From Lutibacter sp. (GTDB lineage Bacteria; Bacteroidota; Bacteroidia; Flavobacteriales; Flavobacteriaceae): 41,135 nucleotides of DNA. The DNA lies in NCBI GenBank assembly GCA_030694935.1, contig JAUYUA010000107.1:1-41135 (forward strand). The letters are read 5' to 3'. Positions 1 through 41,135 of this stretch are shown piece after piece. Within the stretch, counting starts at the first letter, position 1; every line of letters starts with the position of its first letter. The notes under the pieces were generated by a model that was not told the DNA's origin, searched no databases, and saw only the letters and a list, made by a program, of their open reading frames with translations. A program made the position numbers and the translations under genes.

Positions 1-704
1 TGGGTAAATGAAACTAGGGTTGCAATCACCAACGCTATTTTGAAAGCTATTTTTGATATTTCCACGAATTTTCCTTTACGAATATAATAGGCATGAACAC
101 TTAAAACCATAAATGCCCCTGCTAAAAAAGCGCCTTGCCAAACATGAATAATGCGATCCACACTTGAAGGATTAAAAACCATGGCCCAAAAATCGGTTAC
201 TTCAGCCCTTGCAAAAAAACCTTCTCCAACAATGTGATAACCTGCCGGGGTTTGTTGCCAACTATTGGCCACCACAATCCAAACTGCCGAAAACATAGAA
301 CCTAAAAAAACACCAATGGTAGAAATAAAATGAACTTTAGGTGAAACCCTGTTCCAGCCGAAAATTAATATTCCTAAAAAAGTACTTTCCAATCCGAAAG
401 CAAATAAACCTTCGGCTGCCAAAGCGCTTCCAAAAATATCTCCAACATATCGGGAATAAACGGCCCAATTGGTACCGAATTCGAATTCCATGATAATTCC
501 TGTGGCAACACCAATTCCAAATATGATGGCAAAAATTTTCAACCAAAACCTTGTTAAAACTTCATATTCTTTTTTTCCGGTTTTTAGGTACAAGCCTTCC
601 GTGATTACCATAAATAATCCAATTCCTATGCTTAAAGGAGGAAAGATATAATGAAAGGCAATAGTAAAAGCAAACTGAATTCGGGATAATATTTCAACAT
701 CCAT
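1..704 (-). CDS. cydA: Cytochrome bd ubiquinol oxidase subunit I, 5' part (runs off left edge)
   Basis: About 234 N-terminal residues are visible, starting at the ATG at 704 (protein begins [20 protein letters not shown]). CydA carries the haems b558, b595 and d of the high-affinity quinol oxidase in the inner membrane. The sequence shows the early His (residue 18) in a hydrophobic first helix, a GTNWAVYS segment, an [11 protein letters not shown] helix with conserved acidic residues, and a later LSVHAYY segment that fits the second haem-ligand His. The C-terminal half and any cydB lie beyond base 1. A TAnnTTTG box (TAAATTTG on the minus strand, 727-734) lies just upstream, so this is probably the first gene of its operon. 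The identification is secure; only the truncation limits it. Confidence 0.95.
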
Positions 705-1283
705 AAGCGTAAGATTAGAATAAACAAATTTAACTCTTTAATTATTCTTTAAAGGAGTTTTTATTATTTAATTCGTCAGGTTATTTTGAAATTTCCGCTA
801 ACAGGTTTAAGTAAAAATGATTTCCATAATTTATAGCTTGCGATTTAAACCGAGGCTATGCATTAGAAGTAATGGTTGGCTTTACAATAAAACCACCTTC
901 ATTGACAATGTACAAGCCAATGCCGATTATTGCCAGAGTTACGCTAACTGTCTGTATCATAATTTGGCACAAGTAAGTTAGGCGATTATCAAAAGTGGAA
1001 AATCGCAAAAAATGTTAAAATATTTGCTGTTATGTAATTATCGCATTGGGTGTATTTATCGAGTTGGCGTTCGTATTCCCAGCCGTAAAAAATGACATCA
1101 AGTCAACAATGTTGAAAGCAACAAAGTATGAAGACGTGCAGTAATAATAGTTACATTATTAGCGAGTTTATCTAAATTCTAAATTATTTGTAATAAAAAT
1201 CGATACTTTTGTAAATTGATTTAATTATTCAGGATTTAATTTTCTATATTTCTAATATTATACCATATTACGCCAACAATTTT
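705..1283. other. Gene-poor gap with possible gene remnants
   Basis: This 579-bp stretch separates cydA from the divergent PLP-enzyme gene and holds no convincing intact gene. Two things stand out. A 34-codon minus-strand ORF (960 to 856, start MIQTVSVTLAIIGIG) encodes one hydrophobic segment. On the plus strand, about 981-1143 reads as protein-like sequence in two frames joined by a shift near 1036-1040: the first part contains YQKWKIAKNVKIFAV and the second VIIALGVFIELAFVFPAV, followed by a charged tail ending at a TAA at 1141-1143. This looks like a decayed small membrane-protein gene, but it is short and I cannot name a family. Confidence 0.3.
1204..1211 (+). promoter_or_regulatory. Possible -7 box for the PLP-enzyme gene
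   Basis: TACTTTTG fits the Bacteroidota TAnnTTTG consensus and lies 73 bp before the ATG at 1284. No good -33 TTTG is present at the usual distance, so this is only a candidate. Confidence 0.3.
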
Positions 1284-3377
1284 ATGGTTTTAACTAAAAT
1301 ACGTATGACAAAAAATAAAATAATTGAAGATCAATATAGAAGAACTAGTTTATTTGAAAAAGAAAATGTTAAATACTTGGTTCGTGTTTTAAAAAGATTC
1401 AATACGGTACCCAAAATAAATAACATAGATATTATTACTTCCAAGAGTGAGCCAGATATATTTAAAATTGTGCCCAACAAAGCAATTAAAATTGGTTTGT
1501 CATTTTTAGATATACCAATTTTAGCTTTGGTTTATTTAAGATATGGCATTGAATGGCAACTTTGGTATAAATCTTTGGGCAAAGAAAAATCTGACACTGT
1601 TTTATGTGATTTGGCGGCCCTAAAAGTTACCCAAATATTTTATGAATTATTGCCAAAAGAAGATAAAGAAAAATTAAAAAATCTTGATGATATTTTAATT
1701 AATATGATCAAAAATAACGAAGATTTAAATACGGAATCTTTATCAATATATAAAGATTTACAAAATTTTCACGGATTAAACAATTCAAACTTAATCGTTA
1801 AAGAATCTTGGAAACCAATTCTTGAAAACTTGGCAAAACCAACAGAATATTTATTGATGTCGGGTGGAGATCTCAGGTTGAATATTGACGAATTAGAATT
1901 GTTAAATAAATATGGCTGTCGTCCATTTCCAAGGCCCGAAGCATTTACTTTTGCTTCGTCAACCGCAACAAGTGTGTCAAATTATGCTTTTGACAAAACA
2001 GACAAAGTTAGGTCGATATTAATTCAAAACAGCTTAAAAATAGGGTTCAAAGATGCATCTATCGAGTTTTCGGAATTGCTAAAAAACAACCTCAGAAAAA
2101 CGCTTAAAATAGCTGATGAATGTCAAATAATTTTTTCTCCGTCGGGCACTGATTCGGCGCTTCAAATAGCTGGCATTGCTCAAATAATTTCCCATAAGGA
2201 AATTACGCATATTTTAGTTGGTTCTGATGAAACGGGCAGTGGTGTGCCTTCAGCATTAAAAGGATGTCATTTTGAAGATACAACCGCTTTAAATTATCCT
2301 GTTAAAAAAGGAGAAAATATTGAAGGATTTAGAGATGTTGATTTGATTAAAATTCCTTTAAGAGATCAAAATGGTGAATTAAAATCTTCAATTCAAATAG
2401 ATACAGAAGTTTTTGCGGCCATTTCAAAAACCAATAAATCAGGAAGATATACCGTATTGCATGCAATGGATCAATCAAAATTAGGCTACCAATCACCTAG
2501 TGAAGAAATGATGCGAAAGTTGGATAGACTCGATAATTTATCTTTACAAATTATTGTGGATTGCTCTCAGCTTAGGCTAGATCCAAAGGATCTGCAAAAT
2601 TATTTAAACAAAGGATATATTGTCACTATTACAGGAAGCAAATACTTTACCGGCCCTCCGTATTCAGGTGCATTAATTGTGCCTAAAAAGGTTAATAAAT
2701 TAATTGATTCCGCAAAAAATACGTTGCCGGAAGGATTGAATAATTATTACAATCATGCTGATTGGCCAACCTCATGGTTTTGTTCAAAGGATTTATCAGA
2801 TGAATTTAATTATGGATCCTATATGCGTTGGAATGCGGCCATAGTTGAAATGGACAGGTATTATAAAACGCCTATTTTATATAGAAATATGGGCATTGAG
2901 ATGTTTTGCAATTTTGTTGAAGATTCTATTAAAGACGCCTCTTTTTTAGAACCGCTTTTTGAAGATGAAACAAAAAACAACACTTATAAAAGTGAAGAAT
3001 TCGGACTTAGAAATATTCGTACAATTTTTCCTTTCTTTATTCTTAAAAATAAGGAAGTTTTATCGATTGAAAATGTAAAAAAACTCTATGAATTGTTAAA
3101 TTCAGACATATCATCTCATTTTGAAGATTCCTCTATGGAAATTGTAAGGCTTGCTGCCCAAAAATGCCATATCGGACAAGCAGTTAACGTAAAATATGGT
3201 AACGATGTTGAAAGCGCTGTTTTAAGAATCAGTTTGGGAGCAAGAGTTATTTCTGAAAGTTGGATTAACAGGGATATTAGTATCTTTTTTAGAAATATAG
3301 AAGTGCAAATGAATCAAATTACTGTAATAATAAAAAAGATAGAATTGATTCTCAGCAATCCTAAATTGTTGAATTAA
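1284..3377 (+). CDS. Orphan fold-type-I PLP-dependent enzyme, unknown substrate
   Basis: This 697-aa protein has no function I can assign. Residues from about 190 on look like a fold-type-I pyridoxal-phosphate enzyme. A phosphate-cup-like SPSGTDSALQ lies at about 285-294, an IIVDCSQLRLD strand carries the likely pyridine-N Asp (D426), and the probable Schiff-base Lys is K453 in TGSKYFTGPPYSGAL. The order and spacing fit aminotransferase class V or group II decarboxylase relatives. Residues 1-190 are a mostly helical extension unlike standard aminotransferases, and the total is about 300 aa longer than usual. The first ATG is at 1284; an alternative ATG at 1305 starts MTKNKIIEDQY. Gene-poor DNA flanks it on both sides, so no operon partner hints at the pathway. 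PLP dependence is well supported; the reaction is unknown. Confidence 0.7.
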   Translation: MVLTKIRMTKNKIIEDQYRRTSLFEKENVKYLVRVLKRFNTVPKINNIDIITSKSEPDIFKIVPNKAIKIGLSFLDIPILALVYLRYGIEWQLWYKSLGKEKSDTVLCDLAALKVTQIFYELLPKEDKEKLKNLDDILINMIKNNEDLNTESLSIYKDLQNFHGLNNSNLIVKESWKPILENLAKPTEYLLMSGGDLRLNIDELELLNKYGCRPFPRPEAFTFASSTATSVSNYAFDKTDKVRSILIQNSLKIGFKDASIEFSELLKNNLRKTLKIADECQIIFSPSGTDSALQIAGIAQIISHKEITHILVGSDETGSGVPSALKGCHFEDTTALNYPVKKGENIEGFRDVDLIKIPLRDQNGELKSSIQIDTEVFAAISKTNKSGRYTVLHAMDQSKLGYQSPSEEMMRKLDRLDNLSLQIIVDCSQLRLDPKDLQNYLNKGYIVTITGSKYFTGPPYSGALIVPKKVNKLIDSAKNTLPEGLNNYYNHADWPTSWFCSKDLSDEFNYGSYMRWNAAIVEMDRYYKTPILYRNMGIEMFCNFVEDSIKDASFLEPLFEDETKNNTYKSEEFGLRNIRTIFPFFILKNKEVLSIENVKKLYELLNSDISSHFEDSSMEIVRLAAQKCHIGQAVNVKYGNDVESAVLRISLGARVISESWINRDISIFFRNIEVQMNQITVIIKKIELILSNPKLLN

Positions 3378-3844
3378 ACAATAGGTTTTAGTTCAATATT
3401 TGGCTATTGTAACGCTATTTAAATTTTCTTTCTATTTAAAACAGATATTTTTTGAAAGATTAAATTCAATGATTTTTGAAAATGCGCGCCGCTAAAGGCA
3501 CAAGTGCATTAAAAATAAGGGTATTCGGAGAAAATTCGGCATATACCTATAAATTCAGACTTTTTTTCTTTTTATTCTAAGCCAGATTTAAACGCTGGTT
3601 CACAATTCAAGGACCTAATAACTTCTAAAAATCTAAACCAATGTTTTACTGTATTTGTCATAGAAATTGGTTGTTTTACAAATGAATATACTGAATTTCA
3701 GTATTTTGACCAATAGATAATCCATATTTTATTCTTAAATAATTGCATTCAAAGGTTTTGACACTAAATTTATATAAATATGTTAAATACTAAGACTTAA
3801 AATATATTTGTTTTATTAATTTTGCCCTTTCAAACTTAAACAAT
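3378..3844. other. Gene-poor gap, no convincing gene
   Basis: This 467-bp stretch has no protein-like ORF on either strand. It contains a perfect 17-nt palindrome at 3688-3704 (ATACTGAA-T-TTCAGTAT) nested inside an ATTGGT/ACCAAT pair. A TAnnTTTG box (TAATTTTG) at 3817-3824 probably serves the lipoprotein gene that starts at 3845. An unusually GC-rich patch near 3483-3510 could be relict sequence. Confidence 0.5.
3688..3704. repeat. 17-nt perfect palindrome
   Basis: Arms of 8 bp (ATACTGAA / TTCAGTAT) surround a single T. It is extended by an imperfect outer pair, ATTGGT near 3665 with ACCAAT near 3710. No T-tract follows, so an operator or relict is more likely than a terminator. Confidence 0.4.
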
Positions 3845-5254
3845 ATGCTGAAATTCTTTCCCGTTCTAGTTGCTTTTCTATTATTTTTATCGATTTCCAG
3901 TTGTAGCACCACCAATATAATAGCGGCACTAAAACCAGAACCTGACAATGCCAATCCGTTAGTTTATGAAAATTCGGTTTCGTTTATCAATTTGCCCATT
4001 AGCGTAAAATTAAAAGACGTAGAAAATCAAACCAACAACGCTTTAAATGGTTTGATTTATGAAGACAACAACATTGAAGATGACGATATAGAAATGAAAA
4101 TTTGGAAATTGGCACCAATAACCATTGAAAATGACAAGCAAAGTAATGGCGAAAAAATCAAAACGGTATTGCCTTTAAAAGCATTGGTAAAATATAGAAT
4201 TGGCACAAAAACTTTGGGCGTGGAATTATATAATACCAAGGAATTCAATCTTGACGGAGTTGTAACATTGATAAGTGACGTGGCTTTGACTAATTGGAAA
4301 CTAAGTACCAAAACAGAACTAAAATCTTTGGATTGGAATGAAAGTCCTACGATGGTTGTCTTCGGAAAAAATGTACCGGTTACTTATCTTATCAATCCGG
4401 CGGTTAAATTATTTAAGTCAAAAATCGAAAAGAAAATTGACGCAGCTATCGAAAAATCGATGGATTTCAAGCCCAACGTTTTAGAAGCTTTAGAAAAAAT
4501 TTGTACGCCATTTCAAATGAGCGAGGCTTATGAAAGTTGGATGCGAATTGTGCCCATAGAAATTTATTCAACCAATGCCATACTCAAAAATGATACTTTT
4601 TTGATGGAAATGGGAATGAAATGCGCGATGACCACTTTGATTGGAAAACAACCAGAATCAAAATTTGATGCATCGAAAATTATCTTAAAACCAGTTACAA
4701 AAATACCGAACCAAATCACGGCAAATATTGCTGCGGTTTCCACTTTTGCAGAAGCATCTAAAATAATGACCAAGAATTTTAAAGGACAAGAATTTGGTTC
4801 AGGCAATAAAAAAGTGAAAGTGCAAAAAGTGGACGTTTGGCACAAAAATGACAAAATGGTAATTGCTTTGGATGTATTGGGATCGGTAAACGGAACGATT
4901 TATTTAATGGGATTTCCGCAGTATAACGAGCAAACTAAAGAAGTTTATTTTGACAAATTGGATTATGCCTTAGATACCAAAAATAAATTAATGCGCACCG
5001 CCAACTGGCTGGCACAAGGAATGGTTTTAAGAAAAATTCAGGAAAGTTGTCGTTATTCCATTGTTTCAAATTTGGAAGAAGGAAAACAAAATATGATGAC
5101 TTATTTGAAAAATTATTCGCCAATGCCAGGCGTTTTTGTCAACGGAAAAATGGAAGATATACAATTCCAAAAAATTCAACTGACTGATAAGGCCATTATT
5201 GCTTTCATAAAAGTGAGCGGTACAATGAATGTATCTGTGGATGGTTTGAAATAA
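3845..5254 (+). CDS. DUF4403 family lipoprotein
   Basis: A 469-aa protein with a lipoprotein signal: a short hydrophobic stretch ends in SISSC, with the lipidated Cys at residue 20. The body matches the Bacteroidota DUF4403 family in overall length and in features such as the early SFINLPISVKL strand, the LDWNESP segment, and a C-terminal region ending in a sequence about modulating an exported beta-rich fold (FIKVSGTMNVSVDG). The family is predicted to reside in the cell envelope and has no established biochemical function. A -7 box lies at 3817-3824 and a stem-loop follows at 5276-5305, so it is probably transcribed alone. Confidence 0.8.
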   Translation: MLKFFPVLVAFLLFLSISSCSTTNIIAALKPEPDNANPLVYENSVSFINLPISVKLKDVENQTNNALNGLIYEDNNIEDDDIEMKIWKLAPITIENDKQSNGEKIKTVLPLKALVKYRIGTKTLGVELYNTKEFNLDGVVTLISDVALTNWKLSTKTELKSLDWNESPTMVVFGKNVPVTYLINPAVKLFKSKIEKKIDAAIEKSMDFKPNVLEALEKICTPFQMSEAYESWMRIVPIEIYSTNAILKNDTFLMEMGMKCAMTTLIGKQPESKFDASKIILKPVTKIPNQITANIAAVSTFAEASKIMTKNFKGQEFGSGNKKVKVQKVDVWHKNDKMVIALDVLGSVNGTIYLMGFPQYNEQTKEVYFDKLDYALDTKNKLMRTANWLAQGMVLRKIQESCRYSIVSNLEEGKQNMMTYLKNYSPMPGVFVNGKMEDIQFQKIQLTDKAIIAFIKVSGTMNVSVDGLK

Positions 5255-5275
5255 TTTTAGATTTTACATTTTTAT

Positions 5276-5305
5276 TGTTAATGAAAATTCTTATTTTCAT
5301 TAACA
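5276..5305 (+). terminator. Stem-loop after the DUF4403 gene
   Basis: A perfect 12-bp stem (TGTTAATGAAAA / TTTTCATTAACA) with a 6-nt loop lies 22 bp past the stop codon. It is AT-rich and followed by a T-rich but interrupted run, so it is a weak terminator candidate. Confidence 0.45.
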
Positions 5306-5460
5306 TTGCTTTATCTATTTTTTAGTTTCAATGAACAATTAATAATTAAATGCAGATAAAATTGGGTTAACAAATAAAATTAAATTAGTGGGTTCCATAG
5401 CTATTGGTGCAATGAAAATAAAAGTATTTGTTTAAAATTTGGCACGCAATTCCTCACGCA

Positions 5461-5497
5461 AAAAGAAAAAGGACTTAAGTTAATTACCTAAGTCCTT
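5461..5497 (-). terminator. Rho-independent terminator of the tRNA-Met gene
   Basis: On the minus strand a perfect 9-bp stem (AAGGACTTA / TAAGTCCTT) is followed directly by a T-rich run. It starts 11 bp beyond the 3' end of the tRNA gene. Confidence 0.85.
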
Positions 5498-5507
5498 GAT
5501 TTGTAAG

Positions 5508-5581
5508 TAGCGTGATCCAGAATTGAACTGGAGACCTCCGGGTTATGAATCCGACGCTCTAACCAACTGAGCTACCACGCC
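5508..5581 (-). tRNA. tRNA-Met (anticodon CAT)
   Basis: The minus strand folds as a 74-nt tRNA without an encoded CCA. It has a GGCGTGG acceptor arm closing with TCACGCT, a D-arm GCTC/GAGC, an anticodon loop TTCATAA with CAT complementary to 5545-5547, a T-arm TCCAG/CTGGA around TTCAATT, and discriminator A at 5508. The acceptor stem contains G-T pairs at both ends, and the last anticodon-stem pair is an A-C mismatch. An elongator Met tRNA is most likely. A tRNA-Ile2 read through lysidine modification cannot be fully excluded by sight. Confidence 0.9.
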
Positions 5582-5703
5582 ATTTATTAAGGGTGCAAAT
5601 ATAAAAAATAAAACTTTCGCAGCACAAAATATTCTGTTTAATTTTTAAAATATAATTTTTTTTAAATGGAATATTTATATATATTGTGCTTTTAAAAAAG
5701 ACT

Positions 5704-6087
5704 ATGACAACAAAATTAAAATTTGAAATGGAATTTCCAATACAGGCTTCGCCACATATGTTATACCAGTATTTTGGTTCACCTTCAGGACTTTCGGAAT
5801 GGTTTGCAGATAACGTAAATTCGAGAGGCGAAATTTACACTTTTATTTGGAATGGGTCGGAAGAAAAAGCTAAAGTGCTTCAGGAGCGTCCCGATGAAAA
5901 AATTAAATTTAAGTGGCTCGGTGATGGTGAGGATAAAACGTTTTTTGAGTTTAGGATTGAAGTAGATGAAATTACCAAAGATGTTTCTTTAATTATTACC
6001 GATTTTGCTGCCGAAGATGAAATTGAAGAATCAAAAATGTTCTGGGAAAATCAAATAGAAGAACTAAAAAGAACTATTGGCGCTTAA
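5704..6087 (+). CDS. START-like domain protein (AHSA1/SRPBCC type)
   Basis: A 127-aa protein starting at the ATG at 5704 (MTTKLKFEMEFPIQASPHML); an in-frame GTG 18 bp upstream is less likely. The pattern of a beta-strand, the SPSGLSEWFADNV helix, antiparallel strands (FIWNGSEEKAKVL, KIKFKWLGDGEDKTFFEF) and a long C-terminal helix (EESKMFWENQIEELKRTIG) is that of small SRPBCC/START-like cytosolic proteins common in Bacteroidota. The family binds hydrophobic ligands or acts as a co-chaperone, but this subfamily's role is unknown. A strong terminator follows. Confidence 0.8.
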   Translation: MTTKLKFEMEFPIQASPHMLYQYFGSPSGLSEWFADNVNSRGEIYTFIWNGSEEKAKVLQERPDEKIKFKWLGDGEDKTFFEFRIEVDEITKDVSLIITDFAAEDEIEESKMFWENQIEELKRTIGA

Positions 6088-6105
6088 AAATGAAGCGAGT
6101 TATAT

Positions 6106-6134
6106 AAAACCTTGAAGATCTTCAGGGTTTTTTT
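6106..6134 (+). terminator. Rho-independent terminator
   Basis: An almost loop-free inverted repeat (AACCTTGAAGA / TCTTCAGGGTT, one G-T pair) is followed by seven T. It ends the START-like gene just before the aminotransferase gene. Confidence 0.85.
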
Positions 6135-6163
6135 ATGTAGTTTTGCTTCAAAATATTTATAAT

Positions 6164-6982
6164 ATGGTCAATTTTAATGGCATCATGCACGATAAATCAA
6201 GAGCAATGTTAAACTCAAACAACAGAGCTTTTAACTATGGAGACGCGCTTTTTGAAACGATTAAAATTGCGGATTCAAAAATTTATTTTTTGGAAGACCA
6301 TTATTTTCGATTAATGGCATCCATGAGAATGTTGCGTATGGAAATTCCGTTAAATTTTACAATGGAATTTTTTGAAAGTGAATTATTGAAAACGGCCGAA
6401 CAAAATAATCTGGAAAATGCAAGGGTTCGATTGACTGTTTTTAGAAAGGATGGCGGACTTTACAACCCAACAACCAATCAAGTTGATTATTTAATTGTTG
6501 CTTCACCATTGACTATTTTGGTAAAAGAAACTTATTCCGTAGATATTTTTAAGGATTATTACCTCAATTCCGATATTTTGTCAACTTTAAAAACAACGAA
6601 CAAAATAGCCAATGTTTTGGCCAGTATTTATGCTTCGGAAAATGGTTTCGACAATTGTATTTTGGTGAATGAAAGAAAACAAGTGGTAGAAGCCATCAAC
6701 GGAAATATTTTTACGGTAAAAGGAAATACCATTAAAACGCCTCCAATTACGGAAGGTTGCATTAAAGGAATCACAAGAAAAAAGATTATCGAAATTGTTT
6801 CAAAAAGTGAGCATTATACCATAGAAGAAACTGAAATTTCACCTTTCGATCTGCAAAAAGCCGATGAGATTTTTATCACGAATGTTATTGTGGGCATTCA
6901 ACCGATAACGCAGTATAAAAAAGCCACATTCAATACAAAAGTTTCAAGAGAATTGGCTTTGGCATTAAATAAGTTAATTTAA
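6164..6982 (+). CDS. Class IV aminotransferase (PabC / D-amino-acid / branched-chain aminotransferase-like)
   Basis: A 272-aa PLP enzyme of fold type IV, starting at the ATG at 6164 (MVNFNGIMHDKSRAML). It shows the family opening NNRAFNYGDALFETIK, the arginine-containing ARVRLTVFR strand, the likely Schiff-base Lys143 in STLKTTNK, and the N1-binding Glu176 in VVEAINGNIF. Members include aminodeoxychorismate lyase (folate), D-alanine aminotransferase and branched-chain aminotransferases; the length and LKTTN motif resemble the lyase/DAAT group, but the substrate cannot be decided by sight. Its last 9 bases overlap the convergent yqgE gene. Confidence 0.85.
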   Translation: MVNFNGIMHDKSRAMLNSNNRAFNYGDALFETIKIADSKIYFLEDHYFRLMASMRMLRMEIPLNFTMEFFESELLKTAEQNNLENARVRLTVFRKDGGLYNPTTNQVDYLIVASPLTILVKETYSVDIFKDYYLNSDILSTLKTTNKIANVLASIYASENGFDNCILVNERKQVVEAINGNIFTVKGNTIKTPPITEGCIKGITRKKIIEIVSKSEHYTIEETEISPFDLQKADEIFITNVIVGIQPITQYKKATFNTKVSRELALALNKLI

Positions 6983-7531
6983 TGCAGGATTTTTTGGAGC
7001 GTTTGCCCAAATTTGATATTCACCGCCAAATTCCATCAATTGATTTTTCCACAAAGTAGCGCTGTTTACCTGCAATAAATTGGGATATTTATTTTCTGTG
7101 ACCACCCATGACGATTCATTTAGTTCTTCTTTCAACTGATCAACAGACCAGCCCGAATATCCTAAGAAAAAACGAATGTCGGAAGATTTTAACACTTGGT
7201 TATTCAATAATTCATTTAAAGTTTCAAAATCGCCGCCCCAATACATATTTTTGTCAATTTTAATGCTGTTGGGAATTAAATCGGGAGAATTATGAATGAA
7301 ATATAGGTTTTCTTGTTCAACCGGACCGCCATTATAAATTTTGAAATCACAATTAATTTCAGGAATTAAATCGTTCAAGACAAATTTTGAAGGTCGGTTC
7401 AAAATAAACCCAACACATCCATCTTCTCCATGTTCTGTTAAATAAATTACAGATCTGTTAAATGCTTTGTCATTTAAAATGGAAGGTTCTGCAACCAGTA
7501 ATCTGCCTTTTGATGGATTTTTTGTTAGCAT
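6974..7531 (-). CDS. YqgE/AlgH family protein
   Basis: A 185-aa cytosolic protein matching the YqgE/AlgH family over its whole length. The N-terminal GRLLVAEPSI, the FNRSVIYLTEHGEDGCVGFI strand-helix segment, NGGPVEQENLYFIH and the FFLGYSGWSVDQL motif are all present. Members were once called transcriptional regulators, but the fold gives no clear DNA-binding surface and the function is unknown. The 3' end overlaps the convergent aminotransferase gene by 9 bases. The upstream HU gene has its own terminator, so separate transcription is likely. Confidence 0.92.
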   Translation of the reverse strand: MLTKNPSKGRLLVAEPSILNDKAFNRSVIYLTEHGEDGCVGFILNRPSKFVLNDLIPEINCDFKIYNGGPVEQENLYFIHNSPDLIPNSIKIDKNMYWGGDFETLNELLNNQVLKSSDIRFFLGYSGWSVDQLKEELNESSWVVTENKYPNLLQVNSATLWKNQLMEFGGEYQIWANAPKNPALN

Positions 7532-7571
7532 ATAGTAATTATGAATTAATAAATATAATAAAATTTATCAA

Positions 7572-7606
7572 TAAAAAAAAACTCTCTAAGTTTTTTTAGA
7601 GAGTTT
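7572..7606 (-). terminator. Rho-independent terminator of the HU gene
   Basis: A perfect 10-bp stem (AACTCTCTAA / TTAGAGAGTT) is followed by a run of T on the minus strand. It lies 28 bp after the HU stop codon. Confidence 0.88.
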
Positions 7607-7633
7607 AGTGTTATAAGAAACAATTCTTACATA

Positions 7634-7906
7634 TTAGTTTACCGCATCGCTAAGTCCAGCTCCTGCTTTAAATTTTACAACGTTTTTTGCTGCAATTTTA
7701 ATTGTTTTTCCAGTTTGAGGATTTCTTCCTTCTCTTGCTGCTCTTTTAGATACAGACCAAGTTCCCCATCCAACTAAAGCTACTTTATCTCCTTTTTTAA
7801 GAGCGCCAGTTACATTTTCTGTTAATGATTCTAAAGCTGCTTTCGCGGCTGCTTTTGTGATACCGGCATCAGATGCCATTGCATCAATTAAATCTGATTT
7901 GTTCAT
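7634..7906 (-). CDS. HU family DNA-binding protein
   Basis: A 90-aa nucleoid protein with the complete HU fold. It has the two N-terminal helices ([20 protein letters not shown]), the dimer-core strand [11 protein letters not shown], the DNA-binding arm with the RNPQTGKTI signature around residues 61-69, and the closing helix. HU dimers bend DNA and organise the chromosome. The gene has a good promoter (7971-8001), a palindrome at the predicted transcription start (7948-7966) and its own terminator, so it is expected to be a highly expressed single-gene unit. Confidence 0.97.
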
Positions 7907-7947
7907 AAATTTAAATGTTAAATTAATTGGTTAAACATAATTTGCTT

Positions 7948-7966
7948 GCTAATTACATTAATTAGC
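7948..7966. promoter_or_regulatory. Palindrome at the HU transcription start
   Basis: GCTAATTA-CAT-TAATTAGC is a perfect inverted repeat immediately downstream of the HU -7 box (7971-7978), covering the predicted transcription start. It could be an operator or a 5' stem in the mRNA. Confidence 0.45.
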
Positions 7967-7970
7967 TTAA

Positions 7971-8001
7971 CAAAGTTATACGGAATAAGGGTTTGTGCAA
8001 G
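7971..8001 (-). promoter_or_regulatory. Promoter of the HU gene
   Basis: On the minus strand CTTG (7998-8001), 19 bp, then TAACTTTG (7971-7978) matches the Bacteroidota -33/-7 promoter pattern in both boxes and spacing. It is the best complete match I found in the window. Confidence 0.75.
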
Positions 8002-8088
8002 TTTTTGCCCTATAAAGTGCTCTTTTTGTTGATAAATAACAGCAAATGTTAATAACCTTAGCGATTATTGGTGAAATATCTCTGAAGC

Positions 8089-8103
8089 CCCATAAAATAT
8101 GGG
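8089..8103 (-). terminator. Short hairpin just after fmt
   Basis: CCCATA-loop-TATGGG lies directly after the fmt stop codon (the reverse complement has the same form). No T-tract follows on the minus strand, so termination here is uncertain. Confidence 0.3.
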
Positions 8104-8104
8104 T

Positions 8105-9049
8105 TTATTGCATTAATGCATTTTCAGAAAATTTGAAGCCATTTAACAAACTTTTGCTGTCCATTTGTTTTTTGCCGGCGAGCTGTAAACTTTCCAGAAT
8201 GATATAACCTTTGGTTACCGCTACTTTGATCTCATTTTTAGAAGTTATTAAGGTTCCGGTTTTAAGTTGATGCGAAGCAATTTCCTTTTTTACATTGTAA
8301 ATTTTAACCTTAATTTCTTCGTTGTTATTGAAAAGGGTTGTCCAGGCAGCAGGAAAAGGATTTAAACCTCTTATTAAATTGTAAATATTGGATAAGGAAT
8401 CATCCCAATCAATTTTACAGGTTTCCGTAAATATCTTTGGCGCCGGTTTTTCTTCAATTTCTGGCTGTTTTATAGTTTCTATAGTCCCTTTTTCAATCAG
8501 CTGAACCGTTTTTACCACCAACCTACTGCCAACATCCATCAATTTATCATGTAATTCGCCTAAAGTTTCGTCATCGCCAATGGCAACTTCTTCCTGTAAA
8601 ATAATGTTTCCGGTGTCAATTTTTTCATCAATAAAAAAAGTGGATACCCCAGTTTTAGTTTCACCGTTTATGATGGCCCAATTGATAGGTGCGGCACCTC
8701 TGTAATTTGGCAAAAGCGATGCATGTAAATTAAATGTGCCGTATTTGGGAAGTTGCCACACTGTTTTCGGCAACATTCTAAAAGCCACAACAATTTGTAA
8801 GTTACCGTTTAGGGTTTTTAATTGCGCAAGAAATTCCTCACTTTTCAAATTACTGGGCTGCAAAACAGTTAAATTTTGCGCTAACGCATATTTTTTAACT
8901 GGAGATTGCTGTATTTTTTGGCCTCTTCCTGCAGGTTTGTCGGGTGCTGTAATAACACAAACCACATTAAATTTTGTTTTTACAAGGGCGTCTAACGTCG
9001 CAACGGCAAAATCTGGCGTTCCCATAAAAACAATGCGTAAATCTTTCAT
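8105..9049 (-). CDS. fmt: Methionyl-tRNA formyltransferase
   Basis: A 314-aa enzyme that formylates initiator Met-tRNA using 10-formyl-tetrahydrofolate. The N-terminal Rossmann-like domain starts RIVFMGTPDFAVATLDAL. The catalytic signature is clear: NLHASLLPNYRGAAPINWAI holds the Asn and His, and the Asp follows in DEKIDTGNII. The C-terminal tRNA-binding barrel is present with the NPFPAAWT motif. Length is normal for the family. The start codon overlaps the recQ stop (TAATG), so it is translationally linked to recQ in a minus-strand operon. Confidence 0.97.
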   Translation of the reverse strand: MKDLRIVFMGTPDFAVATLDALVKTKFNVVCVITAPDKPAGRGQKIQQSPVKKYALAQNLTVLQPSNLKSEEFLAQLKTLNGNLQIVVAFRMLPKTVWQLPKYGTFNLHASLLPNYRGAAPINWAIINGETKTGVSTFFIDEKIDTGNIILQEEVAIGDDETLGELHDKLMDVGSRLVVKTVQLIEKGTIETIKQPEIEEKPAPKIFTETCKIDWDDSLSNIYNLIRGLNPFPAAWTTLFNNNEEIKVKIYNVKKEIASHQLKTGTLITSKNEIKVAVTKGYIILESLQLAGKKQMDSKSLLNGFKFSENALMQ

Positions 9050-10947
9050 TAAAAAGTGCGTTTAAATTTATTTTGCGAAGTTATCGTTATTTTATTTTTT
9101 TCTAATAAGATTTTCAAGGAATTAATAATTTCAGTTTCCGAATAATCCAGCAACACAACCAATTCCCGGGAAGAAAGTACGCGATCTTTCAACAATTCCA
9201 TGATTTGATCCAAAATGGTTTGAATAGCATTGTTTTTTGCTTTTTTTGCCAAACAATTGTCGCATGTGCCGCAAGGTTCAGTTTCAAATTCATTAAAATA
9301 GTTTAGAAATTGAATGGTTCTGCAGGTTTTTGTGTTTTCAATGTAGGAAATTACGGCTTTTAGTTTTTCCGATTTTAAATTATTTTGCTGTTCAATATTT
9401 TTTGAAATGCTGTTGATGGTGTAATTATCGTCCCGCGCAATTAAAAATGAAAGTCGCGAAGTGGTGTTTTCATAACTGTAATGCACAATGCCGTTGCTGT
9501 GGAATTCCTTAAGTTGCTTAACAACCTCATTTTTTGGGCAATTTAATTTTTTGGAAAGTTTGTATTCATTAATAATGGTTAAATGTTCAAAAATACCTCC
9601 ATAGCTTCTTAAAATGAGTTTAATAAGTTCATTTGTTGATGGATGATTGCTTAGATAATCGAAAATTTGATGGTTGTTGACCAAAAATTTGAGGGTTGAT
9701 TTTTTGTTGTAATTTTCATCGAGCAAAACAATATTTTCCCTTTCCAAAACTTTGATGGCATTGTAGGTTAACAGCAAGTTTAGGTTATAGGTTGCGCAAA
9801 ATTCCTGCAAGGAAAAACTGAACAATTGCTCAGGCCTTTCACCAAATGAAATCGCATAATACTGATTTAAATGATGGTAAACGAGTTTTACGTTTTTGGT
9901 GGTTGCGGTATTGGCTTCAAATTTGGCCGTAGCCTCATAAAGCGTTGTTTTATTGGCTAAAATGATGGCATAAGAGGTTTTTCCGTCTCTTCCCGCTCTT
10001 CCCGCTTCCTGAATATAATTTTCCAGGCTGTTTGGAATGTTGATATGAATAACAGCCCTGACATTTAGTTTATTGATCCCCATTCCAAAAGCATTTGTTG
10101 CCACCATAATAGGTGTTTTGTCGCTCATCCAATTGGTATAAGCTTCATTTTTTTCTGCATTGGACAATCCGCCGTGGTAAAAACTGCTTTTGAAATTATT
10201 TTTCAGTAAAACATTGCATACTTCCTTTGTTTGTTTTCGGTTGTTGGTGTAAACGATTACTGAAGCGTTTATTTTAGCTAAAATTTGAATCAGTTTGCCA
10301 TAAATATCTTCAGTAAGCCGAACGTGATAAATGAGATTTTCACGTTTGAACGATTTTTTAATGATTTTTGCTTCTTTTAGCCCTAAGTTACTTTGAATAT
10401 CTTCCAAAACCCGTTGCGTGGCCGTTGCCGTTAGCGCAATAAATATGGCATTTGGCTGCAATTCTTTCAACAGGTTTAGTTTTAAATAAGAAGGCCTGAA
10501 ATCGTGTCCCCATTCCGAAATGCAATGTGCTTCATCAATGGCGATAAGCGAAACATTTAATTGTTTAATTTTTTCTTGGATAAAATCCGATTGCAGCTTT
10601 TCGGGAGAAAGGTATAAAAAATTAAAACCGCCAAACTGTAAGTTGTCAAATGCAATAATAATTTCGTCTTGGGAAAGTTGGGAAGTTAAAGCGATGGCTT
10701 TAATGTTTTTTTCCTTTAAATAATTCACCTGGTCGTGAATTAAAGCAATCAACGGCGAAATGACGATGCAAACTCCCTCAAAAATCATGGCAGGCACTTG
10801 ATAGCAAATCGATTTTCCGCCGCTTGTAGGCAATAAAACAATGGTGTTTTCACCCTTTAAAACGGAAGCGATAATTTCCTCTTGCGGACTTATAAATTGG
10901 TCGTAGCCCCAATATTTTTTTAATATTTCAAGAGGCGTTTTCATCAT
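9049..10947 (-). CDS. recQ: ATP-dependent DNA helicase RecQ (short form)
   Basis: A 632-aa superfamily 2 helicase. Visible motifs are the Q-motif region, Walker A LLPTSGGKSICYQ, DEAH box IDEAHCISEWGHDFRPSY, motif III ALTATAT, and motif VI IQEAGRAGRDG. The zinc-binding segment follows with Cys residues in CRTIQFLNYF and CGTCDNC. After it, only about 65 residues remain, resembling a small winged-helix-like segment and not a clear HRDC domain. It acts in 3'-5' unwinding for recombination and replication repair. It overlaps the upstream ATPase gene by 4 bases (ATGA) and the fmt start by one base, giving a tight ATPase-recQ-fmt operon. Confidence 0.95.
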   Translation of the reverse strand: MMKTPLEILKKYWGYDQFISPQEEIIASVLKGENTIVLLPTSGGKSICYQVPAMIFEGVCIVISPLIALIHDQVNYLKEKNIKAIALTSQLSQDEIIIAFDNLQFGGFNFLYLSPEKLQSDFIQEKIKQLNVSLIAIDEAHCISEWGHDFRPSYLKLNLLKELQPNAIFIALTATATQRVLEDIQSNLGLKEAKIIKKSFKRENLIYHVRLTEDIYGKLIQILAKINASVIVYTNNRKQTKEVCNVLLKNNFKSSFYHGGLSNAEKNEAYTNWMSDKTPIMVATNAFGMGINKLNVRAVIHINIPNSLENYIQEAGRAGRDGKTSYAIILANKTTLYEATAKFEANTATTKNVKLVYHHLNQYYAISFGERPEQLFSFSLQEFCATYNLNLLLTYNAIKVLERENIVLLDENYNKKSTLKFLVNNHQIFDYLSNHPSTNELIKLILRSYGGIFEHLTIINEYKLSKKLNCPKNEVVKQLKEFHSNGIVHYSYENTTSRLSFLIARDDNYTINSISKNIEQQNNLKSEKLKAVISYIENTKTCRTIQFLNYFNEFETEPCGTCDNCLAKKAKNNAIQTILDQIMELLKDRVLSSRELVVLLDYSETEIINSLKILLEKNKITITSQNKFKRTF

Positions 10948-11477
10948 TTAATGGAAGCTAAGATAAAATCTGTTCTTTCTTTAACGGTTCCTGTCGGAAC
11001 TTCAACAATGACATAATTTAAGGCAGTATAAGTTTTTTCAAGATGGTTATGAATGGCCAGTGCCTGTTCAAAATTCTCATAGCGCTCATTGTCTGTAATA
11101 TAAATTTCTTCCCAGGGCGCCATCAAAAAAATATAATTGTAACGGTAAAAATTGCTTGTATTGAGATAGGTTTTTGGATAATCAATGCAAATATAATTCA
11201 TATACGCATGCACATCCGGAATGCCTCTGTCGAAAAAAACCAGGGAACTGTTTTTTGTTTCGGCTTCTAAATATTGGTTTACGCGACCTTCCAGCAACAA
11301 TTCGCTAAACAGCAAAGGCTTGGTCAAAAATAGTTGTTCTGTGCCATTTTGTCGGGCATTTAGCGTTATTTCCCTCGATATTTCGGGCATACACATAAAA
11401 TTACGTTTGGCCAATTCTTTTATGATAGTCGATTTACCGGTCCCGGGACCTCCAGTGATAACAATTTTTGTTTGCAT
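10944..11477 (-). CDS. Predicted P-loop ATPase/kinase (AAA_28, NadR-like)
   Basis: A 177-aa single-domain P-loop protein. Walker A is GGPGTGKST at about residues 8-16, and a Walker B-like VFFDRGIPDVHAYM lies near 82-95. It also has a conserved PEISREI and a late LEKTYTALNY helix, the pattern of the AAA_28/NadR-kinase-like family. A nucleotide or small-molecule kinase role is plausible, but no substrate can be named. It is the first gene of the operon with recQ (4-base overlap). A -7 box (TATTTTTG, 11482-11489) ends only 4 bp before the ATG. Confidence 0.8.
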   Translation of the reverse strand: MQTKIVITGGPGTGKSTIIKELAKRNFMCMPEISREITLNARQNGTEQLFLTKPLLFSELLLEGRVNQYLEAETKNSSLVFFDRGIPDVHAYMNYICIDYPKTYLNTSNFYRYNYIFLMAPWEEIYITDNERYENFEQALAIHNHLEKTYTALNYVIVEVPTGTVKERTDFILASIK

Positions 11478-11481
11478 TCAG

Positions 11482-11489
11482 CAAAAATA
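11482..11489 (-). promoter_or_regulatory. -7 box directly before the ATPase-recQ-fmt operon
   Basis: TATTTTTG on the minus strand matches TAnnTTTG and ends 4 bases before the start codon at 11477. If it is used, the transcript would have almost no leader. No clear -33 box is visible. Confidence 0.35.
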
Positions 11490-11563
11490 AGATATTCGTT
11501 AAATTATACTTAATATATTCTTGTAATTTTGTCAGCTAAATATCAACAGTCGTAAAACGGTAT

Positions 11564-11571
11564 TATATTTG
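11564..11571 (+). promoter_or_regulatory. -7 box of the DUF493 gene
   Basis: TATATTTG matches TAnnTTTG and is well placed before the ATG at 11595. A second match, TAATTTTG, lies at 11524-11531. Confidence 0.45.
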
Positions 11572-11594
11572 CGAAGCGTTATTAAAAAAAAGAA

Positions 11595-11876
11595 ATGGAC
11601 AATAGAGCAGAGTTTTATGAAAAGTTAAAGAATAAATTGGATGAAAGCAATATTTTTCCCTCTGAATACCTTTTTAAATTTATTGTTTCCACGCACGAAG
11701 AAAAAATAAAACAAGTGGAGGATTTGTTTGATTTTAAAGGTGCGGTGATTACAAAGACTTCATCAAAAACAGGAAAATTTACAAGTATTTCCATTCATGT
11801 GATTATGAAAAATTCAGAGGATATTATTTCAATTTATTTGGAAGCAGAAAAAATTGAAGGGATTATTTCTTTGTGA
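11595..11876 (+). CDS. DUF493 family protein (YbeD-like)
   Basis: A 93-aa small protein of the DUF493/UPF0250 family, with an alpha-beta ferredoxin-like layout: an N-terminal helix (EFYEKLKNKLDES), a FPSEYLFKFIVST strand, and the SKTGKFTSISIHVIMKN hairpin. Proteobacterial YbeD sits near lipoate genes; no such neighbour is seen here, and the function is unknown. A TATATTTG box lies at 11564-11571, 23 bp before the ATG. Confidence 0.87.
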   Translation: MDNRAEFYEKLKNKLDESNIFPSEYLFKFIVSTHEEKIKQVEDLFDFKGAVITKTSSKTGKFTSISIHVIMKNSEDIISIYLEAEKIEGIISL

Positions 11877-11966
11877 TTCCTTTAACAGCACATACCAAAA
11901 ATATAAAATAAATTGCACCGATTTTGTTAAATTTAAACAAGTCTTTTTAGTGCAGAAAAATCATTT

Positions 11967-12821
11967 ATGAAACCAACATTTTTTTATTTGTTATTGTCAC
12001 TCATTCTTTTGCAATCCTGTGATTATTTTACGTTCAAAAAAAAGGTGACACCCCAAGCCGTGGCAAGGGTGAATGATACCTATTTGTACAAGGATGATTT
12101 GATGGCGATTTTTACAAAAGACATTAGCAAGCAAGACAGTATTGTGTTGGTGAATAACTTTATAAATAATTGGATTAAGCAACAATTATTATTGTCTAAA
12201 GCGCAATTAAATTTGGAAAACAAGACAAATGAGTTTGAGGATTTGGTTAAAAAATATAGACAAGATTTGTTTATTAACTCCTACAAAGAAGCCGTGGTAA
12301 AACAGTATTTAGATACCGTAATTACGGATGATGATATTGATCAGTTTTATTTAAACAACAATGAAATTTTTAAGCTGAATGAGGAATTAGTCAAGCTAAA
12401 ATATATTAAAATAGGAAAAGAGGATTCAAATAAAAACGAACTGTTAAAGCTATTTAAATCAACAACTAATAAAGATTTAGAAAGACTCAAGGAAAAGGCG
12501 CTTTTTATGAAATCACATCATTTAAACGATTCAATTTGGATTAAATATAGCGATTTATTAAATGAGATTCCAGTTTTAAAAACAGAAGACAAGCAGTTGT
12601 TGTTAAAAAAAGATCATTTTTTTCAAAAAGAAGATTCATTAAGCTTATATTTGGTCGCTATTAAAAAGGTGTTACAAAGTAATGAAATTGCTCCAAAAAG
12701 CTATATTACACCTGCAATTAAGCAAATGATTTTACACCAACGCAAATTATTACTATTAAGAAATATTGAAGAAACATTAATTAAGGATGCAACTAAAAAG
12801 AAACAATTTGAAATATATTAA
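11967..12821 (+). CDS. SurA/PpiC-related periplasmic lipoprotein
   Basis: A 284-aa protein with a lipoprotein signal (hydrophobic segment ending LLQSC, Cys18). The early VTPQAVARVNDTYLYKDDL matches the start of the SurA N-terminal chaperone domain. The following helices are highly charged, and no clear parvulin active-site domain is visible. It ends one base before the ATG of the next gene, which encodes a full SurA-type protein, so the two are almost certainly cotranscribed and probably cooperate in outer-membrane protein folding. A catalytic role is doubtful; a chaperone role is inferred. Confidence 0.75.
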   Translation: MKPTFFYLLLSLILLQSCDYFTFKKKVTPQAVARVNDTYLYKDDLMAIFTKDISKQDSIVLVNNFINNWIKQQLLLSKAQLNLENKTNEFEDLVKKYRQDLFINSYKEAVVKQYLDTVITDDDIDQFYLNNNEIFKLNEELVKLKYIKIGKEDSNKNELLKLFKSTTNKDLERLKEKALFMKSHHLNDSIWIKYSDLLNEIPVLKTEDKQLLLKKDHFFQKEDSLSLYLVAIKKVLQSNEIAPKSYITPAIKQMILHQRKLLLLRNIEETLIKDATKKKQFEIY

Positions 12822-12822
12822 G

Positions 12823-14181
12823 ATGAAACAAAATACAATGATCATAGCATTACTGTTATTTATTACAGGAATAAATGCGCAAGAGCGAATAAAATTAGAC
12901 GGCGTAGCTGTGGTAGTTGGTAAAAACATTGTGCTTGATTCTGATGTTGAAAAATTTAAAAAAGAGTTACAACAACGTATTGAAGGCAAATTAGACATTA
13001 CCGATTGTGAAATATTGGAAGAAATTATGACCCAAAAACTGATTGCGCATCATGCAGTAGTTGACAGTATTGTGGTTTCCGATGTTGAAATAAATTCAGA
13101 AGTTGAACGCAATATTTCTTATTTCACCCAACAACTGGGAAACATGGAAAAAGTGGTGAAAATGTACGGATTTAATGACGAAGAAGATTTAAGAAAAGAA
13201 TTGTTTGAAATCCAAAAAGAACAATTGCTTATTCAAAAAGAACGCGCAAGCATCACTGAAAAAATTGATGTGACTCCGGAAGAGGTGAGAACCTATTTTA
13301 AAAATCTTGAAAAAGACGGCAATTTGCCAGAATTTAGCGCTGAAATTGAATTGGCGCAAATTGTTAAAATGATAAAACCATCCGAAGAAGAAACCAACAG
13401 GGTTCTTGATAAATTAAATGAAATTAAAAAAGAAATCGAAAGCGGTTTCAGTTTTAGATTAAAAGCAATCATCAACTCTGATGATCCAGCCGTTTCTGGA
13501 ACTGGACCTGGAGCAGCAGGTTTGTATACACTTACCAGAGAAAGCGGTTTTATAAAAGAATTTAAGGAAGTGGCTTTTAGCTTGGATGAAGGAGAAATTT
13601 CCGAACCATTTGAATCGGGATTTGGATTTCATATTATATTGGTTGAAAAAATAAAAGGCCAAGAACGCGATGTGCGCCATATTTTAATTCAGCCAAAGAT
13701 TAGCCAGGCCGAATTAAATGCATCAAATGCGGAATTGGCAAAAATTAGGGAGCAAATCCTTAATAAAGAAATTACTTTTGAAGAAGCGGTTGTAAAATAT
13801 TCTGAGGATAAAGACACCAAAAACAATAGCGGTTTGCTTTTGAATCCACAAACAAACGATACCCGTTTTGACTTGACAAGAATGGATCCAAATCTTTACA
13901 ATAAAATCAGCAGCTTAAAAACCGGTGAAATTACCGTGCCTTTTTACGATGAAGTAAGGGGAGAATCTAAAATGCACAAAATTATTTTGGTGAAAAGCAA
14001 AGACGATGCACATACCGCGAATTTCACCAAAGATTACGAAAAAATTCAACAATTGACCTTGCAAAAAAAGAAAGAGGAAACTGTGGAAAAATGGTCGAAA
14101 GATAAAATTAAAGACACTTACATTAAAATAAACAACGATTATAAAGCTTGCGATTTTAAAAATAACTGGAAAAAGGACTAA
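12823..14181 (+). CDS. SurA-type peptidyl-prolyl cis-trans isomerase/chaperone
   Basis: A 452-aa periplasmic protein. I chose the ATG at 12823 because it gives a clean signal peptide (MKQNTMIIALLLF, cleaved near INA-QE); an upstream in-frame start would overlap the preceding gene. The mature N-terminus (LDGVAVVVGKNIVLDSDV) is the SurA N-domain. Two parvulin-like PpiC domains follow, at roughly 170-280 and 285-390; the first has a GFGFHIILVEK ending and the second begins DVRHILIQP. It is expected to escort outer-membrane proteins. It follows the SurA-like lipoprotein by one base and precedes the MoxR gene by 3 bases. Confidence 0.9.
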   Translation: MKQNTMIIALLLFITGINAQERIKLDGVAVVVGKNIVLDSDVEKFKKELQQRIEGKLDITDCEILEEIMTQKLIAHHAVVDSIVVSDVEINSEVERNISYFTQQLGNMEKVVKMYGFNDEEDLRKELFEIQKEQLLIQKERASITEKIDVTPEEVRTYFKNLEKDGNLPEFSAEIELAQIVKMIKPSEEETNRVLDKLNEIKKEIESGFSFRLKAIINSDDPAVSGTGPGAAGLYTLTRESGFIKEFKEVAFSLDEGEISEPFESGFGFHIILVEKIKGQERDVRHILIQPKISQAELNASNAELAKIREQILNKEITFEEAVVKYSEDKDTKNNSGLLLNPQTNDTRFDLTRMDPNLYNKISSLKTGEITVPFYDEVRGESKMHKIILVKSKDDAHTANFTKDYEKIQQLTLQKKKEETVEKWSKDKIKDTYIKINNDYKACDFKNNWKKD

Positions 14182-14184
14182 ATT

Positions 14185-15138
14185 ATGTCAGATGTTGCTG
14201 CATTAAAGGAATTGGTTGAAAAACATAAAGCGCTGAAACAAGAAATTGGGAAGGTAATTATTGGGCAACAAGAAGCCGTAAACCATATTTTGCTTTCCAT
14301 TTTATGCGGCGGACATTCTTTGCTTATCGGCGTTCCCGGCTTGGCAAAAACCTTGATGGTGCAAACCATTTCAGAAACGTTGGGACTCGATTTTAAACGC
14401 ATTCAGTTTACACCCGATTTAATGCCTTCCGATATTTTAGGAAGTGAAATTTTAGATGAGACAACCCATTTCAAATTTTTAAAAGGGCCTATTTTCAGCA
14501 ATATTATTTTGGCTGATGAAATCAACCGTACACCGCCAAAAACGCAAGCGGCTTTGTTGGAAGCAATGCAGGAGCGGTCTGTAACCATTTCAGGCCATCA
14601 ACACAAATTGGCCAGTCCGTTTTTTGTGCTGGCAACCCAAAACCCAATTGAGCAGGAGGGAACCTATCCCTTGCCTGAAGCCCAGTTAGACCGATTTATG
14701 TTTTCCATAAATTTAGATTATCCAAGTTTTAACGAAGAAGTTGAAGTGGTAAAAAGCACCACCAACGATGTTAAAAAAGTTGTTGACACCATTCTTTCTT
14801 CTGATGAAATCATAAATTTTCAGCGTTTAATAAGAAGAATTCCCGTTGCTGACAATGTGATTGAGTATGCGGTGACATTGGTGTCTAAAACGCGCCCAAA
14901 CACGCCTTATTCAACTAAAATGGTCAATGATTATATTGATTGGGGCGCAGGGCCAAGAGCTTCACAATTTTTAATTTTAGGGGCGAAAGCAAATGCGGCT
15001 GTAAATGAGAAATATTCACCCGATATTGAAGATGTGCAAGCAGTGGCTTATGCCATATTGCGACACCGAATTGTGCGAAATTACAAAGCAGAAGCAGAAG
15101 GAATTACTGAAAAACAAATTATAGAATCTTTATTCTAG
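14185..15138 (+). CDS. MoxR family AAA+ ATPase
   Basis: A 317-aa AAA+ ATPase. Walker A reads GVPGLAKT, Walker [25 protein letters not shown], sensor 1 [27 protein letters not shown], and the C-terminal lid has the GAGPRASQ motif. All of these are hallmarks of MoxR proteins, which act as chaperone-like ATPases, often with von Willebrand factor A partners (Bat proteins). No such partner is encoded here; instead it closes the surA operon, hinting at a link to envelope maturation. Its 3' end overlaps the convergent rsmD gene by 9 bases. Confidence 0.94.
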
Positions 15139-15684
15139 ATCAGCCGCTGTATTCTCAAAAAAACTGAACATATTACCGCCATATTTTTTTTGGTAACTTA
15201 ACCGTGCATGGCTTTTAAAATCGGTTTGTTTAGAGTGTTCAATTACCAAAATGCCTTCTTCCGTAAGCAAATTATTGTCGAAAACCAATGCAACAATTTT
15301 TTCAAACAGTGCCAGTTCAAATTCATAAGGTGCATCGGCAAAAATGATATCAAATTTTGAATTGGTCTTTTCTAAATAGTTAAAAACATCACTTTTAATG
15401 GTCGTGATAAGTAAATCCAGCGATTTTGCTGTGGTGTTAATAAATTGAATGCAACCGGCGTGCGCATCAACCGCTGTAATATTCTCTGTGCCTCTCGATC
15501 CAAATTCGTAACTTATATTTCCGGTTCCCGAAAATAAATCCAACACCGAGATATCATCAAAATAATACAAATTATTAAGAATGTTAAACAACGCCTCTTT
15601 GGCCATATCAGTTGTTGGCCTTACAGGCAAATTTTTAGGCGCCTGAATGCGTTTGCTTTTGTGGATTCCTGAAATAATGCGCAT
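15130..15684 (-). CDS. rsmD: 16S rRNA (guanine-966-N2)-methyltransferase RsmD
   Basis: A 184-aa SAM-dependent methyltransferase. It starts [13 protein letters not shown], has the [15 protein letters not shown] segment, SAM-binding motif [14 protein letters not shown], and ends with a [15 protein letters not shown] strand typical of RsmD. The catalytic motif IV, normally (N/D)PPY/F, reads DAPYEF here, so the first proline is alanine. It is the last gene of a minus-strand group with DUF3822, separated by 2 bases, and overlaps the convergent MoxR gene by 9 bases. Confidence 0.92.
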
Positions 15685-15686
15685 TA

Positions 15687-16532
15687 TTATTTAAATTGGT
15701 TTAATAAGGTAAAATTTGAATGTGAGGGTATTTCGTTTAATTGCAAATCGGCATTGCTTGGAACATAAAATTTTATATTTCTGATATATTGATACACCAT
15801 ATCATAAAGTTCAGATTCCTTTTCAATATCTCCCATCAAAATCAATTCAAATTCTTCCGGATTTAAATTTAATTGCTCGGCCGTAAAAAGGATATAGTAA
15901 ATAAAATCTTCTTTGGTGGTGAAACTAAATAAATTATACAGTGCTAATTTTTTATTTTGAATGACCACAATTTCAAAATGTTTGCCCGTGATATTCACAA
16001 AACAAAAACTGCCTTCTGAATTTTTATATTCATTCAGTAAATTTTCAATCAATACTGTTGAGGAATGTTTGTAAGTGAATGATTCATAAGTGTCCAGCAA
16101 AAAATTGTTGATATTTACAAACGGAATATATACATTTATAATTTCTGAATTGTTCAATTCATCGTAAGCAATAAAATCATTTTCCAGCACTTTTACCGTA
16201 TACTGTAAATATTTTTCTAAGTTGTTTTTGTTAAATAACGGACGCGGAACTTGGGTGACCAAATTGTTAAAATGGGTAACAAATACCGATTTATAGTTTA
16301 ATTGAAGTACTTTTTCTTGGACAAACAATTCTTTAACGCACTCCAGTTGCTTAAATGGAGAACCCTTGCTGTTATTAAATTCATAAACCCCAAAAACAGC
16401 TACTTTTTCTTGAATTTTATGATAAACACAAAAAGAAAATCCATCCAAACTAAGTTGGATGGATAAGTAGTTATCTTCTAGATTTAAAAAATCTAATTCG
16501 TTATTCTTTAATTTTTTTATCTCCTTTATCAT
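15687..16532 (-). CDS. DUF3822 family protein
   Basis: A 281-aa protein matching the Bacteroidota family DUF3822. I use the ATG at 16532 (MIKEIKKLKNNELDFLN); a GTG at 16559 would lengthen the overlap with the upstream gene. The fold resembles an actin/ATPase-like layout with repeated beta-rich segments (YLSIQLSLDGFSFCVY, CFVNITGKHFEIVVIQNKK), but no catalytic residues are evident. The gene overlaps the membrane-protein gene upstream by 32 bases and lies 2 bases before rsmD. The conserved pairing with rsmD suggests coexpression; the function is unknown. Confidence 0.85.
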   Translation of the reverse strand: MIKEIKKLKNNELDFLNLEDNYLSIQLSLDGFSFCVYHKIQEKVAVFGVYEFNNSKGSPFKQLECVKELFVQEKVLQLNYKSVFVTHFNNLVTQVPRPLFNKNNLEKYLQYTVKVLENDFIAYDELNNSEIINVYIPFVNINNFLLDTYESFTYKHSSTVLIENLLNEYKNSEGSFCFVNITGKHFEIVVIQNKKLALYNLFSFTTKEDFIYYILFTAEQLNLNPEEFELILMGDIEKESELYDMVYQYIRNIKFYVPSNADLQLNEIPSHSNFTLLNQFK

Positions 16533-17232
16533 AATATGGAGGCCAGTTACCGTCCTCACTCACATCGGTTAATGAACCAACTCTAATAAATTCCCCTCTC
16601 ACTTCTTCACCGCCAATAGCTTCTTTTTCTTGCTTCACAAGATTTTCATCCATACCGGCCAAAATTAAGGCTTTATCAACTTTCACTTCAAAAACTGGCG
16701 CTTTTAAGCCTACAATTTTTTCAATTTCGCCAATTTCAATTTTGAAAGTTTGATCGGTTCCAGGAATTTTCATCATATTTTTATAATCTTTCCCAACAAA
16801 AACGTTTTTTACCTCATCATAACCAATGGTATCTACAACTCTTTCTTCAATGGTTTTCGTGATTCCTCCACCAATTGATATCGTTTTGGGAACGTATCTT
16901 GTTTGGGTTAATGCGAATTTTCCATTTTCAATAAATTGAATAAGTGCTTCACCATCAGTAGTGTAATTTCCGTTTACTTTTTTGTAAGCAACTTCAGCAT
17001 CACGAATAATTTTTAATTTATTGATTACTTTCGCATACTTTTCCTTTTTTTCTTTATTGAATTTTATCGGCTTGGTAATTTCAAAATTAATTTTGTAAAC
17101 TAAAAAAATTGCGATGGCAATCAATAGAATTGAAATTATCCAATGCAATTTTCTTGGAATAAAATTTACTATTGCATACGCTAAAAAAGCTGTAACTACA
17201 ATGCCTATTACTATAATCAAAACTGTTATCAT
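16501..17232 (-). CDS. Conserved membrane protein of unknown function
   Basis: A 243-aa protein with two N-terminal hydrophobic helices (about residues 2-24 and 31-47), followed by a soluble, probably extracytoplasmic domain. Around 65-110 the sequence KIIRDAEVAYKKVNGNYT followed by a DGEALIQFI helix resembles the pattern after the helix of type II pseudopilins. No prepilin-peptidase site is seen, so this is only a resemblance. A -7 box (TAGATTTG, minus strand, 17262-17269) lies upstream. It is the first gene of the group with DUF3822 and rsmD. I do not recognise a named family with certainty. Confidence 0.65.
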   Translation of the reverse strand: MITVLIIVIGIVVTAFLAYAIVNFIPRKLHWIISILLIAIAIFLVYKINFEITKPIKFNKEKKEKYAKVINKLKIIRDAEVAYKKVNGNYTTDGEALIQFIENGKFALTQTRYVPKTISIGGGITKTIEERVVDTIGYDEVKNVFVGKDYKNMMKIPGTDQTFKIEIGEIEKIVGLKAPVFEVKVDKALILAGMDENLVKQEKEAIGGEEVRGEFIRVGSLTDVSEDGNWPPYYDKGDKKIKE

Positions 17233-17261
17233 CTGTATTTTTCTTTTTTTATGTGTGTACG

Positions 17262-17269
17262 CAAATCTA
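17262..17269 (-). promoter_or_regulatory. -7 box of the DUF3822-rsmD group
   Basis: TAGATTTG on the minus strand matches TAnnTTTG, 30 bp before the ATG at 17232. Confidence 0.4.
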
Positions 17270-17314
17270 CAAATTTTTTTTAATGAGAAAAATTTTTAAG
17301 CATAAATCAATTTG

Positions 17315-17322
17315 TATATTTG
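17315..17322 (+). promoter_or_regulatory. -7 box of the RecD-like helicase gene
   Basis: TATATTTG matches TAnnTTTG. It overlaps the in-frame TTG at 17320, so translation most likely starts at the ATG at 17338. Confidence 0.45.
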
Positions 17323-17337
17323 GTTTTTATTTTAAAT

Positions 17338-18765
17338 ATGACAAAAACGGCACATGAATTCTATATAAATCTGGTTGAAAAGTTTCCATTTGAACCTACA
17401 AATTCTCAAGATTCATTACTTATAAAACTGACAGATTTTATCCTTGAAAATAATAATAATGCCATATTTATTATCAAAGGATATGCCGGAACCGGTAAAA
17501 CTACGACTATTAGCACCGTGGTGAATAATTTATGGAAGATAGGTAAAAAGGCGGTTTTACTGGCCCCAACGGGCAGAGCGGCTAAAGTTATTTCTGGATA
17601 TTCAAGCAAGCCGGCGTTTACAATTCATAAAAAAATTTATTTTCCAAAAAAGAATAAATCGGGCGGTGTCGATTTTACATTGCAAACAAATAAACATTCA
17701 AACACCATATTTTTTGTGGATGAAGCTTCGATGATTTCCGACGCACCAATTGGTGCAAAATTGTTTGAATCGGGGTCATTATTAGATGATTTAATCTCCT
17801 ATGTGTACTCAGGAGTGAACTGTAAATTGGTTTTAATAGGCGATACCGCGCAATTGCCTCCGGTAAAATTAGCAATTAGTCCGGCATTAGATGCCCACAA
17901 ACTTGCTTTAAATTACCAAAAGGAAGTGGTGGAAATAGAATTAAGTGAAGTGATGCGCCAACATGCGGATTCTGGAATTTTGTTGAACGCGACTGAATTG
18001 CGACTTATTTTGGCGAATAACGGTTTTACCGATTTTCAATTTCAATTGGGTTATCCTGATTTAATCCGTTTAATTGACGGGTATGATATTGAAGATGCCA
18101 TAAATACCGCTTATACAAATATTGGCGTTGAAGACACCACTTTTATTGTGCGTTCAAACAAGCGCGCCAACCAATACAACCAACAAATTAGAAGTAAAAT
18201 TCGCGGTCAGGAAAACGAAATCTCTTCGGGCGACTATATTATGATTGTTAAAAACAATTATTTTTGGCTGGAAGACACCAGCGAAGCCGGATTTATTGCC
18301 AATGGAGATATTTGTGAAATTCTGGAAATTTTCAGTATCAAAGAATTATATGGTTTTAGGTTTGCAGAAGTAAAAATACGGATGATCGATTATCCGAATC
18401 AAAAACCATTTGAAACCGTATTGTTATTGGATACGCTAACTTCAGAATCGCCTTCGCTATCCTATGAAGAATCTAACAAATTGTATCAGGAAGTCGCCAA
18501 AGATTATGCTCAGGAAAAATCCAAATACAAGCAGTTATTGGCCATTAAGCAAAACAAATACTTCAATGCTTTGCAAATTAAGTTTGCGTATGCCGTTACC
18601 TGCCATAAATCTCAGGGCGGGCAATGGAAAACGGTATTTATTGAGCAGCCTTATTTACCCGACGGACAAAATATTGAATATTTAAGATGGTTGTACACCG
18701 CAGTTACAAGAGCCCAGGAAAAAGTGTATTTAATTGGTTTTACCGATGCTTTTTTTAATGAATAA
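17338..18765 (+). CDS. RecD/UvrD-like ATP-dependent helicase (superfamily 1B type)
   Basis: A 475-aa protein starting at the ATG at 17338. Walker A GYAGTGKTTT lies at about 48-57, motif II FVDEASMIS near 130, an LIGDTAQLPPV motif III segment follows, and the C-terminal UvrD/RecD signature CHKSQGGQW ends with YTAVTRAQEKVYLIGF. These features fit the AAA_30/RecD-like helicases that stand alone in Bacteroidota. It lacks the long N-terminal domain of RecD2 and no RecB/RecC genes are nearby, so it is probably a stand-alone DNA repair helicase and not part of RecBCD. Confidence 0.88.
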   Translation: MTKTAHEFYINLVEKFPFEPTNSQDSLLIKLTDFILENNNNAIFIIKGYAGTGKTTTISTVVNNLWKIGKKAVLLAPTGRAAKVISGYSSKPAFTIHKKIYFPKKNKSGGVDFTLQTNKHSNTIFFVDEASMISDAPIGAKLFESGSLLDDLISYVYSGVNCKLVLIGDTAQLPPVKLAISPALDAHKLALNYQKEVVEIELSEVMRQHADSGILLNATELRLILANNGFTDFQFQLGYPDLIRLIDGYDIEDAINTAYTNIGVEDTTFIVRSNKRANQYNQQIRSKIRGQENEISSGDYIMIVKNNYFWLEDTSEAGFIANGDICEILEIFSIKELYGFRFAEVKIRMIDYPNQKPFETVLLLDTLTSESPSLSYEESNKLYQEVAKDYAQEKSKYKQLLAIKQNKYFNALQIKFAYAVTCHKSQGGQWKTVFIEQPYLPDGQNIEYLRWLYTAVTRAQEKVYLIGFTDAFFNE

Positions 18766-18868
18766 TTCCGCTTATTATTAAAAGATAATCTTGGTAACTT
18801 TTGTTTCTTGTGCTATCAAACTACAAACATTTTTAAGTCATTTGCATTTTTTACCCATACAAATTGAT

Positions 18869-18876
18869 TATTTTTG
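18869..18876 (+). promoter_or_regulatory. -7 box of the oligopeptidase B gene
   Basis: TATTTTTG matches TAnnTTTG, 21 bp before the ATG at 18898. A TTTG at 18841-18844 lies 24 bp upstream, slightly far for a -33 box. Confidence 0.4.
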
Positions 18877-18897
18877 CAAATTATTGAAATTATTTAG

Positions 18898-20964
18898 ATG
18901 ACGAAGAAAAACATAGTGACCCCAAAAGCGAAAAAGATAGCAAGGAAGTTGGAAATTCATGGGGATGTAAGAATTGACAATTATTATTGGTTAAATGATC
19001 GGGAAAACCAGGAGGTTATAGATTATTTAAATACTGAAAACGCCTATTATGAAGCAAAAACAGCGCATACAAAGCAATTTCAGGAAGATTTATTTCAAGA
19101 GATGAAATCTCGGATTAAGGAAGACGATGAGTCGGTTCCTTATAAAAAAAAGAACTACTATTATATCACCCGATTTGAAAAAGGCAATCAATACCCAATT
19201 TATTCACGTAAAAAAGGAAGTTTAGGTTCACCCGAGCAAATTATGTTTGATGTGAACGAACTTGGAAAAGGATTTACTTATTATAAATTGGCCGGATTGT
19301 CCATCAGCCCAAACAATGAACTGGCCGTTTTTGGTGTAGATGTCATTGGCGGAAGGCAGTATACATTGCAATTTAAAAATTTGGAAACAGGCGAGTTGTT
19401 TCCTGAAAAGATTGAAAACACTACAGGTGGTGCGGCTTGGGCAAGCGACAATAAAACGGTGTTTTATACGCTTCAAAATCCAAAAACCTTAAGAAGCGAA
19501 AAAATATTTCGGCATGTTTTAGGTACAGATCCGTCGCAAGATGTTGAAGTTTATCATGAAAAAGGACACGCGTTTAATGCATTTGTTTATGCATCAAAAT
19601 CAGAAAAATATATTATTATTGGTGCGCACAGCACTGTTTCATCCGAATATTACATTTTGGAAGCCGATAATCCAACAGGAGAATTCAGGCTATTCCAAAA
19701 AAGAAAGCGAAATCTTGAGTATGATATTGCGCATTACAACGGCGATTTTTACGTACTTACCAATAAAGACAAGGCGACCAATTTTAAATTGATGAAAACG
19801 TCTGAAAAGGCAACATTCTTAGAAAATTGGATAGAGGTATTGCCTCATAGAGAAGATGTTTTGTTGGAAGATATTTCTATTTTTAAAGATTTTTTGGTGG
19901 TTGAAGAGCGATCAAACGGGTTGAATAAAATTAGAATTATTCGTTGGGACCAAACAGAAGATTTTTACCTTCCTTTTAATGAAGAAACGTATTCCGCAGG
20001 TGTTTACAACAATCCGGAATTTGACACCAATGTGATTCGCTATGGATATAATTCCATGACAACGCCAAGTTCAATCATAGATTTTGACGTAGTTTCAAAA
20101 ACAAAGGAAATCAAAAAAGAACAGGAAGTTTTGGGCGGAAAGTTTGATAAAAATAATTACATCAGTGAGCGCGTGTGGGCAACAGCACAAGACGGAACTA
20201 AAATTCCGATCTCATTGGTGCATCATAAAAATACGCCGTTGACAAAAGACACACCATTGCTTTTGTATGGATACGGATCTTACGGACATTCCATTGATGC
20301 CGGATTTAGCACCACACGTTTAAGTTTATTGGACAGAGGTTTTGTGTTTGCAATCGCCCACGTAAGAGGCGGCGAATATTTAGGTCGTAAATGGTATGAA
20401 AAAGGCAAATTATTGCACAAAAAAAACACTTTTACCGATTTTATTGATTGCGCAAAATTTTTAATTGAAAAAGAATACACTTCAAGCGCACATTTGTATG
20501 CAAGTGGCGGTTCTGCCGGAGGTTTATTGGTGGGAGCTGTCATTAATATGAATCCGGAATTGTTTAACGGAATCATCGCTGCGGTGCCTTTTGTTGATGT
20601 TGTCACCACCATGTTAGATGATAGCATTCCCTTAACCACCGGAGAATATGATGAATGGGGAAATCCAAATAAAAAGGCTTATTATGATTATATGAAATCA
20701 TATTCGCCTTATGACAATGTTTCTGAGCAAAAATATCCTAATATGTTGGTTACAACAGGTTTGCATGATTCACAAGTTCAATATTTTGAACCTGCAAAAT
20801 GGGTAGCCAAACTCCGGGAATTAAAAATTGATGAAAATATTTTAGTGATGCATATTGATATGGAAGCAGGTCACGGCGGAGCTTCAGGTCGGTTTGATTC
20901 CTTAAAAGAAACAGCAAGGGATTACAGTTTTGTGATTGATTTGGAAGGAAGAACGGGAATTTAA
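18898..20964 (+). CDS. ptrB: Oligopeptidase B (S9A serine peptidase)
   Basis: A 688-aa prolyl-oligopeptidase-family enzyme that cleaves short peptides after basic residues. The N-terminal part (DVRIDNYYWLNDRENQEVI) leads into a seven-bladed propeller, followed by the alpha/beta-hydrolase domain. The catalytic triad is visible: Ser539 in ASGGSAGG, Asp624 in GLHDSQVQY and His659 in AGHGGASGRF. No signal peptide is evident, so it is probably cytosolic. Length is normal for the family. It stands between the helicase gene and the cysteine-synthase-like gene with clear spacing on both sides. Confidence 0.94.
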   Translation: MTKKNIVTPKAKKIARKLEIHGDVRIDNYYWLNDRENQEVIDYLNTENAYYEAKTAHTKQFQEDLFQEMKSRIKEDDESVPYKKKNYYYITRFEKGNQYPIYSRKKGSLGSPEQIMFDVNELGKGFTYYKLAGLSISPNNELAVFGVDVIGGRQYTLQFKNLETGELFPEKIENTTGGAAWASDNKTVFYTLQNPKTLRSEKIFRHVLGTDPSQDVEVYHEKGHAFNAFVYASKSEKYIIIGAHSTVSSEYYILEADNPTGEFRLFQKRKRNLEYDIAHYNGDFYVLTNKDKATNFKLMKTSEKATFLENWIEVLPHREDVLLEDISIFKDFLVVEERSNGLNKIRIIRWDQTEDFYLPFNEETYSAGVYNNPEFDTNVIRYGYNSMTTPSSIIDFDVVSKTKEIKKEQEVLGGKFDKNNYISERVWATAQDGTKIPISLVHHKNTPLTKDTPLLLYGYGSYGHSIDAGFSTTRLSLLDRGFVFAIAHVRGGEYLGRKWYEKGKLLHKKNTFTDFIDCAKFLIEKEYTSSAHLYASGGSAGGLLVGAVINMNPELFNGIIAAVPFVDVVTTMLDDSIPLTTGEYDEWGNPNKKAYYDYMKSYSPYDNVSEQKYPNMLVTTGLHDSQVQYFEPAKWVAKLRELKIDENILVMHIDMEAGHGGASGRFDSLKETARDYSFVIDLEGRTGI

Positions 20965-20974
20965 AAAAAAATAT

Positions 20975-20982
20975 TAAATTTG
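20975..20982 (+). promoter_or_regulatory. -7 box of the cysteine-synthase-like gene
   Basis: TAAATTTG matches TAnnTTTG, 63 bp before the ATG at 21046. The -33 region would fall inside the end of the ptrB gene. Confidence 0.35.
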
Positions 20983-21045
20983 CACAATTGATTATTATTC
21001 TTAAATTCGTATTTAAAATATTATTTCTGAATTAAATTTTAAAAA

Positions 21046-22083
21046 ATGGCAGAAAATATAGGTATAAGTAACAATATTTTAGACCTAATAGGCAATACTC
21101 CTTTAATTAAATTAAACAAAATCACCAAAGACCTTTCCGGCACTTTTTATGTTAAGTATGAAGGATTTAATCCTGGACATTCTATGAAAGATAGAATCGC
21201 CGTTCATATTATTGAAGAAGCTGAGAAGCAGGGGATTTTAAAACCAGGAAGTACAATAATTGAAACAACCTCGGGTAATACAGGGTTCAGCCTTGCTATG
21301 GTAAGTGTCATAAAAGGGTATAATTGTATATTGGCGGTGAGTTCTAAAGCTTCCCCGGGTAAAATAAATATGTTGAAAGCGATGGGCGCTAAAGTGTATG
21401 TTTGTCCGGCTCATGTTGATGCAGACGACTCACGTTCCTATTATCAGGTTGCTAAAAGATTGCATTTAGAAACAGCAAATTCAGTATATATCAATCAATA
21501 TTTTAACAAGTTAAATGTAGATGCACACTATGGTTCAACAGGACCGGAAATTTGGAAACAAACCAATGGCGAAATAACGCATTTGGTAGCTGCAAGTGGT
21601 ACAGGAGGAACAATTTCAGGTGTTTCAAAATATTTAAAAGAACAAAATCCCAATATTAAAACTTTAGGGGTTGATGCATTTGGATCAATCTTAAAGAAAT
21701 TTCACGAAACAGGAGAGTTCGATAAAAATGAAATTTATCCATATAGAATTGAAGGGTTGGGGAAAAATCTAATTCCTACTGCCACAGATTTTGATGCTAT
21801 TGACGTTTTTGAAAAAGTAACTGATGAAGCGGCTGCTCATAGAGCCAGAGAACTTGCACTAACTGAGGGCTTATTTACCGGTTATACAAGTGGCGCTGTA
21901 ATGCAGGCAACTATGCAATACGCAGTGCAGGGAATGTTTGATGAAAAATCTAAAGTAGTTTTAATTTTGCCAGATCACGGTTCACGTTATATGGAAAAAA
22001 TTTACAGTGATGAGTGGATGAAAGAACAAGGTTTTTTTGATTCAGAAAAACAAGCTTTGACGGTAGTTGAATACATTAAGTAA
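21046..22083 (+). CDS. Cysteine-synthase-family PLP enzyme (candidate cysteate synthase)
   Basis: A 345-aa fold-type-II PLP enzyme. The Schiff-base Lys is K48 in [11 protein letters not shown], the substrate/phosphate loop is TTSGNTG (74-80), and [10 protein letters not shown] is the PLP phosphate-binding glycine loop. The usual cysteine-synthase motif SGSVKDR is altered to GHSMKDR, and the region after the SGNTG loop differs from CysK, suggesting another substrate. The next gene is an alpha-oxoamine synthase of the type that uses cysteate in capnine synthesis. I therefore infer that this enzyme may make cysteate from O-phosphoserine and sulfite, or a related beta-replacement. A cystathionine beta-synthase-like role is the main alternative. 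Confidence 0.8.
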
Positions 22084-22103
22084 CGCATAAATATATCAAA
22101 AAT

Positions 22104-22136
22104 GGGTTTAGAGATTAATTTCTAAGCCCTTTTTTT
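22104..22136 (+). terminator. Rho-independent terminator
   Basis: A 9-bp stem (GGGTTTAGA / TCTAAGCCC, one G-T pair) is followed by a T-run. It separates the cysteine-synthase-like gene from the next gene. Confidence 0.88.
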
Positions 22137-22147
22137 GTTTCATAACA

Positions 22148-22179
22148 TTTGAATAGGAGAAAAAAAATCACTTACTTTG
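22148..22179 (+). promoter_or_regulatory. Promoter of the alpha-oxoamine synthase gene
   Basis: TTTG (22148-22151), 20 bp, then TTACTTTG (22172-22179) resembles the -33/-7 pattern with one mismatch in the -7 box. Placed after a terminator, it implies that this gene has its own promoter. Confidence 0.5.
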
Positions 22180-22231
22180 TACCCTCAAAAATGTAATTAG
22201 AATAAATACATTTTACACAAAATATTATATA

Positions 22232-23482
22232 ATGAAAGATTTATTTGAAAGAATCGTAAAAGATAAAGGTCCATTAGGGAAATGGGCTGAACAAGCAGAA
22301 GGATACTATGTTTTTCCAAAGTTAGAAGGAGAAATTTCAAACAGAATGACTTTTAATGGCAAAGATGTAATTACCTGGAGTATTAATGATTACCTCGGAT
22401 TGGCAAATCACCCAGAAGTAAGAAAGGCAGATGCTGAAGCTGCTGCACAATATGGTATGGCTTACCCAATGGGTGCGAGAATGATGTCGGGCCACACAAA
22501 ATACCACGAACAATTAGAAAAAGAATTGGCCGAATTTGAACATAAAGAATCTGCCTATTTGGTAAATTTCGGTTATCAGGGAATGGTATCTGCCATTGAC
22601 GCATTGGTTACTAAAAATGACGTTATTGTTTATGATATGGATGCTCACGCCTGCATTATTGACGGCGTTAGATTACATCCCGGAAAAAGATTTACATTTC
22701 AGCACAACAATATTGAAAGTTTAGAAAAAAACTTGCAAAGAGCCACCAAAATTGCCGATGAAACAAATGGAGGTATTCTTGTCATTTCTGAAGGTGTTTT
22801 CGGAATGCGTGGTGAGCAGGGAAAATTAAAAGAAATTGTGGCGCTTAAAGAAAAATACGACTTTAGATTTTTAGTTGATGACGCTCACGGATTTGGAACA
22901 TTGGGAGAAGATGGAAGAGGAGCAGGTTTTGAGCAAGGCGTGCAAGACGGCATCGATGTTTATTTTGCAACGTTTGCTAAATCTATGGCCGGTTTTGGGG
23001 CATTTTTTGCGGCAGATAAAGATATTATTCAGTATTTAAAATACAATATGCGTTCACAAATGTTCGCCAAATCTTTGCCGATGCCCATGGTAATTGGTGG
23101 GCTAAAGCGTTTAGATATGTTAAGGACAATGCCCGAACTTAAAGAAAAGTTATGGGAGAATGTTCATGCGCTTCAAAATGGTTTAAAAGATCAAGGTTTT
23201 AACATTGGAAAAACAAACACGTGCGTAACTCCTGTGTTTTTAGAAGGTGATATTCCTGAAGCAATGGCTATGGTTAATGACTTACGCGAAAATTATGGCA
23301 TATTTTGTTCCATTGTGGTGTATCCCGTAATTCCAAAAGGACTGATCATTTTAAGATTGATTCCAACAGCAACTCATAATTTGGAAGACGTTAAAGTAAC
23401 TATTGAAGCTTTTTCAGCCATTCGTTCTAAACTGGAAGCCGGTGTTTACAAACGCATTGCAGCAGCTATGATGGTGCAATAA
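22232..23482 (+). CDS. Alpha-oxoamine synthase (candidate cysteate/serine acyltransferase)
   Basis: A 416-aa fold-type-I PLP enzyme of the family that condenses an amino acid with an acyl thioester (KBL, BioF, serine palmitoyltransferase). The catalytic Lys is K250 in TFAKSMAGFGAF, the PLP-stacking His lies in DMDAHACIIDG, and His219 in VDDAHGFGTLG contacts the cofactor. It keeps the N-terminal WSINDYLGLANHPEV motif. In Flavobacterium, a homologue of this type makes the capnine precursor from cysteate and a fatty acyl donor, for sulfonolipids linked to gliding. The neighbouring cysteine-synthase-like gene fits that pathway. A serine palmitoyltransferase role for sphingolipids is the alternative. 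Confidence 0.85.
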   Translation: MKDLFERIVKDKGPLGKWAEQAEGYYVFPKLEGEISNRMTFNGKDVITWSINDYLGLANHPEVRKADAEAAAQYGMAYPMGARMMSGHTKYHEQLEKELAEFEHKESAYLVNFGYQGMVSAIDALVTKNDVIVYDMDAHACIIDGVRLHPGKRFTFQHNNIESLEKNLQRATKIADETNGGILVISEGVFGMRGEQGKLKEIVALKEKYDFRFLVDDAHGFGTLGEDGRGAGFEQGVQDGIDVYFATFAKSMAGFGAFFAADKDIIQYLKYNMRSQMFAKSLPMPMVIGGLKRLDMLRTMPELKEKLWENVHALQNGLKDQGFNIGKTNTCVTPVFLEGDIPEAMAMVNDLRENYGIFCSIVVYPVIPKGLIILRLIPTATHNLEDVKVTIEAFSAIRSKLEAGVYKRIAAAMMVQ

Positions 23483-23499
23483 ACAAAAGCATATTCATA

Positions 23500-23538
23500 A
23501 AAAAAAGCCTTTTAGATTTTGTCTAAAAGGCTTTTTTT
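23500..23538. terminator. Bidirectional terminator
   Basis: A 17-bp perfect inverted repeat (AAAAAAAGCCTTTTAGA / TCTAAAAGGCTTTTTTT) with T-runs on both strands serves the convergent alpha-oxoamine synthase and Crp/Fnr genes. Confidence 0.92.
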
Positions 23539-23552
23539 GAAGGAAAAATTTA

Positions 23553-24239
23553 TCAATAACCTTCAGAAATATTTTTAAGCGCATTTTTGTTTAAAATTTT
23601 AATTTTTTTGCCAAGCAAATCAATTACGCCATCTTTTTTTAAGTTAGATAACAAGCGTATGGCAGATTCCGTAGCAGTGCCAATGGTATTTGCAATTTCT
23701 TCTCTTGTTAAAATAACGTCTATGCAATCTTCATTGTCTACACCAAATATTTCTTCCAAACTCAACAAAGTCTCTGCCAACCTGTCTTTTACCGGTTTTT
23801 GGGCCATTTGTGAAATTGCGGTATTTGCCTGACTTAACTGAAGTGAAATATTTTTGATTAAATTTAAAGAAAATTGCGGGTTGTCTTTGATAGATTCTAA
23901 AATGTCACCTTTAGGAATAAAACAAACACGCATATCTTCCAATGCGGTTGCATTTAATCCAACAGGCTCTTCACTTAAAATAGAACGATGCCCTAATATG
24001 TCACCGCCTTTTACAAATTTTATTATTTGTTCTTTACCATTTGTATTCAACTTAGTCAACTTACATTTACCGTCCTGAATACAATATAATCCATTGATAG
24101 AATTACCTTCAGTCATTAAATTTTCACCTTTCTTTATGATAAGTGATGTCTTGTGATCTGAAAATCTTTCTAATTCGTCATGTGATAAAGTTTTAAGAGC
24201 GTTAAAACGCTTCATAATACAATGTGAACAGTTAGACAT
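23553..24239 (-). CDS. Crp/Fnr family transcriptional regulator
   Basis: A 228-aa regulator with an N-terminal cyclic-nucleotide-binding-type beta-barrel (about 20-125), a dimerisation helix and a C-terminal winged helix-turn-helix. In the recognition helix (TATESAIRLLSNL) Glu191 and Arg195 match the Glu and Arg by which Crp and Fnr read TGA half-sites. The N-terminus MSNCSHCIMK contains a CxxC pair (C4, C7), with other Cys at 53, 59, 106 and 172. Fnr itself uses four Cys for a [4Fe-4S] cluster; whether this protein senses oxygen this way is uncertain. It is divergent from the copper ATPase gene, and its own -7 box adjoins a TGA-N6-TCA palindrome. It is probably the regulator of the cbb3 locus. 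Confidence 0.92.
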   Translation of the reverse strand: MSNCSHCIMKRFNALKTLSHDELERFSDHKTSLIIKKGENLMTEGNSINGLYCIQDGKCKLTKLNTNGKEQIIKFVKGGDILGHRSILSEEPVGLNATALEDMRVCFIPKGDILESIKDNPQFSLNLIKNISLQLSQANTAISQMAQKPVKDRLAETLLSLEEIFGVDNEDCIDVILTREEIANTIGTATESAIRLLSNLKKDGVIDLLGKKIKILNKNALKNISEGY

Positions 24240-24282
24240 ATTAAAAAAAGAATTTAGTTAAGTAGTAACATTTGTAAAGGTA

Positions 24283-24290
24283 CAAAAATA
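24283..24290 (-). promoter_or_regulatory. -7 box of the Crp/Fnr gene
   Basis: TATTTTTG on the minus strand matches TAnnTTTG. It is separated by 2 bp from the palindrome at 24293-24304, so a bound regulator would be expected to block it. Confidence 0.5.
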
Positions 24291-24292
24291 AA

Positions 24293-24304
24293 TGATAATT
24301 GTCA
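24293..24304. promoter_or_regulatory. Candidate Crp/Fnr operator (copper ATPase / regulator intergenic)
   Basis: TGATAATTGTCA is a TGA-N6-TCA inverted repeat, the core spacing of Crp/Fnr sites. It is 22 bp upstream of the -7 box of the copper ATPase gene (TATTTTTG, 24327-24334), which places its centre about 40 bp before the predicted transcription start, the class II activator position. Confidence 0.65.
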
Positions 24305-24326
24305 TATTTAGAAAATAATAAATGAA

Positions 24327-24334
24327 TATTTTTG
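24327..24334 (+). promoter_or_regulatory. -7 box of the copper ATPase gene
   Basis: TATTTTTG matches TAnnTTTG and lies 19 bp before the ATG at 24354. No -33 box is seen; the upstream palindrome occupies that place. Confidence 0.55.
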
Positions 24335-24353
24335 CGAAGAATTAGAATTTAAA

Positions 24354-26744
24354 ATGGATATAAACAGTTGTTATCATTGCGGAGCCTCTTGTGGTAAAAG
24401 TACAATACTTTTTGATGAAAAACAATTTTGTTGTAATGGCTGTAAAACAGTATATGAGATATTAAGCAACAATGAGTTAGGTTGCTATTATGACATGCAA
24501 TCAACTCCCGGAACGATTCCATCCGACATAAAAGGGAAGTATAATTATCTTGAAAATGAAGATATTATTGAAAAACTGCTCGAATTTAATGATACTGAAA
24601 CTTCCGTTGTTGAATTTTTTATCCCAAGCATTCATTGCAGTTCTTGTATTTGGATTCTCGAAAATTTAACCAAATTAAACAGTGGGGTGACTACTTCAAT
24701 GGTTAATTTTCCAAAAAAAACCGTACGAATCACTTTCAAAAACAAAGCAACCAATTTAAAACAATTGGCAGAATTAATGACTTCCATTGGCTATGAACCA
24801 TACATAAGCTTGGATGATGCGGAGTCTGTTAAGAACAAAGTGGATAAAACGTTAATTTATCAAGTTTCTATTGCCGCTTTTTGTTTCGGAAATATTATGT
24901 TGTTGTCTTTTCCTGAATATTTTGATGCGAATGAGTTTTGGCTCGAAAAATACAAGCATGTATTTAGATGGCTCATGTTTGCCATGGCCATTCCGGTGGT
25001 TTTCTATTCTGCCAAAAATTATTATATTTCGGCCTACAAAGGACTTTCTCATAAAATTTTAAATATTGATGTTCCTATTGCTTTGGGAGTTTCTGTTTTG
25101 TTTATAAGAAGCACCATTGAAATTGCATTTGATATTGGCACAGGTTTTTTTGACAGTTTGGCTGGTTTGGTGTTCTTTTTGCTTTTGGGTAAATTTTTTC
25201 AGCAAAAAACCTACAACTTTTTGTCCTTTGAACGAGACTATAAATCGTACTTTCCAATTGCTGTCACAAAATTGGCTGGCGGAATAGAAAAAAATATTCC
25301 CGTGCAAGATATTGAAAAAGGCGACCGTTTATTAATTAGAAATCAGGAGTTAATTCCTGTCGACGGCATTTTAATCAACGGAAATGCGTCAATAGATTAC
25401 AGTTTTGTCACCGGCGAGTCGATGCCGGTAACCAAACAATCGGGCGATAAACTTTTTGCGGGAGGAAAACAAACCGAAGGCGCCATAGAAATGGAAGTGA
25501 TCAACACCATATCACAAAGCTATTTAACGCAGTTGTGGAGCAACGATGTTTTTAATAAAACCACCGACCATACCATCAAAAATATCACCGACACGATAAG
25601 CAAACTGTTTACCATCAATATTTTGTCCATTTCATTTTTAGGCGGAATTTTTTGGTATTTTCACGATGCATCCATGGTATTTAATGTGGTTACCGCCGTA
25701 CTTATTATCGCTTGTCCTTGTGCTTTGGCATTGTCGGCGCCATTTGCCATTGGCAATATTCTAAGAATTTTTGGCTATCGAAAGTTTTATTTGAAAAATG
25801 CGGAAACCGTTGAAAACCTTGCTAAAATTGATACCATTATTTTTGACAAAACCGGCACCATTACTTCCACAAATAAATCAAATCTTATTTACAGAGGAGA
25901 ATCATTAAGCAGAGAGGAAATTAAAGCTGTAAAAAGTGTTTTAAGAGCCTCAAACCATCCTCTAAGCAGATCACTTTACGATCATATTCAGGAAGAAATT
26001 TTAACAGAAAAACCGGCTTATTTTGAGGAACAGCTCGGAAAAGGTATCCATGCAGTCTTAAATACAACGGATATCAAATTAGGTTCTGCAAGTTTTGTTG
26101 GCGCAACTTCTTCTGAAACCAATGAAACAGCTATTCACATTGCAATAAACAATCAGTATAAAGGAAGTTATATTTTTAAAAATAGCTATAGGGAAGGAAC
26201 AAAAGCCGTTTTTGAAGAACTTTCTAAAAAATATAAATTGGTGATACTTTCTGGTGATAATGATGGGGAAAGAGAATATTTAGAAAAATTTCTGCCTAAA
26301 AACACCTTATTTCAATTTAATCAGAAGCCTGAAAATAAATTAGAATATATTAAAAAATTGCAGCAAAACGGAGAAAAAGTGATGATGGTTGGCGACGGAT
26401 TAAATGATGCCGGTGCCTTGGCGCAAAGCAATGTTGGAATCGTTATTTCAGAAAATGTAAATGTTTTTTCACCTGCATGTGATGGCATACTTGATGCGAA
26501 ATTTTTCAACAAATTACCAAAGTTGTTAGTTATTTCAAATAAAACCTTGACAATTATCAAGACAAGTTTTGTTCTGGCTTTTTGTTATAACGTGATAGGT
26601 TTGTATTTTGCATTAACAGGTGTTTTAACACCTGTTATTGCTGCAATCTTAATGCCTATAAGTTCAATATCCATCGTGATTTTTGTGACGATTATGACAA
26701 ATTTAATTTCAAAAAAATATTTGAAAGAAATCAGGTTGCTTTAA
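24354..26744 (+). CDS. ccoI: Copper-translocating P1B-type ATPase (CcoI/FixI-like)
   Basis: A 796-aa heavy-metal pump of the inner membrane. It opens with a Cys-rich zinc-ribbon-like segment (CYHCGASCG, then CCNGC near 26-30). A metal-binding domain follows with IHCSSCIWILENL (C95, C98). Then come the membrane helices, the actuator motif VTGESMPV (352-359), the copper-site CPC (C454, C456 in ACPCALAL), the phosphorylation site Asp498 in FDKTGTIT, and the MVGDGLNDAGAL hinge. The N-terminal Cys-rich domain and the position next to ccoS-ccoNO identify it as the pump that supplies copper for cbb3 oxidase assembly. Export for detoxification is less likely. Length is normal. Confidence 0.92.
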   Translation: MDINSCYHCGASCGKSTILFDEKQFCCNGCKTVYEILSNNELGCYYDMQSTPGTIPSDIKGKYNYLENEDIIEKLLEFNDTETSVVEFFIPSIHCSSCIWILENLTKLNSGVTTSMVNFPKKTVRITFKNKATNLKQLAELMTSIGYEPYISLDDAESVKNKVDKTLIYQVSIAAFCFGNIMLLSFPEYFDANEFWLEKYKHVFRWLMFAMAIPVVFYSAKNYYISAYKGLSHKILNIDVPIALGVSVLFIRSTIEIAFDIGTGFFDSLAGLVFFLLLGKFFQQKTYNFLSFERDYKSYFPIAVTKLAGGIEKNIPVQDIEKGDRLLIRNQELIPVDGILINGNASIDYSFVTGESMPVTKQSGDKLFAGGKQTEGAIEMEVINTISQSYLTQLWSNDVFNKTTDHTIKNITDTISKLFTINILSISFLGGIFWYFHDASMVFNVVTAVLIIACPCALALSAPFAIGNILRIFGYRKFYLKNAETVENLAKIDTIIFDKTGTITSTNKSNLIYRGESLSREEIKAVKSVLRASNHPLSRSLYDHIQEEILTEKPAYFEEQLGKGIHAVLNTTDIKLGSASFVGATSSETNETAIHIAINNQYKGSYIFKNSYREGTKAVFEELSKKYKLVILSGDNDGEREYLEKFLPKNTLFQFNQKPENKLEYIKKLQQNGEKVMMVGDGLNDAGALAQSNVGIVISENVNVFSPACDGILDAKFFNKLPKLLVISNKTLTIIKTSFVLAFCYNVIGLYFALTGVLTPVIAAILMPISSISIVIFVTIMTNLISKKYLKEIRLL

Positions 26745-26767
26745 AAATAAAAGACCTTAAATTTGTG

Positions 26768-26779
26768 TGACAAATGTCA
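26768..26779. promoter_or_regulatory. Candidate Crp/Fnr operator of the ccoS-NO-Q-P operon
   Basis: TGACAAATGTCA is a TGA-N6-TCA inverted repeat with perfect TGACA/TGTCA arms. It is exactly 22 bp upstream of the -7 box at 26802-26809, the same spacing as at the copper ATPase promoter. Confidence 0.7.
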
Positions 26780-26801
26780 TTTTATTTTCGAAAGTAAAAT
26801 A

Positions 26802-26809
26802 TATATTTG
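26802..26809 (+). promoter_or_regulatory. -7 box of the ccoS-NO-Q-P operon
   Basis: TATATTTG matches TAnnTTTG, 37 bp before the ATG of ccoS. No -33 TTTG is present at the normal distance, consistent with an activator-dependent promoter. Confidence 0.6.
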
Positions 26810-26846
26810 TATTTTTTAAATAATTAAAATTTTTATTAACTATAAA

Positions 26847-27059
26847 ATGGAAGTACTTTATATCACAATTGGCGTTAGCATTGTTGTGGCATTAATTTTT
26901 TTCTTTGCATTTATAAGGTCAGTTAAATCTGGACAGTATGATGATACCTATACACCATCGGTTCGCATGTTGTTTGATGATGAGCTGGTTAATGGTAAGG
27001 AAAAAGATGAAAAGGAATCAAGTAGCAATCAAAATCAATCAAAAATAACTAACAATTAA
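26847..27059 (+). CDS. ccoS: cbb3 oxidase assembly protein CcoS
   Basis: A 70-aa single-helix membrane protein. The N-terminal hydrophobic segment (about residues 3-25, YITIGVSIVVALIFFFAFI) is followed by the CcoS-type SVKSGQYDD and a charged tail. CcoS is needed for cofactor insertion into the cbb3 oxidase. It is the first gene after the predicted activator-dependent promoter and lies 14 bp before ccoNO. Confidence 0.9.
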   Translation: MEVLYITIGVSIVVALIFFFAFIRSVKSGQYDDTYTPSVRMLFDDELVNGKEKDEKESSSNQNQSKITNN

Positions 27060-27073
27060 TTAATCAAACAAGT

Positions 27074-29251
27074 ATGGAAAAAGAACAATTTTATTATGAC
27101 AATAAAATCGTAAAAATGTTTCTTTGGGCAACAATTCTATGGGGAATTGTGGGGATGTTGGTAGGGCTTACAGTGGCGCTGCTTTTTATATACCCGGGCT
27201 TATTGGAATTTGCGGGGTCAAATAATGCCATCTCTTGGCTAAGTTTTGGCCGATTAAGACCTTTGCACACCAATGCGGTGATTTTTGCTTTTGTGGGCAA
27301 TGGAATCTTTTTAGGGGTCTATTATTCAACACAAAGACTGCTGAAAGCAAGAATGTTTAACGATGTTTTAAGCAGAATTAATTTTTGGGGCTGGCAGGCA
27401 ATTATTGTTGCTGCCGCAATTACTTTACCGTTAGGGTATACTTCATCAAAAGAATATGCTGAACTGGAGTGGCCAATAGACATTGCTGTTGCGGTAGTTT
27501 GGGTGGTTTTTGGTATCAATTTGATAGGAACCCTACTAAAAAGAAGACAACGCCATATTTATGTTGCAATTTGGTTCTATATAGCAACCTTTATAACCAT
27601 AGCTGTACTTTATATTTTTAACAATTTAGAAATGCCTGTATCGGCGTTTAAAAGCTACTCGGTTTATTCAGGTGTTCAAGATGCGCTTATACAATGGTGG
27701 TATGGACATAATGCGGTTGCGTTTTTCTTAACCACACCAGTATTGGGATTGATGTATTATTTTGTTCCAAAAGTTGCAAACAGACCAATTTATTCCTACA
27801 GATTGTCTATTATCCACTTTTGGACATTGATATTTTTGTATATCTGGGCAGGACCTCACCATTTGTTGTACACAGCTTTGCCTGAGTGGGCACAAAACCT
27901 TGGAACTGTATTTTCTGTAATGTTAATTTTCCCGTCTTGGGGAGGTATGATTAACGGATTGCTTACGTTACGTGGCGCCTGGGATAAAGTTCGGGAAAAT
28001 CCGGTATTAAAATTCTTTGTGGTTGCAATTACAGGTTATGGTATGGCCACTTTTGAAGGGCCTATGTTATCATTTAAAAATGTAAATGCAATTGGCCATT
28101 ATACCGATTGGATTGTTGGTCACGTACATATTGGCGCTTTGGCCTGGAACGGTTTTATGATTGCAGGTATTGTTTATTGGCTGGCTGAAAAACTTTGGAA
28201 AACCCCATTATATTCAAAAAAATTGGCAAATGCACATTTTTGGATAGGCACAATAGGTATTCTGTTTTATGCAATTCCGCTATATGTGGCAGGCTTCACG
28301 CAAGCATTTATGTGGAAGCAATTTAATCCGGACGGAACGTTGGTTTACGGTAACTTTTTAGAAACAGTTACACAAGTTATTCCTATGTATATGATGCGTG
28401 CAATTGGTGGTACTTTGTATTTAACCGGTTTTATTTTATTGGCAATTAACATTATAAAAACTGCCAAAGCAGGTTCTCCTGTTGAAGATGAATTGGCTGA
28501 AGCTGCGCCTTTGAAAAAAATTAGCGGTCAAAGAGTTGCCGGTGAAGGATGGCACACTTGGTTAGAAAGAAGAACTGTATTGTTTACCATATTAACCACT
28601 GTCGCCATTTTAATTGGAGGCTTGGTTGAAATTGTTCCTGTGATGTTGGTTAAATCAAATGTTCCAACAATTTTAAGCGTAAAACCATACACGCCATTGG
28701 AATTGGAAGGAAGGGATATTTATATTCGCGAAGGATGCAACAATTGCCATTCTCAAATGATTCGTCCATTCCGTTCAGAAGTTGAGCGCTATGGTGAATA
28801 TTCAAAGGCAGGTGAGTTTATTTATGATTTTCCGTTCTTGTGGGGTTCACGAAGAACTGGGCCTGATGTTCACAGAATTGGCGGAAAATACAATGACAAC
28901 TGGCACTTTAACCATATGTTAGATCCGCGTTCCACATCGCCTGGCTCCATTATGCCACGTTATTCTTGGCTAATTAAAAACGATATGAATGCCTCAAATT
29001 TGGAAAGCAAAATGAAAGCATTGGCTACATTGGGCGTTCCTTATACCGATGAAGAAATTGCTGGCGCCAAACAAGCTTTGTTAACTCAGGCTAAGGAAGT
29101 GGAAAATAATTTAAGACAAGATCCTGAATATGTTAAAAATTATGGCTCAAGCAATATTCAGAATAAGGAAATTGTGGCGCTAATCGCTTATTTACAACGT
29201 TTAGGAACCGATATTAAAGCAGATGCTCCAACAGCATTAAAAAATAATTAA
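27074..29251 (+). CDS. ccoNO: cbb3-type cytochrome c oxidase, fused CcoN-CcoO
   Basis: A 725-aa fusion of the catalytic and monohaem subunits. The CcoN part (about 1-465) has multiple membrane helices and the haem and copper ligands His65 (LRPLHTNAV), His212 (WWYGHNAV), His262/263 (AGPHHLLY), and His350/His352 (GHVHIGAL). After a linker and one helix (about 501-525), the CcoO part carries the c-type haem site C555-x-x-C558-H559 (GCNNCHSQ) and the conserved region with GSRRTGPDVHRIGGKYND. Together with CcoP it reduces oxygen with high affinity. The fusion is usual in Bacteroidota. The gene lies between ccoS and ccoQ with short spacing. Confidence 0.97.
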   Translation: MEKEQFYYDNKIVKMFLWATILWGIVGMLVGLTVALLFIYPGLLEFAGSNNAISWLSFGRLRPLHTNAVIFAFVGNGIFLGVYYSTQRLLKARMFNDVLSRINFWGWQAIIVAAAITLPLGYTSSKEYAELEWPIDIAVAVVWVVFGINLIGTLLKRRQRHIYVAIWFYIATFITIAVLYIFNNLEMPVSAFKSYSVYSGVQDALIQWWYGHNAVAFFLTTPVLGLMYYFVPKVANRPIYSYRLSIIHFWTLIFLYIWAGPHHLLYTALPEWAQNLGTVFSVMLIFPSWGGMINGLLTLRGAWDKVRENPVLKFFVVAITGYGMATFEGPMLSFKNVNAIGHYTDWIVGHVHIGALAWNGFMIAGIVYWLAEKLWKTPLYSKKLANAHFWIGTIGILFYAIPLYVAGFTQAFMWKQFNPDGTLVYGNFLETVTQVIPMYMMRAIGGTLYLTGFILLAINIIKTAKAGSPVEDELAEAAPLKKISGQRVAGEGWHTWLERRTVLFTILTTVAILIGGLVEIVPVMLVKSNVPTILSVKPYTPLELEGRDIYIREGCNNCHSQMIRPFRSEVERYGEYSKAGEFIYDFPFLWGSRRTGPDVHRIGGKYNDNWHFNHMLDPRSTSPGSIMPRYSWLIKNDMNASNLESKMKALATLGVPYTDEEIAGAKQALLTQAKEVENNLRQDPEYVKNYGSSNIQNKEIVALIAYLQRLGTDIKADAPTALKNN

Positions 29252-29252
29252 T

Positions 29253-29450
29253 ATGTTAAGATTTATATCACATAATTTTGATGGAATGGACGGGATTGAA
29301 ATTTATCCCATAATTTCATTGTTGCTTTTTTTTACTGTTTTTATCACCATGTTAATCATTGTCATAAAAATGCCTAAAAAAAATATCGATGAAATAAGCC
29401 AATTGCCTTTAGATAACAACACTAACAGTAAAGAAAACAATCATGAATAA
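29253..29450 (+). CDS. ccoQ: Small membrane protein, CcoQ-like
   Basis: A 65-aa protein with one strong hydrophobic helix (about 17-39, containing ISLLLFFTVFITMLIIVI) and a polar Asn-rich tail. Its place between ccoNO and ccoP, with a single base after ccoNO and an 8-base overlap with ccoP, is that of ccoQ (FixQ), which stabilises the oxidase. Sequence identity to proteobacterial CcoQ is hard to judge, so the name rests mainly on position and size. Confidence 0.75.
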   Translation: MLRFISHNFDGMDGIEIYPIISLLLFFTVFITMLIIVIKMPKKNIDEISQLPLDNNTNSKENNHE

Positions 29451-30087
29451 GAATTCAGAAAACACATCGTGGTGGAAGAGATTTATGAAATCTATGACCA
29501 AAGCGCACGATTTAGGAACCGAAGAAGACATCATGCTCGATCACGATTATGATGGCATTAAGGAACTCGACAATGTTTTGCCCCCATGGTGGCTGGCAGG
29601 TTTTTACATCACCATTGCTATTAGTATTTTTTATTTAATCATGGTATTTGGTTTCAATAAATACAGTCAGGCCGACGAGCTTAATGATGAAATGGCCAAT
29701 GCAAAAACGGAGATTGAAGCTTATAAAGCAGCAAATCCGCAGTTATTTGATGATGCCAACATTGTTGCTTATTCCGATCCAGAAAATTTGGCAAAAGGAA
29801 AGGAACTGTTTACCGCAAAAACTTGTGTTGTTTGCCATTTGGCGGATTTAGGCGGAAGCATTGGTCCGAATTTAACAGACAATAAATGGATTTTAGGCGG
29901 TGACGTAAAAAGTATTTTTAACACTTTAACAAATGGCGGCAGACCGGGAAAAGGAATGATTGCCTGGGAAAGCACCATTACAAGAGAAGAGCGAATTCAA
30001 TTGGCAAGTTATATTATATCTATGCAGGGAACAAAGCCTGCAGTGCCAAAACCGGAAGAAGGAGATATTGTTTGGCCGGCAGAATAA
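29443..30087 (+). CDS. ccoP: cbb3 oxidase cytochrome c subunit CcoP (monohaem)
   Basis: A 214-aa membrane-anchored cytochrome c. The N-terminal part has the CcoP-type LDHDYDGIKELDNVLPPWW segment followed by one membrane helix (about 52-70). A single c-type haem motif, C128-x-x-C131-H132 (TCVVCH), follows, with GPNLTD and a Met in RPGKGMIAWE as the likely axial ligand. Proteobacterial CcoP usually has two haem-c sites; only one is seen here. It passes electrons to CcoNO. It overlaps ccoQ by 8 bases and is followed by a strong terminator. Confidence 0.94.
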   Translation: MNKNSENTSWWKRFMKSMTKAHDLGTEEDIMLDHDYDGIKELDNVLPPWWLAGFYITIAISIFYLIMVFGFNKYSQADELNDEMANAKTEIEAYKAANPQLFDDANIVAYSDPENLAKGKELFTAKTCVVCHLADLGGSIGPNLTDNKWILGGDVKSIFNTLTNGGRPGKGMIAWESTITREERIQLASYIISMQGTKPAVPKPEEGDIVWPAE

Positions 30088-30100
30088 TAGAGAGAAATAT

Positions 30101-30144
30101 ATTTAAAAAGAAAAACCCTCTTTTGAGGGTTTTTCTTTTTAAAT
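30101..30144. terminator. Very strong bidirectional terminator after ccoP
   Basis: A perfect 20-bp inverted repeat with a TTTT loop; its GC core is CCCTC/GAGGG flanked by A/T-runs. It separates ccoS-NO-Q-P from ccoG. Confidence 0.93.
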
Positions 30145-30211
30145 ATTAATTAATAATTGGCTGGTTTTTTATTTTGTCGCATTTGTAACCAAAAGGATGA
30201 TTAATTAATCT

Positions 30212-30219
30212 TAATTTTG
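30212..30219 (+). promoter_or_regulatory. -7 box of ccoG
   Basis: TAATTTTG matches TAnnTTTG, 41 bp before the ATG at 30261. No TGA-N6-TCA site lies 22 bp upstream, unlike the ccoS and copper ATPase promoters. Confidence 0.45.
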
Positions 30220-30260
30220 CAAATCGATAAAAAAATAGAGCACTGCCTTTTAAACTTAGC

Positions 30261-31676
30261 ATGAAAACAGAAAATAACGAGAGATTTAGAGACTCCATCG
30301 GAACCATAGACGAAAGCGGAAAACGTAATTTTATTTTTCCGAAAAAACCAAAAGGAAAATTTTATAACTATAGAACAATGGTGGGCTGGGTGCTTTTGGC
30401 ATTTATGTTCGCGGCGCCTTTTATTAAAGTCAACGGAAATCAGTTTTTGCTTTTTAACGTTATTGAAAGAAAATTTCACATTTTCGGATTCCCTTTTTGG
30501 CCGCAAGATTTTCATTTGCTGGTCATATCTTTGCTGGTGAGCGTGGTGTTTATCATTTTATTCACGGTGGTTTTTGGCAGAATATTTTGTGGATGGATTT
30601 GCCCGCAAACTATTTTTATGGAAATGATTTTCAGAAAAGTGGAATATTTAATCGATGGAGACAGAACCAAACAAATAAAACTCGATAAACAAGCTTGGAA
30701 TGCTGAAAAAATAAGAAAACGCGTTACAAAATGGATTGCTTTTTTTCTCATATCATTCATCATTGCCAATGTTTTCTTTGCTTATATTATTGGCAGCGAT
30801 GTTTTAATCGAACACATTATTGATGGGCCATTAAATCATATTGGAACTTTGGTAAAACTTTTGGTTTTTACCATGGTTTTCTATTTTGTGTTTGCGTGGT
30901 TTAGGGAACAAGTATGTATCATTGTTTGTCCGTACGGCAGGTTGCAAGGCGTTCTTTTAGACAACAAGTCTATTAATGTGGCTTATGATTTTGTAAGGGG
31001 AGAAGGCGAAAAAGGAAGAAAACCCTTGCGTAAAGATGAAAACAGAGAGGAATCCGGTTATGGAGATTGTGTCTCATGTATGCAATGCGTTCAGGTTTGT
31101 CCTACAGGAATCGACATCAGAAACGGAACACAACTGGAATGCATCAACTGCACCGCCTGTATTGATGCTTGTGATGAAATTATGGATAAAGTTGGTTATG
31201 AAAGAGGGTTGATTCGTTATGCTTCAGAAGACGATATAGAAAAAAAGGAAAAATTTAAATTTAATGCACGTTTAATTGCTTATTCAGCGTTGTTAACTGT
31301 GTTGGTAGGTGTACTTGTTGCGATGTTATTTTTGCGAAATGATGTGGAAGCCACCATTTTGAGGTTGCCCGGACAAATATTTCAAACAACGGAAACTACC
31401 GTAAAAAATGTTTACACCTTCAAATTAATCAATAAAACGAATAAAAATATTGAAAATATAGATATTAAATTAATTTCACATAACGGAAAAGTTGAAATGA
31501 TAGGCGGACTTTCCAAAGTGGAAAAACAGGGATTGAAGGAAGGTACTTTATTTATTGAAATTGACAAAAAAGACCTAAATTCGTCAAATGAAAAGTTAAA
31601 AGTTGGGGTGTATTCGGAAGGGAAACTGATTGAAGCAACAACCACCAATTTTGCAGGACCCATAAAAATTAATTAG
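30261..31676 (+). CDS. ccoG: cbb3 oxidase accessory protein CcoG (FixG/RdxA)
   Basis: A 471-aa membrane ferredoxin-like protein. Several hydrophobic helices flank conserved Cys motifs GRIFCGWICPQT and QVCIIVCPYGRLQG. Two [4Fe-4S] clusters are predicted in CVSCMQCVQVCP and CINCTACIDACD. A C-terminal helix is followed by an immunoglobulin-like domain (about 365-471). CcoG is proposed to act in copper reduction during cbb3 assembly. The gene follows ccoP after a terminator and has its own -7 box; fixH and the SafE-family gene follow. Confidence 0.95.
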   Translation: MKTENNERFRDSIGTIDESGKRNFIFPKKPKGKFYNYRTMVGWVLLAFMFAAPFIKVNGNQFLLFNVIERKFHIFGFPFWPQDFHLLVISLLVSVVFIILFTVVFGRIFCGWICPQTIFMEMIFRKVEYLIDGDRTKQIKLDKQAWNAEKIRKRVTKWIAFFLISFIIANVFFAYIIGSDVLIEHIIDGPLNHIGTLVKLLVFTMVFYFVFAWFREQVCIIVCPYGRLQGVLLDNKSINVAYDFVRGEGEKGRKPLRKDENREESGYGDCVSCMQCVQVCPTGIDIRNGTQLECINCTACIDACDEIMDKVGYERGLIRYASEDDIEKKEKFKFNARLIAYSALLTVLVGVLVAMLFLRNDVEATILRLPGQIFQTTETTVKNVYTFKLINKTNKNIENIDIKLISHNGKVEMIGGLSKVEKQGLKEGTLFIEIDKKDLNSSNEKLKVGVYSEGKLIEATTTNFAGPIKIN

Positions 31677-31712
31677 ATGAACCGAGCCACAACAAATTTT
31701 GATACACAGTAA

Positions 31713-31765
31713 AATGATTAATGGCAGGCAGCAGATGTTACCGCTAAAAAATAAAATGTAAACAG
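31713..31765 (+). repeat. Repeat copy A in the fixH leader
   Basis: This segment shares AATGATTAATGG, GGCAGGCA-CAG and GCTAAAAAATAAAAT with the leader of the first PPK2 gene (copy B, 32979-33047). Both copies end directly at the start codon of the following gene. Confidence 0.7.
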
Positions 31766-32218
31766 ATGAATTTTAAAATCAGTTGGCCAACAGGCATTGT
31801 ACTTGCCTTGTCGGCATTTATCATATTCATATTGTCTTTCGTTTATAAGGCAGTTTTTGTGCCTGGATATGACCATCATTTGGTTTCTGCTGATTATTAT
31901 AAAGATGAAATGAATTATCAACAAGAAATTGATAAATTGAATAAAGCCGCAGCCTTAAACGAAGATGTCACTTTAACAAAAGTTGCTGAAGGCTTGTTAA
32001 TTAAATTTCCTGCGGAATTTGATCCCGAAAAAATAGCTGGGACAATTTCGTTTCAACGACCTTCCAACGAAAAAATTGATTTTCAGCTTCCCATAAAATT
32101 AACAACCGTCGATTATTTAATATTGGATGATAATTTGGTGCAAGGAATTTGGAATGTGAAAATTGAATGGACTGTAAACAGCAACACTTATTTATTTAAG
32201 GAAAAATTAAGGTACTAA
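31766..32218 (+). CDS. fixH: FixH family protein (CcoH)
   Basis: A 150-aa membrane-anchored protein with one N-terminal helix (about 7-30, GIVLALSAFIIFILSFVYKA) and a periplasmic beta-rich domain. The motif VSADYYKDEMNYQQEIDKL after the helix is typical of FixH. The family supports cbb3 oxidase assembly, probably with the copper ATPase. It follows ccoG after a short repeat-containing leader and ends one base before the next gene. Confidence 0.9.
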   Translation: MNFKISWPTGIVLALSAFIIFILSFVYKAVFVPGYDHHLVSADYYKDEMNYQQEIDKLNKAAALNEDVTLTKVAEGLLIKFPAEFDPEKIAGTISFQRPSNEKIDFQLPIKLTTVDYLILDDNLVQGIWNVKIEWTVNSNTYLFKEKLRY

Positions 32219-32219
32219 T

Positions 32220-32975
32220 ATGCTTTGGACTGCGCTTATTTTTGGTTTGGCAGGCGGTTTTCACTGTATAGGAATGTGCGGGCCAATTGCATTCATTATT
32301 CCGGTAAACAGAGAATCAAAAACATCCTTAATTTTCCAAACATTCTTATATCATTTCGGACGAATATTGAGTTATTCTATCATAGGCTTGCTTTTTGGTT
32401 TTATAGGAAAGGGATTATATTTGGCCGGTTTTCAGCAACGCTTGTCAATTTTAATGGGTGTTATTATGATTGTAACAATCATCACACCGATTTCTGTCTT
32501 TAATAAATACAATTTTTCCAAACCGCTTTATAAAATTGTTGCCCATGTTAAATACAATCTTGGAATTTATCTAAATAAAAAGACCAACAAAGCCTTATTT
32601 TCAATCGGTTTTTTTAATGGTTTTTTGCCTTGCGGCTTGGTTTATATTGCTGTAATTGGCTCAATTTCAACGGGCAGCCCTGTTCAGGGAGTTTTATATA
32701 TGGCATTATTTGGGGTTGGAACAATTCCTATGATGACCGCAGCGGTGTTGTTGGGAAATTTTGTGAGCGTATCTTTGCGTGCTAAATTTCAAAAAATAAT
32801 CCCTGTTTTTGTGATAATCATCGGATTATTATTTATTTTGCGTGGCCTGGGATTGGGAATTCCTTATTTTTCTCCTTCTGATGTAAAACTGCAGCCTTTA
32901 AGTGACCCGGAAATTTGTTTAACCTATGAGAAAATTGACCATCATAATATGAATATTTCAAATTTTTATATATAA
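32220..32975 (+). CDS. SafE/TauE-type membrane protein (DsbD_2-like) of the cbb3 locus
   Basis: A 251-aa polytopic membrane protein with about six helices. It has the paired Cys motifs GMCGPI near the N-terminus and FLPCGLVY in the middle, as in the DsbD-transmembrane-like family often annotated as sulfite exporter. In Bacteroidota and Proteobacteria such genes follow fixH in cbb3 loci, suggesting a role in copper or thiol handling for assembly, not sulfite export. Substrate is unknown. The start codon lies one base after the fixH stop. Confidence 0.85.
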   Translation: MLWTALIFGLAGGFHCIGMCGPIAFIIPVNRESKTSLIFQTFLYHFGRILSYSIIGLLFGFIGKGLYLAGFQQRLSILMGVIMIVTIITPISVFNKYNFSKPLYKIVAHVKYNLGIYLNKKTNKALFSIGFFNGFLPCGLVYIAVIGSISTGSPVQGVLYMALFGVGTIPMMTAAVLLGNFVSVSLRAKFQKIIPVFVIIIGLLFILRGLGLGIPYFSPSDVKLQPLSDPEICLTYEKIDHHNMNISNFYI

Positions 32976-32978
32976 AGG

Positions 32979-33047
32979 AATGATTAATGGCGAACTTGCC
33001 AGCCGGCAGGCAACAGCTGTTACAGCTAAAAAATAAAATTTAAAAAC
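32979..33047 (+). repeat. Repeat copy B in the PPK2 leader
   Basis: It resembles copy A (31713-31765) but has an internal insertion that forms a short TTGCC/GGCAA hairpin around GCCGGC. It ends at the start codon of the first PPK2 gene. Confidence 0.7.
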
Positions 33048-33905
33048 ATGAAAGAAACTCCTAAATTGACCATCGAAGATTTTGAAAGAGTGTCTTCAAA
33101 CCAAGAACTTTTAAAACTCATTAAGCAAAAAAATATTCCTTTTGATAGGGTGGCAAAACGATTGTTTTATGAAGAAGAGTTGCGCAATTTACAAATTGAA
33201 TTGGTGAAGCTGCAGCAGTGGATTTCAAAAAATAAAATGCGTGTGGCCATTATTTTTGAAGGACGGGATGCCGCAGGAAAAGGAGGGAATATTCGCAGGT
33301 TTACGGAACATTTAAATCCGCGTGCGATGAATGTGGTGGCTTTAACAAAACCTACTGAGATTGAACGTGGCCAATGGTATTTTAGACGATATATTAAAGA
33401 AATGCCTAATGCTGGGGAAATTGTATTTTTCGACAGAAGTTGGTATAATAGAGCTGTTGTTGAGCCTGTTATGGGATTTTGCACAGAAACCCAATATCAA
33501 AATTTTATGGTTCAGGTTTCTGAATTTGAGCATATGATGTATGAAGACGGAATGGTTTTGATAAAATTTTGGTTTTCCATTTCAAAAGAAGAGCAGCAGT
33601 CACGTTTCAATGCGCGCATTGCGACACCGCTAAAACGATGGAAATTTAGTCCGGTCGATAGGAAAAGTCAGGAACTTTGGGATAAATATACGCATTACAA
33701 GGAGCAAATGTATAGTCGCACACACACCAGCTACAGTCCGTGGATTACCGTTAAAGCTAACGATAAAAAATTGGCGCGTTTGGAAAGTATCCGATACGTA
33801 TTGTCTCAATTTAACTATGAAGGAAAAGAAAATGCATCAACCATATTGTTTCCAGATCCAAACATTGTGATGCGTTATTACCGTTCAGCCAAACAAATAG
33901 ATTAA
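33048..33905 (+). CDS. Polyphosphate kinase 2 family protein, copy 1
   Basis: A 285-aa PPK2 enzyme, which transfers phosphate between polyphosphate and nucleotides. Walker A is EGRDAAGKGG (71-80). The lid region RGQWYFRRYI and Walker B FFDRSWYNRAVVEPVMGFC follow, with Asp129 and an acidic Glu139. The length and single domain fit class I PPK2. The gene overlaps the next PPK2 gene by one base (TAATG). The product direction (NTP or polyphosphate synthesis) cannot be decided by sight. Confidence 0.93.
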   Translation: MKETPKLTIEDFERVSSNQELLKLIKQKNIPFDRVAKRLFYEEELRNLQIELVKLQQWISKNKMRVAIIFEGRDAAGKGGNIRRFTEHLNPRAMNVVALTKPTEIERGQWYFRRYIKEMPNAGEIVFFDRSWYNRAVVEPVMGFCTETQYQNFMVQVSEFEHMMYEDGMVLIKFWFSISKEEQQSRFNARIATPLKRWKFSPVDRKSQELWDKYTHYKEQMYSRTHTSYSPWITVKANDKKLARLESIRYVLSQFNYEGKENASTILFPDPNIVMRYYRSAKQID

Positions 33906-34696
33906 TGATGAAGCCGTATAAATTAACTGAAACTGACGTTGAAATTCTCAACACGAATAAAGGTTTAAGGGCTTTATTTTCAAAAGAACCCTATAATCTT
34001 GAAAAAGCTGTTCGTTTTGTTAAATATGAAAATAAATTAAAAAAACTTCAGGTTGAATTAATCCGATTGCAAACTTGGGCCATTGAAGAAAATGAACGAA
34101 TCATGATTATTTTCGAAGGAAGGGATGTAGCCGGAAAAGGTGGTGCCATTAGGCGCGCAACCGAGCGGATGAATCCGCGGCATTATCGCATAGTGGCTTT
34201 GCCAAAACCCACCGAAGATGAGCGTTCTCAGTGGTATTTTCAGCGATATGTTATTCAATTTCCAAAAGCCGGTGAAATCGTTTTTTTCGACAGAAGTTGG
34301 TATAATAGGGCAGTAGTTGCTCCGGTAAACGGTTTTTGCACGCAACATGAGTATGAAATTTTCATGAATCAGGTAAACGACTTTGAGCGAATGATTACAG
34401 AATCGGGCATTCATTTAGTGAAAATTTACATGTCCATTTCCAAAAAAGAGCAGGCCAAACGCTTTGAGGAATTAAAAGGCGATCCATTAAAACAATGGAA
34501 AATAACGCCTGTTGATGAAAGAGCCCAAGAACTATGGGATGTTTATACCTATTATAAAAATAAAATGTTTGAAAAAACAAAAGAAGGCGTGGTTGACTGG
34601 AAAATAATAAAAGCAAATAAAAAAACGTATGCCAGGGTTGTGGCCATTAACCATATTTTAAGCAGTATTCCTTATGATAAAAAACGGGAAATTTAA
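33905..34696 (+). CDS. Polyphosphate kinase 2 family protein, copy 2
   Basis: A 263-aa paralogue of the preceding gene, aligned residue for residue around the active site. Walker A EGRDVAGKGG lies at 71-80 and Walker B FFDRSWYNRAVVAPVNGFC has Asp129. Two active-site changes relative to copy 1 stand out: Glu139 becomes Ala139, and the VMGFC stretch becomes VNGFC. The catalytic lysine and Walker Asp are kept, so it may still be active with altered substrate preference. It starts one base into the stop codon of copy 1 and overlaps the convergent hutI gene by 4 bases. Confidence 0.92.
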   Translation: MMKPYKLTETDVEILNTNKGLRALFSKEPYNLEKAVRFVKYENKLKKLQVELIRLQTWAIEENERIMIIFEGRDVAGKGGAIRRATERMNPRHYRIVALPKPTEDERSQWYFQRYVIQFPKAGEIVFFDRSWYNRAVVAPVNGFCTQHEYEIFMNQVNDFERMITESGIHLVKIYMSISKKEQAKRFEELKGDPLKQWKITPVDERAQELWDVYTYYKNKMFEKTKEGVVDWKIIKANKKTYARVVAINHILSSIPYDKKREI

Positions 34697-35928
34697 ATTT
34701 CTTCGCCTTCAATAAACACTTTATCAATATGTTGATTTCCAAATGAGTATGGCATAAAACCATAACTTGGAATTTCTTTGGTTATGATGAAATTTGCTTT
34801 TTTTCCTTTGCAAATGCTTCCGTGGGTTTTTTCCAGTCCCATTGCATAAGCGCCATTAATTGTTGCCGCATTTATGGCTTCTTCCGGCGTCATTTTCATT
34901 TTTATGCAAGCAGTTGAAATAACAAAGTTCATATTTCCAGAGGGTGTAGAGCCCGGATTGTAATCGGTAGCCAACGCCAATGGCAAACCCGCATCAATTA
35001 TTTTTCTTGCCGGCGTGTAAGGAATGCTTAAAAAATAAGAACAGGACGGCAATGCAACTGGCATAGTATCGGTATTTTTTAAAACTTCAATATCTTCATC
35101 GCGCATCAATTCCAAATGATCTACAGAAAGTGCTTTGTGTTTTACGCCAACCCGAACACCGCCAATAGCCGTAAACTGATTTACGTGAATTTTTGGAATC
35201 AGCCCGTATTTTACTCCGGCTTCAAGAATTCTGTCAGTATCATCAACAGAAAAATAGCCGGTTTCACAAAAAACATCAATATATTCAGCCAAATTTTCTG
35301 CTGCCACAGCGGGTAAAATTTCATTTATCACAACATCGACATAATAGCTTTTGTTGTTTTTAAATTCAGAAGGCAAAGCATGAGCGGCCAAAAAAGTTGA
35401 TTTAATAGTAATCGGATAGTTTTCGTTGAGCTTTTTTATGACACGCAACATTTTTAATTCAGCATCTTTTGTCAATCCGTAACCCGATTTTATTTCGACG
35501 GCACCTGTGCCCAATTTCATCACTTCTTCAATACGTTTTGCCGATTGCTGGTATAAATCTTCTTCGGATGTTTGCTGCAATTTTATGGCTGAATTTAAAA
35601 TTCCGCCGCCATTGTTCGCAATCTCTTCATAGGTAAGTCCATTTATTCTGTCAATAAATTCTTGTTCCCTATTACCGGCGTAAACAATGTGCGTATGGCT
35701 GTCGCACCAGGTTGGAAGCACAATTTTTCCGCGGGCGTCAATGGTATTTTCGGCTAAAATAATGGGTAAATTTTCCATCTTGCCAAAATCTTTGATCACA
35801 TCATTTTCAAACAATAAAAAAGCATTTTTAATGGCGGGAAGAAATTTCATCGCTGCCCCGCAAACCATTTTTTTCGGCACGTTTTCAACCTGGATTAATT
35901 CTTTTATATTGATAATTAATGTTGTCAT
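34693..35928 (-). CDS. hutI: Imidazolonepropionase
   Basis: A 411-aa amidohydrolase of the histidine degradation pathway that opens the imidazolone ring to formiminoglutamate. The metal-binding HxH is in CDSHTHIVYAGNREQEF, the substrate-binding segment GAVEIKSGYGL and the later ATDYNPGSTPSGNM are conserved. Length is normal. No hutH, hutU or hutG gene lies in the window, so the rest of the pathway must be elsewhere. It has a promoter-like -33/-7 pair at 35949-35983, and its stop overlaps the convergent PPK2 gene by 4 bases. Confidence 0.95.
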   Translation of the reverse strand: MTTLIINIKELIQVENVPKKMVCGAAMKFLPAIKNAFLLFENDVIKDFGKMENLPIILAENTIDARGKIVLPTWCDSHTHIVYAGNREQEFIDRINGLTYEEIANNGGGILNSAIKLQQTSEEDLYQQSAKRIEEVMKLGTGAVEIKSGYGLTKDAELKMLRVIKKLNENYPITIKSTFLAAHALPSEFKNNKSYYVDVVINEILPAVAAENLAEYIDVFCETGYFSVDDTDRILEAGVKYGLIPKIHVNQFTAIGGVRVGVKHKALSVDHLELMRDEDIEVLKNTDTMPVALPSCSYFLSIPYTPARKIIDAGLPLALATDYNPGSTPSGNMNFVISTACIKMKMTPEEAINAATINGAYAMGLEKTHGSICKGKKANFIITKEIPSYGFMPYSFGNQHIDKVFIEGEEI

Positions 35929-35948
35929 ATTTTCAAAAAATCTTAGCC

Positions 35949-35983
35949 CAAATATACGGCTATTTTAGAAAGCATAAAACAAG
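35949..35983 (-). promoter_or_regulatory. Promoter of hutI
   Basis: CTTG (35980-35983) and TATATTTG (35949-35956) on the minus strand form a -33/-7 pair with 23-bp spacing, at the upper end of the usual range. Confidence 0.5.
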
Positions 35984-36026
35984 CTTTTAAATTTGAATTT
36001 AGATTAAGGAAAATGCTGTTTTTTTA

Positions 36027-36038
36027 GGATATTTATCA
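36027..36038. promoter_or_regulatory. Degenerate Crp/Fnr-like site before pta
   Basis: GGATATTTATCA fits TGA-N6-TCA except for the first base. It lies exactly 22 bp before the -7 box TATATTTG (36061-36068), as at the two cbb3-related promoters. Confidence 0.4.
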
Positions 36039-36060
36039 TATAAATAAAGCGTAGATAGCG

Positions 36061-36068
36061 TATATTTG
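36061..36068 (+). promoter_or_regulatory. -7 box of pta-ackA
   Basis: TATATTTG matches TAnnTTTG, 15 bp before the ATG at 36084, implying a short leader. An in-frame TTG at 36066 overlaps the box and is therefore not the likely start. Confidence 0.55.
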
Positions 36069-36083
36069 CACAAAATTAAAAAA

Positions 36084-38177
36084 ATGAAAAAAGCCATATA
36101 TATAGCCACCAGTGAAGCTAACAGCGGTAAATCAATTGTAACTTTGGGGTTGATGAGGATGCTGCTGGGGAAAACCGCTAAAGTCGGTTATTTTAGGCCT
36201 ATTATTGACAATGTCAAGAAAGGGAAAAAGGACAACCATATCAATACCATTATTTCCCATTTTCAATTGGACATCGATCCAAATGACGCTTATGCTTTTA
36301 CCCGCAGCGAATTTATAAATAAGCGGAATAATGGGAAAGAAGGAGAAATATTCGACACTATTATTTCAAAATACAAAGCTTTAGAAGATAAAAACGATTT
36401 TATGTTGGTTGAAGGCTCTGACTTTTCCGGAGAAGGAATGGCCATTGAATTGGATGCGAATATATTAATTGCAAAAAATTTGGGAATTCCGGCAATCATC
36501 GTTTCAAGCGGTGTTGGTAAAACTTTGGATGAATTTATTGAAGGACTGCATTTGGCCTATGATTCATTTAGAGAAAAGGAAGTGGAGGTTTTGGCTGTGA
36601 TTGCCAACAAGGTTCAGGAAAAAAATATTGGAATTGTAAAAAACGGTGTGGAAAAAAACTTGCCAAAAGATGTTTTTGTAAATGTTATTCCTTTAATAGC
36701 GTCGTTAAACAATCCAACCATAAAAGAAATTGCAAAATCAATAGGCGCTAAATTTTTATTTGGTAAGGAATATGAAAATAATCAAACAACAAGTTTTAAA
36801 GTAGGGGCAATGCAATTGCGAAATTATTTAAAACAGTTGGAAGAAAATTGTTTGATTATTACGCCGGGAGACAGGGCCGACATTATTTTAGGCGCGTTAC
36901 AGGCCAATATTTCAACCAATTACCCTGCAATTTCAGGAATTGTTTTAACTGGCGGAATTCTTCCGGAAGAACCTATTATTAGGTTAATTGAAGGGTTGCC
37001 CCAGATTGTGCCAATTTTAACGGTGGAAGAAGGAACGTTTGATGTTGCCAATAAAATTGGAGCGGTTCGTTCACATATGTACGCCGAAAATAAAGAAAAA
37101 ATCAACATTTCCTTGAACACATTTGACAAGTATGTTGAAGTTGATAAGTTAAATGATAAATTAATTACCTTTGAAAGCGGTGGAATTACGCCGAGAATGT
37201 TTCAATACAATTTGTTGAAACGCGCAAAAACGGCACGAAAACACATCGTGCTGCCTGAAGGAAATGACGACAGAATTTTAACAGCCGCTGCTCGCTTGGT
37301 TATGAGCGACATTGTTGATTTAACCATACTGGGAGATAAAATAAATATTGAAAATAAAATACATCAATTGGGATTAAAACTGGATTTGAATAAAATTAAT
37401 ATAATCAATCCCATTGAATCTGACCTTTATAAAGATTTTTCATATACCTTATATGAATTGAGAAAAAATAAAGGCTTAACCATTGATATGGCAGAAGATT
37501 TAATGGGAGACGTCTCCTATTTTGGTACTATGATGGTACACAAAGGTATGGCAGACGGAATGGTTTCAGGCGCCGCGCATACAACCCAGCACACTATTAA
37601 ACCGGCTTTACAGTTTATTAAAACCAAACCGGGAGTATCCGTTGTTTCTTCCATATTTTTTATGTGTTTGGAAGACCGAGTTTCCGTTTTTGGCGATTGC
37701 GCCATCAACCCAAACCCAACTTCAGAACAATTGGCTGAAATTGCAATTTCTTCTGCCGATTCAAGCATTAACTTCGGAATTGAACCAAGAATAGCAATGC
37801 TTTCTTATTCATCAGGCGACTCCGGTAAAGGAGAAGATGTTGAAAAAGTGAGAAGAGCTACCGAAATTATCAGGGAAAAACGACCAGATTTAAAAGTGGA
37901 AGGGCCAATACAATATGACGCAGCAGTTGATGCAACCATAGGAAAAAGCAAAATGCCCGATTCTGAAGTGGCTGGACGCGCAAACGTATTGATTTTTCCT
38001 GATCTAAACACAGGAAACAATACCTATAAAGCCGTTCAAAGAGAAACTGGCGCATTGGCAATTGGACCAATGTTACAGGGTTTAAACAAACCGGTAAACG
38101 ATTTAAGCAGAGGATGCACGGTAGACGATATTTTTAATACCGTAATATTAACAGCAATACAAGCACAAGGATTTTAA
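36084..38177 (+). CDS. pta: Phosphate acetyltransferase
   Basis: A 697-aa enzyme converting acetyl-CoA to acetyl phosphate. I start at the ATG at 36084 because the TTG at 36066 lies in the -7 box. The N-terminal P-loop domain opens MKKAIYIATSEANSGKS, a DRTGG-type middle domain includes GDRADIILGALQANIS, and the C-terminal catalytic PTA domain covers roughly 375-697 with RMFQYNLLKRAKTARKHIVLPEGND and MADGMVSGAAHTT. This is the long Pta form. Its stop is immediately followed by the ackA start codon, so the two form an operon. Confidence 0.96.
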   Translation: MKKAIYIATSEANSGKSIVTLGLMRMLLGKTAKVGYFRPIIDNVKKGKKDNHINTIISHFQLDIDPNDAYAFTRSEFINKRNNGKEGEIFDTIISKYKALEDKNDFMLVEGSDFSGEGMAIELDANILIAKNLGIPAIIVSSGVGKTLDEFIEGLHLAYDSFREKEVEVLAVIANKVQEKNIGIVKNGVEKNLPKDVFVNVIPLIASLNNPTIKEIAKSIGAKFLFGKEYENNQTTSFKVGAMQLRNYLKQLEENCLIITPGDRADIILGALQANISTNYPAISGIVLTGGILPEEPIIRLIEGLPQIVPILTVEEGTFDVANKIGAVRSHMYAENKEKINISLNTFDKYVEVDKLNDKLITFESGGITPRMFQYNLLKRAKTARKHIVLPEGNDDRILTAAARLVMSDIVDLTILGDKINIENKIHQLGLKLDLNKINIINPIESDLYKDFSYTLYELRKNKGLTIDMAEDLMGDVSYFGTMMVHKGMADGMVSGAAHTTQHTIKPALQFIKTKPGVSVVSSIFFMCLEDRVSVFGDCAINPNPTSEQLAEIAISSADSSINFGIEPRIAMLSYSSGDSGKGEDVEKVRRATEIIREKRPDLKVEGPIQYDAAVDATIGKSKMPDSEVAGRANVLIFPDLNTGNNTYKAVQRETGALAIGPMLQGLNKPVNDLSRGCTVDDIFNTVILTAIQAQGF

Positions 38178-39362
38178 ATGAAGATATTAGTTATAAATTC
38201 AGGCAGTTCATCCATTAAATACCAGTTATTTAGGATGCCTGAACAGGAAGTTATTTGTTCTGGATTGGTGGAAAGAATTGGCTCAAAAGATGCCGAAATC
38301 CATTATAAATCCAATCATACCAAAATTGATGAAGTTATGGATATTCCAAATCACACTGTTGGTTTGGAAAAAGTTGTCAACTTTTTATTGGATGAAAAAA
38401 TTGGCGTCATAAAATCGACTTCAGAAGTTGTGGCCGTTGGCCATAGAGTGGTTCACGGTGGAAGCACTTTTTCAAACACAACCATTATCAATCAAGTTGT
38501 TAAAGACAAAATAAAAAAATTATTTTCTTTGGCGCCACAACACAATCCGGCAAATTACGAAGGCATTGTTGTTGCGGAATCTTTTTTTCCCAATGCAAAA
38601 CAAATTGCCGTTTTTGATACGGCTTTTCACCAAACAATTCCGGTTGAAGCCTATAAATACGCCATTCCCACAAAATTTTTGGTCGAAAATAATATTCGTT
38701 TGTATGGTTTCCACGGTACAAGCCATAAATATGTTTCAGAAAAAGCCATTGAACATCTGGGCATTGTAAATTCAAAAATAATCACCATTCATTTGGGTAA
38801 TGGCTGCAGTATGACTGCGGTAAAAAACGGAAAAAGCATTGACCACACACTTGGTTTCGGACCGGTTACCGGATTGATTATGGGAACGCGAAGCGGCGAT
38901 ATAGACCACGCCATTATTTTTCATTTGGTCAATAATTTGGGTTATTCGCTTGATGAAGTTAATAATTTGCTTCAAAAAGAAAGCGGTATGTTTGGTTTAA
39001 CGGGCTACAGCGATTTACGTGATATTGAATCTGAAGCAGAAAATGGCAACAAAGAATGCCAGCTGGCATTGGATATGAACGCTTACCGAATCAAAAAATA
39101 TATTGGTGCTTACGCTGCAGCAATGAATGGTTTGGATGCTATCATTTTCACTGCGGGAATTGGCGAAAATTCAAACTTTATCAGAAAGTTGGTTTGTACA
39201 AATATGGACTATTTAGGAATTGAACTGGATGAAGAAAAAAACAATATCAGAGCAAAAGTGCTCACCGAAATTCATACTGAAACTTCAAAAACAAAAATTT
39301 TGATTGTGCCAACCAATGAAGAAGTTGAAATTGCAAAACAGTCTTTTGAGTTGTTAAATTAG
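38178..39362 (+). CDS. ackA: Acetate kinase
   Basis: A 394-aa enzyme that makes ATP and acetate from acetyl phosphate. It shows the family start KILVINSGSSSIKYQLF, the AVGHRVVHGG motif, the active-site FDTAFHQTIP and HLGNGCSM segments, and the late FTAGIGENS loop. Length is normal. The start codon directly abuts the pta stop. A strong terminator follows at 39381-39410. Confidence 0.97.
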   Translation: MKILVINSGSSSIKYQLFRMPEQEVICSGLVERIGSKDAEIHYKSNHTKIDEVMDIPNHTVGLEKVVNFLLDEKIGVIKSTSEVVAVGHRVVHGGSTFSNTTIINQVVKDKIKKLFSLAPQHNPANYEGIVVAESFFPNAKQIAVFDTAFHQTIPVEAYKYAIPTKFLVENNIRLYGFHGTSHKYVSEKAIEHLGIVNSKIITIHLGNGCSMTAVKNGKSIDHTLGFGPVTGLIMGTRSGDIDHAIIFHLVNNLGYSLDEVNNLLQKESGMFGLTGYSDLRDIESEAENGNKECQLALDMNAYRIKKYIGAYAAAMNGLDAIIFTAGIGENSNFIRKLVCTNMDYLGIELDEEKNNIRAKVLTEIHTETSKTKILIVPTNEEVEIAKQSFELLN

Positions 39363-39380
39363 ATCAAAAAATAAATATAA

Positions 39381-39410
39381 AAAAAGCATTGAAAATTTTC
39401 AATGCTTTTT
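39381..39410. terminator. Bidirectional terminator between ackA and fumC
   Basis: A perfect inverted repeat (AAAAAGCATTGAAAA / TTTTCAATGCTTTTT) with flanking A- and T-runs serves the convergent ackA and fumC genes. Confidence 0.92.
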
Positions 39411-39441
39411 TGCGATTAAATGTTAAATGTTCAACTTGAAA

Positions 39442-40839
39442 CTATTTAAGCGTTCCAATCATTGCTGATGGTTTCACCCATAAATCATATTCTTCCGCAG
39501 TAACATAGCCTAAACGCACAGCTTCTTCTTTTAAAGTTGTTCCGTTTTTGTGTGCGGTATTGGCAATTTCAGCAGCTTTGTAGTAACCAATTTTGGTATT
39601 TAAGGCAGTGACCAACATTAAAGAATTGTTTACCAATTCAGTAATACGTGTGTAATTAGGTTCAATACCAACAGCACAATGTTCATCAAAACTAGCGCAG
39701 GCATCACCTAATAATCGTGCCGATTGCAAAAAATTAACCGCCATAATTGGTTTAAAAACATTTAACTCATAATGGCCTTGCGTTCCGCCAATGGTAATGG
39801 CAACATCGTTACCCATTACTTGTGCACAAACCATGGTTAAAGCTTCCGCCTGGGTTGGATTTACTTTTCCTGGCATAATGGAACTTCCTGGTTCGTTTGC
39901 AGGAATAATCAATTCTCCAATGCCTGATCGTGGTCCGGAGGCCATCATACGAATATCATTCGCAATTTTATTTAAAGAAACTGCCAATAATTTTAAGGCA
40001 CCGTGACTTTCCACAATGGCATCGTGTGATGCCAACGCTTCAAATTTATTTTCGGCAGTAATAAAAGGCAATCCGGTAAATTCGGCTATTTTTTTGGCCA
40101 CCAAAACATCGTAACCTTTTGGCGTATTCATCCCGGTACCAACAGCGGTTCCGCCTAAAGCCAATTCAGACAAGTGAGGCAAAGTATTTCTCAACGCTCT
40201 TAATCCGTGATCCAATTGTGAAACATAACCCGAAAATTCTTGACCGACTGTTAACGGCGTTGCGTCCATTAAATGGGTACGGCCAATTTTTACCACATCT
40301 TTAAATGCTTCAGCTTTTGCGTTTAACGTATTACGCAATTTTTCAACTCCGGGAATGGTGGTGTCCATCACCATTTTATAACAGGCAATGTGCATTCCTG
40401 TTGGGAAAGTGTCATTGCTCGATTGTGATTTGTTTACGTCATCATTTGGCTGAATAGATTTTTCCCCTTCGCCAATAACGCCACCTAACATTTCGTGGGC
40501 ACGATTTGCAATCACTTCATTGACATTCATATTGCTTTGGGTTCCCGAACCGGTTTGCCAAATAACCAATGGAAACTGGTCATCGTGTTTTCCTTCTAAA
40601 ATTTCATCGCAAACTGCAGAAATGATATCTCGTTTTTTTTCAGGAAGCACACCCAATTCGCAATTTGCGTGTGCAGCCGCTTTTTTAAGGTAGGCAAATC
40701 CGTAAATAATTTCTAAAGGCATGGAAGCTGAAGGCCCAATTTTGAAATTGTTTCGGGAACGTTCTGTTTGGGCACCCCAATATTTATCGGCAGGAACTTC
40801 AACATTTCCCATGGTGTCTTTTTCCATTCTGTATTTCAT
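39442..40839 (-). CDS. fumC: Fumarate hydratase class II
   Basis: A 465-aa TCA-cycle enzyme interconverting fumarate and malate, iron-independent. I place the start at the ATG at 40839 ([20 protein letters not shown]), which gives the usual family length; upstream in-frame ATG codons add an unconserved extension. The signature [15 protein letters not shown], the substrate segment [18 protein letters not shown] and [14 protein letters not shown] are all present. It is convergent with ackA and has its own transcription unit. Confidence 0.97.
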
Positions 40840-40951
40840 AAGATTGTATTTGTCTATATTAATGATTTTTCTGTCGAACAAATAGTTAGTTATAATTTTT
40901 TTGATTGGTTTTTATTTAAATATAGGCATAAATTTTAGCATCTTAAAATAA

Positions 40952-41034
40952 TGTCCAGCAAAAAATCACATTTATTAAACATTGCTTATTTAAGTATTCA
41001 TTGTTGTCCGGTAAAAATTCATTGCAATTTAACA
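40952..41034. repeat. Imperfect 30-bp direct repeat at the right edge
   Basis: Two copies, at 40952-40981 and 41005-41034, both begin TGTCC and share about 21 of 30 positions. They lie in noncoding DNA upstream of fumC, next to the REP-like hairpins, and may be relict insertion-sequence ends. Confidence 0.4.
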
Positions 41035-41056
41035 ATCCTAATCTTAATCGGCCTTA

Positions 41057-41130
41057 ACAAACAGGTCGCCCCGATGGGGCTTGTTTTTTTGAAAATCTAT
41101 TTTCTACAAACAGTTCGTCCCTCTGGGACT
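41057..41130. repeat. Two REP-like hairpin repeats
   Basis: Two units 49 bp apart each begin ACAAACAG and form a GC-rich hairpin: GCCCC-GAT-GGGGC at 41068-41080 and GTCCC-TCT-GGGAC at 41117-41129. The first is followed by a T-run and could also terminate plus-strand transcription. The array may continue beyond the window. Confidence 0.6.
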
Positions 41131-41135
41131 AAAAA

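Follow-up and report, generated by a model that had tools for sequence, protein, structure and literature searches.

The locus described here is best compared with FNR of E. coli and A. fischeri and its class II promoters, and with the FixL-FixJ-FixK system. The FNR site is TTGAT..ATCAA, FeoB is among the FNR targets, and C20, C23, C29 and C122 are the residues that we take to be the cluster ligands. In alphaproteobacteria, fixNOQP and fixGHIS are under FixL-FixJ-FixK control. Crp/Fnr regulators are also described in Bacteroidota (CrpPg, PgRsp, HcpR and MalR-like proteins), and belong to the same superfamily as the regulator considered below. In the accessible part of one report, a Flavobacteriales Crp/Fnr protein is predicted to be a carbon sensor, rather than to act on oxygen or cbb3 (PMC8510549). 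In the accessible part of another, on Flavobacterium psychrophilum, the sigma-A -7 box is TAnnTTTG at -12 to -5, and the cbb3 oxidase is strongly up-regulated when oxygen is limited (PMC9723704). In the open-licence literature, we found no paper that traces the response of Flavobacteriaceae respiration to oxygen down to a binding site.

We analyzed a stretch of 41,135 nucleotides from Lutibacter sp. (the window), in which a Crp/Fnr regulator gene lies beside a cbb3 oxidase (cco) gene cluster, with one palindrome before ccoI and another before ccoS (Table 1). The best NCBIfam matches of the CcoI/FixI-type ATPase were heavy-metal or copper ATPase models, with scores below their cut-offs. Our main reading, to which we give a probability of roughly three in four on the basis of sequence comparison, is that the palindromes are FNR-type class II operators, centred at about -40.5, through which low oxygen would switch on two functions jointly: copper supply, by ccoI, and the cbb3 oxidase, by the ccoS-ccoNO-ccoP cluster. 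They would have two readers: the FNR-like regulator encoded beside ccoI and, probably, where present and including in this genome, a fusion of a receiver and a Crp/Fnr output (REC-Crp) driven by a FixL-like PAS kinase.

Table 1. Positions of the genes, palindromes and predicted promoter elements in the window
Feature	Position	Strand	Remarks
FNR-like Crp/Fnr regulator, 228 aa	23553..24239	-	Pfam cNMP_binding + HTH_Crp_2
Candidate regulator -7 box TACCTTTA	24275-24282	-	one letter off; 10 bp from palindrome
Candidate regulator -7 box, exact TATTTTTG	24283-24290	-	2 bp from palindrome
Palindrome TGATAATTGTCA	24293-24304	none	between regulator gene and ccoI
Predicted ccoI -7 box TATTTTTG	24327-24334	+	22 bp past palindrome TGATAATTGTCA
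CcoI/FixI-type copper P-type ATPase, 796 aa	24354..26744	+	Pfam E1-E2_ATPase, HMA, ATPase-cat_bd; cco cluster position
Palindrome TGACAAATGTCA	26768-26779	none	between ccoI and ccoS
Predicted ccoS -7 box TATATTTG	26802-26809	+	22 bp past palindrome TGACAAATGTCA
ccoS, cbb3 oxidase maturation protein, 70 aa	26847..27059	+	Pfam FixS; TIGR00847 ccoS above cut-off
ccoNO, fused cbb3 oxidase subunits I/II, 725 aa	27074..29251	+	Pfam COX1 + FixO; NF011053 above cut-off
ccoP, cbb3 oxidase subunit III	29443..30087	+	Pfam FixP_N, Cytochrome_CBB3
ccoG/fixG, cbb3 accessory protein	30261..31676	+	Pfam Fer4_18, FixG_C
ccoH/fixH, cbb3 accessory protein	31766..32218	+	Pfam FixH

When the sequence was re-read, both palindromes lay where the preliminary description had placed them, each followed by exactly 22 bp and then by TAnnTTTG. 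It had also reported that neither promoter has a -33 TTTG and, by eye, we saw none 14-26 nt before either -7 box; of the 120 cco promoters in which the architecture is exact (a count that includes three duplicate loci), 10 had one. Given the location of the -7 box in F. psychrophilum, the palindrome centre would fall at -40.5/-41.5, provided that transcription starts here place TAnnTTTG at -12 to -5 as well. Both sites are conserved at this predicted class II-type position across relatives, in line with the activator position proposed earlier. As in FNR promoters, the palindrome has a TGA-N6-TCA core, and its predicted position is that of class II. Unlike them, the promoters here have the Bacteroidota -7 box, and the palindrome is mostly ATGA..TCAT, with A/T flanks, rather than TTGAT..ATCAA. 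The result is a concrete motif at a fixed spacing from a distinctive -7 box, which suggests that class II activation is compatible with the unusual promoter of this phylum.

Presence of the palindromes before orthologous ccoS genes had been set beforehand as a test on which the proposal could fail, and the proposal passed it. TGA-N6-TCA was found upstream of ccoS in 102/106 Flavobacteriaceae loci and upstream of ccoI in 96/98, while a Markov model of the 160-bp upstream windows gave chance expectations of 4.6/106 and about 5.0/98, respectively. The control genes ccoG, ccoNO and ccoP had it in 6/96, 1/105 and 11/98 loci. Three loci that duplicate regions of the genomes in the set (L074-L076) were excluded from the conservation, divergent-locus, strictness and spacing counts, and genome G024 entered the counts as two contigs. 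With boxes scored as TAnnTTTG, either exact or with one of the six fixed letters wrong, a box lay 21-24 bp past the palindrome in 36/37 ccoI and 27/30 ccoS loci of the genus, and in 56/61 and 75/76 loci, respectively, of other Flavobacteriaceae, compared with 8% of random anchors. One could argue that the palindromes are chance matches or part of a terminator-like element: the region is AT-rich, the motif is short, and the ccoP control in the genus also exceeds expectation (8/27 loci, with 1.1 expected). However, the ccoP palindromes of the genus have no TAnnTTTG 10-40 bp downstream, and about 5% of the ccoI and ccoS loci would be expected to match by chance. We consider this explanation extremely improbable, and ruled out by the conservation and the fixed spacing. 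Against our main reading, the ccoS palindrome was absent in three loci of the genus (G013, G021 and G028) despite the presence of the FNR-like gene; in two of these genomes, both incomplete, we found no REC-Crp.

The -7 box is generally 22-23 bp downstream of the palindrome across loci. The identical distance at both promoters, as first described, holds within the genus but not outside it, where the ccoS spacing is mostly 23 bp. The ccoI -7 box is weak outside the genus, mostly one letter off and in the 23-bp register.

The same architecture recurs across the genome. The exact 22-bp pattern gave 7 matches in the window's own genome vs 0 in the reversed control, and the 21-23 bp pattern 25 vs 1; the own-genome spacings peaked at 22-23 bp (22/81 matches, with 3.9 expected). 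Across 38 genomes of the genus there were 1113 matches vs 128 in the reversed controls, an 8.7-fold excess that also counts against chance. The motif that the preliminary description offered for the regulator is not peculiar to the two promoters. Most genomes of the genus have a few dozen matches, the ccoI and ccoS sites among them, which gives a predicted regulon of that size with two candidate oxygen-linked regulators. The regulon was checked in G001, in 20 regions plus those of ccoI and ccoS, from 37 matches. Predicted targets include FeoB, 2-oxoacid:ferredoxin and indolepyruvate oxidoreductases, a ferredoxin and a CcsB-type protein, a predicted set of low-oxygen type that resembles the FNR regulon. 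Another paralog probably accounts for some of the genome sites. A Crp/Fnr paralog on contig C70 is unlikely as the reader of the cco sites, since by eye its helix, RVVISR, has no Glu; three genome sites in which TCACAAAA follows the core may be targets of this paralog or of a second one beside it.

The neighbouring regulator shares the Crp/Fnr fold and the E-x3-R pair with FNR. E191 and R195, which the preliminary description had pointed out, are indeed kept, and were invariant in 83/83 aligned proteins. The best NCBIfam match is the Fnr subfamily, at 87.2 bits, under the cut-off of 228. Four cysteines (C4, C7, C53 and C106) were all present in 82/83 aligned proteins, the sole exception (L091) being a REC-Crp, and in 5/5 orthologs located elsewhere in their genomes. 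C4, C7 and C106 align with FNR C20, C23 and C122. Unlike FNR, the regulator has no Cys at C29, so the cysteine set is not the complete FNR type; one Cys is displaced, with C53 (conserved in 82/83) in the beta-roll instead. By sequence and fold, the closest solved structure is CrpPg (2gau), which differs in having no Cys matching C53 and C106. A Foldseek search with the predicted model, which was built with no ligand, confirmed the Crp/Fnr fold and nothing further; the model is unreliable at the N-terminus, with pLDDT below 50 for residues 1-3 and 5-7. The regulator is probably an oxygen sensor with C4, C7, C53 and C106 as putative ligands of a cluster, but the lack of a C29 match and the low-confidence N-terminus keep this cluster hypothetical.

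A REC-Crp with a similar recognition helix is present in the window's own genome, and receiver, cNMP and HTH_Crp domains were found in one protein in 3/3 tested. Thirteen genomes with REC-Crp and no ortholog of the neighbouring regulator keep the ccoS site (the ortholog search omitted L114 and L117). Two Lutibacter genomes (G009 and G029, 99% complete) have the FNR-like protein and keep both sites, with no REC-Crp found at E <= 1e-40; four Tenacibaculum genomes have the FNR-like protein and the ccoS site, and no REC-Crp was found in them. One Capnocytophaga genome has neither regulator and no ccoS site. A point against the two-reader model is that two MAGs (G053 and G061) keep the ccoS site but gave no match to either regulator at the thresholds applied; both may be incomplete, and G061 carries a 149-aa Crp/Fnr fragment. 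REC-Crp-only and FNR-like-only genomes both keep sites, so that two regulators seem to have these as a common input, a natural case of an operator retained while its reader changes. Of the co-activation by the neighbour predicted at the outset, the conserved sites and the E/R pair speak in favour, but a role as sole reader is made less certain by the REC-Crp-only genomes.

That only the FNR-like neighbour reads both sites, with other targets for REC-Crp, is nevertheless an alternative to which we would give about one chance in four. It agrees with the divergent position of the FNR-like gene, near ccoI in 82 loci, with the G009, G029 and Tenacibaculum genomes, and with stricter sites where the FNR-like protein is present: TGAYANNTRTCA was fitted by 140/169 sites with the protein vs 12/25 without it (Fisher p = 3e-4, phylogeny ignored), and by 83/106 vs 12/25 with the genus left out (p = 0.005, phylogeny ignored). 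L114, L117, L143, L147 and L151 were omitted from this comparison. Against it stand the thirteen REC-Crp-only genomes, the similar recognition helices and the motif of these sites, found directly after the REC-Crp gene in 11/18 distinct loci (19 examined, L091 and L227 being the same place), including one in a genome with no FNR-like protein (L221). In the window's own genome, by contrast, the REC-Crp gene is not followed by this motif, which counts against the two-reader model.

It is less probable still, and we regard it as doubtful, that REC-Crp is the main cco activator and the neighbour mainly tunes cco or regulates its own gene. The same thirteen genomes would suit this alternative, as would the gene groupings beside ccoI: L228 and L229 have the genes for the kinase, REC-Crp, usp and the FNR-like protein grouped there, and L091 has those for REC-Crp and usp. 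It conflicts, however, with the sites retained in G009, G029 and the four Tenacibaculum genomes. 

For the FixL-like kinase of our main reading, the closest solved PAS domains were those of FixL for both kinases tested. By eye, all 14/14 kinases have a His at the FixL position that is presumably the haem ligand, and the window's own kinase has no FixL-type Arg. As with FixL-FixJ-FixK, cbb3 genes would be under a Crp/Fnr-type activator; the difference is that here a single protein contains both the receiver and the Crp/Fnr output and would combine the steps of FixJ and FixK.

Returning to the two-reader model, a fuller version of it is tentative, with odds slightly below even: a shared operator would receive two oxygen inputs, one from a variant of FNR in which the beta-roll, instead of the N-terminal loop, supplies the third cluster ligand and one from the FixL-like kinase with its fused REC-Crp; lineages would keep either or both, and the distance to the regulator's promoter would switch its autoregulation from repression to activation. 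Autoregulation is also part of our main reading. The ccoI palindrome overlaps the regulator's predicted promoter, a feature absent from the preliminary description. In Lutibacter and Flavobacterium, an operator in this position should repress the regulator, while in a group of Arenibacter, Zobellia, Cellulophaga and Maribacter, 23 bp separate the operator from the candidate -7 box of the regulator, and activation is expected. Of the 82 loci with divergent crp and ccoI, 15 in the genus have an exact CAAAnnTA at a distance of 10 bp and 19 in the genus have one at 2 bp; outside the genus, 22 loci have one at 9-11 bp.

The preliminary description had placed a TGA-N6-TCA palindrome exactly 22 bp before a TAnnTTTG -7 box upstream of both the copper ATPase gene ccoI and ccoS, and had proposed that the Crp/Fnr regulator encoded beside ccoI directly co-activates the two genes through class II sites. 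We confirmed both pairs, at this spacing, in the 41,135-bp contig C71 of the 3.22-Mb draft genome. We then compared 114 loci (three duplicates removed), of which 37 belong to the genus (the window among them) and 77 to other Flavobacteriaceae or related MAGs, counting TGA-N6-TCA within 160 bp upstream of each gene. The palindrome was present before ccoI in 36/37 genus and 60/61 other loci, and its expected conservation before orthologous ccoS genes was borne out (27/30 and 75/76), while a per-region Markov model predicts it in only 5.0 of 98 ccoI and 4.6 of 106 ccoS regions. Control genes from the same cluster gave 2/26 and 4/70 for ccoG, 0/29 and 1/76 for ccoNO, and 8/27 and 3/71 for ccoP. 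The genus value for ccoP exceeds chance (1.1 expected), and these palindromes have no TAnnTTTG 10-40 bp downstream.

Features of the window and of other contigs of the same genome
Feature	Position	Strand or remark
Crp/Fnr regulator	23553-24239	minus
Copper ATPase CcoI, CcoS, fused CcoNO, CcoP, CcoG, CcoH, in this order		divergent from the Crp/Fnr regulator
Candidate regulator-side boxes with ccoI palindrome	24275-24304	exact box 2 bp and one-letter-off box 10 bp from the palindrome
Palindrome before ccoI	24293-24304	
Predicted -7 box of ccoI	24327-24334	
Palindrome before ccoS	26768-26779	
Predicted -7 box of ccoS	26802-26809	
Two similar adjacent genes	33048-34696	polyphosphate kinase 2 family-like, by eye
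PAS kinase, REC-Crp and universal stress protein genes	L220:2806-5102	contig C34
Palindrome between ferredoxin and 2-oxoacid:acceptor oxidoreductase genes	L184:2753-2764	contig C1
Pair of Crp/Fnr-like genes close to YeeE-like transporter genes	L199, C70:4617-6948	together with L194 and L197

Accepting boxes that were exact or matched 5/6 fixed letters, we found one 21-24 bp past the palindrome in 36/37 genus and 56/61 other loci for ccoI, and in 27/30 and 75/76 for ccoS, against 8% at random anchors. The gap is mainly 22 bp among genus loci; elsewhere it is mainly 23 bp, and 51 of the 61 ccoI boxes there deviate by one letter, in the 23-bp register. A T-n-TTTT stretch is conserved immediately 3' of TCA at ccoS and, outside the genus, at ccoI, about where a -33 element would fall. 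The class II position is tied to FNR and Crp. Since TAnnTTTG occupies -12 to -5 in Flavobacterium psychrophilum, according to passages of PMC9723704, the predicted palindrome centre of -40.5 or -41.5 is the class II position. Passages of the same paper describe a cbb3 oxidase strongly up-regulated under oxygen limitation, and the words Fnr and Crp are both absent from its main text. Our searches of open-licence papers returned none that deals with an FNR-type site of Flavobacteriaceae cbb3 genes; in the portions consulted, PMC8510549 predicts that a Flavobacteriales Crp/Fnr protein senses carbon, and PMC6955866 and PMC12040651 have Porphyromonas regulators as their subject.

The combined motif also recurs genome-wide. 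With gaps of 21-23 bp, the window's own genome gave 25 matches versus one in the reversed control, and 38 genomes gave 1113 versus 128 (8 to 49 matches per genome). When the gap was freed to 8-38 bp, the own genome gave 81 matches versus 23 reversed controls, and gaps of 22-23 bp held 22 of the 81, compared with 3.9 predicted from the other gaps (Poisson p ~2e-10).

Regarding the neighbouring 228-aa regulator, its best NCBIfam model is Fnr, with a score below the cut-off, and the fold predicted for it agrees with Crp/Fnr structures. Of 83 aligned proteins, 82 carry all of C4, C7, C53 and C106; the one that does not, L091, is a receiver-Crp/Fnr fusion (REC-Crp). All four cysteines also occur in 5/5 orthologs encoded elsewhere in their genomes. 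None of the more distant paralogs read out has all four; L217 (33% identity) has three, without C53. In the alignment, C4, C7 and C106 pair with three of the four FNR cysteines that we take to be cluster ligands; FNR C29 lacks a counterpart and C53 faces an FNR alanine. We infer a probable cluster with four cysteine ligands, one of them displaced.

Is this protein the only reader? We searched 26 genomes whose locus was incomplete or had no orthologous neighbour beside ccoI, and found an ortholog in ten; it was absent in 15 and in Capnocytophaga. Those 15 keep the ccoS palindrome in 15/15 and the ccoI palindrome in 10/10 readable regions. REC-Crp was matched over almost its full length in 13 of them, the remaining two being small MAGs. 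Three REC-Crp proteins scanned contain a receiver, a cNMP fold and a Crp-type HTH, and the recognition helices of the own-genome protein (ATETFIRTLSDFKRDG) and of the neighbour (ATESAIRLLSNLKKDG) are similar. Among 18 distinct REC-Crp loci fetched, 17 have a PAS histidine kinase gene before REC-Crp and 16 have a universal stress protein gene after it, an arrangement resembling FixL with a fused FixJ and FixK. For the two kinases tested, FixL was the closest solved structure to the PAS domain. This gene order is seen in L220, L221, L228, L229 and L091, and the set adjoins ccoI in the last three. The motif, with a 21-24 bp gap, lies directly 3' of the REC-Crp gene in 11 of the 18 loci, including that of Psychroflexus (L221), a genome without an FNR-like ortholog; the window's own genome has none directly after this gene.

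REC-Crp, in turn, was found at E <= 1e-40 in 32/38 genus genomes; G009 and G029 (99% complete) have none at this threshold and keep both sites, and the other four are less complete, two of them (G013 and G028) also being without the ccoS palindrome. In four Tenacibaculum genomes, the FNR-like protein and the ccoS site occur without a REC-Crp. In the single case of Capnocytophaga (L151), neither protein was matched and no palindrome precedes ccoS. Sites fit TGAYANNTRTCA in 140/169 cases with the FNR-like protein versus 12/25 without it (p = 3e-4), or 83/106 versus 12/25 excluding the genus (p = 0.005), kinship being ignored in both tests. These comparisons are most simply explained by a single operator shared by two readers, acting as alternatives or jointly. 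The predicted direct co-activation by a Crp/Fnr protein finds good comparative support; the neighbour as sole reader is not established.

The regulator is divergent from ccoI in 82 loci (37 genus, 45 other). On its side, the distance from the palindrome to an exact CAAAnnTA is 10 bp in 15 and 2 bp in 19 of the genus loci, and 9-11 bp in 22 of the others. At the 2-bp or 10-bp distance, overlap of the operator with the regulator promoter would lead to repression. In seven other loci (two Arenibacter, Zobellia, Cellulophaga, a Maribacter MAG and two further Flavobacteriaceae) the distance is 23 bp, where the operator would take the class II position and activate the regulator; this distance suggests opposite autoregulation in the Arenibacter/Zobellia/Cellulophaga/Maribacter group.

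Predicted targets were named by their best NCBIfam matches, with FeoB, VorB, the 2-oxoacid subunit and ferredoxin above the curated cut-off and the remaining named ones below; several further own-genome targets had no informative match. In the own genome, sites lie upstream of indolepyruvate and VorB-type oxidoreductases, a CcsB-type protein, a NuoA-like protein, a SulP transporter and a tetrathionate/DMSO-reductase-type iron-sulphur protein. The FeoB site has a 24-bp gap and lies 256 nt upstream of the start codon. One palindrome precedes a ferredoxin gene and, in the opposite direction, that of a 2-oxoacid:acceptor oxidoreductase alpha subunit; there, and in L251 of genome G001, a TAnnTTTG box facing each gene lies 22-23 bp away on either side, so the palindrome could activate in both directions. 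Among the 20 of 37 G001 matches fetched, nine own-genome targets have orthologs with an upstream site (fadL-like, ccsB-type, vor, nuoA-like, ferredoxin, 2-oxoacid oxidoreductase, the L187 lipoprotein, SulP and the L188 protein). With FeoB and the oxygen-sensitive oxidoreductases, this set is reminiscent of an FNR regulon. At the SulP, iron-sulphur protein and YeeE-like transporter sites, TCACAAAA follows the core, and these three may belong to another paralog; the three own-genome sites sharing TGAT-N4-ATCACAAAA perhaps form a separate regulon.
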